Origin: Maricaulis salignorans
Lineage (GTDB): Bacteria > Pseudomonadota > Alphaproteobacteria > Caulobacterales > Maricaulaceae
NCBI RefSeq assembly: GCF_900103475.1
Contig: NZ_FNHG01000005.1
Coordinates: forward strand, 1 to 64,000
DNA length: 64,000 bases
Direction of reading: 5' to 3'
Positions 1 through 64,000 of the stretch are shown here, piece after piece. The translations under genes and the position numbers were made by a program. The first letter of the stretch is position 1, and the number at the start of each line of letters is the position of its first letter. Under the pieces are notes generated by a model that was given only the letters and a program-made list of their open reading frames with translations, had not been told where the DNA came from and searched no databases.

Positions 1-372
1 GTTCCGGTCGCACGGGAGGCGTGAGCTCAGTCATTCGCGGCGATCGGGAGCGTGGAGCTCGTCCGGGCAGAGGGGTGACATCCTCAAGCTCTGGTGAGGC
101 CATGATCGGGGAAGGGCAGCATGAATGCTCGACTGTTCGTCCACGGTCATTTCGAGGCAGGGCCCGCGAGGGACCTGAGCAAATCTCCACGTGCGGGACG
201 TCTCGGATGCCCCCTAAACCTACAACAGCTCCGGCATTCGCCGGCGTCCCGCACACCTCCCAAACCGGGGAGGCCCACTCAAACCTCCAGCGGCGAGCCG
301 CGTGGAGATTTTCGTGTGCGCGGCGATGCAGGCCCACTAGCCACCCGGCCTGAAATCGGTCAAAACGCCGCC
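1..372. other. Non-coding leader upstream of thiE
   Basis: No convincing gene lies here. Reading frames are open on the plus strand but their translations are low-complexity, rich in Arg, Pro and Ser, and resemble no family I know. The first bases could be the tail of a gene outside the window (one frame gives seven residues then a stop at 22-24), but this cannot be decided. The right half, 181-311, is built of nested inverted repeats and is listed separately. I looked for a TPP riboswitch because thiE follows, and did not find the conserved CUGAGA core. Confidence 0.6.
181..311. repeat. Nested inverted-repeat element
   Basis: An 11-bp perfect inverted repeat (AAATCTCCACG at 181-191 and its complement at 301-311) encloses a second perfect 10-bp pair (GTGCGGGACG at 191-200 with 245-254). 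Inside or beside these are two small hairpins: CCGGC/GCCGG at 231-235/240-244 and CCTCCC/GGGAGG at 256-261/268-273. The layout would fold as a branched RNA or cruciform. It could be an intergenic palindromic repeat, a small miniature element with inverted ends, or a 5' UTR structure for thiE. No target-site duplication is obvious. Confidence 0.55.
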
Positions 373-993
373 ATGACAACCCAGCTCTACCTGATCACCC
401 CGCCGCGCATCGATGCGCAATTCGCCGAAACCCTCGTCGAAGTGCTGGAAACCGGCGCCGTCGCGGCGCTGCAGATCCGGCTCAAGGATCATCAGCCCGA
501 CGAGATCCGCGAATTGGCGCCGCCGCTGATCGCGCTCGCCCAGGCCCATGGCGTTGCCGCCATCCTCAATGATGACGTGGAACTGGCGGTCGAACTGGGC
601 TGTGATGGCGTGCATCTGGGGCAGGGCGATGGCAGCGTTAAAGCCGCCCGCGAGCTGCTCGGCAAGGACGGCACGATTGGTGTGACCTGCCATGACAGCC
701 GCCATCTGGCGATGCTGGCCGGCGAGGCGGGTGCCGATTATGTCGCCTTCGGTGCCTTTTTCCCCACCACCACCAAGGCTGTCTCCCATCAGGCCGATAT
801 CGACCTGATCCAGTGGTGGATTGAGGTGTTTGAGCTGCCCTGCGTCGCGATCGGCGGCATTACGGTGGACAATGCGGGTTCGCTGATCGACGCGGGCGCT
901 GATTTTATCGCCGTTTCAGCGGGCGTCTGGCAGCATCCGGACGGACCGGCCGCCGCGGCGACCGCCTTCCAGGCCCTGTGCGCGGCCCGCTGA
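373..993 (+). CDS. thiE: Thiamine phosphate synthase ThiE
   Basis: Joins HMP-pyrophosphate and the thiazole phosphate to give thiamine monophosphate in the cytoplasm. The 206-residue TIM-barrel protein shows QIRLKD at 34-39, NDD at 66-68, HLGQGD at 81-86, the phosphate-binding stretch FFPTTTK near 129-135 and IGGI at 160-163, all typical of the family. I start at the ATG at 373 because homology begins there; a longer open frame runs upstream but its extra residues are not conserved-looking. No clear ribosome site precedes it. No other thiamine gene is adjacent. Confidence 0.93.
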
Positions 994-1075
994 AGCGGCG
1001 CTCTCCAGGTTACAAATGCCTCAGTTATCAATCCGCGGTCTTGACCTTGCCGCAATCGCATCGCTGATAGGCGGT

Positions 1076-2236
1076 ATGAAAATATTCTCTGCCCTTTGCC
1101 TGAGCCTTGTCCTCGCCGCACCTGCGCTGGCGCAGTTCGAGGTGGACACACCGACCGAAGCCGCCGAGCCGCAGGAGGCCTTTCCTGCCGAGCTCATGCT
1201 GCTACCGCAGGATATCCAGGACGCGGCAATTGCCGGAATGGACGCGGCCGAGGCCGAAGTCCCGACAGGACTCAATGCGGCGGACGCTGCCTATTACCGC
1301 GCCCAGATCGCCTATATCGGCCAGGACTGGGTTCTCGCCCGGCAATATGCCGAGGCCGCTGCCGCCGGTGGCAATACCGAGGCGGCGATGCTGGCCGGCA
1401 TGATCGCCCGCGACGGGCTGACGGGAGAGCCGGACCATGCTGCCGCGGCGCGATGGTTCCGCCGTGCCGCCGAGGACGACGCGCCCGTCGCACTCTATCA
1501 GCTCGCCCTGCTGGCACGCCGCGGCGATCCGGGTCTCGGACTTGGGTCTGCACGCGGCTGGTTTGAACGCGCGGCGCGGGCCGGCCATGTCAATGCCATG
1601 CTGGGCCTGGCGGTCGAGTTGAAGAATTCCCCGGTGCCGCAGGATGCGATCCCGGCCCGCGAATGGGCCGAGCGCGCTGCGCAGCAAGGCTCGCCCGAAG
1701 CGATGTATCAACTGGCGCAAATGCTCGATGCCGGCGCCGGTGGCCCGGTCGATTCCGCCGGCGCCCGCAGCTGGTATGAACGCGCCGCGAGTAATCGCCA
1801 TGCCGAAGCGGCCTTCCAGGCTGCGATGATGTGGGCCAATGGCGAAGGCGGCGATCAGGATGACGCGGCGGCGCTGCGCTGGATGCGGATTTCTGCCGAG
1901 AGCGGTTATGCTCCGGCCGCCGGCCAGTACGGGCTGATGCTGTATCAGGGGCGCGGCGGCGAGCCCGATCCGGGCTCGGCAGCTGTCTGGTTCGCCCAGG
2001 GGGCTCGCGGCGGCGATGCCGAAAGCCAGTTTCTCTATGCCTTTGCCCTGGCCCGCGGTGATGGCGTGACGGCCGATCTGGAAACCGCTTATGGCTGGAC
2101 GCTGATGGCCGCGGTCGATGCGCTCGGTGCTCCGGTCGGCGATCCCGATCGTGACCGGCTTCAGGCCGGTTTGGAGCGAGCCTTGCCGCCCGATGTCCAG
2201 GAGCGGATCCGGGGCCAGGTCGAGGCTTTGCGCTAG
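1076..2236 (+). CDS. Secreted Sel1/TPR-repeat protein
   Basis: 386 residues. The ATG at 1076 starts a clean signal peptide (MKIFSALCLSLVLAAPALA, then Gln), so the earlier in-frame start at 1016 is less likely. From about residue 75 to 370 it is a chain of Sel1-like repeats of about 36 residues, with the usual pattern of AA.WFRRAAE, G...A...L and GD..A. Such alpha-solenoids are periplasmic scaffolds for protein-protein contact; the partner is unknown. It lies in the same direction between thiE and efp with about 100 bp of spacing on each side, so it may have its own promoter. Confidence 0.8.
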   Translation: MKIFSALCLSLVLAAPALAQFEVDTPTEAAEPQEAFPAELMLLPQDIQDAAIAGMDAAEAEVPTGLNAADAAYYRAQIAYIGQDWVLARQYAEAAAAGGNTEAAMLAGMIARDGLTGEPDHAAAARWFRRAAEDDAPVALYQLALLARRGDPGLGLGSARGWFERAARAGHVNAMLGLAVELKNSPVPQDAIPAREWAERAAQQGSPEAMYQLAQMLDAGAGGPVDSAGARSWYERAASNRHAEAAFQAAMMWANGEGGDQDDAAALRWMRISAESGYAPAAGQYGLMLYQGRGGEPDPGSAAVWFAQGARGGDAESQFLYAFALARGDGVTADLETAYGWTLMAAVDALGAPVGDPDRDRLQAGLERALPPDVQERIRGQVEALR

Positions 2237-2338
2237 CGGTCAGGTGCCGCGCCGCTTGCCGATACCTGCCGCCGCTGATAGGAGAGCGCCACTCTACGGC
2301 CCAAGGGCAGTACACACGGTTTTCCGATAGGTGACGGC

Positions 2339-2905
2339 ATGAAGATCAATGGCAACGAAATTCGCCCCGGCAATGTCCTGCAACATCAGGATTCGCTCTG
2401 GGTCGCGGTAAAGACCGACCACGTCAAGCCGGGCAAGGGCGGTGCCTTTGCCCAGGTCGAGCTGAAGAACCTGCTCGATGGCCGCAAACTCAATGAACGT
2501 TTCCGCGCCGCCGACAAGGTCGAGCGCGTCCGTCTCGAGCAGCGCGACCAGACCTTCCTGTTCGACAGCGGCGATACGCTGACCTTCATGGATGCTGAAT
2601 CCTATGAGCAGATCGAATTGCGCAAGGATTTCGTGGGCGAGGAAAGCACCGCCTATCTGCAGGACGGCATGAATGTCGTGGTCGAATTCCACGAGGAGCG
2701 CCCGATCAGCATTACCCTGCCGCAATTCGTGACGCTGGAAATCACCGAGACCGAGCCGGTGGTGAAGGGGCAGACCGCTGCCAATTCCTTCAAGCCTGCA
2801 ATCCTGGAAAACGGCATCCGCACAGCTGTCCCGCCCTTCGTCGGCACCGGCGAGCGCGTCGTGATTGCGACGGAAGATGGTTCTTACGTGAAACGGGCGG
2901 AATAG
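2339..2905 (+). CDS. efp: Translation elongation factor P
   Basis: 188 residues, the usual length. EF-P enters stalled ribosomes between the P and E sites and helps peptide bond formation at polyproline stretches. The loop that reaches the peptidyl-transferase centre reads KPGKGGA with Lys33 at the tip, the lysine type that EpmA/EpmB modify where present. Three beta-barrel domains are expected, and the C-terminal domain ends with [17 protein letters not shown], a standard family ending. Only 5 bp separate it from suhB, suggesting one transcript. Confidence 0.97.
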
Positions 2906-2910
2906 TCCTC

Positions 2911-3708
2911 ATGGGTGCTCTCTCTCCTCTTCTGACCGTCATGGTCGATGTTGCCGGCCGCGCCGGGCGCAAGCTCAACCGCGATTTTCGCGATGTCGAA
3001 CATCTGCAATATTCCAAGAAGGGTCCGGCCGATTTCGTGACGATGGCCGATCACAAGTCCGAAGAGATCATCTATGACCGCCTGATGACGGCGCGTCCGG
3101 GCTATGGCTTTCTGATGGAAGAGCGCGGCATTGTCGAAGGCTCTGACCGTTCGCACCGCTGGATCGTGGATCCGCTCGACGGCACAACAAATTACCTGCA
3201 CGGCATGCCGCATTTCGCCGTCTCCATCGCCCTCGAGCGTGAGGGCGAACTGGTGGCCGGCGTCGTCTATAATCCGGCGACGGATGAGATGTTCCATGCT
3301 GAAAAGGGCCGAGGGGCCTGGCTGGCCGACCGCCGACTGCGTGTTGCGGGTCGCAATCAGCTCGATGAAGCCGTGTTCGCGACCGGCATGCCCTTCGTCG
3401 GCAAGACCGGCCATGCGCGCTTCCTCAAGGAATTGCACCAGGTCATGCCACGCACCGCCGGCATCCGCCGCATGGGTGCGGCCTCGCTCGATCTGGCCTG
3501 GGTGGCCGCGGGACGTTTCGACGGCTTCTGGGAACGCGATCTGAAGCCCTGGGATATCGCTGCCGGCCTGTTGCTGGTGCGCGAAGCCGGGGGCTATATC
3601 GCCGATATCGATGGTGGCAAGGATGTGCTCTCCAGCGGCAATATCGCGGCTGGCAATGAGAGCATGCTGGCACAATTGCTCGAACGGCTGAAAGTCGCCG
3701 CGGTCTGA
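2911..3708 (+). CDS. suhB: Inositol-1-monophosphatase family protein SuhB
   Basis: 265 residues. Mg-dependent sugar-phosphate phosphatase; in bacteria SuhB also takes part in rRNA antitermination. Metal ligands are visible: the Glu pair at 70-71 (MEER), the family motif A at 84-95 (WIVDPLDGTTNY) with Asp87 and Asp90, and the C-terminal motif WDIAAGLLLVREAGG with its Asp. Co-directional with efp 5 bp upstream and followed after about 110 bp by the stator-like pair. Whether its main role is metabolic or ribosomal cannot be told from sequence. Confidence 0.92.
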   Translation: MGALSPLLTVMVDVAGRAGRKLNRDFRDVEHLQYSKKGPADFVTMADHKSEEIIYDRLMTARPGYGFLMEERGIVEGSDRSHRWIVDPLDGTTNYLHGMPHFAVSIALEREGELVAGVVYNPATDEMFHAEKGRGAWLADRRLRVAGRNQLDEAVFATGMPFVGKTGHARFLKELHQVMPRTAGIRRMGAASLDLAWVAAGRFDGFWERDLKPWDIAAGLLLVREAGGYIADIDGGKDVLSSGNIAAGNESMLAQLLERLKVAAV

Positions 3709-3818
3709 TCGCGGTCGCGGTCTTGCGTGCAGATTTTCCCGCTTCAGCTTTGACCTCGCCACCAAATCGTCCCAATGCCTTGGGATGAGTATCGCAGCGA
3801 GCGATGTGAGGGGAAGTG

Positions 3819-4811
3819 ATGCCTGTACAGCATGATGAGCGGATGAGCGCGATCCGGCCGGACGTCCATTTCACAGGCCCCTGGCGCTATATCGTCTGGA
3901 TGGCATTATTCACCGCCGTGGTGATCGCCCTCGCGGTCTTCCTGCATGCCCAGCTGATCGAGGCCTTCCAGGCCAATCCGGCGATTAATGGCGTCATCCT
4001 CGGCGTGCTGGTGATCGGCGTCCTCTACACATTCGCCCAGGCGCTGGGCATCGGCCCCGCAGCCAATTGGCTCAAGCGTTTCCGCTCGGCCGAGGCCGGC
4101 ATCACCCTGCCGCCACCGCCCGCCCTGATCGCCCCTATGGCCTCGATGATCGGTGAGACCGATGGCCGTGTCCGCCTCTCGGCCGGCTCGGTGCGCACCG
4201 TGCTCGACTCGGTCGGTGCGCGGATGTCGGAAGCGGGCGCTTTCACGCGCTATTTCGGCCGCCTGCTGATTTTCCTCGGCCTGCTCGGCACATTCTGGGG
4301 CCTGCTCTCCGTGGTCTCCGATGTCGGTCAGGCCGTGCGCGCCGTGACCGAGAGCTCGACCGGTGGTGAAGCCGATGTGATGCGGTTGATGGCGGCGATC
4401 CAGGACCCGATCGAGGGCATGGGCACCGCCTTTGCCTCCTCGCTGTTTGGTCTCGCCGGCTCCTTGGTGATCGGCTTCCTCGATCTGCAGGCCAGCCGGG
4501 CCCAGAACCGTTTCTACAATGAGATCGAGGAATGGCTCTCCTCCATTTCGCGCCTCTCGGCCGCCGGACCGGCAAGCGGTGGCGATGGCGAGACCTCCTC
4601 GGCCTATGTCGGGGCCCTGCTCGAGCAGACCGCCGAAACCCTCGACCGTCTCTCGCACACGCTGGAGCGCCATACGCGCCAGCTCGACACCACGATGCAG
4701 CGCTTTGCCGAAGATGCCCGCGAAGGGCAGCAGGAGGCTGCGCGTGCCCTGCGCGATGAGATTCGCGTCCTGATCCGAACGCTCGAGGCCCGGGACCGGG
4801 CGGGGGAATAG
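3819..4811 (+). CDS. MotA/TolQ/ExbB-like proton channel protein
   Basis: 330 residues. Inner-membrane subunit of an ion-driven stator unit. Hydrophobic segments lie near residues 24-42 and 56-76, then a cytoplasmic stretch, then the conserved channel helices near 145-170 (FLGLLGTFWGLL) and 200-225 (GTAFASSLFGLAGSLV), the family core. The C-terminal 100 residues are charged and probably helical, with Gln- and Arg-rich stretches. I chose ATG 3819, with GAGGGG six bases upstream, over GTG 3816. The partner gene starts 3 bp after its stop. It is not flagellar MotA, which is separate at 55091. Confidence 0.85.
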   Translation: MPVQHDERMSAIRPDVHFTGPWRYIVWMALFTAVVIALAVFLHAQLIEAFQANPAINGVILGVLVIGVLYTFAQALGIGPAANWLKRFRSAEAGITLPPPPALIAPMASMIGETDGRVRLSAGSVRTVLDSVGARMSEAGAFTRYFGRLLIFLGLLGTFWGLLSVVSDVGQAVRAVTESSTGGEADVMRLMAAIQDPIEGMGTAFASSLFGLAGSLVIGFLDLQASRAQNRFYNEIEEWLSSISRLSAAGPASGGDGETSSAYVGALLEQTAETLDRLSHTLERHTRQLDTTMQRFAEDAREGQQEAARALRDEIRVLIRTLEARDRAGE

Positions 4812-4814
4812 ATC

Positions 4815-5804
4815 ATGGCGTCGCCGCGTTTCTCGCGTTTCCAGGAGGCTGACAACGGCGACCACTGGCCCGGCTTCGTCGACGCGCTGGCGACGTTGCT
4901 GCTGGTCATTGTCTTTCTGCTGTCGATTTTCGTGGCCGGACAATTTGCCCTCAGCCGCGCCCTGACGGGCCGTGACCAGCAATTGGCCGACCTCAATGCC
5001 CAGCTCTCCCAGCTCGCCAATGAGCTCGATCTGGCGCGCGACGAGAATGCTGAGCTGGAAGTGCGCATCACCGGGCTGGTCGATGAGCGCGATGCCCTCA
5101 ACAGCGCGCTGGCGATGGCCTATGGCCAGGCCGAGTCATTGAGTGCCGAGCTTGAGGCCGAGCGCGAAATGTCCTCCGAGTCCCTGCGGGCGCTGGCGCT
5201 GTTGAACCAGCAGATGCAGGTCCTGCGCGACCAGATCGCGACGCTCAATGCTGCCCTTGAAGCCTCGGAACAGCGCGCCGAGGAGGCGGAGGTCCAGGTC
5301 ATCAATCTCGGCGAACGCCTCAATGCCGCCCTGGCCGAGCGTGCTGCGGAACTGGCGGTCTATCGTTCCGACTTCTTCGGCCGCCTGCGCGCCATTCTCG
5401 GCAATCGTACCGGGGTGCGCATAGTCGGTGACCGCTTCGTGTTCGAGACCGACGTGCTCTTCCCGTCCGGGTCAGCCGCGCTGTCGAATGAGGGCCGCGA
5501 GAGCCTGCGCCCGATCGCCGATGCGATCATCCAGCTGACGTCGGAAATTCCCTCCGATCTGGAATGGGTGATCCGCATTGACGGTCATACCGATCCGGTG
5601 CCGATCCGCACGACCTATCCGTCCAACTGGCACTTGTCCGCAGCACGGGCGATCTCGGTTGTGCAATGGATGGAGCAATTGGGGGTGCCGCCGGAACGCC
5701 TGGTTGCGGCCGGCTTTGGCGAGTTCCACCCTCTGGTGTCTGGCCGCACGGCCGAAGACAATGCCCGTAATCGCCGCATCGAGCTGAAGCTGACGTCGCG
5801 TTAG
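4815..5804 (+). CDS. MotB/OmpA-like peptidoglycan-anchored stator subunit
   Basis: 329 residues. One membrane helix near 27-48 is preceded by FVDALATLL, which places Asp23 where MotB-type stators carry the proton-binding aspartate. Residues about 55-185 form a long predicted coiled coil rich in Leu, Glu and Ala. Residues about 210-325 are an OmpA-type peptidoglycan-binding domain (IRIDGHTDP, the NWHLSAARA stretch, NARNRRIEL near the end). With the upstream channel subunit it should form a proton-powered complex spanning membrane and cell wall. The load it drives is unknown; the layout resembles MotAB, TolQR-Pal and Zorya ZorAB, but no Zorya effector genes follow. Confidence 0.85.
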   Translation: MASPRFSRFQEADNGDHWPGFVDALATLLLVIVFLLSIFVAGQFALSRALTGRDQQLADLNAQLSQLANELDLARDENAELEVRITGLVDERDALNSALAMAYGQAESLSAELEAEREMSSESLRALALLNQQMQVLRDQIATLNAALEASEQRAEEAEVQVINLGERLNAALAERAAELAVYRSDFFGRLRAILGNRTGVRIVGDRFVFETDVLFPSGSAALSNEGRESLRPIADAIIQLTSEIPSDLEWVIRIDGHTDPVPIRTTYPSNWHLSAARAISVVQWMEQLGVPPERLVAAGFGEFHPLVSGRTAEDNARNRRIELKLTSR

Positions 5805-5811
5805 GGGACTT

Positions 5812-6117
5812 TCAGAACCCCTGAAACAGGAAGTCCATCGCGGACGTGATCTCGTCGCGATGCTCCTTGATATTTCCAACCGGTTTGCCGAGCCAATGGA
5901 TTGGCTGGGCCCCAGTATCCGTCGCCAGGAGCAGATAAGACTGGCCGCCAATTACGAGGACCGGCTTCAGTCCCGGCAGTGGCGGCTCTCCAGCCTGATC
6001 GACGACACGCAGCGGGATGACGACACGGCTGGCCAGATCGCCGAGAATCTCAGCCTGGACATCCACCATCAGCGGAATTCGTCGGCTGTTGACCCGGAAA
6101 AGGTCAAAGCGGGCCAC
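5812..6117 (-). CDS. ccdB: CcdB-family toxin
   Basis: 101 residues, the normal CcdB length. CcdB poisons DNA gyrase. Visible family features are the N-terminal MARFDLFRV, VDVQAEIL, RVVIPLR, and the C-terminal MDFLFQGF. The last residues are QGF rather than the WGI that the F-plasmid toxin uses against GyrA, so gyrase poisoning is inferred, not certain. It starts with GTG immediately after the TAA of the antitoxin gene, so translation is probably coupled. It ends 7 bp from the convergent stator gene. Confidence 0.85.
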   Translation of the reverse strand: MARFDLFRVNSRRIPLMVDVQAEILGDLASRVVIPLRVVDQAGEPPLPGLKPVLVIGGQSYLLLATDTGAQPIHWLGKPVGNIKEHRDEITSAMDFLFQGF

Positions 6118-6369
6118 TTACACTTCCTCTTCTGCCCACCAGGGAGTGGGAAGCGCCATGCCCTCGCGTTCGATACGTTCATTGTGAGCCCTGATCGCGT
6201 CGGCATTGTCTTCACGCCAGCGTCGCGACTGCTCGGCCTTCAGGGCAGCCTCGATCCCGGCTTCGGCGGCACGCGAAATGTTGATGTCGAGGGCCTGGGC
6301 TTCCGACATGACGTCCTCGCGGACGGTCAGGTTGACCCGTTTGCGATTCGCTGGCGTTTCATATTTCAT
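6118..6369 (-). CDS. ccdA: CcdA-family antitoxin
   Basis: 83 residues. The N-terminal half (RKRVNLTVREDVMSEAQ, then LDINISRAAEAG) is the ribbon-helix-helix DNA-binding domain of CcdA; the charged C-terminal half, ending with two Trp and three Glu, should wrap the toxin. I start at ATG 6369 because an RHH domain begins there; a longer frame reaches 6435 but runs through the promoter palindromes. It precedes ccdB directly, as usual for the module, and should repress its own promoter. Confidence 0.85.
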   Translation of the reverse strand: MKYETPANRKRVNLTVREDVMSEAQALDINISRAAEAGIEAALKAEQSRRWREDNADAIRAHNERIEREGMALPTPWWAEEEV

Positions 6370-6392
6370 CACACGCGCCTTCTGACTTTTGA

Positions 6393-6426
6393 GCATGCTT
6401 GTACGCATGCCACATGCGCATGTCGA
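6393..6426 (-). promoter_or_regulatory. ccdAB promoter with overlapping operator palindromes
   Basis: Read on the minus strand, a -35 TCGACA (6421-6426) and a -10 TACAAG (6398-6403) are separated by exactly 17 bp. Overlapping them are a perfect 12-bp palindrome ACATGCGCATGT (6412-6423) and a repeat of the palindromic hexamer GCATGC at 6393-6398 and 6405-6410. Ribbon-helix-helix antitoxins bind such repeats, so this is the likely CcdA/CcdAB operator. The arrangement is seen directly; binding is inferred. Confidence 0.65.
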
Positions 6427-6582
6427 GAATTTCACGCCAGCTAGGTCGAAACGCGAGTCACCCGACTCATTCCCTCGCTTGCCTCGCTCAACTTCTTCAG
6501 GTATCAGCCCCGCTCCTGAGAGATATCAGCTGTGTGCGTCACGCGAGTTGGCGTGGCACAGCGAGAGAAGAAAGCCGGACCG

Positions 6583-6801
6583 ATGAAACAAGATATCCAT
6601 CCCGAGTATCACATCATCAATGTCGTGATGACCAATGGGACAACCTTCCAGACCAAGTCGACCTATGGCAAGGAAGGCGACACGATCAATCTCGATATCG
6701 ATCCGACCTCGCACCCGGCCTGGACCGGCGGCAATGCACACCTGCTTGACCGCGCCGGCCGCGTTTCGCGCTTCAAGGACAAGTTCAAAGGCTTCGCTTG
6801 A
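6583..6801 (+). CDS. rpmE: 50S ribosomal protein L31
   Basis: 72 residues, starting [19 protein letters not shown] and containing [22 protein letters not shown], the alphaproteobacterial L31 pattern. The zinc-binding cysteine pair of other L31 proteins is absent, so this is the cysteine-less form common in this class. The ATG at 6583 is chosen from the family N-terminus; an earlier in-frame start at 6532 would add residues not found in L31. Two strong hairpins follow. Confidence 0.95.
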
Positions 6802-6829
6802 GGCTTTACGCACTGACCTGATTGAAACA

Positions 6830-6858
6830 GGCGCGATCCTCACCGGATCGCGCCTTTT
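6830..6858 (+). terminator. Intrinsic terminator after rpmE
   Basis: A perfect 10-bp stem GGCGCGATCC (6830-6839) with GGATCGCGCC (6845-6854), a five-base loop and TTTT directly after. It lies 29 bp past the rpmE stop. Confidence 0.85.
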
Positions 6859-6879
6859 CTCTGTCTGGCATCGTGAAAT

Positions 6880-6917
6880 GCAAAAGGCCCCCCGAATTGC
6901 TTCGGAGGGCCTTTTGC
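6880..6917. terminator. Bidirectional terminator between rpmE and rcdA
   Basis: A 17-bp stem with one mismatch (6880-6896 with 6901-6917, loop TTGC). The arms carry AAAA on the left and TTTT on the right, so it can stop transcription in both directions. It separates rpmE from the convergent rcdA gene. Confidence 0.85.
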
Positions 6918-6932
6918 AAACTGGCGGGTTTA

Positions 6933-7463
6933 TCAGGCCTGGCTGAAGGCGCCGCGCAGTCTTTCCATATGGTCGGCGACCGGATTGCTCTCGATCTCCG
7001 GCATGCCATCGGCATAGAGATTGTCATCGATCCGCTTGAGGCGCGCATAGAGCGAACGCGAGCGTTCGACCAGATTGGTCAGAATGGCGGGCGGGGTCTC
7101 GCCTTCGGGCCATAATTGTTCGGTTGGCCGGTCGCTGCCGAGCCGGTACTTGCCGTCGGTCGCGTCTTCAGCGGTCATCTCGCCCTCGGCGACCGCGCGC
7201 TGCGCCAGGAGCCAGGATGCGGCCTGCATCAGCCGCGTCGTCAGCTTCATGCTTTCCGTTGCGTAGGAGAGTGCACCCGCCCGGTTGAGGGATTTGGCAT
7301 CATCGCGGCCCGCGCCGTCGAGATAGCTCGCCGTTTCCTCGACCAGGTCCATGCCCTCGCGGAAGAGCTTGCCGAACATCTCGGATTTGCAGAAGTCCAT
7401 GGCCCGGGCTGCCGGTGCGGAGCCGGCCGGGAAAAGGGTAGGGGTCTGGCTATCGGTCATCAT
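6933..7463 (-). CDS. rcdA: RcdA-like protein (DUF1465), CtrA degradation adaptor
   Basis: 176 residues of the DUF1465 family. In Caulobacter the family member RcdA acts with CpdR and PopA to bring CtrA and other substrates to ClpXP at the pole. Visible family stretches include FCKSEMFGKLFREGMDLVEE, the central helix ESMKLTTRLMQAASWLLAQR, and the long third helix around LVERSRSLYARLKRIDDNLY. The disordered C-terminal tail ends RLRGAFSQA. Two consecutive ATG codons are possible starts. The cell-cycle role is transferred from Caulobacter and is inference here. Confidence 0.85.
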   Translation of the reverse strand: MMTDSQTPTLFPAGSAPAARAMDFCKSEMFGKLFREGMDLVEETASYLDGAGRDDAKSLNRAGALSYATESMKLTTRLMQAASWLLAQRAVAEGEMTAEDATDGKYRLGSDRPTEQLWPEGETPPAILTNLVERSRSLYARLKRIDDNLYADGMPEIESNPVADHMERLRGAFSQA

Positions 7464-7539
7464 TCGTCCAGTTGTCCGTCTATCTTCAGCTTCTGGCGAT
7501 TCGTAGCAAAGCTCGGGCCAGAGTGACCCAATTGGTTGA

Positions 7540-7737
7540 TCAAATCTTGAAGACGGCGTCCGCCGCGCTCAGTCCGGCCCGCTTTTTCTCAGTAATGGCG
7601 TCAATTCGCTGAATTTCGGTTTCCAGCAATACCCGCCGCTCGGCGAGATCGGAGAGGGAGAGCGCGCTCAAATCGGCGCCGGGGATGATGGCTTCCGGCT
7701 TGAGGCTACTTGCGACCGTCTCATCGTCATGGAACAT
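7540..7737 (-). CDS. DUF1192 family protein
   Basis: 65 residues. Matches the short alphaproteobacterial DUF1192 family: the motif LSLSDLAERRVLLETEIQRI and the ending KRAGLSAADAVFKI. It is probably a short coiled coil. The ATG at 7737 is favoured because GGAGG sits five bases upstream. Function is unknown. It lies immediately upstream of rcdA on the same strand, and divergent from the oxidoreductase at 7809. Confidence 0.8.
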   Translation of the reverse strand: MFHDDETVASSLKPEAIIPGADLSALSLSDLAERRVLLETEIQRIDAITEKKRAGLSAADAVFKI

Positions 7738-7808
7738 GTTGACCTCCATCAAAATCCTGACACCGCAATCTGTGCGTCACAGCATAACCTGAAGAGTGGA
7801 AAACGCCC

Positions 7809-8795
7809 ATGCCCGGCACCGGAACAAATCGCATCGTTACGGCCAATCCGCCTGGCGGGCCTGAGGTTTTGCGCATCGAAACGCGGCCCGTGCCGCAGGC
7901 CGGGCCCGGTGAAATCCTGATCCGGGCCGCTGCGTGCGGCGTCAACCGGCCTGACCAGATTGAGCGGATGGGCTTCTACCCGGCACCGCCCGGTGCACCC
8001 GAAGGCCTCGGTCTGGAAGTCTCCGGTCATGTCGAGGCGCTGGGTGAAGGCGTGACGGGTTTCGCACCGGGCGAGCCGGTCTGTGCCCTGGTCGCCGGCG
8101 GTGGCTATAGCGATCATGTGGTCGCTCCGGCGGGTTCGGTTCTGCCTGTGCCGACCGGTCTCGACCTGGTCGAGGCGGCGGGATTACCCGAAACAGTTTT
8201 CACCGTCTGGGCGAATGTGTTCGAGATTGGCGCATTGTTGCCCGGTGAAACAATTCTGATTCATGGCGGATCGAGCGGAATCGGGACGACGGCAATCCAG
8301 ATGGCCAAGGCCGCAGGTGCCCGGGTCTTCACCACAGCCGGAACGGACGAGAAGTGCGCCTTGTGCCGGCAGCTCGGTGCCGATCGCGCGATCAATTATC
8401 GCACCGAGGATTTCGAGGCGATCGTGACGGACGCAGGCGGCGCTGATGTCGTGCTCGACATGGTCGGCGGCAGTTATGTGCAGAAAAATGTCAATCTGGC
8501 CCGCCCCGGCGGCCGCCTGGTTTCGATTGCCTTTCTTCAGGGCAGCCGGGTCGAGCTGGACATGATGCGCGTCATGCTCAAACGCCTGACCCTCACCGGC
8601 TCCACGCTGCGGGCGCGGCCTGTCGCGGAGAAGGCGAGGCTCGCCGCCGCACTGCGCAAGACCGTCTGGCCATGGATCAAAGCCGGGCAGCTGCGGCCGG
8701 TCATCGATGCCCGTTTTGCTCTCGCTGATGTCCGTTCCGCCCACGAACGGCTCGATTCAGGAGCGCATTCCGGCAAGATTCTGCTACTGCCCTGA
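7809..8795 (+). CDS. NAD(P)H quinone oxidoreductase (zinc-independent MDR family)
   Basis: 328 residues. A medium-chain reductase of the quinone oxidoreductase/PIG3 branch: N-terminal GroES-like domain to about residue 125 with CGVNRPDQIERMGFYP, then a Rossmann domain with HGGSSGIGTTAIQMAK, an NADPH-binding motif of this branch. The ending HSGKILLLP is typical. It lacks the structural zinc cysteines of alcohol dehydrogenases. It probably reduces quinones or related enones; the exact substrate is unknown. Divergent from the DUF1192 gene. Confidence 0.85.
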   Translation: MPGTGTNRIVTANPPGGPEVLRIETRPVPQAGPGEILIRAAACGVNRPDQIERMGFYPAPPGAPEGLGLEVSGHVEALGEGVTGFAPGEPVCALVAGGGYSDHVVAPAGSVLPVPTGLDLVEAAGLPETVFTVWANVFEIGALLPGETILIHGGSSGIGTTAIQMAKAAGARVFTTAGTDEKCALCRQLGADRAINYRTEDFEAIVTDAGGADVVLDMVGGSYVQKNVNLARPGGRLVSIAFLQGSRVELDMMRVMLKRLTLTGSTLRARPVAEKARLAAALRKTVWPWIKAGQLRPVIDARFALADVRSAHERLDSGAHSGKILLLP

Positions 8796-8897
8796 TCCAT
8801 GGAAGCGATATCCGCTTTGCAGACCGGGCTCGCTGCGATATAGAAGCGGCAAATCGCTTGGCTGGACTGATACTCAGACCGCTAGCGTCGGAAGCCC

Positions 8898-8925
8898 AAG
8901 CCCGGCACCGCGTCGGGCTTTTTTT
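8898..8925 (+). terminator. Intrinsic terminator in front of trcR
   Basis: Stem AAGCCCG (8898-8904) with CGGGCTT (8914-8920), followed by TTTTT. It lies about 100 bp after the oxidoreductase stop and only 22 bp before the trcR start codon, with the trcR ribosome site (GAAGGAG) just after the T run. It either ends the upstream transcript or attenuates the trcR transcript. Confidence 0.75.
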
Positions 8926-8946
8926 ATTTCTCCGAAGGAGCAAGAC

Positions 8947-9633
8947 ATGACCGAGATCCTGATGCCGAAAGCCACGGCGGTCTGGCTCGTTGACAACACC
9001 TCGCTGACCTTTGACCAGATTGCGGATTTCTGTGGTCTGCATCCGCTGGAAGTCAAAGGTATTGCTGATGGCGATGTCGCCGTTGGTGTGCGCGGTGCCG
9101 ATCCGATCTCCAACGGGCAATTGACCCGCGAGGAAATCGCCAAGGCCGAAGGCAAGTCAACATTCCGGATGACACCGGTGCAGCCGAAATATTCCGACCT
9201 GCACCAGCCGGCCAAGCGCCGCGGTCCACGCTATACGCCGCTCTCGCGCCGCCAGAATCGCCCGGACGCGATCGCATGGCTGGTCCGCAATCACCCGGAA
9301 TTGTCGGACCCGCAGATCTCGAAACTGGTCGGTACGACCAAGACGACGATTGGCGCGGTGCGTGATCGCACACACTGGAATTCCAGCAGCATCAAGCCGA
9401 CCGACCCGGTTTCGCTTGGCCTTTGCAGCCAGATTGATCTCGACGAACAGGTCAAGAAGGCCTCGTCGCGCCGCCGCAAGATCGAGGAAGACAATCCCGA
9501 GCTGCTGGCCGATACGCTGAAGCCGAGAGAGCAGCTGGTTCCCGAGGCTGATGAACGCGCCAATAGCGAGATCAATCTCGAAACCCTGTTCGGCAGCCCG
9601 TCGAAGAAGAACGCCGAAGAAGACGAAGAATAG
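8947..9633 (+). CDS. trcR: Cell cycle transcriptional regulator TrcR (DUF1013)
   Basis: 228 residues. The DUF1013 family is annotated in alphaproteobacteria as the cell-cycle regulator TrcR. Residues about 20-60 contain a helix-turn-helix-like stretch (LTFDQIADFCGLHPLEVKGI) and a second one near residues 115-140 (LSDPQISKLVGTTKTTIGAV), so two DNA-binding modules seem likely. The C-terminus is acidic (KKNAEEDEE). Start at ATG 8947 has GAAGGAG at good spacing; a longer upstream frame crosses the terminator and is rejected. Confidence 0.85.
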   Translation: MTEILMPKATAVWLVDNTSLTFDQIADFCGLHPLEVKGIADGDVAVGVRGADPISNGQLTREEIAKAEGKSTFRMTPVQPKYSDLHQPAKRRGPRYTPLSRRQNRPDAIAWLVRNHPELSDPQISKLVGTTKTTIGAVRDRTHWNSSSIKPTDPVSLGLCSQIDLDEQVKKASSRRRKIEEDNPELLADTLKPREQLVPEADERANSEINLETLFGSPSKKNAEEDEE

Positions 9634-9698
9634 CATCAGCGGGACCGGCATGCCGGCGGCAGGTCAATCGCCTGCCACGCATGCCGGTCCTGTTTTCG

Positions 9699-10508
9699 CT
9701 ACTGGTCCGTCGGGACGATGTAGTTGAGCGCCAGGCGGCCACCATCGGCATAGATCGTGGTGCCGGTGATATAGCTCGAATCCTTTGACGCGAGGAATGA
9801 GGCGACCGAGGCGATCTCGTCCGGGTCACCGATCCGGTGCATCGGCGTGCGCGACAGCATCTTGTCCATCGCCGCCTTGTCGTCATTCACCGCCTTGAGC
9901 ACATCGGTATTGATGCTGCCGGGCCCGATCGCATTGACGCGAATTCCGTATTTGGCCAGGGCCAGGGCCATCGACTTGGTCAGCTGGTTCAGCGCGCCCT
10001 TGCTGGTGCAATAGGCCAGCTGGTCGGGAATCGCCATGATCCCGTTGACCGAGGACATGTTGATAATCGCGTAGCGACGCCGGGCATCATCGGCGCGCTC
10101 GCTGCTGTCCTCGATCTGTTCGACCATCTGTTTGGCACAGGCCCGGGCGACCAGGAAGGCGCCGCGCAGATTGACCCCGATGACGCGGTCAAAATCGGCT
10201 TCCGACAATTCGAGGATATCGCCGCGCGCGACGATGCCCGCATTATTGACCAGAATGTCCAGGCGATCGAAGGCTGACCGGGTTTCTGCCAGAAGATTGC
10301 TGACCGACAGGCGATCCGAGACATCGCAGGGAACGAACAGCGCCCGGCCGCGCTCGCCGCCCAGTTCGCTGGCCAGTGCCGTGCCCGCTGCCGTGTCGAT
10401 ATCGGCGATAACCACACGGCATCCATCCTCGCTCAAACGGCGGGCACAGGCCTTGCCGATGCCATTTGCACCGCCGGTAATGATTGCAACGCGATCGCCA
10501 GAGGCCAT
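9699..10508 (-). CDS. SDR-family NAD(P)-dependent oxidoreductase
   Basis: 269 residues. Classical short-chain dehydrogenase: cofactor motif TGGANGIG at 11-18, NNAG, the serine of NMSSVNG and the catalytic YCTSK pair. ADIDT after the second beta strand suggests NAD rather than NADP. The end (TGTTIYADGGRLALNYIVP) is typical of the family. The ATG at 10508 is chosen because AGGAAGG lies upstream and the Rossmann fold starts right after. The substrate cannot be read from sequence. Confidence 0.87.
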   Translation of the reverse strand: MASGDRVAIITGGANGIGKACARRLSEDGCRVVIADIDTAAGTALASELGGERGRALFVPCDVSDRLSVSNLLAETRSAFDRLDILVNNAGIVARGDILELSEADFDRVIGVNLRGAFLVARACAKQMVEQIEDSSERADDARRRYAIINMSSVNGIMAIPDQLAYCTSKGALNQLTKSMALALAKYGIRVNAIGPGSINTDVLKAVNDDKAAMDKMLSRTPMHRIGDPDEIASVASFLASKDSSYITGTTIYADGGRLALNYIVPTDQ

Positions 10509-10616
10509 GGGAAAAACCTTCCTGTAAATCCGGCGCATTGAGCGCCGTTCAATTGTCTCCACTCGCATACGCTGATGCGTTAGGCAATTCAGCGGCCGGC
10601 GTGGCCGGAGCGATGT

Positions 10617-11471
10617 TCAGGGATGCCGGGTGCGTTCGAAGTCGGCGGTAATCTGCGGGTCGTCGGGATCGAGTTGATGGGCGCGACGGTAGAGCACCAG
10701 CGCCTCGTCCAGACGGCCGACAGCTTCCAGGGCTGTGGCGTGGGAGTGCACAATCGCACCGGTGTCCGGCTCGATCGCGACAGCCTCTTCGCACAGGGGC
10801 AGGGCGGTGTCGGCGCGCCCGTCCTGGATCAGCGTCCAGCACAGCATGTTCAGGCTCGAACCATTGGTGGGTTCCAGCTCCACGGCCTGGCGGGCATCGG
10901 CCACGGCGGCTGCAGTCATCCCTGCGTCAAGCAGGGCGCTCGACCGATTGAGCCAGGCCCCCATCCATTCCGGCTCGAGCCGGACGATCCGGTCATAGGA
11001 CACCACGGCGTCGGCGTGCCGCTCCATCTGCTGGTAGACGAATCCCATATTCAGATAGGTCAGGACATCATCCGGCATGTCCGTTGCCGCATGCTGAAGG
11101 TCGGTCAGGGCGCCCTCGAGCTGTCCGAGCTCGGCGCGGGCGATGCCACGATTGCGCCAGAGGGTTGGGTTGGCGATCGCGGCCTGCTGGGTGTCAGCGA
11201 TCGCGAAGGCCATATTATAGGCGGACAGGGCGTCCTCGAAGGCCCGTTCTGCGAGATAGGCCGCGCCAAGGGCGGCGTAGGTCTGAACCTCGGCCTCCGG
11301 TTCCTGTTCGCTGGTCGCCAGGCATTCCAGGAGCAGATCTGCTGCCTGGGCGCTGTCGCCGGCATCCATGGCTGCACGGCCATCAAGGCAGGTATCGGCC
11401 GTCTTCTGGGCCGCAGCGACAGCGGGCAACCCAAGGCACAAGGCGCACGCGGTCACGATTAGGACACGCAT
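10617..11471 (-). CDS. Periplasmic TPR-repeat protein
   Basis: 284 residues with a signal peptide (MRVLIVTACALCLGLPAVAAAQ) that fixes the start at 11471. About six tetratricopeptide repeats follow, with the usual W.N.G......G....A pattern: LWRNRGIARAELGQLEGAL, TYLNMGFVYQQMERHADAV, AWLNRSSALLDAG and others. TPR domains bind other proteins; no catalytic domain is present. Upstream, on the same strand, is a YdcH-like gene about 100 bp away. Confidence 0.8.
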   Translation of the reverse strand: MRVLIVTACALCLGLPAVAAAQKTADTCLDGRAAMDAGDSAQAADLLLECLATSEQEPEAEVQTYAALGAAYLAERAFEDALSAYNMAFAIADTQQAAIANPTLWRNRGIARAELGQLEGALTDLQHAATDMPDDVLTYLNMGFVYQQMERHADAVVSYDRIVRLEPEWMGAWLNRSSALLDAGMTAAAVADARQAVELEPTNGSSLNMLCWTLIQDGRADTALPLCEEAVAIEPDTGAIVHSHATALEAVGRLDEALVLYRRAHQLDPDDPQITADFERTRHP

Positions 11472-11575
11472 TTCGATCTCCGATTCCCTGACCGCAATCT
11501 CTTGCGTCCTCGTCTCACACGCACTCAGTCTACAACGTAAAAGGGGCGACCCGAAAGCCGCCCCCGTGAAATTCA

Positions 11576-11764
11576 CTATCCAACGAGCGTTTTCAGCTCG
11601 CCCGTTCGCAGGGCCTCTATCTGTTCCTTGAGCCGAAGCTTCTCCTTCTTCATCCGCGCGACCTCAAGCGAATCCGCCGACGGGTGATTGAAAACCTCGT
11701 CGATTTGGGCGTCCAGACGCGTATGACGGGCGTCGAGCTCACGAATGCGGGCTGCGATTGGCAT
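11576..11764 (-). CDS. YdcH-like DUF465 protein (first of two)
   Basis: 62 residues, a short helical hairpin of the DUF465/YdcH family. The hallmark is ARMKKEKLRLKEQIEAL near residues 36-52. Family function is unknown. A paralogue at 12597 on the opposite strand shares the LAR.KKEKLR.K block, and the two flank ubiX. Confidence 0.85.
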   Translation of the reverse strand: MPIAARIRELDARHTRLDAQIDEVFNHPSADSLEVARMKKEKLRLKEQIEALRTGELKTLVG

Positions 11765-11851
11765 GGATTAAACTCCTCTGGTGAAGTGGATGAATGGATT
11801 GAAGCACGTTCCGGCGCTATGTCTACTCACGAAACGTTTCGGGGTTAGAAG

Positions 11852-12439
11852 ATGGTGAAGTCAGACCGCCTGATTGTCGGGGTCTCCGGGGCCTCCGGGA
11901 TCATCTATGGCATTCGGGCCCTGGAGGCCCTGCGGGCGCTTGGAATCGAGACCCATATGGTGGCCTCGAAGGCTGCCGAGATGACGCTGCGGTATGAAAC
12001 CGGCCTGTCGATTCCCGATTTTCGTGCCGGCGCTGATCATGTTTATAAAATGCCCGATGTCGGCGCACCCATCGCCTCGGGTTCTTTCCAGACCCGCGGC
12101 ATGCTGATCGCCCCGTGTTCGGTGCGCACCATGTCGGAGATCGCATCCGGGGTGACATCAAGCCTGCTGACGCGCGCCGCTGACGTTGTCCTGAAGGAGC
12201 GCCGGCGCCTTGTCCTGATGTTGCGCGAGACGCCTCTGCACCTCGGCCATTTGCGGACCATGACGAGCCTGACCGAGATGGGCGCCATCATCTGTCCGCC
12301 AATGCCGGCCTTCTATGCGAAGCCGGAAACCATTGATGATCTCATCGATCAATCGGTCGGGCGGGCACTCGACCTGTTCGATCTCGACTGGACGCCGACG
12401 CGCCGCTGGGGTGAGGATCTTGAAGGCGGGCGCCGCTGA
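11852..12439 (+). CDS. ubiX: Flavin prenyltransferase UbiX
   Basis: 195 residues. UbiX makes prenylated FMN, the cofactor of the UbiD decarboxylase in ubiquinone synthesis. The N-terminal FMN-binding GVSGASG at 10-16, the KAAEMTLRYETG stretch, LIAPCSVRTMSEIASG and RRRLVLMLRETPLHLGHLR are all family signatures. Divergent from the first YdcH-like gene, with 87 bp between. No ubiD is in the window. Confidence 0.95.
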   Translation: MVKSDRLIVGVSGASGIIYGIRALEALRALGIETHMVASKAAEMTLRYETGLSIPDFRAGADHVYKMPDVGAPIASGSFQTRGMLIAPCSVRTMSEIASGVTSSLLTRAADVVLKERRRLVLMLRETPLHLGHLRTMTSLTEMGAIICPPMPAFYAKPETIDDLIDQSVGRALDLFDLDWTPTRRWGEDLEGGRR

Positions 12440-12482
12440 CGGGCCGCAGGCTGATCGCTGGCCCGCAGACTCGGTGATTTCT

Positions 12483-12504
12483 TTGCGACCGAAAAAGCGC
12501 TATC
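12483..12504 (+). promoter_or_regulatory. Candidate housekeeping promoter for the second ydcH-like gene
   Basis: TTGCGA at 12483-12488, then 10 bp, then GCTATC at 12499-12504. Short spacing and a GCTAN-type -10 match the Caulobacter housekeeping promoter pattern (TTGaCgS, 10-14 bp, GCTANAWC). It lies about 90 bp before the ATG at 12597. Confidence 0.4.
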
Positions 12505-12596
12505 ATGTCGGCATCGGCGCGACGGGTGCCGACGGACGCTTTCAGCCTCCGCAGGATCCGCACGGCCGCCTCGGCCAGAAATGAGACCGTACTGAA

Positions 12597-12809
12597 ATGG
12601 ACGGAGAAATCTTGGATCAGCAGGAATTGCGCTCACGTATTTCATTGATGCGTGATGAGCATGCGGCGTTGAATAATGAGGTCGACGCGCTGGCGGAAAA
12701 CGGTGTCGTAGACCAGCTCAAGCTGGCGCGCCTGAAAAAGGAAAAGCTGCGAATCAAGGACAGTCTCGCGGCGCTGAATGATCAGCTGACACCCGATATC
12801 ATTGCCTGA
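12597..12809 (+). CDS. YdcH-like DUF465 protein (second of two)
   Basis: 70 residues. Same family as the gene at 11576: SRISLMRDEHAALNNEVDAL followed by LARLKKEKLRIKDSLAAL. A two-helix coiled coil is expected. Downstream of ubiX, on the same strand but with 157 bp between. Function unknown. The near-identical core with the other copy points to an old duplication around ubiX. Confidence 0.85.
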   Translation: MDGEILDQQELRSRISLMRDEHAALNNEVDALAENGVVDQLKLARLKKEKLRIKDSLAALNDQLTPDIIA

Positions 12810-12844
12810 CATGGCCTTGGGCTCCGGCGAACCGGGAGCCGGTA

Positions 12845-13618
12845 TCAGGCTTTCTTGCGCGCGGCCGCTTCGAGCTGGCGCTTCTGATCCTGCTTGCGCG
12901 CATACATGATCGCATCGGCCTCTGCCATCGCCTCGGCGGCGTTGTGACCGGCTTCGAGCGGATGGGCGCCCCAGGCGACACCAACATGCATTTCCTTGCC
13001 GCCATGCACGAAGGGCACGGTCTCGAGAATTTCGACCAGCTCACGCGCCTTGGTGTCGGCACCGGCCGGGCCGGTCAGGGTCAGAACCACGCCGAACTCA
13101 TCTCCGCCCAGGCGGCCAACGGCATCGGTTTCGCGCACATGGGCCGTCAGTTGGGCCGCGACATGGTGTAGCGCCGCATCGCCAGCGGCGTGGCCATACG
13201 TGTCATTGATGTCCTTGAACCCGTTCAGGTCGAGATAGATCAGGGCCGAGGGTGCATTATGCCGTTCGGCCAGGGCGAGTGCACGGCTGACTTCGCGCAG
13301 GAAGGCGCGCCGGTTGAGCACGGGCAGCAGGACATCATGATCGGCGAGGGATTCCAGTTCGCGGACCCGGCCACGCAGGCGCTCGGTATCCTTGCGAAGC
13401 TGATCGACCTCGCCCATCAGCGACAGCAGGGCCCGTTGAACATTGGGGGTCAGCTCGGCTTCCGGCACACCCATGATGGAAGCGGCATCGCGCGGAGCCT
13501 CGGCCGAACCTGCCGGGCCCGTGCTCTTGGCCGCGCCGGTCTTGCCGGCACGCGCGACGTTTCGCGTCGTATTTGTGGGTCCGATGCGCATGGGAGCGTC
13601 CTGGGCGATTCTTTTCAT
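12845..13618 (-). CDS. Diguanylate cyclase (GGDEF domain)
   Basis: 257 residues. The C-terminal 160 residues are a GGDEF domain: LLPVLNRRAFLREVSRAL, then YLDLNGFKDINDTYGH, GRLGGDEFGV with the intact catalytic GGDEF, and the final AEADAIMYARKQDQK. It should make cyclic di-GMP from two GTP. No RxxD inhibitory site is seen four residues before GGDEF. The N-terminus has no membrane helix or receiver; a short coiled coil (LMGEVDQLRKDTERLRGR) probably dimerises it. Start at ATG 13618; the longer frame begins with TTG. Confidence 0.9.
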   Translation of the reverse strand: MKRIAQDAPMRIGPTNTTRNVARAGKTGAAKSTGPAGSAEAPRDAASIMGVPEAELTPNVQRALLSLMGEVDQLRKDTERLRGRVRELESLADHDVLLPVLNRRAFLREVSRALALAERHNAPSALIYLDLNGFKDINDTYGHAAGDAALHHVAAQLTAHVRETDAVGRLGGDEFGVVLTLTGPAGADTKARELVEILETVPFVHGGKEMHVGVAWGAHPLEAGHNAAEAMAEADAIMYARKQDQKRQLEAAARKKA

Positions 13619-13749
13619 GCTCAGGCTCGCCAAGTGTGGTTAAGAAACCCTCAAAAATGAAAAGAAACCCGCTGGCGCGACGGGCCATCTTGACCTGCGG
13701 CTGCTGAAAGCTATGGTCCCGCGCTTCCTTTTCACACGCAGGAAGCATT

Positions 13750-14262
13750 ATGAGCGATTTTTCGCCGACTTCTCCGGTTCATCCCGTCGACGTCTCCATC
13801 ATCATGGGGTCGCGGTCAGATTGGCCGACCATGCGGAAAACCGCTGACATTCTGGACGAATTGAAGATCGGCTACGAAACCCGTGTGGTCTCGGCCCATC
13901 GTACACCCGACCGAATGGTCGAGTTTGCGAAAGCGGCGCGTGGCCGGGGCATCAAGGTGATCATCGCCGGTGCCGGCGGGGCGGCGCATCTGCCCGGCAT
14001 GGTCGCGTCGATGACAAGCCTTCCTGTGCTTGGTGTGCCGATCAAATCCAAGGCGCTGAACGGCCAGGACAGCCTGCTCTCCATCGTCCAGATGCCGGGC
14101 GGCATTCCCGTCGGTACGCTGGCTATTGGCGATGCCGGGGCCAAGAATGCCGGCCTGCTGGCGGCCTCCATTCTCTCGCTCTCCGATTCGCAGATCGAGG
14201 CCGCGCTGTCGGCCTGGCGTCAGGCGCAAACGGACAGCGTCGCGGAATCGGTCGAGGATTGA
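13750..14262 (+). CDS. purE: N5-carboxyaminoimidazole ribonucleotide mutase PurE
   Basis: 170 residues. Converts N5-CAIR to CAIR in purine synthesis. Signatures: [12 protein letters not shown] near residue 17, [11 protein letters not shown] near 47-57, [12 protein letters not shown], and [15 protein letters not shown]. The start of purK lies 7 bp past its stop, so the two are one operon and act on consecutive steps. Confidence 0.96.
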
Positions 14263-14269
14263 ACCCGCA

Positions 14270-15355
14270 ATGAGTAAACGCCCGCTCGCGCCTGGCTCTG
14301 TCATCGGTATTCTCGGCGGCGGCCAGCTTGGCCGCATGCTGGCGATCGCGGGGGCCCGGCTGGGTTTCGACATGCATATTTTTGACCCCGAGCCGGATTG
14401 TCCGGCCGCGCGGGTCGCGGCGCGGTCCTGGGCCGCGCCCTGGGCTGATGCCGGCGCCGTCGAGGCCTTCGCCGGGCGTTGCGATGCCATCACCTATGAG
14501 TTCGAGAATATACCGGTCGAGGCCGTCACAGTCGCGGCGGCGACCTCGCCACTCCGGCCCGGCGCGCGTTCCCTGGAACTGACCCAGGACCGCATCACCG
14601 AAAAGCGTTTCATCAATCAAACCGGCGTCGCCACCGTGCCCTTTGCGCCGGTCGACGGCCTGGCTGACCTGCCGGAAGCGATTGCGGTGACCGGACTGCC
14701 CGCCGTGCTCAAGACCCGCCGTTTCGGCTATGACGGCAAGGGCCAAGCCTGGATCCGAACGCCGGAGGATGCCGCAGCGGCCTGGGAAGCCATCGGTGAG
14801 CAGCCCGCGATTCTCGAGGGCGCGGCCGCCTTTGAGCGCGAATTGTCCGTCGTCGCGGCGCGCTCGGTTGATGGTGTGGTGAAGGCCTGGCCCTTGTCGG
14901 AAAATGTCCATGGCGACGGCATATTGAAACAGAGCACCGCCCCGGCACCAGGCGTCGATGCGGCGCTGCAGGAAAGAGCGCTCGAGATCGCGACGGCGCT
15001 GGGCGATGGCATGGCCCATGTCGGCGTGTTTGCGGTCGAGCTGTTCGATCTGGGCGGCGGCACGCTGCTGGTCAACGAGATCGCTCCGCGCGTCCACAAT
15101 ACCGGCCACTGGACGATGGATGCCTGTGGCTGCGACCAGTTCGAACAGCATATCCGCGCTGTGGCCGGCTGGCCGCTCGGCGACCCGGCGCCGCATTCGT
15201 CGGCGGTGATGACCAATCTGATCGGGCATGATGTTGATGATTGGGAAGCGATGGCGTCAGACCCGCACATGCGCCTGCATCTCTATGGCAAGCGCAAGGC
15301 CCGCAAGGGCCGCAAAATGGGCCATGTGAACCGGCTGGGGACGCTGCCAGGCTAG
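14270..15355 (+). CDS. purK: N5-carboxyaminoimidazole ribonucleotide synthase PurK
   Basis: 361 residues, an ATP-grasp ligase that makes N5-CAIR from AIR, ATP and bicarbonate. Visible features: IGILGGGQLGRMLAIAGARL at the start, YEFENIPVEAV, KTRRFGYDGKGQAW, EGAAAFERELSVVAARS, VNEIAPRVHNTGHWT with metal-binding residues, and the terminal KARKGRKMGHVNRLG. The ATG at 14270 is followed at once by the conserved N-terminus. Operon with purE. Confidence 0.96.
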   Translation: MSKRPLAPGSVIGILGGGQLGRMLAIAGARLGFDMHIFDPEPDCPAARVAARSWAAPWADAGAVEAFAGRCDAITYEFENIPVEAVTVAAATSPLRPGARSLELTQDRITEKRFINQTGVATVPFAPVDGLADLPEAIAVTGLPAVLKTRRFGYDGKGQAWIRTPEDAAAAWEAIGEQPAILEGAAAFERELSVVAARSVDGVVKAWPLSENVHGDGILKQSTAPAPGVDAALQERALEIATALGDGMAHVGVFAVELFDLGGGTLLVNEIAPRVHNTGHWTMDACGCDQFEQHIRAVAGWPLGDPAPHSSAVMTNLIGHDVDDWEAMASDPHMRLHLYGKRKARKGRKMGHVNRLGTLPG

Positions 15356-15411
15356 CCTGTCCTCCCGCCGGACCTTGCTCTCGCTCCCCGCTGACCTTAC
15401 CTGGAGCGTAG

Positions 15412-16200
15412 ATGTTGCCCCAAAACACCCTTCACTTTGATCGCCGCCATGATCGCGGTCCGTTCGACATTGTCGGCGATGTACATGGCTGTGCCGGTGA
15501 GCTGGAACTCCTGCTCGGCAAGCTTGGCTATCTCGTTGAGCATGACGGTCCCGAGGGACATCGTCACTATGAGGTTTCACACCCGCAAGGCCGCCGCGTC
15601 GTCTTTCTCGGCGATCTGGTCGACCGCGGGCCACGCTCGCCGGACGTTCTGCGCCTGGCGATGTCGATGGTTGAAGCGGAGCGGGCGCTGTGCGTCACCG
15701 GCAATCATGATGACAAGCTGCGGCGCTGGCTGCTCGGCCGTGACGTCAAGGTCTCGCATGGGCTGGGTGATACGATATCCCAATTCCAGACCCAGCCGGA
15801 CGGGTTTCGTGACACGGTCCATGAGTTTCTTGACCAGCTGGCCCACCATCATGTTCTCGATGGCGGCGGCCTGATCGTCGCCCATGCCGGGCTCGTCGAG
15901 GACATGCATTACCAGAGTGGCGGTAAGGCGCGCGGATTTGCGCTGTATGGCGCGACGACCGGAGAGCAGGATGAGTACGGCCTGCCGGTCCGGCTCGACT
16001 GGGCGCAGGATTATGCCGGTGATGCCCACGTGGTTTACGGCCATATGGCGGTCACGGAGGCGGTCTGGGTCAATCGAACGATCTGCATCGACACTGGATG
16101 TGTGTTTGGCGGCCAACTGACGGCCCTGCGCTGGCCGGAACGCAAATTGGTGACAGTCGGGGCGTTGGAGACCTATTACGCCTCCCTGCGGCCGCGCTAG
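15412..16200 (+). CDS. Metallophosphoesterase (PrpE/PNKP-phosphatase-like)
   Basis: 262 residues. A calcineurin-type phosphatase with the full metal-ligand set: GDVHGC near residue 22, GDLVDRG near 67, GNHD near 96, then AHAGL and YGHM histidines. It is closest in pattern to the group holding diadenosine tetraphosphatase PrpE and the phosphatase part of bacterial PNKP. The kinase and ligase parts of PNKP are not encoded next to it. Real substrate unknown. GGAG seven bases before ATG 15412 supports the start. Confidence 0.85.
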   Translation: MLPQNTLHFDRRHDRGPFDIVGDVHGCAGELELLLGKLGYLVEHDGPEGHRHYEVSHPQGRRVVFLGDLVDRGPRSPDVLRLAMSMVEAERALCVTGNHDDKLRRWLLGRDVKVSHGLGDTISQFQTQPDGFRDTVHEFLDQLAHHHVLDGGGLIVAHAGLVEDMHYQSGGKARGFALYGATTGEQDEYGLPVRLDWAQDYAGDAHVVYGHMAVTEAVWVNRTICIDTGCVFGGQLTALRWPERKLVTVGALETYYASLRPR

Positions 16201-16214
16201 CGGCCTGATGGCAG

Positions 16215-16892
16215 CTAGCTGCGTGGCCCGGGCCCGTAACGCATCCGGCCGAGCAGACCGCCAATATCGGGCAGGTCGGCGGTCAGTTTGAGAATCTGGC
16301 CCTTGGTCTTTTCGAAATCCATCACATTCTGGATCCGGCGATCAAGAAATTCGCGCGCTTGCGGCTTGTCCGCGCTGTCCTCATTGAGCCAGCTCGAGAG
16401 CGTCGTGCCGAAGACGCCGGAAAGAATCGCCCGCTTGGAGTAGAAATTGGCATCGGTGGACGTGTCCCCGATCGCACGCCAGATCGTGTCGGCTGTCGCC
16501 CACAGCAATTGCGGGGCCTGGCCCGCAGCATCCGGCAATAGCAGTCGTGCGCGGGCACGCCGGGCGGCTTCCTCGTGCGGCGCGATGGCTTCCAGCCGGC
16601 ACAGCACGCCGAAGGTGACGCGTTCGCGAATTTTCATCTTGGCCAGCTCGGCCTTGACGATCTTGCGCCCGGCCTGGCGATCAAGCTGGCGCGACCAGAA
16701 ACCGATCAGCTCAAGATCGCCGCCAGGGCAGGCATTGCGGGCATCGCCTGACGACAGGCCGGCGTCATCACAGGCCTTTTTGAAGGTCGAGGATGACCAG
16801 CCATCGAAGGCGGCATGGGCCAGTGCCGCCTCGAGCAACTGTGTGCGGACGGTCTCTGTGTGAGTGCGGGGGGCGGTTTCGGTGTCGATCAT
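16215..16892 (-). CDS. COQ9-family ubiquinone biosynthesis protein
   Basis: 225 residues. COQ9 binds lipid and assists COQ7-type hydroxylation in ubiquinone synthesis. The N-terminal TetR-like fold is visible (LLEAALAHAAFDGWSSSTFK), and the C-terminal COQ9 domain includes LLWATADTIWRAIGDTSTDANFYSKRAIL, split here as two recognisable blocks around the WRAIGD motif. It belongs functionally with ubiX in this window. Divergent from rpsU. Confidence 0.9.
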   Translation of the reverse strand: MIDTETAPRTHTETVRTQLLEAALAHAAFDGWSSSTFKKACDDAGLSSGDARNACPGGDLELIGFWSRQLDRQAGRKIVKAELAKMKIRERVTFGVLCRLEAIAPHEEAARRARARLLLPDAAGQAPQLLWATADTIWRAIGDTSTDANFYSKRAILSGVFGTTLSSWLNEDSADKPQAREFLDRRIQNVMDFEKTKGQILKLTADLPDIGGLLGRMRYGPGPRS

Positions 16893-16956
16893 GTGCCATA
16901 TGTACCGGACTGGGCTCGCGGCGTCACCTGGTGCGAGTGCGCTGACAGAGTAGACT

Positions 16957-16990
16957 CAGCTTCGCGGCTCTGGTATCAGCCGCGAAGCTG
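16957..16990 (+). promoter_or_regulatory. Long hairpin in the rpsU upstream region
   Basis: A perfect 13-bp inverted repeat: CAGCTTCGCGGCT (16957-16969) with AGCCGCGAAGCTG (16978-16990), loop of eight bases. No T run follows, so it does not look like a terminator. It lies 54 bp before the proposed rpsU start and could be a 5' UTR regulatory hairpin or a protein-binding palindrome between rpsU and coq9. Confidence 0.55.
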
Positions 16991-17044
16991 GCAAACTAGC
17001 GACGTGGGGGTGGCCCTCGCGTCCAGCAAAATGGAGAGAGAGCC

Positions 17045-17281
17045 ATCGTTCAGATCGTTGTGCGCGATAATAATGTGGAGCAAGCGCTCCGCGCGCTGAA
17101 GAAAAAAATGCAACGGGAGGGTACCTTCCGTGAAATGAAACGTCGGAACCATTACGAGAAGCCCTCGGAGAAGAAGGCTCGCCAGAAGGCTGAAGCCATT
17201 CGCCGTGCGCGCAAGCTCGCCCGCAAGCGGGCACAGCGCGAAGGCCTTGTGGCCGTCCGTGGTGGCACCGTTCGTCGCTAG
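17045..17281 (+). CDS. rpsU: 30S ribosomal protein S21, apparent ATC start
   Basis: 78 residues. S21 lies near the anti-Shine-Dalgarno region of the 30S subunit and aids initiation. The body is typical: [41 protein letters not shown]21 proteins of this class normally begin MVQI(V/F)VRDNN. Here the codons for VQIVVRDNN are present but the codon at the initiator position, 17045, is ATC. GGAGAGAGAG (17033-17042) is well placed for 17045. The only canonical in-frame alternative is GTG at 17060, which would remove five conserved residues and has no ribosome site. Confidence 0.88.
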
Positions 17282-17307
17282 GGTTCGCCAGAGCCTGTAG
17301 AATTCAG

Positions 17308-17345
17308 GAAAACGCCGCGTCCCTCAGGGACGCGGCGTTTTCTTT
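17308..17345 (+). terminator. Intrinsic terminator after rpsU
   Basis: A perfect 16-bp stem (17308-17323 with 17327-17342), three-base loop, T-rich tail. The left arm begins GAAAA and the right arm ends TTTTC, so it may also serve the convergent ABC operon. Confidence 0.9.
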
Positions 17346-17371
17346 CGTTCTGAATCAGGAGGGCGCCGGCC

Positions 17372-18763
17372 TCAGCCCGGCTTGCTCTTGCCGCCGAGGC
17401 GGAACCAGCCCTTCACCGTGTCCTGATTGGCCTGGTTGAGCGCGCCCATGCGGAACATCACGCCGGCGCCCCAGATCACAGCCGCCGCCGTCGCCACCAT
17501 CACCACAGTCGTGCCGATGATGTCGAACAGGGCCGGGTCCTGGGGCAGGCGGGCCAGCATGATGAAGGGCGTCCACAGCGGCACCCAGCTGGCGATGACG
17601 ATGATCGGCGAATCGGGTGCATCGGCCGCCACCATCACCAGGAAGAGCGGCACCATCATGATCAGCATCATCGGGCTCATCAGGGTTTGCGCATCCTGCA
17701 GCGTCTCGCACAGCGAGCCGATGGCGAGGAAGATCGCGCCATACATCAGATAGCCGATAATGAAATAGCCGATCGCCGGAAAGACCAGGGCCGGATCGAG
17801 CACCGCGGCCATGATTTCTCCCAGCGGCAGCTCGGCTGCGAATGGCATTTGCTGGAGGCCCAGCCCCACGGTCGCGGCCAGTCCGCCCCAGACCAGCAGA
17901 AGCGTGGTCGAGACAAGGGCGACGCCCAACAGCTTGCCGGTGAGGATTTCATGATGTCGTGACGAGGCGAGCATCATTTCGAGCACCTTGTTGCCCTTCT
18001 CCTCGATCATGGCTGTGAGTAGCATGTTGACGACCGAGAAGATCACGATCCACAGCCCGAAGGCGACGGCGATCGCGACAATGATCGGCAGGCGTTCGGC
18101 CGTGGTGACTTCGGCGGCTTCGGCGCTGCGTTCGGGATTGAGCTCGCGCACGGTCGGCGTCAGCTCGCCCGCAGCCGCGACCAGTTCAGGAGATACACCG
18201 CTTTCCAGCAGCCGATTGAGCTGCATGTATTCGCGCAGGGTGCGGCGGATTTCCGAGCGCAATTCACCATCGGTGAGATTGGTGCTCCAATACTCCACAT
18301 CGATCGCGCCGCCCGCGGCCTGGCGCAGATAGATGGCGGCGAACAAGGGCTGTGGCCCGTCGCTCGTCTCGACGGTCTGTTCGCCCAGCAGATAGGGGCG
18401 CAGGGTCTCGATATCGGTTACATCGGGATAGACGCGGATGTATTTCTCTGCCGGTTCGGGCGCATCGGCGATCGCTGCGGCAATGGCGGGATTATCGCCG
18501 AGGAGTTCGGCGGTGGCTTCGCGGGTCGCTTCGGCCCGGGCATCGCGGGATGCGGAGCGCTGGCTCTCGATGGCCGCCTCAAGTGCGCCGCCGGACTCGT
18601 CGATCAGGGCGTAATAGCGGGTTGGCTGGGAGCTTTCGATCAGGATGGGCAAGCCAAAGCCCAGCGCCATGAACATCGGCATTGAGGCCAGCGAGAGCCA
18701 GAAGCCCCAGGTGGCGACATAGGAGAGGTATTCGCGTCGTGCGATGAGATAGATAGCGCGCAT
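17372..18763 (-). CDS. ABC transporter permease, NatB/ABC-2 type
   Basis: 463 residues. One N-terminal membrane helix near residues 20-42, a large extracytoplasmic domain of about 190 residues, then five to six helices from about 225 (LPIIVAIAVAFGLWIVIFSVV) onward, including the conserved MLLTAMIEEKGNKVLEMMLAS block that couples to the ATPase. This is the NatB-like sodium/drug exporter layout. Its ATG overlaps the TGA of the ATPase gene by one base, so the two are translationally coupled. Cargo is unknown. Confidence 0.85.
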   Translation of the reverse strand: MRAIYLIARREYLSYVATWGFWLSLASMPMFMALGFGLPILIESSQPTRYYALIDESGGALEAAIESQRSASRDARAEATREATAELLGDNPAIAAAIADAPEPAEKYIRVYPDVTDIETLRPYLLGEQTVETSDGPQPLFAAIYLRQAAGGAIDVEYWSTNLTDGELRSEIRRTLREYMQLNRLLESGVSPELVAAAGELTPTVRELNPERSAEAAEVTTAERLPIIVAIAVAFGLWIVIFSVVNMLLTAMIEEKGNKVLEMMLASSRHHEILTGKLLGVALVSTTLLLVWGGLAATVGLGLQQMPFAAELPLGEIMAAVLDPALVFPAIGYFIIGYLMYGAIFLAIGSLCETLQDAQTLMSPMMLIMMVPLFLVMVAADAPDSPIIVIASWVPLWTPFIMLARLPQDPALFDIIGTTVVMVATAAAVIWGAGVMFRMGALNQANQDTVKGWFRLGGKSKPG

Positions 18764-19722
18764 CAGACGGCCTCCCCTGCAAGTGTTTCATTTGAGAACT
18801 GGCCACTGGTTTCAACCAGATGGACGAAGGCGTCGTGCAGATGGGCGCGGGCCGGTTCGAAGCGCAGCAAGCGGATATTGCCGTCGACACAGGCCTTGAG
18901 CACGTCCTGGGCATCAATGCCGGGACCGAGATCGATCAGCCAGCGCCGGGCGCCATCGGCAGCACCGGCTTCCTGCACGACCTCGCCGAGCGGCGCAAAG
19001 GTCTGCGCCAGATCCTGCTCTGAGACCGTCTCGAGAATGACGCGGCGCGGGATCATGGCGAGGGCGGCCTCGACATTGCCGTCGAACACTTTGCGACCCT
19101 TGGCGACCAGTACGATCTGGTCACACAGGCGTTCGGCATGTTCCATGACATGGGTGGAGAAGAGGATGGTCGCGCCGGCTTCGGCGCGGGCGCGGACGAT
19201 CTGTTCCAGGGCTTTCTGGTTGACCGGATCGAGACCGGAAAAGGGTTCGTCGAGAATGATGAATTCGGGGTCATGGATCAGGGTCGAAATGATCTGGATC
19301 TTCTGGGCCATGCCCTTGGAGAGGGTCTTGACCTTGCTGTCGGCGACATCGGCGAGGCCGAATTCCTCCAGCATGGCCAGGCCGCGGCGGCGGGCATCGA
19401 CCGGCGTGACGCCTTTCAGGCGGGCGAAGAAAATGATCACGTCGATCACTTTCATCTTGCGGTAAATGCCTCGTTCTTCAGGGAGAAATCCGACGCGTTC
19501 CAGAGCGTTGGCGCGTGGCCGGCCGCCGAACAGGCTGACCTCACCGGCGTCCGGGGTGAGGATGCCGAGTGCCATGCGAAGGCTGGTCGACTTGCCCGCA
19601 CCATTGGGGCCGAGGAAACCGGTGATCTCGCCGCGCCTGACGGTGAAGCTCAGATCGCGGACGGCCGGCTTGCCGCTGAATGTTTTCGAGACGCCATCGA
19701 GCGACAAAATGATTTCGGACAT
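18763..19722 (-). CDS. ABC transporter ATP-binding protein, NatA-like
   Basis: 319 residues. Walker A GPNGAGKST near 38-46, signature LSKGMAQKIQ, Walker B FIILDEPFSGLDP and the switch histidine in FSTHVMEHAE. The C-terminal 90 residues form the extra domain common in NatA-type ATPases. Start at ATG 19722 because the conserved N-terminus (MSEIILSLDGVSKTF) begins there. Pairs with the permease directly downstream. Confidence 0.9.
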   Translation of the reverse strand: MSEIILSLDGVSKTFSGKPAVRDLSFTVRRGEITGFLGPNGAGKSTSLRMALGILTPDAGEVSLFGGRPRANALERVGFLPEERGIYRKMKVIDVIIFFARLKGVTPVDARRRGLAMLEEFGLADVADSKVKTLSKGMAQKIQIISTLIHDPEFIILDEPFSGLDPVNQKALEQIVRARAEAGATILFSTHVMEHAERLCDQIVLVAKGRKVFDGNVEAALAMIPRRVILETVSEQDLAQTFAPLGEVVQEAGAADGARRWLIDLGPGIDAQDVLKACVDGNIRLLRFEPARAHLHDAFVHLVETSGQFSNETLAGEAV

Positions 19723-19909
19723 GAGACCCCCAGGAGTGAACCCCAAGTCTAGGCAGACCGGTCGTGCCAAGCTACCGGTATTGAGCAGGTCGCTATCCCC
19801 CCATTTGCTACAGGACTGCCGCAAGACCGCGCCTGCCCTGCCATAAGGCGCTATGCTGACGCTCCTGCGCTATCGCCCGCCCGGCGATGATGACGATAAG
19901 TGAGATCTT

Positions 19910-20230
19910 ATGGCGCAAGACCCCCGCGCAAGCCTTCTGGCCCTGAAGGCCGAACTGCTCGCCCTGTCCGAGGCTTCAACCGGAGACCGCGAACCGGTCG
20001 AACTCGACCAGCAATCCATTGGCCGGCTCTCGCGGCTGGACTCGATGCAGGTCCAGGCGATGGCCCGCGCCTCTGATGTTCGCCGCATCCAGGAAATTCG
20101 CCGGATCGAGGCGGCGTTGAAACGGGTCGATGAGGATGAATACGGCTGGTGTGTCGAGTGCGGGGAGGCGATCGATCCGAAGCGGCTGGAGATCGATCTG
20201 GCTGCGGCACGGTGTGCCGGCTGCGCCTGA
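19910..20230 (+). CDS. TraR/DksA-family zinc-finger protein
   Basis: 106 residues. The C-terminal zinc finger has two Cys pairs (CVECG, then CAGC) as in DksA. The N-terminal coiled coil is shorter than in DksA, and the tip lacks the paired acidic residues that DksA uses in the RNA polymerase channel. So it is a short DksA-like protein; a role at RNA polymerase is possible but unproven. GTGAGATCTT precedes the ATG with only a weak ribosome site. Confidence 0.82.
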   Translation: MAQDPRASLLALKAELLALSEASTGDREPVELDQQSIGRLSRLDSMQVQAMARASDVRRIQEIRRIEAALKRVDEDEYGWCVECGEAIDPKRLEIDLAAARCAGCA

Positions 20231-20314
20231 TCCGGTTGCCAGGCTCGGCGGCCGTGTGCGAAACCTAGCCGGGTCGGGCGAAGTGGTCCGGCGCTGACGT
20301 GTTGAACCCTGCCC

Positions 20315-21049
20315 ATGCGATTGTCCGACAAGCTTGACGTTGAGCCGGCCCGGACCGGTTTGCGCGATGATGGCCGGGCGCGAATCTCCGGCCTTCTGGC
20401 GCCCAAAGCCCTGCGACAGCTCACGGCTGCGATCTCGGATGTGTCCAAATGGCTGCTGGTGACGCGGCTGGCGGAGAAACATCTCAATCTCGATGCCGCG
20501 GCCATGCGCGATCTGCCCCCTGCCCAGCGCGCCGAGTTCGACGAGCGTGTCGCTGCGGCAGCGCGCGCCGGTTTCCAGTATCTCTATGAGACCTATCCGC
20601 TTTATGACAAGGCCCATGCCGGCATTCTTGAAGCCGAGGCGCCGGTCCTGGCCAGGCTGTTTGCCTTCCTCAATGGTGAAACTTTCCTGGGCGCGATGCG
20701 CGATGTGCTCGACGCGCCGGAAATCAGTTTCGCCGACGGGCAATTGACCTGCTATCGCGGCGGCCATTTCCTCACCCGGCATGATGATGGCGTCGCCGGC
20801 AAGAACCGCGTCGCGGCCTTTGTGCTCGGTCTGAGCTCCGGCTGGCAGGGCGATTGGGGCGGGCAGCTGCAATTCTACGACCCGGACGGCAATGTCGAAG
20901 CCGCCTATGTGCCGCGCATGAACACGTTGTCGCTGTTCAAGGTGCCGCAACCGCATGCGGTCTCGATGGTGGCCAATTATGTCACCACGCCGCGACTGGC
21001 GATCACCGGCTGGCTGCGCTCCGGCGAGGATCCCGGCATCGATCTTTAG
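20315..21049 (+). CDS. 2-oxoglutarate/Fe(II)-dependent oxygenase, prolyl hydroxylase-like
   Basis: 244 residues. The C-terminal double-stranded beta-helix has the HxD metal pair in FLTRHDD, a distal His in VPQPHAV and the 2-oxoglutarate Arg in RLAITGWLR. The pattern fits the prolyl 4-hydroxylase-like group (DUF of 2OG-FeII_Oxy_3 type). Substrate unknown; bacterial relatives hydroxylate ribosomal or elongation-factor prolines or free amino acids. Faces the methyltransferase gene with 6 bp between stops. Confidence 0.82.
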   Translation: MRLSDKLDVEPARTGLRDDGRARISGLLAPKALRQLTAAISDVSKWLLVTRLAEKHLNLDAAAMRDLPPAQRAEFDERVAAAARAGFQYLYETYPLYDKAHAGILEAEAPVLARLFAFLNGETFLGAMRDVLDAPEISFADGQLTCYRGGHFLTRHDDGVAGKNRVAAFVLGLSSGWQGDWGGQLQFYDPDGNVEAAYVPRMNTLSLFKVPQPHAVSMVANYVTTPRLAITGWLRSGEDPGIDL

Positions 21050-21055
21050 CCGGGA

Positions 21056-21676
21056 TCAGGCCTTTACGGCGATGCCGGCATAATTGAACGCGGCGAATTT
21101 CGGACTTTTGGGCAGATACATCGCCTCAACCCGTTCAATCCCGAAGCCGGCCGCCTGCATCATCGTGTCGGGATGACGGGTGAGGTGACAACCGCCGGCC
21201 AGCGGTTTCCAGACCGGCTCAATGCGTCGCTGCCATTTCGCGACATCGGCATCGGGTGCGCCGCCATGCTCGGAGAACAAGAGCTTGCCGCCCGGCTTGA
21301 GCACGCGAAGCATCTGCGCCAGTGCGGCCTCGGCATCGGGTATGGTGCACAGCGTATAGGTCAGAACCACTGTATCGACAGAAGCGTCCTCGAGCGGGAT
21401 TTCCTCGCCGGGCAGATCAATCAACTCCACCGTCACCGGGCAGGCGGCAATCGCATCCGCCGCCTTGCGCCGCATGCCCTCGGAGGGTTCAAGCGCATAG
21501 AGGTGGGAAACCCTGGCCGGATCATAGAAGGAGAGGTTGGGTCCGGCACCGAAGCCGACTTCCAGCACGCGGCCTGTCGCCAGGGGCACGATCTGGGAGC
21601 GCTTCTTCATGATCTGAGGCTGCCCGCAGGCAAAACCGATAACGTGCGGCAGGATGTGTTCGTGGTAAAAGCTCAT
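21056..21676 (-). CDS. Class I SAM-dependent methyltransferase
   Basis: 206 residues. Methyltransferase type 11 fold: VLEVGFGAGPNLSFY (SAM-binding glycine loop), ALEPSEGMRRKA, VVLTYTLCTIPD and VLKPGGKLLFSEHGG. The start at ATG 21676 is where the family begins; upstream codons in the same frame overlap the repeat-protein gene. Relatives act on small molecules or lipids; no specific substrate can be named. Follows the repeat-protein gene on the same strand after 10 bp. Confidence 0.85.
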   Translation of the reverse strand: MSFYHEHILPHVIGFACGQPQIMKKRSQIVPLATGRVLEVGFGAGPNLSFYDPARVSHLYALEPSEGMRRKAADAIAACPVTVELIDLPGEEIPLEDASVDTVVLTYTLCTIPDAEAALAQMLRVLKPGGKLLFSEHGGAPDADVAKWQRRIEPVWKPLAGGCHLTRHPDTMMQAAGFGIERVEAMYLPKSPKFAAFNYAGIAVKA

Positions 21677-21686
21677 GGCCGCCAGC

Positions 21687-21974
21687 CTAGGGCAGGCCGG
21701 GGAAACTCTCCACGTATTTGATCTTGATGTCGGGAAATGAGTCGACGAACTGGATCGTGAAATCAGCAAAACTCGTCACCCAGGTCCATTCGCCGCAATT
21801 ATCGGGAAAGCTGGTGACCTGTTTGACCTTGAGATCGGGGAAGCTTTCGACGATCTGGACGCGGATATCGGGAAAGCCCTCGACGATCTGCACCTCGCCA
21901 TGCAGCGGGATGCCGTTCCAGGTGCAGTCTTCGGCGACGGGGCCAAGCGGGAGAAGGATGAGTTCAGCGAACAT
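21687..21974 (-). CDS. Tandem SFPD-repeat protein of unknown function
   Basis: 95 residues. From residue 29 the protein is a run of short units of about 11 residues built on the pattern V-x-x-V-(E/D)-(S/G)-F-P-D-(I/L)-x: QIVEGFPDIR, QIVESFPDLK, KQVTSFPDN, a Trp-rich spacer with VTSFADF, QFVDSFPDIK and KYVESFPG. Alternating hydrophobic residues suggest short beta strands in a solenoid or small propeller-like fold. No signal peptide. I recall similar hypothetical proteins scattered in proteobacteria but no function. It lies just upstream of the methyltransferase, same strand. Confidence 0.75.
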   Translation of the reverse strand: MFAELILLPLGPVAEDCTWNGIPLHGEVQIVEGFPDIRVQIVESFPDLKVKQVTSFPDNCGEWTWVTSFADFTIQFVDSFPDIKIKYVESFPGLP

Positions 21975-22016
21975 GGGGAGATCCTGTCGCATCCCGGCTG
22001 AACGAAAGATGACCCA

Positions 22017-22451
22017 TTAGCGGGCGGTCGGAGCAAGCGCCAGGATGGTGAAGGCAAGGCCCAACACAAGAATGGCGGGTGAGAAAAACATCGCGTTCAG
22101 GGTCGCGAAGGGTTCGCTCGCGCGGCTGAACAGGCCTGGCAGATAGGCATAGATTCCGCGTGCCAGCATGATGACGGCGACGACGCCGAGCGGGATGCGA
22201 ACGAAGATCACGGAATCGAAGCCGAAAACCCCGCGGGCCAGGGCAAAGCCGGCCGCCGCCAATACCAGTACCGCCACGGCCAGCGAGTGCAGGGCTGGCG
22301 GCATGGTCTGCGACCGGGTGATGCCGATCACGGTCTTGACCAGATCCGCTTCCGTCGCTGCGGGCCACAGACCGCCAAAGGCCCAATAGGCGTGCAGGAC
22401 AGCAATCACGCTCATGACCGCAAAGACCGACCATCCCATAGCAGGCATCAT
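22017..22451 (-). CDS. DUF3995 family small membrane protein
   Basis: 144 residues with four predicted membrane helices, near 7-28, 55-75, 83-103 and 118-140. The conserved HAYWAFGGLWPA after helix 1 is the DUF3995 signature. Function unknown. Lies upstream of the repeat-protein gene and downstream of pntB on the same strand, with about 40 bp on each side. Confidence 0.8.
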   Translation of the reverse strand: MMPAMGWSVFAVMSVIAVLHAYWAFGGLWPAATEADLVKTVIGITRSQTMPPALHSLAVAVLVLAAAGFALARGVFGFDSVIFVRIPLGVVAVIMLARGIYAYLPGLFSRASEPFATLNAMFFSPAILVLGLAFTILALAPTAR

Positions 22452-22490
22452 ATTGGTCTTCCCTTGCCCGGAGCGATGGTCACCGTCACG

Positions 22491-23897
22491 CTAGCCCATC
22501 GCCTTGTTGATCTCTTCCGCCATCTTCTTGGCATCACCCAGCAACATCATCGTATTGTCGCGGAAGAAGAGCGGGTTCTCGACGCCGGCATAGCCGGACG
22601 CCAGCGAGCGCTTGACGAAGAAGACGGTCTTGGCCTTCCACACCTGCAATACCGGCATGCCATAGATCGGTGAGGACGGATCATCCTCGGCGGCCGGATT
22701 GGTGACGTCATTGGCACCGATCACGAAGGCAACATCGGCATTGGCGAAGGCCGAATTGATATCCTCCAGCTCGAATACCTCATCATAGGGAACCTGGGCT
22801 TCGGCGAGCAGGACATTCATGTGTCCGGGCATGCGGCCGGCGACCGGATGGATCGCATAGGAAACCTCAACGCCCTCTTCCTTGAGGATGTCGGCCATTT
22901 CCTTCAGCGCGTGCTGGGCCTGGGCGACGGCCATGCCATAGCCGGGCACGATGATGACCTTGCCGGAATTCTTGAGCACGAAGGCGGCGTCTTCCGCCGA
23001 GCCCTGTTTGGCATTGCCTTGCGGGCCGGCGACGGCGGCGGCGCTGCCATCATCGCCAAAACCACCGAGAATGACCGAGATGAAGGAGCGATTCATGCCC
23101 TTGCACATGATGTAGGACAGGATCGCACCGGACGAACCCACCAGGGCGCCGGTGACCAGAAGCGCGGTGTTTTCCAGGGTGAAGCCCAGAGCAGCGGCGG
23201 CCCAGCCGGAATAGGAATTGAGCATCGAGACGACGACCGGCATGTCGGCGCCGCCAATCGGGATGATCAGGGTGACGCCGAGCACGAAGGCCGCCAGGGC
23301 GATCATCCAGAAGGCCATTTTGGCATCGCCGCCCGACGCCATCAGGAAGGCGATCATCAGGCCGATGAAGGCCGCCAGTGCGATATTGATCGCGTGACGC
23401 AGTGGCAGGAGGATTGGTGCGCCAGACATATTGCCGTTGAGTTTGGCAAAGGCGATCACCGAGCCGGAGAAGGTGATGGCGCCAATCGCGGTGCCGATCG
23501 ACAGCTCGAACAGGGAGAGTTTGTGCAAATGCCCGCTGACCGGGTCTGCGATGTGGAAGGCCTCGGGTGCAAACAGGGCTGCGGCGGCCACCAGCACGGC
23601 CGCCATGCCGACCAGCGAGTGGAAGGCGGCGACAAGTTGCGGCATCGACGTCATCGAGATGCGGCGCGCGATTACCGCACCAATACCGCCACCAACCATC
23701 ACGCCGCCAATGATCAGGGCGATCGAGGCGCCATCGAGTTGGGCTGCCAGCAGGGAGGTGACAATGGCGATCGCCATGCCGGCCATGCCGAAGAAATTGC
23801 CCTGGCGCGCGGTTTCCGGGCTGGACAGCCCGCGCAGGGCGAGGATGAACAAAATCCCCGAAAGGAGGTAAAGCAGTGCGGCGAGATTTGCAGACAT
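22491..23897 (-). CDS. pntB: NAD(P) transhydrogenase subunit beta
   Basis: 468 residues. Membrane subunit plus NADP(H)-binding domain III of the proton-translocating transhydrogenase, which makes NADPH from NADH at the cost of proton motive force. About nine helices occupy residues 1-265; the cytoplasmic domain has IVPGYGMAVAQAQH, PVAGRMPGHMNVLLAEA, VIGANDVTNPAA and VFFVKRSLASGYAGVEN, all standard. Start at ATG 23897 (MSANLAALLYLLSG). Last gene of the pnt cluster. Confidence 0.96.
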   Translation of the reverse strand: MSANLAALLYLLSGILFILALRGLSSPETARQGNFFGMAGMAIAIVTSLLAAQLDGASIALIIGGVMVGGGIGAVIARRISMTSMPQLVAAFHSLVGMAAVLVAAAALFAPEAFHIADPVSGHLHKLSLFELSIGTAIGAITFSGSVIAFAKLNGNMSGAPILLPLRHAINIALAAFIGLMIAFLMASGGDAKMAFWMIALAAFVLGVTLIIPIGGADMPVVVSMLNSYSGWAAAALGFTLENTALLVTGALVGSSGAILSYIMCKGMNRSFISVILGGFGDDGSAAAVAGPQGNAKQGSAEDAAFVLKNSGKVIIVPGYGMAVAQAQHALKEMADILKEEGVEVSYAIHPVAGRMPGHMNVLLAEAQVPYDEVFELEDINSAFANADVAFVIGANDVTNPAAEDDPSSPIYGMPVLQVWKAKTVFFVKRSLASGYAGVENPLFFRDNTMMLLGDAKKMAEEINKAMG

Positions 23898-23922
23898 GGC
23901 GCTCTCTTGCGGGTTGTGGCGA

Positions 23923-24495
23923 TTAGTCGGTGTAGCGGATCTTGTAACCGTTGATGTCACGGACGGGGAAGCCGCCGTTCAACTCCAGTGGTCCAATCAT
24001 CAAGGTCAGGTTCGCGCCCGGATCATTGCGGGTCATGTTGACCGCCTCGACGAGGCGTTCGGCGCGCCATCGGCGTTCCTCATTGGTGCCAGCGTCCTGG
24101 GCCGGGAAGGGATCCATGTCGAGCCAGAGAATGTAAAAATCTTGCCCGTAAGGATCATTCCGGTCGCAGGTGATCCGCAAATCCGAGACGTCGATGCGCA
24201 ATTCGGTCACTGTATTGCACTCGACCTCATAATAACGGGGCCGTGGACCGGCAGCCTGGCGCTGCTCTGCTTCCTGGGCTTCGCGATAGAGTTCGAGCGT
24301 GCGCTGGTTCAGGACCGGGGCATCCGATGGGTTGTCCTCGACCTCGGGATCCTGCTCTGCGGTCAGCTGCCGGAGGATGGCCGGGTTGCGAAGGGTTGGC
24401 AAATTGGTCCGGGTCTGGGGTTGTGCCTGGTCCTGGGCCCCGGCGGCCGAGGCGCCGACCGCAAGGAGGGAGAGGACTAACAAGGATCTCATCAT
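23923..24495 (-). CDS. Secreted protein of unknown function inside the pnt operon
   Basis: 190 residues with a signal peptide (RSLLVLSLLAVGASAAGAQ). After a Gln/Pro-rich stretch come a charged helix and a C-terminal domain with two Cys (VECN and ITCD, possibly a disulphide), the aromatic FYILWLDMDPF and the ending DINGYKIRYTD. No family recognised. Its ATG overlaps the stop of pntAB by 4 bp (ATGA), and pntB follows after 25 bp, so it is co-transcribed with the transhydrogenase. Confidence 0.75.
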   Translation of the reverse strand: MMRSLLVLSLLAVGASAAGAQDQAQPQTRTNLPTLRNPAILRQLTAEQDPEVEDNPSDAPVLNQRTLELYREAQEAEQRQAAGPRPRYYEVECNTVTELRIDVSDLRITCDRNDPYGQDFYILWLDMDPFPAQDAGTNEERRWRAERLVEAVNMTRNDPGANLTLMIGPLELNGGFPVRDINGYKIRYTD

Positions 24496-24815
24496 GCCTT
24501 GCGCTCCTTTTTCTTGTACATCGCCAGCATGCGCTGGGTGACCAGGAAGCCACCGAATATGTTGACGCTGGCGAGGACGATGGCGAGCGTGCCGAGGCCG
24601 CGCGAGAAGCCGGCCCCGCCGCTGCCATCATCGGTGACGCCGGTCGCTGTTGCGGCCAGCAGGGCGCCGACAATGATCACAGAGGAGATCGCATTGGTGA
24701 CGGCCATCAACGGCGTGTGCAGGGCGGGTGTGACCGACCAGACGACGTAATAACCAATGAAGATCGCGAGGATAAAGATCGCGAGGCGAAAGATGACGGG
24801 ATCTACGGCTTCCAT
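24492..24815 (-). CDS. pntAB: NAD(P) transhydrogenase subunit alpha, membrane part
   Basis: 107 residues with three membrane helices. This is the small separate alpha-2 subunit found in alphaproteobacterial three-gene transhydrogenases. Conserved core: FIGYYVVWSVTPALHTPLMAVTNAISS, the membrane segment next to the proton channel, given here as two adjoining family blocks. Its stop overlaps the start of the next gene by 4 bp. Confidence 0.94.
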   Translation of the reverse strand: MEAVDPVIFRLAIFILAIFIGYYVVWSVTPALHTPLMAVTNAISSVIIVGALLAATATGVTDDGSGGAGFSRGLGTLAIVLASVNIFGGFLVTQRMLAMYKKKERKA

Positions 24816-24842
24816 AAGATTATTCCTCCCCGGTTCAGGGCT

Positions 24843-25604
24843 CTAGTTTCGCGTCGGCAGGGCGGTGTTGGTCATGACGACATTGAGTTGGCGGATGTCG
24901 GGCGAGTCGATCAGGGTGATGCGAATGGCATCGCCAACCGGTTCAACACGCAGGGTCACGCCGAGAAAACTGCATAATTCGGGACTGTCCGCGAGGGGCT
25001 CGCACGCCTGATTGGTCACAATTCTCTCATTGTCGACATATCTGGAGAACTGGGCCTGGCCCCCGCGCAGGCGTTCAAAAACTATGCGGGAGCTTGTTTC
25101 CAGCGCGTCGGATGGCTCCACAGCCTCGTATCGCACCGGGACAATGCGATCGAGCGCATGGACGATATTGGCCAGAAACTGCGTGTTCACGCCGCTATTG
25201 CGGGTCAGGTAACCGCCATCGAAGACGCCGTCATCGTTGAAATCCCGCAGGCATTGGACCCGCCGTACCGGCGCATTGAAATCAATGCGCGGGCAATAGG
25301 CATAGCCACGCGTTACCCGCATCCCGAACAGCAGGCTTCCCGCCGGAATGATTGCGCCATGTCGCGGACGGACCCGTGATGCGGCATCATCGAGCAGGCG
25401 CACCGCATATTCTGGCCGGACGGTCTCCACCCAGGCGACTTCGCCCCGATTAACGAGGCGCGGCTCTTGAAGGCCTTGCGGCGGGTAGGTCAAGAGGTCG
25501 ACGCGGCCATTTTCGGCTCGGGGAACAGACTCGGCAGCCGCCATCGGGCCGACGCCCAGGGCGGCAATCAATGCGAGCAGCAGCGGCGAGGTTTGTCGCA
25601 TCAT
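24843..25604 (-). CDS. Second secreted protein of unknown function inside the pnt operon
   Basis: 253 residues with a signal peptide ending near AAAES. It contains Cys at CPRI, QCLRD, QACEP and LCSF, which could make two disulphides, and an acidic loop DFNDDGVFDGG that looks like a calcium-binding loop. No family recognised, and not visibly related to the unknown protein at 23923. The two adjacent ATG codons (25604 and 25601) overlap or abut the pntAA stop, so translation is coupled to pntAA. Confidence 0.72.
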   Translation of the reverse strand: MMRQTSPLLLALIAALGVGPMAAAESVPRAENGRVDLLTYPPQGLQEPRLVNRGEVAWVETVRPEYAVRLLDDAASRVRPRHGAIIPAGSLLFGMRVTRGYAYCPRIDFNAPVRRVQCLRDFNDDGVFDGGYLTRNSGVNTQFLANIVHALDRIVPVRYEAVEPSDALETSSRIVFERLRGGQAQFSRYVDNERIVTNQACEPLADSPELCSFLGVTLRVEPVGDAIRITLIDSPDIRQLNVVMTNTALPTRN

Positions 25605-25606
25605 GA

Positions 25607-26740
25607 TCACGCGCTCTCCTTCACCAGGGTCGGATGCACGACCGCGCCGTCGCGGGTCAGGGCCATGCCCTGGATGATTTCATCGTCCCAGTGCGGCGCG
25701 CGGGCGCCGTCTTCACCGACTAGAAGCGGCAGGAGATTGGCGAGGTTCTTGGCGTAGAGCGCCGAACTGTCGGCGGCGAGACGGCCGGGCAGATTGGAGA
25801 AGCCGGCAATCATCACGCCCTGGTGGGTGACGATCTCGTCGGCCTTGGTCAGTTCGCAATTGCCGCCATTGGGCGCGGCCAGGTCGATGATCACAGAGCC
25901 GGGCTTCATCGCTTCGACCATCGCCTTGGTGATCAGTTTCGGCGCCGGACGCCCCGGGATCAGTGCCGTGGTGACGACGATGTCCTGCTTGGCGATATGG
26001 CCGGCGACGAGTTCGGCCTGTTTGGCCTGGTATTCCGGCGACATCTGTTTGGCATAACCGCCAGCGGTCTCGGCCTGCTTGAATTCCTCATCCTCGACGG
26101 CGACGAATTTGGCGCCGAGCGAGGCGACCTGTTCCTTCGAGGCCGGGCGGACATCGGTGGCGGAGACAACAGCGCCGAGGCGGCGCGCGGTGGCAATCGC
26201 CTGCAGGCCGGCAACGCCGGCGCCCATGATGAAGGCCTTGGCCGGAGCGACCGTGCCCGCAGCCGTCATCATCATCGGGAAGGCGCGGCCATAGATCTGG
26301 GCGGCTTCGATGATCGAGCGATAGCCGGCGAGATTGGACTGGCTGGAGAGCGCATCCATCGCCTGGGCCCGGCTGATGCGCGGTACGAATTCCATCGCCA
26401 GGGCGTCAATCCCGGCCTTGGCCAGCGCCTTGGCGCGCTCCTGTGCGCCATAGGGATCGAGATGCGCGACGAGCAACATGCCCTTGGGCAATTTGGCCAG
26501 GGTCGCATCATCAGGCATCTGGACGGAGAAGAGGGCGTCAGCGCCCTTCAGCGTCGCGGCCAGCGTGCCCAATTCGGCGCCGGCGCTCGCATAGGCATCA
26601 TCGGTTACGGAAGCGGTGAGACCGGCGCCTTTTTCAACCGCGACCACATGGCCGGCTGCGGTGAATTTCTTGACCGTGTCGGGTGTTGCAGCGACCCGTG
26701 TCTCGCCCGCATGTCGTTCTTTCAGAATGGCTATTCGCAT
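25607..26740 (-). CDS. pntAA: NAD(P) transhydrogenase subunit alpha, NAD-binding part
   Basis: 377 residues. Domain I that binds NAD(H). Features: MRIAILKERHAGETRVAATP at the start, QSNLAGYRSIIEAA, the Rossmann motif IMGAGVAGLQAIATARRLGA, DVRPASKEQVASLGA, TTALIPGRPAPKLIT and SVIIDLAAPNGGNCE. It opens a five-gene cluster: pntAA, unknown secreted protein, pntAB, unknown secreted protein, pntB. A respiratory subunit gene lies just upstream at 26838. Confidence 0.96.
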   Translation of the reverse strand: MRIAILKERHAGETRVAATPDTVKKFTAAGHVVAVEKGAGLTASVTDDAYASAGAELGTLAATLKGADALFSVQMPDDATLAKLPKGMLLVAHLDPYGAQERAKALAKAGIDALAMEFVPRISRAQAMDALSSQSNLAGYRSIIEAAQIYGRAFPMMMTAAGTVAPAKAFIMGAGVAGLQAIATARRLGAVVSATDVRPASKEQVASLGAKFVAVEDEEFKQAETAGGYAKQMSPEYQAKQAELVAGHIAKQDIVVTTALIPGRPAPKLITKAMVEAMKPGSVIIDLAAPNGGNCELTKADEIVTHQGVMIAGFSNLPGRLAADSSALYAKNLANLLPLLVGEDGARAPHWDDEIIQGMALTRDGAVVHPTLVKESA

Positions 26741-26837
26741 AGTGTCCCGCCGCTTGATGTTGCAGACGGCTACGATGCGCGAATTCGCCGGTCAGGGGAA
26801 GTCCTGCCGGAAAAATTCCTGCCATACGGGTCTGAAA

Positions 26838-27143
26838 TCAGCCGGCGAGGAAGGCGCTGAACAGCTGGGCCAGGCCGCCACAAATCACGCCGAACACGAA
26901 TAGTCCGCCGACGGTGACATACCAGCTGGTCTTCATCGAGGTCAGCAGGCCGAGCACGACGCCAACAATGGCCACGCCGATCAGCGAGCTCATCCAGTCG
27001 GTGCCAACAGCGAAAACCAGGGTGAGATAGAGCAGGGTGACAATCAGTACCAGCGACGTCCAGAGACTGACCGCGATGAAGCCGTCAAACGTGTTCTTCT
27101 GGCTGGTGATATTCATTTCGCCGCGCGTGTAGTCAGCTGCCAT
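26838..27143 (-). CDS. aa3-type cytochrome c oxidase subunit IV
   Basis: 101 residues. The N-terminal YTRGEMNITSQKNTFDGFI is the signature of the small bacterial COX4_pro_2 subunit, normally followed by one helix. Here it is longer: three hydrophobic segments follow, near 30-50, 55-72 and 78-98. It may be a fusion or a diverged form. The ATG at 27143 gives the canonical start (MAADYTRGE). The main oxidase genes are not in the window. About 100 bp upstream of pntAA on the same strand. Confidence 0.75.
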   Translation of the reverse strand: MAADYTRGEMNITSQKNTFDGFIAVSLWTSLVLIVTLLYLTLVFAVGTDWMSSLIGVAIVGVVLGLLTSMKTSWYVTVGGLFVFGVICGGLAQLFSAFLAG

Positions 27144-27357
27144 GAGGACTGCCCCTGTTTGAGTCACTGATATTATTCTGCCGATAGCATGCGTCGGAGC
27201 GCAGGCCAAGATGCGCGACTGCCGCAGGTCAGGCCGGTGGCCGCGGCCGCGCGGCATGGATGTTGCGGCAACGCCACGGTCCGGGTTTTTCCCGGGCGGC
27301 CGGTTGTGACGCTGAAACGCTTTCAGTATGGGTTGAACCGGAACGGGGGAATGTCCG

Positions 27358-27606
27358 ATGCGCATGCCATTCGCAATCTGGTCCGGATTTCTCGCCTTGC
27401 TTGTCTATGCAGGGCTGGCCGGAGTGGAATATCTCAATTTCGGCGCCTTCGACCCGATGTGGCCGATGGTGCGCCTGATCGGTGCGATCTGGCTGGGTCT
27501 TGTCGTTCTGGTTGCGATTTTTGGCGCGCTGCGCCGCTCCATGACCGTGCGTCCTTCCGCCCTGCCCGATGACATCGCCCGTGAGCTCCGGCAGCACGAG
27601 GACTGA
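27358..27606 (+). CDS. Small two-helix membrane protein, unknown
   Basis: 82 residues. Two membrane helices, about 6-24 and 36-58, then a charged cytoplasmic tail ending DIARELRQHED. GGGGG seven bases before ATG 27358 supports translation. No family recognised. It stands alone between the divergent cytochrome subunit gene and the convergent hydrolase gene. Confidence 0.6.
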   Translation: MRMPFAIWSGFLALLVYAGLAGVEYLNFGAFDPMWPMVRLIGAIWLGLVVLVAIFGALRRSMTVRPSALPDDIARELRQHED

Positions 27607-27649
27607 GCGCGCTTGCTGCTCTGGCGGCGGTGTCAGCCTTGGGAAAGCC

Positions 27650-28597
27650 TCAACCCCAGCCCGGTCCGGTCAGGACTTCGAGCGCCGCGGCGACGGCGAT
27701 CGGCTGATCGAGGATCAGATGGTGCTTGGCGTCGGGTATCGAGACCATTGTGGTGTCGGCGCCAAAAGTCTCGCGCATGAATCCCCAGACTTCATCCGTG
27801 ACCAGGCTTGAATCAGACCCACGGAACAGGGCGACCCGGCATTTCAGGCTGGCGGCGATATCGGCCGGCGAGCCGCGGTCATAGGTCAGCTTGCTCCACA
27901 GATGCGGATCAAATTTCCAGGTCCAGCCATCGCTGCCGTCCGGCCGTTTGGCGGGTTTCAATGACTGGCGCGCGATATGGTCCAGCAGGAAGGCATTGGC
28001 GCACTCCTGTTCGGGCAGCAGCCGGAAACGCTGGAGCGCGGCCTCGAAGGAGGCATACACGCTGCCGCCACGGCTGGGCGGGGGCGAGTTGCGTTGCTCG
28101 CGTTCGGGCCGGACGGGGCTGTCCAGGACGGCGATCCCGGCCAGTTCAGCACCGTATTCCGCCGCCGTCGCAAGCGCGACAAATCCGCCGAAGGAATGCC
28201 CGGCCATGAAGGGCGCACCCGCCGCGAAGGCCCCGCCGGCGCGGCCGGCGGTAATGGCTTCCAGGGCATAGGTGTCCATGCGGTAGGCGTCGCGGTGATC
28301 GCTACCGCCCATGCCGGACAAATCCAGCGCAACGACGCGCCTTGTCTCGGCCAGGAAGGGCGCGATGGAATCCCACCAGTCCTTGTGGGCCACACCGCCA
28401 TGCACCAGGATCAGGCCGGGCAGGCCGGTCTCGCCCCAGGCTTTCCAGTGAATGGTGGCGTTGTCGACGATGACAGTACCGGTTTCGGTCGGCACGGCGA
28501 GCGCGCGCTCGAACCAGGCCGGTGCGGGGGGCTTGGCGCCTTCATACTGGACAAGCGGAGCAGGCGGACGCGCCGGACGGGGGGAGGTCTTTGTCAT
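27650..28597 (-). CDS. Alpha/beta hydrolase
   Basis: 315 residues. Catalytic nucleophile in GHSFGG, oxyanion region LVHGGVAHKDWWDS, the LDLSGMGGSDH strand and the terminal His in DAKHHLILDQP. A lid domain lies between about residues 170 and 235. The first 25 residues are Pro-rich and probably disordered. Substrate unknown; pattern like epoxide hydrolases and esterases. Ends convergent with the small membrane protein gene. Confidence 0.82.
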   Translation of the reverse strand: MTKTSPRPARPPAPLVQYEGAKPPAPAWFERALAVPTETGTVIVDNATIHWKAWGETGLPGLILVHGGVAHKDWWDSIAPFLAETRRVVALDLSGMGGSDHRDAYRMDTYALEAITAGRAGGAFAAGAPFMAGHSFGGFVALATAAEYGAELAGIAVLDSPVRPEREQRNSPPPSRGGSVYASFEAALQRFRLLPEQECANAFLLDHIARQSLKPAKRPDGSDGWTWKFDPHLWSKLTYDRGSPADIAASLKCRVALFRGSDSSLVTDEVWGFMRETFGADTTMVSIPDAKHHLILDQPIAVAAALEVLTGPGWG

Positions 28598-28634
28598 GAT
28601 CCAGCGCTAGCGCCGATGCTGCGCTGCGTCAATC

Positions 28635-29471
28635 TCAGCCAGGCTGCATTCCGGTCAAAAGCGGGATGGCGAATACCGCCCATGCATTATTGGCGATATG
28701 CCCGAGCACCGGCGCGGCCACACGGCCGGTCACCAGCCGCGCCACCCCCAGTGCCACGCCGAGCAGGGCGGTCGATGTCATCACCATCAGACCCTGGCCG
28801 ATATGGATCAGTCCGAACGCGGCCGCCGAAATCAGCACGGCGAACAGGCCGGGCACGCCGCGCGCGATCAGCATGGGCAGCATCCAGCCGCGGAACAGGA
28901 CTTCCTCGACAATCGGTGCGGCCAGCATGGTCAACAGGATGATCGCCCACAGGGCCGCGCCATTGCTGACGAAATCATCGACATTGGAGACATCCTCCAG
29001 CTCGGCTCCCCCGGCCAGGGTCAGGCCCGGATCGAGCATTGCAATCTGGTGGAACCAGAGCGTCAGCGGGCTGCCAATGGTCAGCATGAATACGAGGATG
29101 AGCAGGCCGGCGAGATAATCGTGCAGCCTGAGCGGGATCACCGAGAAGGCGGCGCGATGGGCGGCATAAATCCCGAAATGATGCCACATCAACAGTGCCA
29201 GGACTGCATAGGCTACGGTCGATCCGGCAAATTGCGCGGTCTCCATCGTCAGGCCCAACGTCTTGCCATCGATCAGGGCCCAGGCCCCCTGGGAGAGAAT
29301 CTGGAACAGGATGGCGAGGCCGAATAACAGGCCGGGCCAGACCAGCATGCCGGGCAGGGAATGGATGAAGAGCAGGCGCTGGTGCTCGTGCAATTCCGAA
29401 AACCCGTCCTGCGCTGCAAACGGCCAGCGCACGCTGTTCCGGGAAATACGGCTCGCTGAATCGTTCATCAT
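28635..29471 (-). CDS. CPBP-family intramembrane metalloprotease
   Basis: 278 residues, about seven membrane helices. The CPBP/CAAX-type motifs are complete: EEVLFRG in APIVEEVLFRGWMLP, then FGLIHIG with the second metal His, then HIANNAWA. Such proteases cut inside or near membranes; targets here are unknown. Two ATG codons (29471, 29468) are possible starts. Divergent from the sigma-54 activator gene, sharing a 180-bp control region. Confidence 0.85.
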   Translation of the reverse strand: MMNDSASRISRNSVRWPFAAQDGFSELHEHQRLLFIHSLPGMLVWPGLLFGLAILFQILSQGAWALIDGKTLGLTMETAQFAGSTVAYAVLALLMWHHFGIYAAHRAAFSVIPLRLHDYLAGLLILVFMLTIGSPLTLWFHQIAMLDPGLTLAGGAELEDVSNVDDFVSNGAALWAIILLTMLAAPIVEEVLFRGWMLPMLIARGVPGLFAVLISAAAFGLIHIGQGLMVMTSTALLGVALGVARLVTGRVAAPVLGHIANNAWAVFAIPLLTGMQPG

Positions 29472-29651
29472 CGCGTCTCGACGGCGAGGGAAACCCCTCT
29501 CGGCAAGCTTATGCTTAACCGGTCCTTGCCGCCGCTTAAACGTGAAATTTAGAAGAGTGTCCCATAACGGTCCGCATAGACGCCCTGTCGGCAACGGCAG
29601 CGAGGTCAAAAGACCCGGCGAAAACAATGCGACCGAAAAGGCGTGGGTGTG

Positions 29652-31106
29652 ATGGTGAAATCAGTTCTGATCGTTGATGACGATCCGACGCAACGCCGCC
29701 TTCTTCAGGCGGTGATCGAAAAACAGGGCTACCGCGTAGAGACCGCAGAAAGCGGCGATGCGGCCCTGGACCGTGTGGCTTCATCGCCTGTCGATGTGAT
29801 GCTGCTCGATCTGATCATGCCGGGGATGGATGGCATGGAGACGCTGGAGGCGGTCAAGAAGCGATTGCCCGATCTTCCGGTCATCGTGCTGACGGCCAGC
29901 GGCGGTATTGAAACCGTGGTGGCGGCCATGCGGGCCGGCGCGTCGGACTTCTTCGTCAAGCCGGCCAGTCCGGAACGCATCGCGGTGTCGATCCGCAATG
30001 CCTTGAAGGTTCAAAACCTCAGTGGTGAGGTCAAGCGCCTGACCCGCAAGGCGGCCAATATGTCGGGCTTTGCCGACATGATCGCCGATGCTGCAGCCAT
30101 GCAGCAGGTCGTCCGGCTCGGTGAACGCGCCGCGCAATCGGATATCCCGATCCTGGTCACCGGCGAATCCGGCGTTGGCAAGGAATTGGTCGCCCAGTCG
30201 ATCATGGCCGCCTCCAAGCGCGCCGGTGGTCCTTTCGTGGCGGTCAATTGCGGGGCAATTCCGGAAAATCTGGTGGAATCAACCCTGTTCGGTCACGAAA
30301 AGGGCTCCTTCACCGGCGCGACCGGCAAGCATATGGGCAAATTCCAGGAGGCCGATGGTGGCACTCTTTTCCTGGATGAGGTCGGTGAGCTGCCGCTCGA
30401 CATGCAGGTCAAACTGCTGCGGGCCCTGCAAGAGGGCGAGGTCGATCCTGTCGGCTCCAAACGCCCCGTCAAGGTCAATACCCGCATCATTTCGGCAACC
30501 AATCGCGACCTGACCGAACGCGTCGCCGCCGGTGCCTTCCGCGAGGATCTGTTCTACCGCCTGAATGTCTTCCCGATCGAAGTGCCATCCCTGCGCTCGC
30601 GCCAGGATGATGTGCCAGCCCTGGTGCGTCATTTCATCGGCCGCTTCAATGCCCAGGAAGGCAAGGCGATCGTCGATGCGGCGCCGGAAACGCACGCCAT
30701 GCTGAGCAAGTTCGACTGGCCGGGTAATGTGCGTCAGCTGGAGAACGCGGTCTTCCGGGCCGTTATCCTGGCCGATGGTGATTATCTGACGCCGGCCGAT
30801 TTCCCGCAAATCTCCGGTCTCATCCCCGATATCCAGAGCCGTGCGCCGAGTGCCGGCGAAATCTCTCCGGCCGCGGTCGAACTGATGGCGGGTGCTGGCG
30901 AGCCGGCCCCGGTGGAGATCATGGATGCCGGCGGCAATCTGCGGTCACTCGAGGATATCGAACGTGACCTGATCGAATTCGCGATCGAGACCTATGCCGG
31001 ACGGATGAGCGAAGTCGCCCGCCGCCTCGGTGTCGGCCGCTCGACCCTGTATCGCAAGGTCCGCGAATACGATCTCGATGTCGAAGGCGTCCGCGCCACC
31101 GGCTAG
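29652..31106 (+). CDS. NtrC-family sigma-54-dependent response regulator
   Basis: 484 residues. Receiver domain 1-120 with phospho-acceptor Asp53 (LLDLIMPGMDG); AAA+ domain about 145-375 with Walker A TGESGVGKE at 170-178, the sigma-54 contact loop reading GSFTGA at 218-223 instead of the usual GAFTGA, Walker B FLDEVGELP, and R-finger region FREDLFYRLNVF; C-terminal Fis-type helix-turn-helix (SEVARRLGVGRSTLYRKVREY). No kinase gene is adjacent, so it is an orphan regulator. It should activate RpoN promoters when phosphorylated. Confidence 0.92.
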   Translation: MVKSVLIVDDDPTQRRLLQAVIEKQGYRVETAESGDAALDRVASSPVDVMLLDLIMPGMDGMETLEAVKKRLPDLPVIVLTASGGIETVVAAMRAGASDFFVKPASPERIAVSIRNALKVQNLSGEVKRLTRKAANMSGFADMIADAAAMQQVVRLGERAAQSDIPILVTGESGVGKELVAQSIMAASKRAGGPFVAVNCGAIPENLVESTLFGHEKGSFTGATGKHMGKFQEADGGTLFLDEVGELPLDMQVKLLRALQEGEVDPVGSKRPVKVNTRIISATNRDLTERVAAGAFREDLFYRLNVFPIEVPSLRSRQDDVPALVRHFIGRFNAQEGKAIVDAAPETHAMLSKFDWPGNVRQLENAVFRAVILADGDYLTPADFPQISGLIPDIQSRAPSAGEISPAAVELMAGAGEPAPVEIMDAGGNLRSLEDIERDLIEFAIETYAGRMSEVARRLGVGRSTLYRKVREYDLDVEGVRATG

Positions 31107-31225
31107 ATCTCCAGACGAGCTTCCCAGCCACGGGATGCCTGCCACGTGTTGTGTGGCAGGCTGTGAAGCGGGCCGGTTCCCCATGGGAGCTGGTCCGTTT
31201 CTGGTTTCGGGATGCGCAAAATCCC

Positions 31226-31260
31226 AAAAAAACGGGCCGTCTCCCGGGGGAGCCGGCCCG
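31226..31260 (-). terminator. Intrinsic terminator for the gene at 31325
   Basis: On the minus strand, stem CGGGCCG with CGGCCCG (31254-31260 with 31233-31239), inner CTCC/GGAG pairing, followed by seven T (31226-31232). It lies 65 bp beyond the stop of the unknown minus-strand gene and between it and the end of the sigma-54 activator gene. Confidence 0.85.
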
Positions 31261-31324
31261 AATTCCGGGCCGCCGCGCCGGGGGGAGAGCGCGGGGACCG
31301 GGGGGATGCGTCAGGGGTGGGACG

Positions 31325-31795
31325 TCAGAGGTGGGCGCCGGCCAGCTGGAGCTCCCGGGGCGGAGCGGTGTGAAGGGGCGCGCGTTCCTGCCAGGCGGCA
31401 TAGACCGGGATCAAGGCGGCCTCGCGGCTAAAGGAAATCCTCAATTGCCGGACCAGGGCCAGCAGCGAATCCGCCATGCCTTCGGCATTGTCGCTGCCGA
31501 CTTCGAGTCCGAGTTCGACATGGGTGCGCAGGACATCGATCCGGGCCATCAGGTCAAGCAATTGCTCGTCAAGATGGGCGACATATTCCCGCGCCAGCGG
31601 ATCGGCGGACAGCGGGGCGTAGACATGATCGGCCTTGAAGGCGCTCAGCCGGTCGAGCTGATCAATGCCGCGCTGGAAGGCGGCTGCGCCCCGTACCGAG
31701 GAGAGCGTGTTTTCGACAGCCGAACCAAGGCAGTCCAGAACATTCTCCTGCATGAGGTTTATCTGATCCATCGGGTCAAACCGGGTATCGAACAT
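31325..31795 (-). CDS. Unknown helical protein, monocistronic
   Basis: 156 residues, no signal peptide and no membrane segment. It appears almost wholly alpha-helical (for example DEQLLDLMARIDVLRTHVEL and SLLALVRQLRISFSREAAL). His, Glu and Asp are present but I see no arrangement matching hemerythrin or a phosphotransfer domain. No family recognised. It has its own terminator and a free upstream region, so it is a single-gene unit. A translated product is likely from the well-formed codon pattern and the terminator. Confidence 0.65.
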   Translation of the reverse strand: MFDTRFDPMDQINLMQENVLDCLGSAVENTLSSVRGAAAFQRGIDQLDRLSAFKADHVYAPLSADPLAREYVAHLDEQLLDLMARIDVLRTHVELGLEVGSDNAEGMADSLLALVRQLRISFSREAALIPVYAAWQERAPLHTAPPRELQLAGAHL

Positions 31796-31894
31796 TGCTC
31801 TGATCTCCTCTGATCGTAGGGCAATGATACGCGTTTACGCAGCCGGCGCGCCTTGCGAGTGGGATTAGATTTAACGCCGCGCTAACACCTTGCC

Positions 31895-32401
31895 TCAAAG
31901 GCGAGTCTTGCCGCCCTCGATCACGCGCGGCGTGAAACCGCCAGGCCGGCTGGCCGCCGGCTTTGGTGCCGGGACGGCGTCCTCCGGTGCAGGCACCGCG
32001 ACGGGGCCGGTCGCGCGACCCGCCACCGGCCTGGATGCGGGCGGCGGAGACGGATCGAAATCCTCATGGATATCGCGCGAACGCGGGCCGGGAGCGGGCG
32101 TTTTGCGCTTGAAACCCTTGCCCTGCGACATGGGTTTGCGCGCCTTGCCGGCGGCTTTTTTCTCGATCTCGCGCAGTTTCAGCGCCTGCCGCGCCGAGAG
32201 CGCTTCCTCGGTATCGCCCTTGCCGGGATCATTGAAGGCCGAGCCATAGGTCTCGAGCCTTTCCTCCAGCGAGCCGAGGAACTCGCCCTCCCATTCCGAC
32301 AGGGAAGCATCCGGGGTGCCGGCCTGCTCGGCGGCGCGCTTGGCACGCTCCAGCCGGCGCAGGGCCTTGCGGGTCTTCTTTTCGTCGATCTTGCGGGGCA
32401 C
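31895..32401 (-). CDS. Unknown basic/proline-rich protein
   Basis: 168 residues. The first 35 are strongly basic and helical (KKTRKALRRLERAKRAAEQ); the middle has a short helical segment (EGEFLGSLEERLETYGSAF); from about 100 on it is Pro- and Ala-rich and probably disordered, ending FTPRVIEGGKTRL. The basic start could bind nucleic acid, but that is inference. It is 29 bp downstream of gapR on the same strand and may share its transcript. Confidence 0.55.
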   Translation of the reverse strand: MPRKIDEKKTRKALRRLERAKRAAEQAGTPDASLSEWEGEFLGSLEERLETYGSAFNDPGKGDTEEALSARQALKLREIEKKAAGKARKPMSQGKGFKRKTPAPGPRSRDIHEDFDPSPPPASRPVAGRATGPVAVPAPEDAVPAPKPAASRPGGFTPRVIEGGKTRL

Positions 32402-32430
32402 GCGATCCTCCTTTGGGGGAGGCGGGCAGT

Positions 32431-32715
32431 TTAGCTCTCGACGGCGCCGAGATACAATTCAAGAAGCGCTTCCATTTCCTGGCGCTCATTGCGGTCGATC
32501 TTGCGCAGGGAGATCACCTTGCGCATCACCTTGGGATCGAAACCCATGGATTTGACCTCGGCATACACTTCCTTGATGTCGGCCATCACATTGGCCTTGT
32601 CTTCTTCAAGCCGCTCGATGCGGGCGACAAAAGACTTCAGATGATCGCGCGCGACCCCGCCCATGGCGTCGGAATCGTCAATCGGGCCTGTCGGTGCGGT
32701 ATCGGTGAAAGCCAT
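32431..32715 (-). CDS. gapR: GapR-family nucleoid-associated protein (DUF2312)
   Basis: 94 residues. The DUF2312 core is clear: DHLKSFVARIERLEEDKANV, ADIKEVYAEVKSMGFDPKVM, RKVISLRKIDRNERQEME. In Caulobacter GapR binds overtwisted DNA ahead of replication forks and polymerases and helps topoisomerases. Start at ATG 32715; the longer frame to 32748 adds non-family residues. Another cell-cycle-linked chromosome protein alongside rcdA and trcR in this window. Confidence 0.9.
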   Translation of the reverse strand: MAFTDTAPTGPIDDSDAMGGVARDHLKSFVARIERLEEDKANVMADIKEVYAEVKSMGFDPKVMRKVISLRKIDRNERQEMEALLELYLGAVES

Positions 32716-32804
32716 CTGTGTAACCTTTGCTGCGGCGGAGCGCGACACTAGGCTGGCAAGGCGTCAGCCTCAAGCCGGTCGGCCAGTGGTTTCCACCGGA
32801 ATCT

Positions 32805-33752
32805 TCAGTCCTGTGCCCGTTCGCGCACGGCGATCGCCGCCTCGAGCACAGCGCGCGGGTGATGGTGGTGGAGATTATGCCCTGCGCCGGAAATCAGGCG
32901 CAACTCGGCCTGGGCCATCCGCGCTGCGACCTGGCCGGAATGGCGATGCGTCCACACCACCGTATCGGCCTTCCCGGCCAGAAACACGGTTGGCAGGGTG
33001 ATATTCTCGTAGCCCTCTTCCTGCATTTCCAGATGCCGATTGACCTGCATCATGTCGCGCGCATTGGCGATCCAGTTGCCCGGGCGCAGGATGAGCGGCA
33101 GGCGCGATGCCGCGACATAGTCGTCCGGCACAGTTTCGGGATGGAAGGCCGAGCGCGCACCGGCCGCCAGCTGGCCATGCCCGACCAGCGGAATGATGAT
33201 GCGGGTCAGCAAGGGCCCCACGAGCGGCCAGCCACTGGCAGAATTGAACCAGGCCGCTTCGCCGATCCAGGCGGACAGTGCCGGCGCGACCAGCACCAGG
33301 CCGGTGATGCGGCGAGGATGGTCCATGGCAAGGCGCATCGCGATCGCGCCGCCCCAGGAATGACCGATCACCACGGTTTCGGGAATCTCCAGCCGGTCGA
33401 GGAAATTGTCGATCAGCGCCGCTTCATCGGCGGGCGACCAGCGTCTCGACTTTGGCCGTTCGCTCCAGCCCAGTCCGGGGCGGTCGAGCCAGATGACATT
33501 CTCGCCGGCGAAGGCCTCGCCAAGGGCCATTCGCGGCTCTTCCAGATTGGAGGCAGCGCCATGCAGGACCAGAATGGCCGGGCGGGCGGGATCGCCGCTG
33601 CGGCGGTAATGCAGGCGAATGCCGCCGATTTCGAGAAATTCGCCTTCGGGCGGGTGGGTCTTGCCGATCCGGCGCGAGACCAGCCAGCCACCAAAGGCAC
33701 CGAGAAAAAGTCCGGCCAGGGCAATCAGCGCGATGAGACCGGCTGGCGGCAC
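32805..33752 (-). CDS. Membrane-anchored alpha/beta hydrolase
   Basis: 315 residues. One N-terminal hydrophobic helix (residues 5-25) acts as anchor or uncleaved signal. Hydrolase fold follows: LVLHGAASNLEEPRMAL, WLDRPGLGWSERP, nucleophile GHSWGG, and the His in ISGAGHNLHHHHP. No close functional assignment; haloalkane-dehalogenase-like or lipase-like enzymes share the pattern. Starts 2 bp from the end of the TPR gene upstream, so probably same transcript. Confidence 0.83.
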   Translation of the reverse strand: MPPAGLIALIALAGLFLGAFGGWLVSRRIGKTHPPEGEFLEIGGIRLHYRRSGDPARPAILVLHGAASNLEEPRMALGEAFAGENVIWLDRPGLGWSERPKSRRWSPADEAALIDNFLDRLEIPETVVIGHSWGGAIAMRLAMDHPRRITGLVLVAPALSAWIGEAAWFNSASGWPLVGPLLTRIIIPLVGHGQLAAGARSAFHPETVPDDYVAASRLPLILRPGNWIANARDMMQVNRHLEMQEEGYENITLPTVFLAGKADTVVWTHRHSGQVAARMAQAELRLISGAGHNLHHHHPRAVLEAAIAVRERAQD

Positions 33753-33754
33753 CG

Positions 33755-34339
33755 CTACAGCGCGCGTCCGGCGCGCGCCGCATCAATGCGGGCCTTGGCA
33801 GTGACGGCCGGGGCATAGGTCGGGTGGATTTCCAGCGCTTCCTCATAGGCGTCAAGCGCGGCATTGAGGGCCTGGGCATTTTCGAGCACCCGCCCGAGCG
33901 TGACATAGGCGTCGAAACGGCGCGGTTCGAGGGTCAGGGCGGTGTTCAGCGTCTCGAAGGCATAGGTCCAGTCTTCCAGCTGCGTCGCGACACGTCCGGC
34001 GGCGAGCCAGCCCTCGGCGAAGTCCGGCGCCAGCGCGGTGACATGGTCATACATACGGGCCGCGATATCATTGTCGCCAGCGGCCTCGGCGGCATAGCCG
34101 CGATCCATCAGCAGCGAGACGGTGTCGCTGCCGGAATGGGACCAGAGGGCAAGGATTTCGTCGACCAGCGGACGGGCGGCCGCCTCATCGGCTGTCGCCA
34201 GCGCATCAAGCCGGGCTGTCAGCCTTTCCTGCGGTGTCTGGAACTCGACCTGCGGCGCAATCTGCACCGTCTCGGTGAGCGGCGGGGCATCCTGCGCGGC
34301 GGCGAAGGTCAGCAGGGCGGAAGCGAGCAGGATCATCAT
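33755..34339 (-). CDS. Secreted TPR-repeat protein
   Basis: 194 residues. Signal peptide MMILLASALLTFAAAQ supports a start at 34339 rather than at the frame's first ATG. About three to four TPR units follow (DRGYAAEAAGDNDIAARMYD, WLAAGRVATQLEDWTYAFE, AYVTLGRVLENAQALNAALD). Probably a periplasmic scaffold. Directly precedes the membrane-anchored hydrolase gene. Confidence 0.78.
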   Translation of the reverse strand: MMILLASALLTFAAAQDAPPLTETVQIAPQVEFQTPQERLTARLDALATADEAAARPLVDEILALWSHSGSDTVSLLMDRGYAAEAAGDNDIAARMYDHVTALAPDFAEGWLAAGRVATQLEDWTYAFETLNTALTLEPRRFDAYVTLGRVLENAQALNAALDAYEEALEIHPTYAPAVTAKARIDAARAGRAL

Positions 34340-34424
34340 GGTCACGAGGATAGAGGCTCTTGCGGCGGCGTCCAGAGGGCGCCGCCGCATCTTGCCAGGA
34401 TTTAAGGCACGGCTGCCGCCGGTA

Positions 34425-34823
34425 TCAGCCGGTGAACAGGCCCCAGACGAGCAGGCCAGTCGAGCCGAGGAACATCACGATGACAGCGAGGGCGCCGATC
34501 ATGAAGCCGAGTTCGCGCTTGGCCGGGTCGGCCATATAGCCTTGCGAAAACAGCACGCGCCCGATCAGCCAGACCAGGGCGCCAATGCCCGCATAGAGAT
34601 CCCCGGCCAGCGTAGCGAAAATCCATAGCACAGGCAGGAAGAGCACCATCTGCTCGACCGTGTTGAGATGAACGCGATTGGCGCGCTCGAATTCTTCGGA
34701 GCCGGACATGGCCGGCGCCTTGACGCCGGTCTTGCCACGCATCATCCCGGTGCGGATCGCGAAGAGCAGTGTGAGGAGGACGGCAGCGAGTGTGCCGAGC
34801 ATGGTGAAGGGGTAGGCTGCCAT
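34425..34823 (-). CDS. MAPEG-family membrane protein
   Basis: 132 residues, four predicted helices near 5-25, 55-75, 78-95 and 108-128. The block ERANRVHLNTVEQMVLFLP is the MAPEG signature. Eukaryotic members act on glutathione or leukotrienes; bacterial function is mostly unknown. Same strand as its neighbours but with about 85 bp to the next gene. Confidence 0.87.
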   Translation of the reverse strand: MAAYPFTMLGTLAAVLLTLLFAIRTGMMRGKTGVKAPAMSGSEEFERANRVHLNTVEQMVLFLPVLWIFATLAGDLYAGIGALVWLIGRVLFSQGYMADPAKRELGFMIGALAVIVMFLGSTGLLVWGLFTG

Positions 34824-34916
34824 GGTGGGTCTCTTTCATTGGGCCGGGATTCGGCGTGAAGTGTCAGACAGATGTAACCGGGGAAGCTGCAACGGGGAAG
34901 CCGGTTTCCGGCGGGC

Positions 34917-35879
34917 TCACGCCCCGGCCTGAATCTCCGCCGCATCCAGCCGCGCCAATTGCTCCGCGCTCAGCTCCAGCGTCAGCGATCCGAGCAGCTC
35001 GTCGAGCTGTTTGATGCTGGTGGCGCTGGCGATCGGGGCGGTGATGCCGGGCTGGGCGGCGATCCAGGCGAGGGAGATTTGCGACAGGCTGGCACCGGTC
35101 TGAGCTGCGACATCGTCCATCACGCCGAGCAAGGTCATGTGCGGCTCAGTGAAATAGGCCGTCATCCGGTCGCCGCGCGCGCTTTTGCCGATATCCGCCT
35201 TCGAGCGGTATTTCCCGGTCAGGAAGCCCGAGGCGAGGCCGAAATAGCTCAGAACCCCGATATTCTTTTCGATGCACAGATCACGCAGCGCCCCGGCAAA
35301 ACGGTGGCGGCGGATCAGGTTGAATTCCGGCTGTAGCACCGAATAGGCGGCCCAGCCGCGCGCGGCACTCATCTCCAGCGATTGCCCAAGCCGTTCGGCC
35401 GAAAAATTGGACGCTCCGAGCGCCTTGACCTTGCCCGCATCAACCAGTTTGGAGAACGCGTGCAATACCTCGTCCATCGGCGTGTCGGGATCGTCCTGGT
35501 GCGCGTAATAGAGGTCGATATAATCGGTCTGCAGCCGGTTGAGAGAGGCCTCGACATGGCGCGCAATCAATTCCGGATCGAGCGGTTTGGGCCCGTCGAT
35601 CGGCAACATGCCGACCTTGGTCGCGATCAGCACATCATCGCGCCGCCCGCGCCGCTTGAGCCAGTCCCCGATCACCGTCTCCGATTCGCCGCCGACATGG
35701 CCCGGCACCCAGGCCGAATAGACATCAGCGGTATCGATCATCGTGCCGCCGGCTTCAATGAAACGGTCGAGCACGTCGAAAGCCTGCGGGGTTTGCAGCG
35801 TCCAGCCAAACACATTGCCGCCGAAGACAAGGGCTGGCGTGGAAAGACCGCTGGAGCCGAGGGGGCGGAGCTTGGGCAT
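34917..35879 (-). CDS. Aldo/keto reductase
   Basis: 320 residues. TIM-barrel oxidoreductase with the catalytic tetrad visible: Asp and Tyr in DTADVYS, Lys in ATKVGML and His in YYAHQDD. The C-terminal ASATSIKQLDELL binds the NADPH phosphate region. It resembles the YdjG/YajO-type bacterial group; the natural aldehyde or sugar substrate is unknown. The promoter should lie to the right, near the palindromes at 35987. Confidence 0.9.
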   Translation of the reverse strand: MPKLRPLGSSGLSTPALVFGGNVFGWTLQTPQAFDVLDRFIEAGGTMIDTADVYSAWVPGHVGGESETVIGDWLKRRGRRDDVLIATKVGMLPIDGPKPLDPELIARHVEASLNRLQTDYIDLYYAHQDDPDTPMDEVLHAFSKLVDAGKVKALGASNFSAERLGQSLEMSAARGWAAYSVLQPEFNLIRRHRFAGALRDLCIEKNIGVLSYFGLASGFLTGKYRSKADIGKSARGDRMTAYFTEPHMTLLGVMDDVAAQTGASLSQISLAWIAAQPGITAPIASATSIKQLDELLGSLTLELSAEQLARLDAAEIQAGA

Positions 35880-35986
35880 GGCGGGTGTCCTGTGAGGCTG
35901 AGGGATAGGGACATGTACCTCTGGTGCGCGCCCCGGGGAAGGCTCCTCTTCTCCTGTGGCGGCCGCACCGAAAGTGCCCGAGCCAC

Positions 35987-36042
35987 CTATTCACCGCATC
36001 AGATGCGGTGAATAGAGGTGCCAATCTCCGCATAGGGTGCGG
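35987..36042. repeat. Two tandem related hairpins
   Basis: The first is a perfect 14-bp inverted repeat (CTATTCACCGCATC at 35987-36000 with its complement at 36002-36015, one-base centre). The second, 12 bp further on, is a degenerate version: CCGCA (36028-36032) with TGCGG (36038-36042), followed by CGAATAAG, which resembles GTGAATAG of the first. No T run. They could be a dyad operator for the reductase gene or an intergenic palindromic repeat pair. Confidence 0.6.
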
Positions 36043-36305
36043 CGAATAAGTTTGCGAATGCGTGTTAGTCGCAAGAAAGAGCCTGACCAATGGGCCATAT
36101 GATCCAGAGTTCCAAGATTCAGATTGACTGAATTAGTGGCGCAGCTTTGTAGACTTGTGACGGTACTCGAAATTGCCCAAGCGAACAGACGTTTCCGACT
36201 GCTCGAAATTGGGGCTCGAGTTTCTCGGCCGTAAGAAAAGGTCGATCACAATTTTCAGCAAGGCAGGCAGCCACCCATGGAAATCGTCCATATGGCAGGC
36301 TCCAA
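36043..36305. other. Gene-free stretch, lower GC
   Basis: No credible gene. Base composition is visibly richer in A and T than the surroundings. The only repeat I see is a 10-bp direct repeat CTCGAAATTG at 36166-36175 and 36202-36211. No intact integrase, transposase or tRNA end is present. Confidence 0.5.
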
Positions 36306-36334
36306 CAAAAAAGGCTCGCCGGTTGGCGAGCCTT
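36306..36334 (-). terminator. Intrinsic terminator of the candidate small RNA
   Basis: On the minus strand, a perfect 10-bp stem AAGGCTCGCC/GGCGAGCCTT (36325-36334 with 36311-36320), loop of four, then six T (36307-36312 on the plus strand read as A). There is no minus-strand protein gene for about 210 bp upstream, so it should end a non-coding transcript or a long 3' UTR. Confidence 0.85.
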
Positions 36335-36335
36335 G

Positions 36336-36484
36336 GTCAGACTATTGTTAGTCTGTGTTTCGCGGATACCACAACTAGAGGCGTCGGACCAGCCTCAGGT
36401 GCGAGCCCTGTCTCCGACAGTCCGAAATCACAGGTAAACCTTCGTCTCCCGCAGACCCACCTCCCAAGTAGCCATCAGGCTGAC
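36336..36484 (-). ncRNA. Candidate rod-shaped small RNA, possibly 6S-like
   Basis: About 149 nt read leftward, just before a strong terminator. The ends pair: GUCAGCCU at the 5' side (36484 down) with AGUCUGAC at the 3' side (36343-36336), one mismatch. Further in, GUCUG (36456-36452) pairs with CAGAC (36355-36351), CGG with CCG, and CGGAC with GUCCG (36424-36420 with 36389-36385) around an inner hairpin CUGUC/GACAG. A single long rod with bulges is the shape of 6S RNA, the RNA polymerase inhibitor. Identity as 6S is a guess from shape, size and terminator. It might instead be a processed 3' UTR of the acyl-CoA dehydrogenase mRNA. Confidence 0.5.
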
Positions 36485-36510
36485 AAGTGTTGAACGCGCT
36501 GGCGGGGTGA

Positions 36511-36539
36511 GGGGGCACGCACCACCGGCGCATGCCCCC
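36511..36539 (-). terminator. Hairpin after the acyl-CoA dehydrogenase operon
   Basis: GGGGGCAUGC with GCGUGCCCCC on the minus strand (36539-36530 with 36520-36511), ten pairs including one G-U. It starts 10 bp after the stop codon. No T run, so it may be a weak terminator or a 3'-end stabilising hairpin. Confidence 0.5.
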
Positions 36540-36548
36540 CAACCGTTT

Positions 36549-37628
36549 CTAGGCCGACATCAGCTCCATAACCCGGCGCAGCTGATCTTCCTTATCGCCC
36601 AGCTGGGCGTCGATCATGGTCAGGCGTTTGGCGTAGTGGGAACCGGCATACTCCCAGGTCATGCCGATGCCGCCATGCATCTGGACGGCTTCTTCGGCGA
36701 CCAGCTTGCCGGCGCGGCCGATCAGGTTTTTGGCCTTGGCGACGGCCAGGGCACGGCCCGGCGTGTCGACGGCGCCGGCGGCGTGGATGGTGATGGAGCG
36801 CGCCTGTTCAATCTCGATCGAGAGGTCGACGAGGCGGTGCTGCAGGGCCTGGAAGGTGGCGATCGGGCGGCCGAATTGCTGGCGCTGCATGAGATAGTCC
36901 TTGGTCATCTCCTTGAGCACATCCATCGCACCGACGGCTTCGGCGCACAGCGCCAGACGGCCGGCATCGAGGGCGGCTTCGATGGTCTCGCCCGCATCCC
37001 CGGAGAGGCATTTGGCGGACACATTGTCGAGCCCGACTTCGGCCGCGCCGCCACCATCAATCATGGCGTAGCTATGGATATCGGCCGCCTTGGCCTCGAT
37101 CTCGAACAGGCCGATCTTGCCGGCCGGCGTGCGCGCCGCGACCAGCAGCGTGTCAGCGGCATGACCGCCATAGACCAGGCTCTTGCGGCCGCTCAGCGTC
37201 CAGTTCTCGCCGGACTGGGTCGCCGAGGTTGCGATCTCGCTGGTATCGGTGAAGGCCTCAGCCTCGAACACGGCGAGTGCCGTGCGGGCGGTGCCGGCGA
37301 TGATGGCGTCGACCTTGTCGGACTGGCCAAACGCCGCATACAGGCGCAGGCCCATCAGATTGCCCAGCATGGGTTCCGGGCAGAGTGTGCGGCCGAATTC
37401 CTCGAACACGATGGCGATGTCGAAGCCTTCGCCGCCGAAACCGCCCTGGTCTTCGGAGACGAGGGCGCCGAGAATGCCGAGCTCGGCCAGTTCGCCCCAT
37501 TTCTTGGCATCGTGGAAGGGCGCGTCATAGGCGATCTTTATGCGGTGCTCGACCGGATACTGGTCGGCGAGATAGCGGCGCAGGCTGTCGGAGATCATGC
37601 GCCGGTCGTCGGTTTGATTGAAGTTCAT
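36549..37628 (-). CDS. Acyl-CoA dehydrogenase (second gene of pair)
   Basis: 359 residues. FAD enzyme of fatty-acid or related acyl-CoA oxidation. Features: N-terminal helical domain, FGGEGFDIAIVFEEFGRTLCPEP, the mid beta domain, YLMQRQQFGRPIATFQALQH (family signature 2) and QMHGGIGMTWEYAGSHYAKR near the end. Shorter than its neighbour and less conserved, as is usual for the partner subunit in bacterial alpha2beta2 acyl-CoA dehydrogenases. Starts 3 bp after the stop of the upstream gene; the two probably form a hetero-complex. Confidence 0.88.
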   Translation of the reverse strand: MNFNQTDDRRMISDSLRRYLADQYPVEHRIKIAYDAPFHDAKKWGELAELGILGALVSEDQGGFGGEGFDIAIVFEEFGRTLCPEPMLGNLMGLRLYAAFGQSDKVDAIIAGTARTALAVFEAEAFTDTSEIATSATQSGENWTLSGRKSLVYGGHAADTLLVAARTPAGKIGLFEIEAKAADIHSYAMIDGGGAAEVGLDNVSAKCLSGDAGETIEAALDAGRLALCAEAVGAMDVLKEMTKDYLMQRQQFGRPIATFQALQHRLVDLSIEIEQARSITIHAAGAVDTPGRALAVAKAKNLIGRAGKLVAEEAVQMHGGIGMTWEYAGSHYAKRLTMIDAQLGDKEDQLRRVMELMSA

Positions 37629-37631
37629 GGC

Positions 37632-38819
37632 TCAGGCTCCGAAAATGTCTTTGGCGATGATATTGCGCTGAATCTCGTTGGACCCACCGAAGATCGAAAG
37701 CTTGCGATTGTTGAAATAGCTCGCAGCACTGGCCGCCGCTTCCGGTGGCGCAACGGCGAGATTGCCGGCCAGCGCCTCCATCGGGAAGGGGGCCGCAGCC
37801 GGGCCGAGGGCGCGACGGGCCAGATCGTCGAGGTTCTGCCGGATCACCGTGCCCTTGATCTTCAGCATGGAGGCAATGGTGTTGGAGGCGGCGCCGCCGG
37901 AGGCATCGACCAGAACGCGCAGATTGGTCATGCGCAGGGCTTCCAGATCGATCTCGGCTTCGGCGATGCGAGCCGCGAAGAGCGGATCCTCGATCAGCGG
38001 CTTGCCGCGGCGTTTCAGCTTGCGGGCCAGCGCTTTGAGCTCGTGCAGGGCCTGGGTCGAGGCGCCGACACCGGCAATGCCGGTGCGCTCATGGGTGAGG
38101 AGGAATTTGGCGATGGTCCAGCCTTCATTCTCGACCCCGACCAGATTTGAGACCGGCACGCGGACATCGGAGAAGAAGACCTCATTCACTTCATAACCGC
38201 CCTCGATCAGCTTGATCGGGCGCACTTCGATGCCGGGGGTCTTGATGTCGACCAGTACGAAGGAAATCCCCTCCTGGCGCTTGCCCTCGGTGGAGGTGCG
38301 CACGAGGCAGAAAATCTTGTCGGCATACTGGCCCAGCGTGGTCCAGGTCTTCTGGCCATTGATGATGTAATCATCGCCCTCGCGGATGGCGCGGGTTTTC
38401 AGGCTGGCGAGATCGGAACCGGCACCGGGCTCGGAATAGCCCTGGCACCACCAATCACTGCCATCGAGAATGCGCGGCAGGATATCGGCTTTCTGCTTCT
38501 CGGTACCGAATTTGATCAGGACAGGGCCGAGCATGCCCAGACCGAAGGGCACGATGCGCGGCGCGTTCGCCAGGCAGCATTCCTCGTCGAAGATATGGCG
38601 CTGCACGGCATTCCAGCCCGGGCCGCCATATTCGACCGGCCAGGTCGCGGCGAGCCAGTTGCGGCTCTGCAGGGTCGCGTGCCAGCTCTCGATGTCAGCC
38701 TTGCCAAGCTCTTCGCCATTGCGAACCTTGGTCGCGAGCTCTTCGGACAGATTATCCTTCAGAAAACTGCGTACTTCCGCGCGGAAGGCGTCTTCCTCGG
38801 GCGTGAAGTTGAGATCCAT
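37632..38819 (-). CDS. Acyl-CoA dehydrogenase (first gene of pair)
   Basis: 395 residues. Full-length family member: WYCQGYSEPGAGSDLASLKT-type block (here WWCQGYSEPGAGSDLASL), INGQKTWTTLGQYAD, ANIGVEN-like VGVENEGWTIAKFLL, and the C-terminal FGGSNEIQRNIIAKDIFG. GAGGAG six bases before ATG 38819 fixes the start. Probably acts with the downstream partner on a specific acyl- or steroid-CoA; the substrate cannot be read. Confidence 0.9.
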   Translation of the reverse strand: MDLNFTPEEDAFRAEVRSFLKDNLSEELATKVRNGEELGKADIESWHATLQSRNWLAATWPVEYGGPGWNAVQRHIFDEECCLANAPRIVPFGLGMLGPVLIKFGTEKQKADILPRILDGSDWWCQGYSEPGAGSDLASLKTRAIREGDDYIINGQKTWTTLGQYADKIFCLVRTSTEGKRQEGISFVLVDIKTPGIEVRPIKLIEGGYEVNEVFFSDVRVPVSNLVGVENEGWTIAKFLLTHERTGIAGVGASTQALHELKALARKLKRRGKPLIEDPLFAARIAEAEIDLEALRMTNLRVLVDASGGAASNTIASMLKIKGTVIRQNLDDLARRALGPAAAPFPMEALAGNLAVAPPEAAASAASYFNNRKLSIFGGSNEIQRNIIAKDIFGA

Positions 38820-38974
38820 GGTGTGCTCCTCGATATCGACCAATGGGCGGGGCGGGTCTGATGCCAGCCTCCGGTGCTTTCGTGTTTCCGGTATGCATTT
38901 AAGGCCAAGCGGAGCGGCATGGATAGGGGGTTGCTGATTCTCGCGGTCCGGAATCTTGTCGCACCGGCCCGACG

Positions 38975-39580
38975 CTAGAGCAGGCCGCGGGCCGCCAGGT
39001 CTGAGCGCAGCTTGGTTTCGTCAGTGAACAGCTCGGAATCAAAGCCGAATTCGCGCGCTGCAATGACATTGGCCTCGCGGTCATCGAAGAAGATCACATC
39101 GGCTGGATCATGCGGCAGGCGCGCGGCCGTGATCTCGTAAATGCGCCGGTCCGGCTTGATCACGCCCTCATGCGCCGAGACGATGGTGTCGCGCATATGG
39201 CGCATGGCCGGGTAGAGCCGGTTGACGGGCTCGACCCATTCGGCGGGCAGATTGGTGAGGGCATATTGCGGGATGCCGCGTGCGGCGAGGGCTTCGATCG
39301 CTTCGGCGGTGCCGGGGACGGAGCCCTGGAGCATTTCCGGGAAGCGGGTTTCCCAGGCGGTGATGGCCGCTTCATGCTCGGGATATTGCGCAATCAGGGC
39401 GCGGCGATTCTCCGCCATTGGCACGCCGCGATCATGCGCCTGGTGCCATTCCATCGTGCAAACACGGCCCAGGAAGTCCTGGACCGCGTCTTCATTTCTG
39501 AAAATCTTGCGATAGAGATAGGCGGGCGACCAGTCCAGAAGGACTTTGCCCAGATCCCACAGGACAGCCTTGTGAGCCAT
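38975..39580 (-). CDS. HAD-superfamily hydrolase, subfamily IA
   Basis: 201 residues. Motif I is WDLGKVLLDW with Asp as nucleophile; the second Asp of DxD is replaced by Gly, as in the YihX/haloacid-type variants. Motif II TNLP, motif III Lys in VIKPDRRIYE, motif IV FFDDREANV. Probably a phosphatase of small phosphorylated metabolites. Start at ATG 39580. It is 13 bp downstream of rpmJ on the same strand. Confidence 0.85.
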   Translation of the reverse strand: MAHKAVLWDLGKVLLDWSPAYLYRKIFRNEDAVQDFLGRVCTMEWHQAHDRGVPMAENRRALIAQYPEHEAAITAWETRFPEMLQGSVPGTAEAIEALAARGIPQYALTNLPAEWVEPVNRLYPAMRHMRDTIVSAHEGVIKPDRRIYEITAARLPHDPADVIFFDDREANVIAAREFGFDSELFTDETKLRSDLAARGLL

Positions 39581-39593
39581 CGACTGTGAAAGC

Positions 39594-39719
39594 CTAGCCG
39601 GCACGGGCTTTGAAGCGGGGATCGGTCTTGTTGATCACATAGACACGACCGCCACGTTTCACGACCTTGCAATCACGGTGACGATTTTTCAGCGACTTGA
39701 GAGAGCTGCGGACTTTCAT
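39594..39719 (-). CDS. rpmJ: 50S ribosomal protein L36
   Basis: 41 residues: [20 protein letters not shown], then [21 protein letters not shown]. This is the longer L36 form with a C-terminal extension and a single Cys, so it lacks the zinc-binding set of the short form. Too short for most gene lists but unmistakable. Likely co-transcribed with the HAD hydrolase gene. Confidence 0.95.
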
Positions 39720-39895
39720 GGCAAGGCCTTCGTGTTGACACGCATTGATTAAGGAGGGCGCGGAGTAGCGGAGGGCCGTGGCAGTGTCAACGGGGACGTG
39801 CGGTTCGGCGGCCTGGCTCAGCGAAAAAAAAGTCGATTGCGGCGCTTGCGATGCCGCAAGTGCGAAATATATTACACGCGGTTAAGAAAACTGCA

Positions 39896-39920
39896 TTCCT
39901 GCGCCACAAAATCTGCTATA
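39896..39920 (+). promoter_or_regulatory. Candidate promoter of the acidic lipoprotein gene
   Basis: GCTATA at 39915-39920, a good Caulobacter-type -10, preceded by TTCCTG at 39896-39901 with 13 bp between. A start about 7 bp on would leave a very short leader holding AAGGAG (39934-39939) before ATG 39946. Confidence 0.35.
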
Positions 39921-39945
39921 TGTGTGCGGTCACAAGGAGAATGAC

Positions 39946-40284
39946 ATGCGTTTTGAACTGATGATCGCGGCTTCGGCCGCAGCACTACTGCTCGCTTCCT
40001 GTTCCGATGGTACGGGCGAGAGCGCCGATGACAATATGGAATCGGCTGCCGAGCACATGGAAGATGCCGCTGATGCCATGGGCGATGCCGCTGAAGAAGC
40101 AGGCGAAGACATGGGCCTCACCGAGGATTCCATCGGCGATGACCTGCAAGATGCTGCCGAAGCTACCGGCGAAGCAATGCAGGACGCAGCCGACGCAACG
40201 GGTGATGCCATCCAGGATGCGGCTGAAGCCATTGAAGAAGCCGTCACGCCAGCCGACGAGCCAGCGACCGACGAACCCCAGTAA
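39946..40284 (+). CDS. Acidic lipoprotein with amphipathic 11-residue repeats
   Basis: 112 residues. Signal peptide with lipobox LLLASC (Cys19 or so), so it should be lipid-anchored. The mature part is highly acidic and rich in Ala, Met and Glu: repeats such as DAAEATGEAMQ, DAADATGDAIQ, DAAEAIEEAV, with an 11-residue period typical of long amphipathic helices (as in LEA-type and apolipoprotein-like repeats). The end is Pro- and Thr-rich. Function unknown; such proteins may coat membranes or act in stress. AAGGAG six bases upstream confirms the start. Confidence 0.75.
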   Translation: MRFELMIAASAAALLLASCSDGTGESADDNMESAAEHMEDAADAMGDAAEEAGEDMGLTEDSIGDDLQDAAEATGEAMQDAADATGDAIQDAAEAIEEAVTPADEPATDEPQ

Positions 40285-40417
40285 TCGGGGCAGACTGAAC
40301 TGAGACTGCCAGATCGTATCCGGGCTTCAGACCCGGGTGCGATCTGGTGGCTTTGCCGGTTTGAGATTATTGCGCCGGCAGGACGGGTATTTTGCGGGGC
40401 AGGTTCTGGACGCCGCC

Positions 40418-41188
40418 CTAATTGTGCTCCTGCATCGCGCCCAGCTGGGCGCGATAATGCCGGCCCACCGGGATCTCGGCACCGTTCGCAAGATTGACGG
40501 TGCACGAATTACCGTCGCTGACGACTTCGCTGATATCCTGCAGATTGACCATATGGGACCGATGCACGCGCCGGATTGATGTGCCTGAGAATTCCTTCTC
40601 CAGACTCGCCATCGTCGCTCGAACCATCACCTTCTCGTGTCGCGTATGGATGAAAACATAGTCCTTGCAGGCCTCAATTCTCGTGACATCGGCCATCGCG
40701 ATGCGCTGTGAGCGATTGCCTGTCTTGGCCCAGTAGAACCTGTCCGGAGGGCTGGCTGCGCCATTGGACGGTGACATCTGGTCGAGCTCGCGGGCGGCAT
40801 TTCGGACCGCATTGAGAATCGGTGCCACCAAAAGCCGCTGCCGCACGCGCTCCAGAGCTTCGCACAAACGCTGCGGATGAATGGGCTTGAGCACAAAATC
40901 GGTTGCGGCGACATCGAAGGCCTGCGACGCAAACTGGTCAAATGCGGTCACGAAGATCACCTGCGGCGCACCACGTGTACTCAATTCCCGCGCCAGGCTG
41001 AGCCCGTCCATACCCGGCATGTCGATATCGACGAGTACCAGGTCGGGCTTTCTCGCGTCAAAGGCGTGCAGTGCGGCCAGGCCATTCTTAGCCGTCGCGA
41101 CCACGGTGATACCGTCCATCGAGGCCAGTAAATGCTCAAGATTGGCGACCGCGAGCGGTTCGTCATCCACGATCAGTACTTTCATCAT
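40418..41188 (-). CDS. LytTR-family response regulator
   Basis: 256 residues. Receiver domain with Asp54 in LVLVDIDMPGMDG and Lys in FVLKPIHPQ; C-terminal LytTR DNA-binding domain from about 150 (IAMADVTRIEACKDYVFIHT, then SIRRVHRSHMVNLQDI). It is the output half of a LytS/LytT-type pair; its start overlaps the kinase stop by 4 bp. A probable target is the divergent TonB receptor gene at 42523. Confidence 0.93.
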   Translation of the reverse strand: MMKVLIVDDEPLAVANLEHLLASMDGITVVATAKNGLAALHAFDARKPDLVLVDIDMPGMDGLSLARELSTRGAPQVIFVTAFDQFASQAFDVAATDFVLKPIHPQRLCEALERVRQRLLVAPILNAVRNAARELDQMSPSNGAASPPDRFYWAKTGNRSQRIAMADVTRIEACKDYVFIHTRHEKVMVRATMASLEKEFSGTSIRRVHRSHMVNLQDISEVVSDGNSCTVNLANGAEIPVGRHYRAQLGAMQEHN

Positions 41189-42321
41189 GCGTCATCCTCC
41201 GAAGATTCTGAGGGTTCGGCCCGGCTGACGGGGATGGTGAGCCGGCACTCAAACTGGTTTTCGTCGAGCGGGCCGCACGTCAACTCTCCGGCCCCGGGGA
41301 ACAGGATTTCCGTGCGTAGCTTCAGGTTGGCGATGCCGATCCCGTCGTTGGCCATCTCGTCGCAGGCTTCCGGGCCGGCGGGCACATAGCCATCATTGCG
41401 GACGCTGATGCAGCATTTCGAGCCGGGTGCGGCGGTGACCTCGACGGTCGCGGTCACCAGGGTGACGGATCTGGCGACGCTATGTTTGACGACATTCTCC
41501 AGCAGAGGCTGGAGCGTGAAGCGCGGGATCGCCACGTTGAGATAGCGGTCCGGGATGTTCCAGACGACGGTCAGGCGGTCCGGGAAGCGCAAGGCTTCAA
41601 TCTGCAGGTAGAGCTCGGTTGATTCAATCTCGTCGGCAATCGAGGCCAGCGGGCTGGCGCTGTGCTTCAGGCTGCGCCGCAATAGTTCACCCAGCGACGC
41701 GACCGCGTCGACGGCATCAGATTTGCGCTCCAGCGTGACGAGCGCGGAGATGGTGTTCAATGCATTGAACAGAAAATGTGGATTGATCTGGGTCTCCAGC
41801 CGCGCGAGGCGCGCCCGGGTAAAGGAGATTTCCAGCCCCCGGACCCGGGCTTCTTCCGCCCGGCGCCTCATCTGATGCAGCAACACCAGCATCAGCGAAA
41901 GCCACAGGATTACCCGTGGACCGGCGGTCGCCAGCATGCTGAAAAGATAAATGTTCCAGAATTTTGTGGTCGAAGACAGGACGTCCGGGGTGATGAAAAG
42001 CCCATAGGCCGTCACCTCCACCACCGGGTTGGCGAACACCCCGGCAATCACCGCAATCCAACGCCAGATCATCGCTGTGCCCGGGTGCAGGAATGGTGTG
42101 AGCACCAGTTGGCAAACAGTCAGACTGCCCAAGGCATAGACGAAGATGTGCGCCAGTATGATTTGTCCGCCACTGCGATTGTCAGCGCCGGGCATGCTGA
42201 GTGCGCCGAGCGTGTCGGTCAGGGTCAGTGCCAGCGTCAGCGCGACGGCCCACAGGCGGATCTGCAGGAGCGGATCGAGGCGCCGCAGCGGGGCGATCAG
42301 AGCGTTCAGTGTCATGTTCAT
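41185..42321 (-). CDS. LytS/YehU-type sensor histidine kinase
   Basis: 378 residues. Five or so membrane helices in residues 15-165, then the His_kinase domain: QINPHFLFNALNTISALV with the phospho-acceptor His, then the ATPase part (PRFTLQPLLENVVKHSVA as N box, NDGIGIANLKLRTEILFPG as G box). The membrane part acts as the sensor but resembles no known ligand domain. Operon with the LytTR regulator; promoter region shared with the divergent receptor gene. Confidence 0.92.
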   Translation of the reverse strand: MNMTLNALIAPLRRLDPLLQIRLWAVALTLALTLTDTLGALSMPGADNRSGGQIILAHIFVYALGSLTVCQLVLTPFLHPGTAMIWRWIAVIAGVFANPVVEVTAYGLFITPDVLSSTTKFWNIYLFSMLATAGPRVILWLSLMLVLLHQMRRRAEEARVRGLEISFTRARLARLETQINPHFLFNALNTISALVTLERKSDAVDAVASLGELLRRSLKHSASPLASIADEIESTELYLQIEALRFPDRLTVVWNIPDRYLNVAIPRFTLQPLLENVVKHSVARSVTLVTATVEVTAAPGSKCCISVRNDGYVPAGPEACDEMANDGIGIANLKLRTEILFPGAGELTCGPLDENQFECRLTIPVSRAEPSESSEDDA

Positions 42322-42522
42322 GTGTTCAGCTTACAGAAAAACGGGCCGGATGATCGGGTCTTCATGCGCCAGACAGCGGCTTCGTCGAAAATCACAATCA
42401 TTGGTCGATGCACATCATGCGTCCGTCGCAGCGCCCGGTGACGGCTCCGGGACGGCCTCTAGAAACCCCCTTCTTCATGGCCGCGCATCGAGTGATGCAG
42501 GGCATAATCCAAGGGGAATATC

Positions 42523-45500
42523 ATGAATCGCATCAAACATGCCTTGCTGGGCTCGACCGCCTACGCAATGGCGCTCGCGACGGGGGTTGTCGCAGTGCCC
42601 ATGCTGACGCCGGTCGCCAGCGCGCAGGATTACACGACGGGCGCCATCTCGGGCACCGTGGCAACGCCAGGCGGCGAGCCGGTCGCCGGTGCCAATGTCA
42701 CGCTCGTGTCGCAGTCCCAGGGTTTCACGCGCGAATTGACCACCGGCTCCAACGGTGTCTTCCGCGCGACCTTGCTGCCTCAGGGCGACTATTCCGTGAC
42801 GATCACGGCCCCGGGTTTCGCCGACATGGCCGACACGATCCGCATTACGGTCGGTGGCCAGTCCAATTACAGCTTCCAGGCCATGCCGGCCGGCTCGAGT
42901 GATGTCATCACGGTGACCGGTTCTGCGGTGCAGCAGCTGCAATTCCAGCAAACCACGTCCGGCCTGAATATGGATGTGGGCGAGATGATGGCCACCATGC
43001 CGATCGGTCGTTCGATCGAGGCGCTGGTCCAGCTGGCTCCGACGGTTGTGCAGGGCGACACCGCCTTTGGCGCAGTCGGCGGCGCGGCGAATGTGCCGGC
43101 CATCGGCGGCGGGTCCTCTGCCGAGAATGCATTCTATATCAACGGTCTGAACATCACGAACTTCGACACCTATGTCGGTGGCGCAACCGTGCCGTTCGAC
43201 TTCTACCAGACGGTTGAGGTCAAGAATGGTGGCTATCCGGCCGAGTTCGGTCGTGCGACTGGCGGCGTGATCAATGGTGTTACCAAATCGGGCACCAATG
43301 AGTTCATGTTCGCGATCCACGGCAACTGGACGCCTCAGGCTCTGCGTGCACAGAGCCCGGACACCTATCTCTCGCGCAATGCGCTTGACGACAACACGAC
43401 CTGGGATGTCACGGTCGAAGCGGGCGGTGCACTTATCCCGGACCGTCTGTTCGCTTATGGGCTTTACCAGCACAATGACTATTACAACTCGAACGCCTCC
43501 ATCTCGGGCGGATCGGTTGATATCGACGAGCGGGATGATCCGTTCTTCGGCTTCAAGCTCGATGGCTATGTCACCGACGATCATCATCTTGAGTTCACCT
43601 ATTTTGACACAACGCGGACAACGACACGGACAGCGCTTGCGTTCGACGGCGTGGACACGATCGGCGGCGTGATCGGTGGGACGAGCTACGAGAATGGTGG
43701 CGTCAGCTACGTCGCGAAATACACCGGCAATATCACTGATAATTTCACGATTTCCGCCGCCTATGGCATCAGTGAAGATTCCGGCACCACAACCGCGCTC
43801 GATCCAACCCTGCCCTACATCATTGATGTGCGCTCCGGCACGGCCACCCGGGTTGGTCCGCAGACCACGTTCAGCAATGACTTCAACGATACGCGTCGTG
43901 AGTTCTATCGGATCGATGGCGACTTCTTCTTCGATTTCATGGGCGAGCACCATCTGCGTGTCGGCTATGATAATGAGGCTCTGACGCTGAATCACATCAG
44001 CGAACGCTCCGGCGGTGTCTACTGGCGCCTGTTCACGGTCACCGCAGGGACGTCTGCGATTTATGGCCTGCCAGCGGGTGCAGACGTGGCCCGCAGCGAG
44101 ACCGGCCGGTTTGGTGGTCTTGTGGAAGGTGAGAATGAATCCTTCTATATCCAGGATTCCTGGGACGTGACGGATCAGCTGAACCTGCAGATTGGTCTGC
44201 GCAATGATCACTTCGTCACGCACAATCTCATTGGCGAAACGCCGATCGACCTCGAAAACAATTGGGGCCCGCGTCTCGGCTTCAATTATGACGTGTTTGG
44301 CGATGGCGGGACGCGCGTCTTCGGTAGCTTCGGTCGCTATTTCATTCCGCCAGCACTGAACATGAACTATCGGGGTGCTGACCTCTATGTCCGTGAGTAT
44401 TTCGAGCTGGCTTCGGCTGATATCAACAATGCTTCGATTGTTCCCGGTACTGCGATCACCGCGCTCAACTCCGGCATCACGGCGATCGGTGGCGGCTCTG
44501 CCTGTCCGGCTGGCGTTCTCCAGGCGGTCGGCGATCTCGGCTGCTCGGTTTTCGGGGACGGTAGTCAGGAGCAGGCGATCTCGAAAACCTCGCAGCAGCT
44601 CACCGCGACCAGCGAAGACGAGTTCGCACTCGGCTTTGAACACCAGCTCAATGATGACTGGACCCTCGGCCTGCGCGCGACATGGCGTGTGCTGAATGAC
44701 GTCTCCGAGGATGTCGCCATTGATGATGCCATCGTCGCCTATTGTGCCGATAACGGGATCGTCGGTTGTGAGGCGAACTGGACGGGCGATCACCAGTACG
44801 TGATCATGAATCCAGGCGAGGCTATCGATGTCTGGACGCGTGAACCGCTTCCTGGCGATACCGATATCAGCCTGATCCACCTGACGGCCGAGCAGCTCAA
44901 CATCCCGGTGGCTGAACGCGAATACACCGCGCTTGAGCTGACCTTTGATCGCGCCTTTGACGGCGTCTGGGGGCTGCGTGGCTCCTATGTCTGGTCGACC
45001 TCGATCGGCAATTATGAGGGCACTGTGCTCTCCGATAATGGCCAGACCGATGCCGGCACGACGATCCTCTACGATCACCCCGGCCTGACCGACAATGCCT
45101 ATGGCTTCCTGCCAAACCATCGTCGTCATGCCTTCAAATTGTGGGGTTCCTACCAGCTGACCGAGGACGTTTTGCTCGGTGCCAATGCGGCGATCACCTC
45201 GCCGCGCCAGTTCGGTTGCCGCGGTGTGCACCCGACGGATCCTTCAGCTGCGGCGTATCAGGCAGCCTCCTGGTATTGCCAGGGCGAGGCCTCGCGTCGC
45301 GGGTCCGAGTTTGAGGGTGAATGGGAAACCCGGCTCGACCTCTCCGCGCGTTACACGGTTCCAAGCGCACAGTTTGGCGACCTTGTCTTGCGGGCCGATG
45401 TCTTCAATCTGCTCGATAGCAGTGCGGGCACGGACTTCAACGAGAATGGCGACCTCGGTTCCGGGGCCCCGAATCCGAACTACCAGGCTGTGACCAGCTA

Positions 45501-45546
45501 TCAGCCACCACGGTCTGTCCGGATCGGTTTCGACTGGGCATTCTAG
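42523..45546 (+). CDS. Oar-like TonB-dependent receptor
   Basis: 1007 residues. Signal peptide to about residue 34, then a carboxypeptidase-regulatory-like domain (GAISGTVATPGGEPVAGANV, DYSVTITAPGF) near 38-120, plug domain near 125-260 (GGYPAEFGRATGGVINGVTK), then a large beta barrel ending RSVRIGFDWAF with terminal Phe, the BAM signal. This is the Oar/CarboxypepD_reg class of outer-membrane receptors for large substrates such as peptides or glycans. AAGGGGAATATC precedes ATG 42523. Divergent from the LytTR pair 200 bp away. A long reading frame on the opposite strand is a shadow. Confidence 0.92.
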   Translation: MNRIKHALLGSTAYAMALATGVVAVPMLTPVASAQDYTTGAISGTVATPGGEPVAGANVTLVSQSQGFTRELTTGSNGVFRATLLPQGDYSVTITAPGFADMADTIRITVGGQSNYSFQAMPAGSSDVITVTGSAVQQLQFQQTTSGLNMDVGEMMATMPIGRSIEALVQLAPTVVQGDTAFGAVGGAANVPAIGGGSSAENAFYINGLNITNFDTYVGGATVPFDFYQTVEVKNGGYPAEFGRATGGVINGVTKSGTNEFMFAIHGNWTPQALRAQSPDTYLSRNALDDNTTWDVTVEAGGALIPDRLFAYGLYQHNDYYNSNASISGGSVDIDERDDPFFGFKLDGYVTDDHHLEFTYFDTTRTTTRTALAFDGVDTIGGVIGGTSYENGGVSYVAKYTGNITDNFTISAAYGISEDSGTTTALDPTLPYIIDVRSGTATRVGPQTTFSNDFNDTRREFYRIDGDFFFDFMGEHHLRVGYDNEALTLNHISERSGGVYWRLFTVTAGTSAIYGLPAGADVARSETGRFGGLVEGENESFYIQDSWDVTDQLNLQIGLRNDHFVTHNLIGETPIDLENNWGPRLGFNYDVFGDGGTRVFGSFGRYFIPPALNMNYRGADLYVREYFELASADINNASIVPGTAITALNSGITAIGGGSACPAGVLQAVGDLGCSVFGDGSQEQAISKTSQQLTATSEDEFALGFEHQLNDDWTLGLRATWRVLNDVSEDVAIDDAIVAYCADNGIVGCEANWTGDHQYVIMNPGEAIDVWTREPLPGDTDISLIHLTAEQLNIPVAEREYTALELTFDRAFDGVWGLRGSYVWSTSIGNYEGTVLSDNGQTDAGTTILYDHPGLTDNAYGFLPNHRRHAFKLWGSYQLTEDVLLGANAAITSPRQFGCRGVHPTDPSAAAYQAASWYCQGEASRRGSEFEGEWETRLDLSARYTVPSAQFGDLVLRADVFNLLDSSAGTDFNENGDLGSGAPNPNYQAVTSYQPPRSVRIGFDWAF

Positions 45547-45590
45547 CAGCCGCTTCAACCGGATCCCGGTTGCAAGTTGAATGAATGAGA

Positions 45591-45621
45591 GGGGCGAGCC
45601 TGTTTGGCTCGCCCCTTTTTT
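45591..45621 (+). terminator. Intrinsic terminator after the TonB receptor gene
   Basis: Perfect 10-bp stem GGGGCGAGCC (45591-45600) with GGCTCGCCCC (45606-45615), five-base loop, six T. Ends the receptor transcript 45 bp after its stop. Confidence 0.92.
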
Positions 45622-45858
45622 CCATGCATTGAACGGTTCTGGCTCGACTGGTCGCAGTCTTCCCGCCGTTGGTCGCCAAGCCGTCGCGCGGCGGCGGCGC
45701 GCCGCATATTCTGTGTCCGGGTTGGAATACACGAGGTCGCATGGACTCGTTGCCTGCAGCTCCAGGTCGATGCGAAACTTCCTGCTCACTTTACTACCTC
45801 CGAACTGGATTGGCCGGCGTCCGCGCCGGCCAATTTCTCCAGCTTACAACATCGTCAG
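45622..45858. other. Gene-free stretch with one hairpin
   Basis: No credible gene in any frame. An 11-bp perfect inverted repeat ATTGGCCGGCG/CGCCGGCCAAT (45809-45819 with 45824-45834, four-base loop) followed by TTCTCC could be a weak terminator of an unannotated short transcript or a protein-binding dyad upstream of the DUF1194 promoter. Confidence 0.45.
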
Positions 45859-45899
45859 TTGCCCTTGCCCGGCGGCCCCCATAGTTTCGCCCGCATGAT
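45859..45899 (+). promoter_or_regulatory. Promoter of the DUF1194 operon, near-leaderless
   Basis: TTGCCC (45859-45864), 15 bp, CATAGT (45880-45885), then the start codon at 45895. Transcription starting six to eight bases after the -10 would leave almost no leader, which also explains why there is no ribosome site. Bases 45880-45899 match 62295-62314, before the cobalamin riboswitch, at 18 of 20 positions with the same -35 spacing. Confidence 0.5.
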
Positions 45900-46680
45900 C
45901 CATTTTGGTAATTGCGTTTCGGCCGCCCTCGCGGCCGTTTGTGTGAGCGGGCTGGCGGCCAATGCCGCCGCGCAGGATGATCGCGTCGATGTTGATGTCG
46001 AACTCGTGCTCGCGGTCGATATTTCCTATTCTGTCGACGAGGAAGAGGCGCATCGCCAGCGTGAGGGCTATGTCGCGGCCCTGGCGCATGAAGATGTGAT
46101 CCGCTCGATCCAGGGTGGGCCGCTGGGGCGGATCGCCGTCACCTATGTCGAATGGGCCGATACCGGTTTTCAGCGCGCCGCCGCCGACTGGACCGTGATC
46201 GCCAGCGAGGAAGATGCGCTGGGCTTTGCCGCGCAGGTCGCCGCGGCTCCCTTCGAGCGTGGCCACTACACCGCGATCGGTTCGGCGATCGCTGATGCTG
46301 TCCGCCGCATCGACGCCAATGACTACACCGCACCGCGCCTGATCATCGATCTTTCCGGGGATGGACCGCAAAACCAGGGCATGCCGCTGGAAGGCGCTCA
46401 TGCGCTGGCCAACCAGTCGGGCGTCGTCGTCAATGGCCTGCCGGTCATTTCGGCCAGCGAGGGGCGCTGGGTCAGACCGGTTGAGGTCAATCTCGAAGGC
46501 TATTTTCGTGAGCATGTCATTACCGGTCCGGGGGCTTTCGTATTGCCGGCCCGGGCCGAGGATGAGTTCCGCGTTGCCATCTTGCGCAAGCTTGTGCTCG
46601 AGATTGCCGGTGCCATGCCGTCGCGCTCCGAGCTGGCCCTGCCGGATGCCGGCACGCCCGTCGTGGGACGCGCGCCGTGA
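45895..46680 (+). CDS. DUF1194 von Willebrand-type secreted protein (first)
   Basis: 261 residues. Signal peptide to about residue 26. A von Willebrand A-like domain with the MIDAS metal site D-x-S-x-S (DISYS, 42-46) and the DUF1194 hallmarks HRQREGYVAAL, GRIAVTYVEWAD, IDLSGDGPQNQG, and GPGAFVLPA near the C-terminus. Such domains bind proteins through a metal ion. Paralogue of the next gene, whose GTG start overlaps its TGA (GTGA). Start at ATG 45895 rests on the signal peptide. Confidence 0.85.
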   Translation: MIHFGNCVSAALAAVCVSGLAANAAAQDDRVDVDVELVLAVDISYSVDEEEAHRQREGYVAALAHEDVIRSIQGGPLGRIAVTYVEWADTGFQRAAADWTVIASEEDALGFAAQVAAAPFERGHYTAIGSAIADAVRRIDANDYTAPRLIIDLSGDGPQNQGMPLEGAHALANQSGVVVNGLPVISASEGRWVRPVEVNLEGYFREHVITGPGAFVLPARAEDEFRVAILRKLVLEIAGAMPSRSELALPDAGTPVVGRAP

Positions 46681-47450
46681 GGCCGGGTCTGGCGTTGGCA
46701 TGCCTGCTCATCGCGCCCCTGCTGATCGGCGGTAGCGAGGCGCCGCCCGACTATCTTTCCCGGCCGGTGGAATACACCGCCGATGGCCGCGAATATGTCG
46801 ATCTCGAACTCGTGCTCGCGGTGGATGTCTCCTCCTCGATCGATGAGGTCGAGGCGCGGCGCCAGCGCGAAGGCCATGTGGCGGCGCTGGCCGATCCGGA
46901 AGTGATCTCGGCGATCCAGGGCGGCGGCTATGGCCGTATCGCGGTGATGTATCTGGAATGGGCGGACGGCGATTTCCAGCGTGTCGTCGCGCCCTGGACG
47001 GTGATTGGCACCGAGGCCGATGCCCGTATTTTCGCGGCCAGCCTGGCGACTGCGCCCTTCATCTCCGGCCGCCGCACCGCGATCGGCGCGGCAATCGAGA
47101 GTTCGATCACGCTGATCGAGGACAATGACTACCAGGGCATGCGCCGGGTGATCGACCTGTCCGGTGACGGGCCGCAGAATTCCGGATCCTCGCTCTCCCA
47201 GGCCCGCACCCGTGCTGAAACCGCGCTGATCACCATTAATGGCCTGCCGATCCAGTCCGAGCGGCAAAGCCCGTTTCGGCCCTCGGTCAGCATTGATGTT
47301 GCGGATTATTTTGAGAAACAGGTGATTGCCGGGCCGGGCGCCTTCATTTCGCCCACAAATGAGCATGAGGATTTCGTGGACGCGCTGAAGCGCAAACTTA
47401 TAATCGAAATCGCCGGGCTCGATCCGGCGCAATTCCTCAGGAGGGGATAA
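46677..47450 (+). CDS. DUF1194 von Willebrand-type secreted protein (second)
   Basis: 257 residues. Tandem paralogue of the upstream gene: signal peptide LALACLLIAPLLIGG, MIDAS DVSSS at 50-54, RRQREGHVAALADPEVISAI, GRIAVMYLEWADGDFQRVV, VIDLSGDGPQNSG, GPGAFISPTNEHEDF. It starts with GTG overlapping the previous stop, and its TAA overlaps the proposed start of the transglycosylase gene. The three genes are thus translationally chained. Confidence 0.85.
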   Translation: MRPGLALACLLIAPLLIGGSEAPPDYLSRPVEYTADGREYVDLELVLAVDVSSSIDEVEARRQREGHVAALADPEVISAIQGGGYGRIAVMYLEWADGDFQRVVAPWTVIGTEADARIFAASLATAPFISGRRTAIGAAIESSITLIEDNDYQGMRRVIDLSGDGPQNSGSSLSQARTRAETALITINGLPIQSERQSPFRPSVSIDVADYFEKQVIAGPGAFISPTNEHEDFVDALKRKLIIEIAGLDPAQFLRRG

Positions 47451-48670
47451 TCCGCGCGCTCATAATTGGCCTGATGGCCCTGATTCTTGCCCCGTCCGTT
47501 CACGCCCAACCCGAGGGCGAGACCTTTGATATCTGGCGCGATGCTTTTCGTGGACGCCTCAGCGAGGCCGGCGCACGCCCTGAAACCGTTGCCGCCATGC
47601 TCGACGGGCTGACACCGGAAATACGGATTATCGAACGCGATGGCAGCCAGCCGGAATTCGTGCGGCCGATCTGGTCCTATCTCGATATTGCAGCGTCTGA
47701 CCTGCGGATCGCCAACGGGCGCTCTGCCTATGAGAGCAATCGCGCGCTCGTCGATGCGGTCGCCTCCCAATACGGTGTGCGGGCCGAAACCCTGATCGCC
47801 ATCTGGGGGCTGGAAAGCTCCTACGGCCAGATCCCGGGCAATAATGACATCATCCAGGCGCTCGCTACCCTGGCCTGGGAAGGCCGTCGCCGCGGCTGGG
47901 CCGAGGATCAATTGATTGCCGTCGCGCACATGATCGATAATGGCTATGCCACGCGCGACCAGCTGACCGGCTCCTGGGCCGGCGCCATGGGGCAGATGCA
48001 ATTCATCCCGACCACCTATCTGGAACGCGCCGTTGATTTCGATGGTGATGGCCGCCGCAATATCTGGACGAATAATGGCGATGCCCTCGCTTCGGCCGCC
48101 AATCTGCTCGCCCGCGCCGGCTGGCAGACCGGTGCGCCAACCGTGATCGAAGTCTCGGTACCGGATGATTTTGACGTCAGCCGCTGGAATCCCGACCAGA
48201 ACCGCCTCGTCAGCGAATGGGCGATGCGCGGCATCAGCCGCGCCGACGGCCATGGCTGGAGCGCCGACGGCCTGATGCTGACGGCACGTCTGGAATTGCC
48301 CGCCGGCATCGCCGGGCCAGGCTTCCTCACCTTCCCGAATTTCCGCGTCATCAAGCGCTATAACAATTCCACTGCCTACGCGCTCGGCGTCGCCCATCTC
48401 GCCGACCGCATCGCTGGCGCTGTACCATTTGTCGGCCCATGGCCGACCGATGATGTCCCGCTGACCCGTACCCAGACGCGCGAAATGCAGGCGGCGATGA
48501 ATGCGCTCGGCCATGATTCGGGCACACCGGATGGTCTCGCCGGTCCGCGGACCCGCGAGGCCTTGCGCGCCTTCCAGCGTGGGAATGGCCACGCTGCCGA
48601 TGGTTATGCCGGGCGGGCGATGTATGATGCGGTGATGGCGGCAAGTGCCGTAGTGACCTCGGGCGAGTAG
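47450..48670 (+). CDS. MltB-type lytic murein transglycosylase, apparent ATC start
   Basis: 406 residues. Cuts glycan strands of peptidoglycan leaving anhydro ends. Catalytic Glu in IAIWGLESSYGQIPG, then AGAMGQMQFIPTTY and VDFDGDGRRNIW, the MltB signature; C-terminal peptidoglycan-binding domain (DGLAGPRTREALRAFQRGNG). The first canonical in-frame ATG, 47474, cuts the signal peptide to a useless stub. Starting at ATC 47450 gives (M)RALIIGLMALILAPSVHA, an ideal signal peptide, with AGGAGG five bases upstream and a TAATC overlap with the preceding stop, exactly where TAATG would be expected. Confidence 0.85.
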   Translation: MRALIIGLMALILAPSVHAQPEGETFDIWRDAFRGRLSEAGARPETVAAMLDGLTPEIRIIERDGSQPEFVRPIWSYLDIAASDLRIANGRSAYESNRALVDAVASQYGVRAETLIAIWGLESSYGQIPGNNDIIQALATLAWEGRRRGWAEDQLIAVAHMIDNGYATRDQLTGSWAGAMGQMQFIPTTYLERAVDFDGDGRRNIWTNNGDALASAANLLARAGWQTGAPTVIEVSVPDDFDVSRWNPDQNRLVSEWAMRGISRADGHGWSADGLMLTARLELPAGIAGPGFLTFPNFRVIKRYNNSTAYALGVAHLADRIAGAVPFVGPWPTDDVPLTRTQTREMQAAMNALGHDSGTPDGLAGPRTREALRAFQRGNGHAADGYAGRAMYDAVMAASAVVTSGE

Positions 48671-48683
48671 CTCCGTCTGAGCA

Positions 48684-48707
48684 TTGACGCGGGCGGACGG
48701 GCATATT
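48684..48707 (+). promoter_or_regulatory. Candidate promoter of the RTX protease gene
   Basis: TTGACG (48684-48689), the Caulobacter -35 consensus, 12 bp, then CATATT (48702-48707). A start near 48714 would give a leader of about 58 nt carrying AGGAG (48760-48764) before ATG 48772. Confidence 0.4.
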
Positions 48708-48771
48708 CTTCTGTCCCCGGAGATGTATTGGCGACGGCGTGTTGGCACGCATGGTGTTCAGGAGAGAAGAG

Positions 48772-51700
48772 ATGAAGGATTTCACCGGCACCGGGCGCGA
48801 TGCCGAGCAGGCGCGCATTGCCCAGGACAGCGATAATCGAAGCCGGGTCGTGCTCCCGGACGCCGTGACACCGGATGCCGGTGTCGTGCTGACCGGCGAT
48901 GCCGGCGACAATGTCCTGCGCGGTGGCGCGGGCGATGATACGCTCAACGGCGGTGACGGCGATGACACGCTGATTGGCGGCGCCGGTGCAGACAGCCTGG
49001 ATGGTGGTGCCGGCACTGATGTGGCCGATTATTCCGAATCCGGTCGCCGTGTCGTGGTCGACCTCGAAGCGGGAACCGGAAGCGGCGGCGACGCGGCCGG
49101 CGACACGCTGAGCCGGATCGAAAATCTGGTGGGCTCAGGCTCCAGTGATATCCTGACCGGCAACGGATCGGCCAATACGCTCAACGGCGGCGGTGGCCGC
49201 GACGAGATTTACGGCGGCGCCGGCAATGACACCATTGACGGCGGTTCCGGTGCGGACTGGCTGTATGGCGGCGATGGCAATGACGACATCGACGGCGGAA
49301 CCGAGAATGATCAGATCCAGGGCAATGCGGGCCACGACCTGATCCATGGCGGCGAGGGTCATGACCGGCTCTACGGCAATGACGGCCGCGACGAGATCTA
49401 TGGCGATGCGGGCGACGACACGATCGAGGGCGGCAGCGGTGCCGACTGGCTCTATGGCGGGGTCGGCAATGACGAGATCGATGGCGGCACGGAAAACGAC
49501 CAGATCAACGGCAATGCGGGTCACGATCTGATCCGTGGTGGTGAGGGCAATGACCGGCTGTACGGCGATGATGGTCGCGACGAGATCCATGGCGATGCCG
49601 GTGATGACCGGATTGAAGGCGGTGCCGGCGCCGACTGGATCGCTGGCGGCGCAGGCCGCGACACGATCGATGGCGGTTCCGAGAATGACCAGATCTGGGG
49701 CGGGCTGGGTAATGATGTCATTTCCGGCGGGCTGGGCAATGACACCATCAATGGTGAGGCCGGCAATGATGAGCTGTTTGGCGATGATGGCCATGACCGG
49801 CTCAATGGTGGCGACGGTCGGGACCAGCTGTTTGGCAATGCCGGGCGTGACACCATCTATGGCGATGCCGATGACGACACTATCGAGGGTGGTGCCGGTG
49901 CGGACTGGCTGTATGGCGGTCTGGGCAATGACGAGATAGACGGCGGGACCGAGAATGACCAGCTGCATGGCAATGAAGGCCATGATCTGATCCATGGCGG
50001 CGAGGGCCATGACCGGCTCTACGGCAATGATGGCCGTGACGAGCTTTATGGCGATGCCGGCAATGACACGATCGAGGGTGGCGCTGGCGCCGACTGGCTG
50101 TATGGCGGCGAGGGCAATGACGACCTCGACGGCGGGACCGAGAATGACCAGCTTTACGGCAATAATGGTCACGACGTGATCCGCGGCGGCGCAGGTCATG
50201 ACCGGCTCTACGGCAATGATGGCCGCGACGAGCTCTATGGCGATGCCGGTGATGACCGGCTTGAGGGCGGCGCCGGTGGCGACTGGCTCTATGGCGGCGA
50301 GGGCCGCGACACGCTGGACGGCGGGACCGAGAATGACGTCCTCTCCGGCGGGCTCGGCAATGACGTCATCGATGGCGGTGAGGGCACTGACACGGCGGTC
50401 TTTTCCGGCAATTACGCGGACTACACGGTCGAGATTGCGGGTTTGACCGCGACGGTCACCGGCGCCGATGGCATCGACACCCTGACCAATATCGAAGCCC
50501 TGCAGTTTGATGATCAGCTGGTGCGGATCGTGCTCGAACCCGTCAATGACAACCCGCCGGTGATCACATCAGCGGTGCGCGTGGACGCTCCCGAGAACCA
50601 GACCGCAGCCTTTACGGTTACCGCGACGGACGGTGATTCGGGGGCGGCAACGCTGAGCTATTCGCTGGCCGGCACCGATGCGGCCTTCTTCGATATCGAC
50701 CCGGCAACGGGCGTCGTGACCTTCAAGGTCGCGCCGGATTACGAGACGCCTGAATCCGCTGACGGCGACAATGCCTATAATATTGTCGTCAGCGTCAGCG
50801 ACGGCCGGTTTACCACCGAGCAGGACGTGGAAATCCGGGTGTCGAATGTTACGGACACCAGGCCGGTCATCACCTCTGGTGCCAATTTTACCGTGCCGGA
50901 AAACCTGACCGATGCCATCACGATCCAGGTCTCCGACAGCGACCCGGAAGTTCACACCTACACGCTGTCCGGACCGGATGCCGCGCTGTTCCGAATGGCC
51001 GGTGACTGGGGCGGCCTGTTATTCCTGGCGCCCCCGGACTACGAGGCCCCGACCGATGCCGGCGGCAATAATGTCTATAATATCACCGTGGATGTCTCCA
51101 ACGGCGTTTTCTCGACCTCGCAGGATATCTCGATCACGGTTGAAAACGTGAATGACATTGCGCCGGTCTTCACCTCACCGGATGCGGTTTCGGTCGAGGA
51201 GAACCAGATTGCCGTCGTCAGGGCACGGGCGACCGATGCCGAGGGCGATACCCTGACCTTCTCGCTCGGTGGCAACGATGCCGGCCTGTTCCGGATCGAC
51301 AGCGCAACCGGGATTATCCGCTTCCTGTCGGCACCTGATTTTGAAGCGCCGGGCGATGATGACGCCGACAATGTCTATGAATTGTCCGTTGTCGCGAATG
51401 ACGGGTCAAACAGCACGGTCCAGTCCCTTGCGGTGACAGTGACCAATGTTGTCGAAGCGGTGGAAGATGTGCCGGCCGATCCGTCGACACAGGTCGAGAT
51501 CGCGCTCGGTGAAACCTATTCCGGCGAGTTGGAAACCGTCGGTGACCGGGACTGGATCCGGGTGGAGCTGACGGCCGGGCAACGCTATGCGATCTCGCTT
51601 GATGGCACAGGCGGTGACGCACTCATCGACCCGCTGGTGCGGCTCTATGATGCGACGGGCGAGTTGATCGCCAGCAATGATGATGGCGGTCCGGGCCGCA

Positions 51701-53604
51701 ATGCCCTCCTGAGCTACACCGCCAATTCGAGCGGGACCTATTATATCGAGGCTGCAGCCTGGGATGATGGATACACCGGCGACTACACGCTCGGGCTTGA
51801 AACCGCGCCGCCGCTCGAGGTCTTCACCAATGACCAGATCGCGGACTTCCTGCAGACAGGCTATTGGGCTGGCAATGGCCAGACGGCCCGGCAGTGGAGT
51901 GTCACTGAAGGCGGTACGATCACGGTCAGCCTGGTTGGCCTGACCTCGGGCGGGCAAACCCTGGCGCGTGCGGCGCTACAGCTCTGGTCGGATCTGACGG
52001 GCATCAACTTCACTGAAGTGCTCAGCGGTGGATCAATGGTGTTCGATGATGACGAGGAAGGCGCGTTCTCGACCTCTGTCCTGTCCGGGACCACGATCCA
52101 GTCCGCCGTCGTGAATGTCTCGACGGAATGGCTGACAAACTATGGTACCGAGCTCGATTCCTATTCCTTCCAGACTTATATCCACGAGATCGGCCATGCG
52201 CTCGGACTCGGGCATGCCGGCCCCTATAATGGCGCCGCGGATTACGCGGTGGATGCTGCCTATCTCAATGATTCCTGGCAATCGACCGTGATGTCCTATT
52301 TCAGCCAGACCGAAAACACCTATGTCACGGCGTCTTATGCCTTCGTCCTGTCGCCCCAGATCGCCGATATTATTGCCATGCAGAACATGTATGGCAGCGC
52401 CAGCACTATCCGGGGCGGAGACACGATTTACGGCTTCAATTCGAATGCCGGCAACGCGATTTATGATGCGACGTCCTTCACCCGGATCACGAGCTACACG
52501 ATCGTGGATACGGGCGGCACGGATACGATGAATTACGGCCTCTCCAACGCCAACCAGACGCTCGATCTGCGCGCCGAGCATTTTTCCAGCGTGCAGGGCG
52601 GCACCGGCAATGTCGGGATCGCGCGCGGCACCGTGATCGAGAATGCCACCGGCGGGAATGGCAATGACACGCTGATCGGCAATAGCGCCAACAATATCCT
52701 GCGGGGCGGTGACGGCACCGATGTCTTCTATGCCAGTGGCGGCTCGGATGTGCTCTACGGCGGCAGCGGCGCCGACCGGGTCATTTTCAGTGGCCAGGCC
52801 AGTGACTACACGATCACCACCAATGGTGCGGGAAACCAGGTCGTCACCGATAATCGCACCGGTTCGCCCGATGGTGTGACGGAATTGGTCAGCATCGGCA
52901 TTATCGAATATGGCGTTTCGGCGCCCGACCAGGGCCCGGTCGGGACCATGCCGGCAGGCGAAACGGCCGAGCTGGCAAGCCCATCCCATGTCAGCCGGTT
53001 CGGGGCGGATATCCGCACGGAGTTTGTCCAGATCATGCCCGAGCTCGATGCTTCGGACAGGCCCGGTCTGATCGATACGGCGCACAAGGCCGGCGTTGAT
53101 GTCATGGGCACGGCCGATGGCTGGCAGGATCTGGCCGGTGCCGTGGTTGGCATCGAAACCGGTCTGATTTCGCCCTCGCTTCAGGACATGCTTGATGCGG
53201 CCTGGACGGATTTCCATGATTTCCGCGATCTGGCACGGCTGACTGACGAGGCCGGGAACCGGCATGTCCGTGGCGAAATTCTCACCCCCCTCTCTGCCGA
53301 TGGCGGAGCGGCGGTTGCCGGGATTTCGCAATTTGCGGGCATTGATAGCGTGCCAACGGACATGATCGGGGATGTCCCGTCTCTGGTCGCCACCGATGTG
53401 CAGGGTTTCGAATTGCCGGGCGATGATGCGCTGCCTCTCAATCTCGGCCTGACCGATGATGACCTGCTCGCGGATATCGACCCGGTCCATGAGGCGCCGC
53501 TTTGGGCGCAGGATCTGCCACGTCCGGTCTGGGTCGAGGATGCGCCGCTTCCGGCCGAGATTATCGATCCGTTGATCGGCCTGGATACGACCGACGGCTG
53601 GTAG
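48772..53604 (+). CDS. Giant RTX/cadherin/serralysin-type metalloprotease
   Basis: 1610 residues. Order: short N-terminus without signal peptide; calcium-binding RTX nonapeptides (GGxGxDxLx) about 42-543; three cadherin-like repeats about 590-893; a pre-peptidase C-terminal (PPC) domain about 907-1010; an M10 serralysin catalytic domain about 1013-1200 with HEIGHALGLGH (His1138) and Met-turn STVMSYFSQ; further RTX repeats about 1300-1345; and about 220 residues of acidic unknown sequence ending LIGLDTTDGW. It should leave the cell by type I secretion and act as a calcium-dependent adhesin-protease. No type I exporter genes are nearby. AGGAG precedes ATG 48772. Confidence 0.9.
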   Translation: MKDFTGTGRDAEQARIAQDSDNRSRVVLPDAVTPDAGVVLTGDAGDNVLRGGAGDDTLNGGDGDDTLIGGAGADSLDGGAGTDVADYSESGRRVVVDLEAGTGSGGDAAGDTLSRIENLVGSGSSDILTGNGSANTLNGGGGRDEIYGGAGNDTIDGGSGADWLYGGDGNDDIDGGTENDQIQGNAGHDLIHGGEGHDRLYGNDGRDEIYGDAGDDTIEGGSGADWLYGGVGNDEIDGGTENDQINGNAGHDLIRGGEGNDRLYGDDGRDEIHGDAGDDRIEGGAGADWIAGGAGRDTIDGGSENDQIWGGLGNDVISGGLGNDTINGEAGNDELFGDDGHDRLNGGDGRDQLFGNAGRDTIYGDADDDTIEGGAGADWLYGGLGNDEIDGGTENDQLHGNEGHDLIHGGEGHDRLYGNDGRDELYGDAGNDTIEGGAGADWLYGGEGNDDLDGGTENDQLYGNNGHDVIRGGAGHDRLYGNDGRDELYGDAGDDRLEGGAGGDWLYGGEGRDTLDGGTENDVLSGGLGNDVIDGGEGTDTAVFSGNYADYTVEIAGLTATVTGADGIDTLTNIEALQFDDQLVRIVLEPVNDNPPVITSAVRVDAPENQTAAFTVTATDGDSGAATLSYSLAGTDAAFFDIDPATGVVTFKVAPDYETPESADGDNAYNIVVSVSDGRFTTEQDVEIRVSNVTDTRPVITSGANFTVPENLTDAITIQVSDSDPEVHTYTLSGPDAALFRMAGDWGGLLFLAPPDYEAPTDAGGNNVYNITVDVSNGVFSTSQDISITVENVNDIAPVFTSPDAVSVEENQIAVVRARATDAEGDTLTFSLGGNDAGLFRIDSATGIIRFLSAPDFEAPGDDDADNVYELSVVANDGSNSTVQSLAVTVTNVVEAVEDVPADPSTQVEIALGETYSGELETVGDRDWIRVELTAGQRYAISLDGTGGDALIDPLVRLYDATGELIASNDDGGPGRNALLSYTANSSGTYYIEAAAWDDGYTGDYTLGLETAPPLEVFTNDQIADFLQTGYWAGNGQTARQWSVTEGGTITVSLVGLTSGGQTLARAALQLWSDLTGINFTEVLSGGSMVFDDDEEGAFSTSVLSGTTIQSAVVNVSTEWLTNYGTELDSYSFQTYIHEIGHALGLGHAGPYNGAADYAVDAAYLNDSWQSTVMSYFSQTENTYVTASYAFVLSPQIADIIAMQNMYGSASTIRGGDTIYGFNSNAGNAIYDATSFTRITSYTIVDTGGTDTMNYGLSNANQTLDLRAEHFSSVQGGTGNVGIARGTVIENATGGNGNDTLIGNSANNILRGGDGTDVFYASGGSDVLYGGSGADRVIFSGQASDYTITTNGAGNQVVTDNRTGSPDGVTELVSIGIIEYGVSAPDQGPVGTMPAGETAELASPSHVSRFGADIRTEFVQIMPELDASDRPGLIDTAHKAGVDVMGTADGWQDLAGAVVGIETGLISPSLQDMLDAAWTDFHDFRDLARLTDEAGNRHVRGEILTPLSADGGAAVAGISQFAGIDSVPTDMIGDVPSLVATDVQGFELPGDDALPLNLGLTDDDLLADIDPVHEAPLWAQDLPRPVWVEDAPLPAEIIDPLIGLDTTDGW
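49252..50391 (+). repeat. 189-bp higher-order tandem repeat inside the RTX gene
   Basis: Units beginning with the codons for A-D-W-(L/I) start at 49252, 49441, 49630, 49900, 50089 and 50278. Spacings are 189, 189, 270, 189 and 189 bp, that is 7 or 10 nonapeptides of 27 bp. The 63-residue unit alternates segments such as GTENDQ, GHDLIHGGEGHDRLYGNDG and RDE(I/L)YGDAG in fixed order. Confidence 0.85.
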
Positions 53605-53658
53605 CCGGCAAATTGCCTGGCCTTGCGCCAGGCGGTGATGACAGGAACCGGGCCTTAT

Positions 53659-54933
53659 CTAGGGCTCGGTTTTCACCGTCACCGGCGCGGTCACACGCGC
53701 AATGCCCGGATGCCACCAGGCCAGGGCCAGGGCGGCGATGCTCAGCACAGCCGCCGCGATATAGGGGCTGTGATGGCCCAGCTGGTGATACATCATCAAG
53801 CCGCCCACCGGCCCGATAATGAAACCGAGACCGGCGGTCGCGGTGGTCAGCCCGGCGGCGCGGCCCTGTTCTTCCGGGGTGACGGCGATCGAGGCGCCGC
53901 CGACAAAGCCGGATCGCGCCAGACCGAAGGCGAAGCTCGTCATCAGATAGGCAAAGACAATGCCGGCATAATTCGGCGCGATCAGCATCACGCCGCTGCC
54001 GAGCGCGGTGATCAGTCCGCCCAGCGACATCAGCACGCGCGGGCTGGCTTTCAGGGCCGGGATGACGATCAGCTGCGCCACAATCAGCGCTCCGGCGCCG
54101 GCGGCCAGGGCGATGGCCGACATTTGCAGGCCCTGACTCTCATCCAGGCCGAGTGCATCCATGATGAAGAAGGACAGGGTCGCCAGGCTCAGCGACTGGG
54201 TAATCCAGATCACGGCGCCATACATCATGAAGGGCGCGATCCGCGGATCGGCGGCGAAACCGAATTGCCGTAGCGGGTTGAGCGGGCGTTGCTGCACGCG
54301 CGGCGGCGTCTGCTCCGGCAGGAATTTCCAAACCGCAATCGCGCTCACAGCCACCGAAGCCGAAATCATCACCATGAAGATCGGGACGCCGACAATATCG
54401 ACGAAGGCGGCGGCGAGCGTCGGGCCGATCACGGCGCCGAGCCCGAAGGCGGCCGTCAGCCCGGCCAGGGCTTCGGTGCGTTCTTCCGGGCTGGTCCGGT
54501 CGGCGACATAGGCCTGGGCTGCCGGATTGGTGGCCGAGCCGAGCGAGCCGAACAGGGTGCGTGCCAGCGCCATGGCAAAGATCGCGGCCAGCGGCGGTAC
54601 CCAGCCGGATTCGCCGGCCCAGGCGGCGGCGCCAAACATCAGGGTCGAGCCGGCAAAGGCCCAGAGCCCGAAAATAATCAGCGGTTTGCGGCCGCGCCGG
54701 TCGGACAGGGCGCCCCAGATCGGGGTCATCGTCATGAACAGCGTTGCCGAGACCGTATAGATTGCCCCGACCCAGTATTCCGGCACCGCCAATTGCCGCG
54801 CCAGCGGTGGCAGGATGGCGAACAGCATATTATTGCCGATCCCCGTCGCCATCAGGCAGATGAAGAGCAGGCGAAAAGCCGCCGTGCGCTGTCTCGGGCC
54901 TGACGGGTTGGTGGGGTCGTAGAGCGGGGTCAT
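53659..54933 (-). CDS. MFS transporter, TetA/multidrug type
   Basis: 424 residues with 12 predicted helices. The loop between helices 2 and 3 is GALSDRRGRKPLI, the MFS motif A, and APVGRGADR-like motifs are absent. PTLAAAFVDIVGVPIFM after helix 5 fits the TCR/Tet drug:H+ antiporter group (motif C region GPTLAA). Likely exports a drug or metabolite. Convergent with the RTX gene. Confidence 0.87.
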   Translation of the reverse strand: MTPLYDPTNPSGPRQRTAAFRLLFICLMATGIGNNMLFAILPPLARQLAVPEYWVGAIYTVSATLFMTMTPIWGALSDRRGRKPLIIFGLWAFAGSTLMFGAAAWAGESGWVPPLAAIFAMALARTLFGSLGSATNPAAQAYVADRTSPEERTEALAGLTAAFGLGAVIGPTLAAAFVDIVGVPIFMVMISASVAVSAIAVWKFLPEQTPPRVQQRPLNPLRQFGFAADPRIAPFMMYGAVIWITQSLSLATLSFFIMDALGLDESQGLQMSAIALAAGAGALIVAQLIVIPALKASPRVLMSLGGLITALGSGVMLIAPNYAGIVFAYLMTSFAFGLARSGFVGGASIAVTPEEQGRAAGLTTATAGLGFIIGPVGGLMMYHQLGHHSPYIAAAVLSIAALALAWWHPGIARVTAPVTVKTEP

Positions 54934-55090
54934 CGGGCGGCAAGCTTCAGCAGCTTTGCATGAATTGGCAAGCCACTGTTCCGTAAACCTCCCGATAACG
55001 CCTGTTCAACCGGACATTAAGCTTAACGCGTCATAGTGCTCTCAAATCGGGCGGCATCAATGTCCGGATGTGGAACGGGTGGACGTTTAA

Positions 55091-55963
55091 ATGTTTCAGA
55101 TTATCGGCATTGTGGTCGTGTTCGTGATGGTCTTTGGAGGGTTCACCCTCTCGGGCGGCCATTTCGACGTCATCCTGCACTCGCTGCCCTACGAGATGAT
55201 GATGATTGGCGGCGCGGCTGCCGGGGCCTTCCTGATCGGCAACAAGCCCAAGACCGTGATGAAAACCATGGGCGATCTGGGCAAGGTTTTCACCGGCTCC
55301 AAATGGAAGGCGTCGGACTATACCGACCTGCTTTCCCTGCTCTTCCTCCTGACCAAGATGATGAAGACCAAGGGCGTGATCGCGCTTGAATCTCACATTG
55401 AAAATCCGAAAGAGAGCGCGATTTTCACGCGCTATCCGCGGATCATGAAGGATCATTTCGCCGTTGAATTCATCTGCGACACGCTGCGTATGATGACCAT
55501 GAACCTGGAAGATCCGCACCAGGTTGAAGACCACATGGAAAATCAGCTGGAAAAACACCATCACGAGGCCGCGGATCCAGCCCATGCCATGCAGACCATG
55601 GCCGATGGCCTGCCTGCACTGGGTATCGTGGCCGCCGTGCTCGGCGTGATCAAGACCATGGGCGCGATCGAGAGCCCGCCGGCCGTGCTGGGTGGCTATA
55701 TCGGCGGCGCGCTCGTGGGGACATTCCTCGGCGTCTTCATCGCCTATGGCTTTGTCGGCCCCTTCGCCGCCTATATGACGGCGATCTACGACGAAGAGAG
55801 CCAGTTCTACAAAATCATCCAGAGCGTCCTGGTCGCCCATCTGCACGGCAATGCGGCCCAGATTTCGGTCGAAATCGGCCGCGGCGGCATCCCGACCAAG
55901 ATGCAGCCTTCCTTCCTGGAAATGGAAAAAACCCTCGACGAAATCCCCGCCGAAGTCGGCTAG
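55091..55963 (+). CDS. motA: Flagellar motor stator protein MotA
   Basis: 290 residues. Four helices: 4-22, 33-52, about 173-192 and 200-225. The cytoplasmic loop carries the charged rotor-contact region, and the conserved PALGIVAAVLGVIKTMG plus GGYIGGALVGTFLGVFIAYG are MotA hallmarks. Forms proton-driven stators with MotB, but motB is not next to it; in Caulobacter too the two genes are unlinked. Preceded by a 157-bp region with the palindrome TTAAGCTTAA (55017-55026) and followed by an imperfect terminator-like hairpin. Confidence 0.95.
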   Translation: MFQIIGIVVVFVMVFGGFTLSGGHFDVILHSLPYEMMMIGGAAAGAFLIGNKPKTVMKTMGDLGKVFTGSKWKASDYTDLLSLLFLLTKMMKTKGVIALESHIENPKESAIFTRYPRIMKDHFAVEFICDTLRMMTMNLEDPHQVEDHMENQLEKHHHEAADPAHAMQTMADGLPALGIVAAVLGVIKTMGAIESPPAVLGGYIGGALVGTFLGVFIAYGFVGPFAAYMTAIYDEESQFYKIIQSVLVAHLHGNAAQISVEIGRGGIPTKMQPSFLEMEKTLDEIPAEVG

Positions 55964-56304
55964 GACTATCACCGAAGTGGACCGAACACAGGCGCGTGGC
56001 CCCCAAGGGCTGCGCGCCTTTGCGTTGGGGGCTGTGCGGGTCGTTTTGCGGGCGGCGCGTGCCAGCTGGCCGTCTGGCCGGGCCGGCCAGAGCCCGGCCG
56101 GGGTGAAGTAAACAAAATCCTAGCGCCGGACGCTTGCAGCCGGTCTTCCCGCCATCAGCTTCCTGGTCCTCAAGGCCCGATGCACAGATAAAAGAACCAT
56201 CAAATCATTGCTTTAGCGATTGAGGCGAGGCGTCGACAATTCATTAACCATTTCAAACATAACACTTTAGGAGAATTGATATATCTCAAGAGTGGGGCCC
56301 TGCT
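55964..56304. other. Gene-free stretch between motA and the chemoreceptor
   Basis: The first part holds an imperfect hairpin (AGGCGCG at 55990-55996 with CGCGCCT at 56013-56019, then TT), a probable weak motA terminator. The right part is AT-rich (56170-56285) and should hold the chemoreceptor promoter; TCGACA at 56233-56238 could be a -35, but the -10 (CATAAC) is 19 bp away, so I do not call it. No gene seen. Confidence 0.5.
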
Positions 56305-58407
56305 ATGAAGAACATCAAACTGTCCTATCGTCTGTCCGCAGGCTTCGCCGTCATCGGGCTGATCTTGATTCTGGCCATCAGTGGCACGCTTCTGGGTGTG
56401 GGCGTGATCAAGACGACGAATGACCGGATTGTTGAACTTCGCACCCCGACGTCACAGGCAAGCCTCGCCCTGACGGGCAATATCAGCGCCTCTCTGGCTT
56501 CGCTCAGAGGCTGGATGTTGACCGGGGATGAAACCTACCGGACCCAGAGGGCGGCCATCTGGGGCGAGATTGCCCAACAACGGGCCACCATGGACCGGTT
56601 GTCACAAAGCTGGACTGATGCGGACAATATTGCGCAATGGGACGAGTTCAAATCCATCCTCGCTGAATTTTCCGCGGCCCAGAACGAGGTCGAGACCATC
56701 GCCAATACCGACGCCCAGTTTCCAGCGACAGTCATCCTGGTTCAGGATGCGGCGCCGCGGGCATCGCGCATGATCGCAGCCATTACGGAAATGATCGATC
56801 TGGAATTGCGCAATCCATCTGGCGATAATGAGCGCAAGCAATTGCTTGGCGCATTGGCGGATGTAAGGGGCAGTCTCGCCCTGAGTCTGGCGAATATCCG
56901 GGCCTATTTGTTGAGCGGTGACCCCGCCTTCGAACAGGAGTTTGCCGTGCAATGGACCACGAATGGTCGACGCCTTGCTGACTTGAATGCCGCAAGACAT
57001 CTCCTCTCGTCCGCGCAAGCCCGGCAATACGAGATTCTGGTCTCCCAGCGCGCCGGATTCGAGGCTTTGCCCGAGCAAATGTTCGAGATCAGGGGGTCTG
57101 AGGCTTGGGACATGGCCAGTTTCACCCTGCAGCAGGAAGCTGCGCCGCGGGCCAATCAATTGATGACCCTGCTTGCCGGTTCGCTTCAGGGGGACGGCAG
57201 CAGATCCGGCGGAATGGCCAACAGCCAGGCCGATCTGCTCCATGCCGACGCCGCCCATGCGACGCGCCAGGTCAATCAACTCGTGCGGGTGCAGTGGGTG
57301 TTGCTCTTGGCCGGTGTCGCTCTGGCCGGGGGGATTGCCTTCCTGACGATGCAGTCCATCGTTCCGCCGATTACGCGCATGACCTCGGTCATGGGGCAAT
57401 TGGCCGGCGGCGACCTCGAGGTTGCCATTCCGAATCTGAACCAGAAAGATGAAATCGGAATGATGGCCCAGGCCGTCGAGGTCTTCAAACGCAACGGGAT
57501 AGAGAAAGTCGAGCTGGAGGCTCAACAAAGGGCGGCAGAAGCGAATGCCGCCAAAATCCAGCGCGAGCAGCGGCTGGAGCTGGCCGAGCGTTTCGAAAGT
57601 GCTGTGGGTTCGATTGTGCTCTCCATTTCGGGTGCGGCGACCGAGCTGTCACAGGCCGCTGAATCCCTGTCGGTGACATCGGAGCAGACGCGTGGCCAGG
57701 CTGAGGCTGTCGCCGCAGCGGCCGAGGAAGCGACGGCCAATGTTGCCACCGTTGCGACGGCGTCGGAAGAAATGTCGGCCTCGGTCCAGGAGATTGGTCG
57801 CCAGGCCGCATCAACCTCTTCGAAGGCCAAGGCGGCAGAGGGGCAGGCGGGTGATACGGTGGGGAATGTCAATGCCCTGTTCGAAGCCGCGCAAAGAATC
57901 GGTGATGTCGTATCCCTGATCCAGGATATTGCCGAACAGACGAATTTGCTGGCGCTGAACGCAACGATCGAGGCGGCGCGGGCCGGCGAGGCCGGGAAGG
58001 GTTTTGCCGTCGTCGCAACCGAGGTCAAGGCGCTTGCAGAACAGACTGCCCGGGCAACCACCGATATTTCCGACCAGGTCACGGAAATCCAGAAGGCCAC
58101 CAACACATCCGTCGATGCCATTACATCGATCTCGGCAACCATTTCGGAGCTGAGCCAGATTTCGACGTCGATCGCCGGAGCTGTCGAGGAGCAGGCGACT
58201 GTCACCCAGGAGATTTCCACCAGCACCCAGGAGGCCGCGGTCCGGACCCAGGACGTCTCAAGCAATATTGGGATGGTGCAACAGGCCGCGACAACTTCAA
58301 GCGCGTCGGCCAGTCAGGTATTCTCGTCGGCCCGTGAGCTCTCACAGCAATCGGAAGCCCTCCGCCGCGAAGTTGATAACTTCCTGCACGGGATCCGCGC
58401 GGCCTAG
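56305..58407 (+). CDS. Methyl-accepting chemotaxis protein
   Basis: 700 residues. TM1 at about 12-35, a long periplasmic helical sensor (about 40-325), TM2 at about 331-352, HAMP to about 405, and a signalling domain with the hairpin tip [20 protein letters not shown] followed by [20 protein letters not shown]. The sensor part looks like a double four-helix bundle, ligand unknown. No NWETF-type CheR tether; the protein ends GIRAA. No che genes adjacent. Only a weak ribosome site (GTGGGG) precedes ATG 56305. Confidence 0.93.
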
Positions 58408-58571
58408 TTCCCGATCCGGGCCGGTGCCTCGCTACCATGCCGGGCGAGGGGCCAGGCAAGCTGGTCCCGTCCCTGATTCCACCGACCTCATCGAGGGCCG
58501 TCATATCCGGGCGCTGCGGGCATTGCATCCGGGGCTGGCCAATCCGAGATCCCAGGCGCTAGAACAAGGCC

Positions 58572-59141
58572 ATGAAAATCCGCGATACCGATCTGCTTGT
58601 CCTGCCCGGTCTGGGCAATGCTGCTGATGATGACTGGCAGGGGCGCTGGCTGGCGCGCATGCCCACCGCCCGCCGGGTCGAACAACACGACTGGCACAAG
58701 CCGCAGCGCGAGGCCTGGGTCGATGCCCTGGTCGAGGCCGTTGCCGAAGCGACGAAGCCCGTCGTCCTGATCGCCCATTCGGTCGGCATCCTCACCATCG
58801 CCCACGCGTCACCCCTGCTCGACAAGAGCAAGATCGCGGGCGCGTTCCTGGTGGGTGTTTCCGATTGGGAACGGCCGGAAATGGCGGAGAAATTCGGCGA
58901 TCATGGTTTTGACCCGGTGCCGCATGAGCCGTTCGGCTTTCCGGCCCTGCTGCTGGCCAGCTCCAATGATCCGACCTGCGATGTCGAACGCGCCGAAGTC
59001 TGGGCCCGGGCCTGGGGTGCGCGCTTTGTGGTCGCCGGTGAGATGGGGCATTTCAATGCCGCCAGCGGTCATGGTCCCTGGCCGGAGGGCCTGATGACCT
59101 TCGCCCAATTCATCGCGACCCTGACACCGCCATCCCCATGA
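58572..59141 (+). CDS. RBBP9/YdeN-type serine hydrolase
   Basis: 189 residues. Small alpha/beta hydrolase: LLVLPGLGNAADDDWQGRW at the start, nucleophile Ser in LIAHSVGI, the acid in SNDPTCD and catalytic His in GEMGHFNAASGHGPWPEG. The family's substrates are unclear. Its stop overlaps the mnmC start by 4 bp (ATGA), so the two are coupled. Confidence 0.88.
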   Translation: MKIRDTDLLVLPGLGNAADDDWQGRWLARMPTARRVEQHDWHKPQREAWVDALVEAVAEATKPVVLIAHSVGILTIAHASPLLDKSKIAGAFLVGVSDWERPEMAEKFGDHGFDPVPHEPFGFPALLLASSNDPTCDVERAEVWARAWGARFVVAGEMGHFNAASGHGPWPEGLMTFAQFIATLTPPSP

Positions 59142-60988
59142 GCGCGGACGGGCTGTATTGCCAGCCGCCGCAGCTGGACTGGTCGCAGGCGTCCGGTCCG
59201 CGCGCGCCGGATTATGGCGATATCTATTTTTCCGCCGAAGACGGGCTGGAGGAGAGCCGGGCGGTTTTCCTCAAGGGTTGTGATCTGCCGCAGGACTGGC
59301 AGGGCAAGACGCAATATGTCGTTGGCGAGCTGGGCTTTGGCACCGGGCTCAACGCGCTGGCGCTGTGGGATTTATGGCGCCGCGAGGGGCCGGCCAAAGG
59401 CTGGCTCCACTTCGTCAGCATCGAGAAACACCCGCTGCGCCGCGAGGATGCCGCGCGCGCCTTCGCCGCCTGGCCGTCGCTGGCCGGGCTGAGCGCGCAA
59501 TTGCTGGCGCAATGGCCCTCGGCCCTGAAAGGCGCCCATCGGCTGATCTTCCCCGACGACCGTTTCACCATCACCCTGTTCCAGGACGAGGCCGAACTGG
59601 CGCTGGCCCAGATCGAAGCCCGGGTCGATGCCTGGTTCCTCGACGGGTTTGCGCCGGCCCGCAATGAGGCGATGTGGTCGCAGGCCGTGTTTGACCGGAT
59701 GGGCCGGCTGTCACGTGCCGGCAGCCGGGTCGCGACCTTCACCGTTGCCGGTGCGGTGCGGCGCGGGCTGCAACAGGCGGGGTTCTCGGTCGCCAAGCGT
59801 CCCGGTTTCGGGCGCAAGCGCGAACGTCTTGAAGCGATCTATGCCGGAGCGGCCACGCCGCCGGATATCTCGCCGGTCGAGCGAACCCGGCCTTGCAGTG
59901 GCCGCGTTGCGATTATCGGGGCCGGTATTGCCGGGGCCAGCCTGGCGCTGGCCTTCCGCCGCCGGGGCCGCGAGGTTGTGGTGGTCGATGCCATCGGGGC
60001 CGCCGGCGGGGCCTCGGGCGCCCCGGTCGGTCTGTTGACACCGCGGCTGGAACGCACCGACCGCCCGCATGTCCGCGCCACACTGGCAGCCTTTGAATTC
60101 GCACGGCTTACCTATGCCGGGCTCGACGGCTTCTATCCCGAGGGCGTCTTGCGTCTGCCGCGCGATGCGGAGGACCGCGACCGCCTCGCCCTGATCGCCA
60201 GCCGAATGGATGCCGAACATATCTGGGATGGCGAGGGCTTGTGGCAGCCCCGGGCCGCCCGGTTCGAGCCGCGCCGCCTTGTGCAAGGCTTGCTCGCCGA
60301 TACGCCGGTCGTGATCGCGCAAATCGCCCGGGTCGAGGAAAGCGAAACCAGCGTGCGCCTGTTGGATGATGGCGGCCATGTGGTGCTCGAGGCCGATCTC
60401 GTCATCCATGCCAGCGGCTGGGGCGCCCATACCGTGTTTGACGCGCTCGACGCCAATTCCGGCCAGCTCGCCGTGCTCGCCGGAACGGCGCCGCAGCGCG
60501 CCGTGGTCTGGGGTGGTTATGCCTGCGCTGCACCCGGTGGCGGGGTGATGTTGGGGACCACACATGTGCGCGGTGAGGATGCCGGCCTTGTCGAGGACGC
60601 GATCGAGGGATTACGTGCCGATCTCGCCATTCACCGGCCGGAGATCGCCGCCGGGCTCGGCGCGGACGTGTTGCAGACCTGGTCCGGTGTGCGGGCCGTG
60701 ACCAGCGATCAGTTACCGGTAAGTGGCCCATTGGCCGGCAGCGAGTTTACGGCAAGGTGGCGGCAATATTCCACGGGGCGTATGCCACGCATCAAACCGG
60801 GGCCGCCCGGACCGTGCCGGCAATTCATCCTGTCCGGTTTCGGCTCGCGCGGCTTTGCCCACGCCCCGCTTCTGGCCGAAGCCCTGGCCAGTGATCTCAG
60901 CGGCGAGCCCGGCGCTTTCGAGCGCGCCGGCCGCGAGTGCCTGCAATCGACCCGTTTTGCCTGGCGCCGGCTAAAGCGCAGTCATTAA
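59138..60988 (+). CDS. mnmC: Bifunctional tRNA mnm5s2U-modification enzyme MnmC
   Basis: 616 residues. The N-terminal methyltransferase (about 1-235: VGELGFGTGLNALALW, DAWFLDGFAPARNEAMW) makes mnm5 from nm5; the C-terminal FAD oxidoreductase (from about 256: AIIGAGIAGASLALAFRRRG) removes the carboxymethyl group of cmnm5U34. The methyltransferase part keeps the family DGFAP motif. Both halves are full length. Translationally coupled to the hydrolase gene. Its TAA overlaps the convergent small gene's stop. Confidence 0.93.
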   Translation: MSADGLYCQPPQLDWSQASGPRAPDYGDIYFSAEDGLEESRAVFLKGCDLPQDWQGKTQYVVGELGFGTGLNALALWDLWRREGPAKGWLHFVSIEKHPLRREDAARAFAAWPSLAGLSAQLLAQWPSALKGAHRLIFPDDRFTITLFQDEAELALAQIEARVDAWFLDGFAPARNEAMWSQAVFDRMGRLSRAGSRVATFTVAGAVRRGLQQAGFSVAKRPGFGRKRERLEAIYAGAATPPDISPVERTRPCSGRVAIIGAGIAGASLALAFRRRGREVVVVDAIGAAGGASGAPVGLLTPRLERTDRPHVRATLAAFEFARLTYAGLDGFYPEGVLRLPRDAEDRDRLALIASRMDAEHIWDGEGLWQPRAARFEPRRLVQGLLADTPVVIAQIARVEESETSVRLLDDGGHVVLEADLVIHASGWGAHTVFDALDANSGQLAVLAGTAPQRAVVWGGYACAAPGGGVMLGTTHVRGEDAGLVEDAIEGLRADLAIHRPEIAAGLGADVLQTWSGVRAVTSDQLPVSGPLAGSEFTARWRQYSTGRMPRIKPGPPGPCRQFILSGFGSRGFAHAPLLAEALASDLSGEPGAFERAGRECLQSTRFAWRRLKRSH

Positions 60989-61224
60989 AGGCCGATTCTC
61001 AACGTCTCCTGCCCGTTGGCGCCATAGCGAAGCTCGATGATCGGGCATTCTGTGCTCAGGCAGGCAATGTCGAGATCAAGATCCAGCGCGTTTTCCCGGT
61101 CATAGGTCACCGCAATCGGCCCCACCGCCAGGGCGACAGGAATACCAGCAGCGGCCGGCACAGCCACCGGCGCGCTCGCCAGCGCCGCCAGCGCCAGGCT
61201 GATCAGGAATGGTTTGACGATCAT
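60985..61224 (-). CDS. Small secreted protein of unknown function
   Basis: 79 residues. Signal peptide MIVKPFLISLALAALASAPV through about 25. The mature part, about 50 residues, has two Cys (ACLSTEC, a possible small loop) and ends ELRYGANGQETLRIGL. No family recognised. A much longer open frame extends upstream across wecG, but the signal peptide at 61224 marks the real start. Convergent with mnmC, the stops sharing 4 bp. Confidence 0.55.
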   Translation of the reverse strand: MIVKPFLISLALAALASAPVAVPAAAGIPVALAVGPIAVTYDRENALDLDLDIACLSTECPIIELRYGANGQETLRIGL

Positions 61225-61365
61225 CTCATTTATCCCGCGTTTACCCTCTGGATAAGGATGCCGCCGGGATGCGGTTTGGATGCAGGGTGATGTGATTTTC
61301 CGGCCCGGGATTTGCAGAATGCATCGCAATAACTTCGCTTGTGACGCGAAACGGGACGAAAAACG

Positions 61366-62259
61366 ATGAATCAACTTGCTGACACCGCGCAATTCCAGGA
61401 CCGCCGTTCCGGATCGCGTCATATCTGGTTTCTCAATTCGGCGTTTGACAAGATCGATCTCGACGTTGCGCTGACACGGATCAGTGACCGTGATGCCAGC
61501 AAGCCTTTCGCCTTCGTCGTCACACCGAATGTTGATCATCTGGTGCGGCTTGAGACGGATACTGTGCTGGCGACCCTGTATGCCCAGGCCTGGCTGACCG
61601 TGTGCGATAGCCGCGTGCTCGAGCTGATCGGCCGCTTTTCCGGCGAGAAGATCGATGTCACGCCGGGCTCCGACCTGACCGCACGCCTGTTCGAGACGGT
61701 GATCGATCCGGATGAAACTGTTACGGTTATTGGCGCGTCCGGCGATGTGATCGACGCCGTCACGGCGCGTTACGGCCTGACCGATGTGCGCTGGCATGAA
61801 CCCCCCATGGGGCTGCGCCATAATCGCGAGGCGCTGGAAGAATGCGCCCGCTTCGTCGCCGAGAATCCGGCCCGCTTCATTTTCATGTGCGTCGGTTCGC
61901 CGCAACAGGAACTGGTCGCCGAAGCCTGTCTTGATCGGGGTGACTGCACCGGTCTGGGTCTGTGCGTCGGGGCATCGCTTGATTTCCTCGGCGGCAAGAC
62001 CGAACGCGCACCGGCCTGGATGCAACGCTCGCGGCTGGAATGGCTGCACAGGCTGGCCTCCGAGCCTCGCCGCATGTGGCGCCGATATCTGGTCGACGGG
62101 CCGAAAGTCTTCCTGCTCTGGCGGCGCTGGCGCAAGGCGCAGCGCGAATTGCTGGCCCTGGAGCGTTCGCTCTCCGACCCGCAAAAACTCCGCGAGCGCG
62201 CCCTGCACCAGAGGATTCGCGCCCTGGAAGGCCTGCTGCAGGCGCCGAACGCCGATTAG
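61366..62259 (+). CDS. WecG/TagA/CpsF-family glycosyltransferase
   Basis: 297 residues. Adds a sugar (ManNAc or ManNAcA type) to lipid-linked precursors of surface polysaccharide. Typical blocks: FVVTPNVDHLVRLETD, YAQAWLTVCDSRVLELI, VTPGSDLTARLFE, FMCVGSPQQELVAE and LCVGASLDFLGGKTERAPAW. The C-terminal tail (WRKAQRELLALERSL) is helical and amphipathic, as expected for membrane attachment. It stands alone; no other polysaccharide genes in the window. Confidence 0.92.
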   Translation: MNQLADTAQFQDRRSGSRHIWFLNSAFDKIDLDVALTRISDRDASKPFAFVVTPNVDHLVRLETDTVLATLYAQAWLTVCDSRVLELIGRFSGEKIDVTPGSDLTARLFETVIDPDETVTVIGASGDVIDAVTARYGLTDVRWHEPPMGLRHNREALEECARFVAENPARFIFMCVGSPQQELVAEACLDRGDCTGLGLCVGASLDFLGGKTERAPAWMQRSRLEWLHRLASEPRRMWRRYLVDGPKVFLLWRRWRKAQRELLALERSLSDPQKLRERALHQRIRALEGLLQAPNAD

Positions 62260-62273
62260 CGCCGCTGGCAGGA

Positions 62274-62314
62274 TTGTCTTCTGTCCGGCATCCGCATAGT
62301 TTCCCCCGCGTGAT
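62274..62314 (+). promoter_or_regulatory. Promoter of the cobalamin-riboswitch transcript
   Basis: TTGTCT (62274-62279), 15 bp, CATAGT (62295-62300). A start at about 62307 falls just where the riboswitch begins. Same spacing and nearly the same 20-nt -10/start sequence as the DUF1194 promoter at 45859. Confidence 0.5.
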
Positions 62315-62480
62315 GGTTCCCTCACGGGATTAATCGAGAAGCCGGTACGGTGGTAACACCCAGTCCGGCGCTGTACCCGCAGCCGTAGGCGGTGAGCGGC
62401 GATGCAAAATGCCACTGGGGTGAAATCCGGGAAGGCGCATCGTTCGTGACGACCCGCAAGCCGGAAGACCTGCCATCACC
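62308..62480 (+). promoter_or_regulatory. Cobalamin (B12) riboswitch
   Basis: Conserved blocks appear in the right order: GAGAAGCCGGT...TGGTAA near 62335-62355, CCCGCAGCCGT near 62376, GCCACTGGGGTGAAATCCGG near 62411, GGAAGGCGCA near 62430, CCCGCAAGCCGGAAGACCTG near 62453-62472. Adenosylcobalamin binding should shut off the downstream receptor gene. About 120 bp separate it from the ATG at 62599, enough for an expression platform. Confidence 0.92.
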
Positions 62481-62598
62481 GTCGTCTGTCCGCTCGTGCG
62501 GTGTTACACGAGACTGACGCGGTCTATCCGTTTTCTGACGACTCCTGCCACTCGTGCCGGCGTCGTCACGCGCCGGCTCCAAAGCTTTGGAGACGTGC

Positions 62599-64000
62599 AT
62601 GCCCGTAACTTTCCACTCCCGACTACTCTGTGCCACCGCCTTGCTGGCCGTCCCGGCCACCGCCCTGGCGCAGGAGACCCGTGCGGAGGAGACGATCTAC
62701 GTCACCGCCGCGCGCACCCCGCTCGCATCCGAGGATGCGACGGCGAGCATTTCCGTGCTCGATACCACCATGATCGAGGCCCGCAGCGGGGTTTTCATCG
62801 CCGATATCCTGCGCGCTATCCCCGGCCTGGCCGTATCGCGTTCCGGTACCGCCGGCGCCCTGACCCAGATCCGCGCCCGCGGATCGGAGGCCAATCATGT
62901 TCTGGTCCTGATCGACGGTATCGAGGCGGCGAGCCCGTTCACCGGCGAAGCCGATTTTGCGCACTATGCCTTTGACTACCTGGCCTCGATCGAGGTCGCC
63001 CGCGGTGAGCAATCCGCCCTATGGGGTGCGGACGCGATTGGCGGCGTGATTTCCTTGCGTTCGGCCCTGCCTGAACAGGGGCGCGAAGCCGCGCTGCGGC
63101 TGGAGGCCGGCTCCTTCGGTACGACCCGTCTCAGCGCCCGCCTCGGCAAGGCGCTTGAGCGGGGTTATCTCGCTGCGGGTGTTGGCGTATTCGAGACTGA
63201 CGGCATTGATGTCTCCGGCCTTGGCGGCGAGCGTGATGGCTATTCCAATCGCTCGGCCAATCTCCAGGCCGGGCATGAATTGGGTGATGGTCTCAGGGTC
63301 GAGGCGGCCCTGCGCTGGGTCGGCTATGACACTGCCTCCGATTCCGACACGGATTATGACGGACGCCTCGATAATACCGGTGACAGTCGCCGCGGCGACC
63401 AGGTCCTGGCCCGCGCCGCGCTGTCGCTCGACCATGAGGTGGGCGAGCTTGCCCTGGCACATGAATTCGCGATGCAGTTCACCGATGATGTCTCGCGCAG
63501 TTTCGACGGTGCCAGCCGCACGGCCCTGTCGCAGGGGCAGCGAAGCCAGACACATTACCAGCTGACCGGCCGCTGGTCCGCGGGCGCAATCGAACACCGC
63601 CTGACCGGTCTGGTCGAGTATGAGCAGGACGAAACCAGCAATGATGCCGGTCCCGGCTCGCTCGCCAACCAGCGGCAGAATTTGTCGAGCGCTGCCTTCG
63701 CCTTTGATTACGGGCTGGGCCGAGGGCCGCTCGATTTGACGGCGTCGGCCAGGCATGAAAGCAATCAGCGTTTCGAGGATGCGCTGACCTGGCGCGCCGG
63801 TCTGGCCTGGTCGTTTGACAGCCTTGACGGTCGCCTGCGGCTGAGTGGCGGCGAGGGCGTCAAGAATCCGGGCGTTTTTGAATTGTTTGGCTATTTCCCG
63901 GCCTATTTCATTGGCAATCCGGACTTGAAGCCGGAGCGTTCGCGCGGTTGGGAGCTGGGCTGGGAGCAGGTATTTGCCGGCGGGCGCGGTCATGCCTCGG
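62599..64000 (+). CDS. BtuB-like TonB-dependent vitamin B12 receptor (cut by window end)
   Basis: At least 467 residues; the frame is open to the last base, so the C-terminus is missing. Signal peptide ending ATALA, then TonB box EETIYVTAAR, plug domain (LRAIPGLAVSRSG, IRARGSEANHVLVLIDG, EQSALWGADAIGGVISL) and the start of the barrel (GEGVKNPGVFELFG, NPDLKPERSRGWELGWEQ). The B12 riboswitch upstream gives the substrate: cobalamin or a related corrinoid. Confidence 0.92.
   Translation, partial: MPVTFHSRLLCATALLAVPATALAQETRAEETIYVTAARTPLASEDATASISVLDTTMIEARSGVFIADILRAIPGLAVSRSGTAGALTQIRARGSEANHVLVLIDGIEAASPFTGEADFAHYAFDYLASIEVARGEQSALWGADAIGGVISLRSALPEQGREAALRLEAGSFGTTRLSARLGKALERGYLAAGVGVFETDGIDVSGLGGERDGYSNRSANLQAGHELGDGLRVEAALRWVGYDTASDSDTDYDGRLDNTGDSRRGDQVLARAALSLDHEVGELALAHEFAMQFTDDVSRSFDGASRTALSQGQRSQTHYQLTGRWSAGAIEHRLTGLVEYEQDETSNDAGPGSLANQRQNLSSAAFAFDYGLGRGPLDLTASARHESNQRFEDALTWRAGLAWSFDSLDGRLRLSGGEGVKNPGVFELFGYFPAYFIGNPDLKPERSRGWELGWEQVFAGGRGHAS

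Follow-up and report, generated by a model that had tools for sequence, protein, structure and literature searches.

In the window, by which is meant the whole 64,000-nucleotide stretch of Maricaulis salignorans DNA analysed here, the rpsU gene for ribosomal protein bS21 appears to start with ATC at position 17045, an assignment that is well supported by sequence comparison. Readings from across the order point to a wider rule, in which ATC, ATA, ATT and CTG would be interchangeable at the first codon of rpsU, with avoidance of ATG. On balance, and with modest confidence, we favour the reading that rpsU is one of the near-cognate-start genes that are restrained by IF3, initiated in this case at ATC. 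The elements of the locus are as follows.

17045 to 17281, forward strand: rpsU (ribosomal protein bS21), 78 codons plus stop when counted from ATC, by translation and Pfam
17045 to 17047, forward strand: proposed initiation codon ATC, with no canonical start from the TAG at 16997-16999 to codon 6
17033 to 17042, forward strand: Shine-Dalgarno (SD) sequence GGAGAGAGAG, with 8 nt from the end of its GGAG core to ATC
17060 to 17062, forward strand: GTG codon 6, the nearest downstream canonical codon, not conserved as a start
17279 to 17281, forward strand: rpsU stop codon, by frame translation (78 residues)
17308 to 17343, forward strand: probable rpsU terminator, a strong GC hairpin and then a T-rich stretch, read from the sequence
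17001 to 17023, forward strand: possible leader hairpin (tentative), directly 5' of the SD
16215 to 16892, reverse strand: COQ9-domain gene, divergent neighbour of rpsU
Downstream of rpsU, convergent: ABC-2 permease gene

The frame translated from ATC 17045 opens with I(M)-V-Q-I-V-V-R-D-N-N and belongs to the Ribosomal_S21 family of Pfam (PF01165; E 2.6e-20, 72.3 bits against a cut-off of 27), in agreement with the sequence-only reading of this DNA, which had recognized the conserved S21 start from this position onward. The same reading had proposed the ATC start and a purine-rich SD correctly spaced for it, and both proposals were borne out, since ATG, GTG and TTG are absent between the upstream in-frame stop (TAG, 16997-16999) and codon 6, and the GGAG core, 8 nt before ATC, is conserved across the genus. 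Its description of GTG 17060 as the only canonical in-frame option was correct inasmuch as this is the nearest one downstream, but GTG at codon 11 and ATG at codon 22 also lie within the gene. No second rpsU copy was found, the whole 3.1 Mb genome giving a single match to the bS21 family. When solved structures were searched with the rpsU product, the best match was a designed repeat protein, followed by bS21 chains at E 5.6e-9, and these bS21 structures were uninformative on the N-terminus. As a separate observation, the COQ9-rpsU intergenic region contains a perfect 13-nt inverted repeat, CAGCTTCGCGGCT / AGCCGCGAAGCTG, with an 8-nt spacer (16957-16990), which was absent from the 15 other leaders of the genus that were compared.

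An rpsU match was present in 17 of 19 genomes of the genus, and all 17 kept ATC together with the SD, despite synonymous changes in codons 2 and 6. The alignment of close relatives that had been suggested as a check on whether ATC is fixed thus gave a positive answer, and the agreement of the 17 genomes led to the rejection of a sequencing error at this codon. Codon 6 is GTA in two of these genomes (L028 and L031) and GTC in a third (L018), so that GTG cannot serve as the start in the latter. In an uncultured Maricaulis record (L032), the 40 bases 5' of ATC were identical to those of three genus members (L006-L008). Elsewhere, codon 1 was ATC in Robiginitomaculum (L035, L041), CTG in Aquidulcibacter (L037) and TTG in Marinicaulis (L033, L034).

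In the family of the window's genome, 121 of 137 genomes had an rpsU match, which in 50 of them began only at residue 2. Twenty-three of these 50 were read, and all had ATG, with a protein starting M-V/I-E-I-Y-V-R-Q-N-N. From the other 71, 70 were read, one genome (G048) being left out because its match was a fragment without the N-terminus; they had ATC (66), ATA (three) or CTG (one), and none had ATG. In one locus (L168 of genome G135) the match fell into two overlapping pieces in different frames, perhaps through an assembly error.

A pattern search of 299 genomes of the order for ATH followed by codons for VQIxVRDN found 106 with the pattern, always with ATC or ATA as codon 1, and a second search found rpsU in 237 of 239 genomes. 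Codon 1 was then read in 230 genomes from 53 genera as ATC in 137, CTG in 39, ATG in 23, ATA in 15, TTG in 11 and ATT in five, proportions that are not frequencies, since the choice of genomes depended in part on the codon itself (presence or absence of the ATH match), besides family and genus. With the same qualification, the start was other than ATG in 207 of the 230 genomes and 45 of the 53 genera, and was ATC, ATA, ATT or CTG in 196 genomes. Among these, 30 of 30 genomes of family f5 selected by family alone, five others of it being already included, were read, and 37 further f2 and f5 genomes, known from the ATH pattern search, were added; the 30 had ATC (14), TTG (11) or CTG (five), and never ATG. 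ATG was confined to eight genera, all of family f1 (g2, g3, g5, g7, g9, g12, g16 and g17; e.g., loci L155 and L157).

Two different non-ATG codons occurred within one genus in eight cases (g4, g6, g8, g20, g25, g35, g37 and g38), of which seven are solid and g35 is doubtful; its ATA came from a 5 kb contig (L446 of genome G343) with a leader resembling that of the f2 genus g20, and this contig is perhaps a contamination in the f5 genus. All six codons seen at position 1 are either ATG or one substitution away from it. Leucine at this position was encoded exclusively by CTG (39) or TTG (11), 50 of 50, and the 910 internal leucine codons of the same genes were CTG 429, CTC 173, CTT 131, TTG 121, TTA 28 and CTA 28. 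Since two substitutions separate ATC from CTG, the direct path from one to the other passes through ATG or CTC, and the fact that ATG on this path was not retained would point to selection against it.

We consider it very improbable that ATC is an ordinary isoleucine codon and that translation starts at some other canonical codon, or at the ATG at 17031 followed by a frameshift. What such a start would explain is that 109 of the 196 genomes with ATC, ATA, ATT or CTG have an in-frame ATG, GTG or TTG upstream before any stop, at a distance of up to 5 codons in 32, 6 to 15 in 35, 16 to 40 in 36 and further away in six. Among the closest cases, seven of 25 genomes of g20 (L201, L410, L417, L427, L428, L429 and L445) have an ATG in frame that overlaps the SD, at a distance of four codons. 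In some g25 genomes and one of g56 a TTG stands two codons before codon 1, with about 2 nt between it and the GGAG core, and part of g18 has an in-frame TTG before the SD. Relatives with such close in-frame codons may, judging by their sequences, use a different rpsU start. Nonetheless, the upstream codons vary in kind and place even within the window's own genus, 10 genomes of which have a TTG, GTG or ATG 9 to 14 codons away, and in the window and 87 of the 196 genomes the frame is closed upstream, with a stop before any canonical codon. Among the genomes of the SD analysis described below, 67 of 159 were closed in this manner, and their next canonical codon was codon 6 in 43, codon 11 in two and codon 15 or later in 22; codon 6 itself is not conserved as GTG. 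For the window, an upstream start or a frameshift from ATG 17031 was rejected, there being no canonical codon back to TAG 16997. Furthermore, codon 1 switches among Ile, Leu and Met codons that are each one step from ATG, and it is for codon 1 that the SD is positioned. The ATG at 17031-17033 overlaps the SD and is conserved within the genus, and an SD-overlapping ATG recurs in g8 and in family f2, but neither in the window's genus nor in 18 of the 25 g20 genomes does it share the rpsU frame, and many other genera are without one.

The SD was examined in 190 genomes of the order, its core being defined as GGAG, AGGA or GAGG at -17 to -4. The core was found with ATC in 111 of 112 genes, ATA in three of three, ATT in five of five (together with CTG, 35 of 39, these make 154 of 159), TTG in 11 of 11, and ATG in one of 20. 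The contrast between non-ATG genes (165 of 170) and ATG genes (1 of 20) has a p-value of 4e-10, which carries no phylogenetic correction, the contrast being one clade event. Median pairing energies of the -17 to -4 stretch, calculated with ViennaRNA duplexfold, were -8.1 (ATC), -7.4 (ATA), -6.7 (ATT), -9.2 (CTG), -11.3 (TTG) and -5.0 kcal/mol (ATG). The ATG-start group combines a diverged N-terminus (M-V/I-EIYVRQNN) with an almost complete lack of the SD.

The retention of the SD core where the start is weak would also be expected if bS21 controlled its own synthesis, such that 30S subunits without bS21 prefer a strong SD combined with a weak start, and low bS21 raises its own production. This scheme, which we regard as unlikely though worth serious attention, is modelled on Flavobacterium, and the weak start would sharpen the effect. 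In its favour, ribosomes of Flavobacterium johnsoniae that lack bS21 are described as favouring the rpsU mRNA (PMC9976891), bS21 adjoins the SD helix in published accounts (PMC4611024, PMC13009471), and some genes have very strong SDs, reaching -14.6 kcal/mol with CTG and -14.3 kcal/mol with TTG. However, pairing in the 112 ATC genes, the window's included, ranged from -12.7 to -5.7 kcal/mol, so that none had the extended SD of the Bacteroidota type (< -13 kcal/mol), a threshold that derives from a different program than duplexfold. In addition, autoregulation alone leaves the preference for near-cognate codons unexplained.

The possible leader hairpin at 17001-17023 had 94.4% of cells paired among 12 distinct sequences, with one pair changed on both sides, and its covariation score was reached by 140 of 500 shuffles. 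The leader of the genus can be drawn with either of two competing hairpins, one upstream and one covering the SD and start, the latter without any doubly changed pair; an RNA switch in the leader of rpsU is at most a tentative proposal. A search of Rfam with 16800-17400 returned five weak matches, all below their own gathering scores. Several leaders of family f3, with CTG starts (L216-L223 and others), were seen to fold into stable hairpins that end a few bases before the SD.

Outside the order, 82 rpsU loci of the class (L256-L285, L346-L385 and L394-L405) were assigned starts by rule, codon 2 being preferred if it was ATG, GTG or TTG. By this rule the start was at codon 2 in loci with GTG (43), TTG (12) or ATG (11), and at codon 1 in those with ATC (eight), TTG (four), GTG (two), ATA (one) or CTG (one). 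It appears from these sequences that weak starts are the tendency of rpsU in the class, and that near-cognate ones recur beyond the order. Since GTG and TTG, which are not discriminated by IF3, account for 61 of the 82 loci, control by IF3 cannot by itself explain the pattern of the class.

The commonness of weak rpsU starts of all kinds in the class, GTG and TTG included, is what one would expect if the weak start simply fixed a low and constant yield of bS21, with no regulation, a view to which we give little credence, less than to autoregulation. In Staphylococcus aureus, reporters with near-cognate starts are reported to reach about 10% of the level obtained with AUG in poor medium, and ccpN up to 30% in rich medium (PMC13009471), and the lack of an SD in the ATG group looks as if the yield were held constant. 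Yet the SD or the promoter would be simpler ways to tune yield, and the repeated interchange of ATC, ATA, ATT and CTG suggests that a property of the codon itself matters.

Control by IF3 has a model in infC. Of 41 relatives, 39 yielded this gene, which was examined in 38 loci, its start being placed by eye from its position beside the SD and a conserved xRRP motif; the start was ATA in 29, ATT in four and ATC in four, i.e., in 37 of 38, the start of L391 not being located. Several infC genes (e.g., L286, L313 and L386) also contain an ATG, four or five codons into the frame as assigned, so that the assignments are likely rather than proven, and L388 has an ATT ahead of its ATA. The earlier suggestion of AUN-type initiation as in infC drew support from this comparison, the infC of the window's own genome (L309) starting with ATA behind a GGAGAA SD. 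In the group with ATG in rpsU, both genomes in which infC was read kept a near-cognate infC start, ATC and ATA. The genes for S15, S16, S18 and S20 of the window's genome start with ATG, so that a near-cognate start is no common trait of its ribosomal protein genes.

The rpsU gene of the window has the features of a near-cognate-start gene, namely a conserved codon other than AUG, GUG or UUG, an SD at a suitable distance and no usable canonical start, and the avoidance of ATG by most relatives in the order suggests that the start is kept weak on purpose, for control of output. IF3 is described as destabilising 30S complexes on start codons besides AUG, GUG and UUG, and repression at CTG is covered by this general statement only (PMC4611024, PMC5472188). 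Because IF3 disfavours such codons, and with infC and sigR as precedents, we infer that the rpsU mRNA is IF3-sensitive. In the proposed mechanism, the initiator tRNA would read ATC 17045, where the strong SD positions the ribosome; codons of the ATC, ATA, ATT and CTG type would make the 30S complex on this mRNA sensitive to IF3, as for infC, and the SD would provide enough affinity for the gene to work despite its weak codon. Output of bS21 would then vary inversely with the amount of free IF3 per 30S subunit, and bS21, a protein of the 30S initiation platform, would thereby be coupled to the state of the initiation machinery. A feedback component from bS21, as the sequence-only reading had also suggested, is plausible, because the protein works close to the SD helix and, in Flavobacterium, regulates the mRNA that encodes it (PMC9976891).

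Several observations weigh against this IF3 reading: one group of f1 genera uses ATG (23 read of 50 genomes); codons not discriminated by IF3 are found as TTG in 11 f5 genomes and as GTG or TTG in the 61 of 82 class loci; and an upstream in-frame canonical codon exists in the 109 of 196 genomes, within 5 codons in 32. The common factor may be a general requirement for a weak start, of which IF3 sensitivity may be one form. A more ambitious version, in which rpsU and infC constitute a start-codon regulon, is possible, although we lean against it; here, the IF3 level or 30S fidelity would set bS21, bS21 would alter SD-dependent initiation, and the resulting homeostatic circuit of two genes for the 30S initiation platform would be maintained, across many codon replacements, by selection against ATG.

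Several known systems share features with rpsU as read here. Like infC, which starts with AUU, AUC or AUA and is autoregulated by IF3, it combines a conserved near-cognate start and an SD with a product that acts at initiation; unlike infC, its product is a ribosomal protein, feedback is only proposed, and CTG and TTG also occur at the position. Also distinct from infC is sigR of Streptomyces, whose GTC start is, as in rpsU, conserved, non-canonical and missed by gene finders, although IF3 repression was reported for sigR itself and is conjectural for rpsU, a core ribosomal protein gene (PMC5472188). Bacteroidota rpsU, autoregulated through ribosomes lacking bS21 (PMC9976891), is the same gene with a special translation initiation region. 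What sets that region apart is an extended SD, whereas here it is the start codon, the SD of ATC genes being strong but ordinary; the Bacteroidota type is further defined by an anti-SD that bS21, bS18 and bS6 sequester and that is freed if bS21 is lacking. The S. aureus genes cvfC1 (AUU) and ccpN (AUA) also have a conserved non-canonical start and a strong SD that aids the weak codon (PMC13009471). They differ from rpsU in that the latter encodes a ribosomal protein and comes from a different phylum. E. coli rpsT starts with UUG, which is canonical for IF3, and rpsT of the window's genome starts with ATG, in which respects the E. coli gene is unlike rpsU here. It resembles rpsU in being a ribosomal protein gene (bS20) whose weak start is suspected to be regulatory (PMC10931766).

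Besides infC, very few natural near-cognate-start genes are characterised, according to one account (PMC5472188), and a 2024 review gives the regulation of rpsU in E. coli as unknown (PMC10931766). Ribosome profiling in Caulobacter assigned CTG to 0.7% of starts and other near-cognate codons to 0.25% (PMC4117421). Among the literature matches listed for rpsU or bS21 start codons there was no report of a near-cognate rpsU start, although a CTG start of the Caulobacter gene may be contained in Dataset S1 of PMC4117421. This type of control is already known, and the new element is that a core ribosomal protein gene probably shows it throughout an order. In practical terms, gene finders that allow only ATG, GTG and TTG would truncate or mis-start rpsU in such genomes. 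The ATG-start genera without an SD offer an internal natural experiment, and the start codon opens a way of testing what determines bS21 levels outside Bacteroidota. Overall, in 207 of the 230 genomes and 45 of the 53 genera of the order that were read, ATG is avoided by the gene for a core ribosomal protein which itself takes part in initiation.
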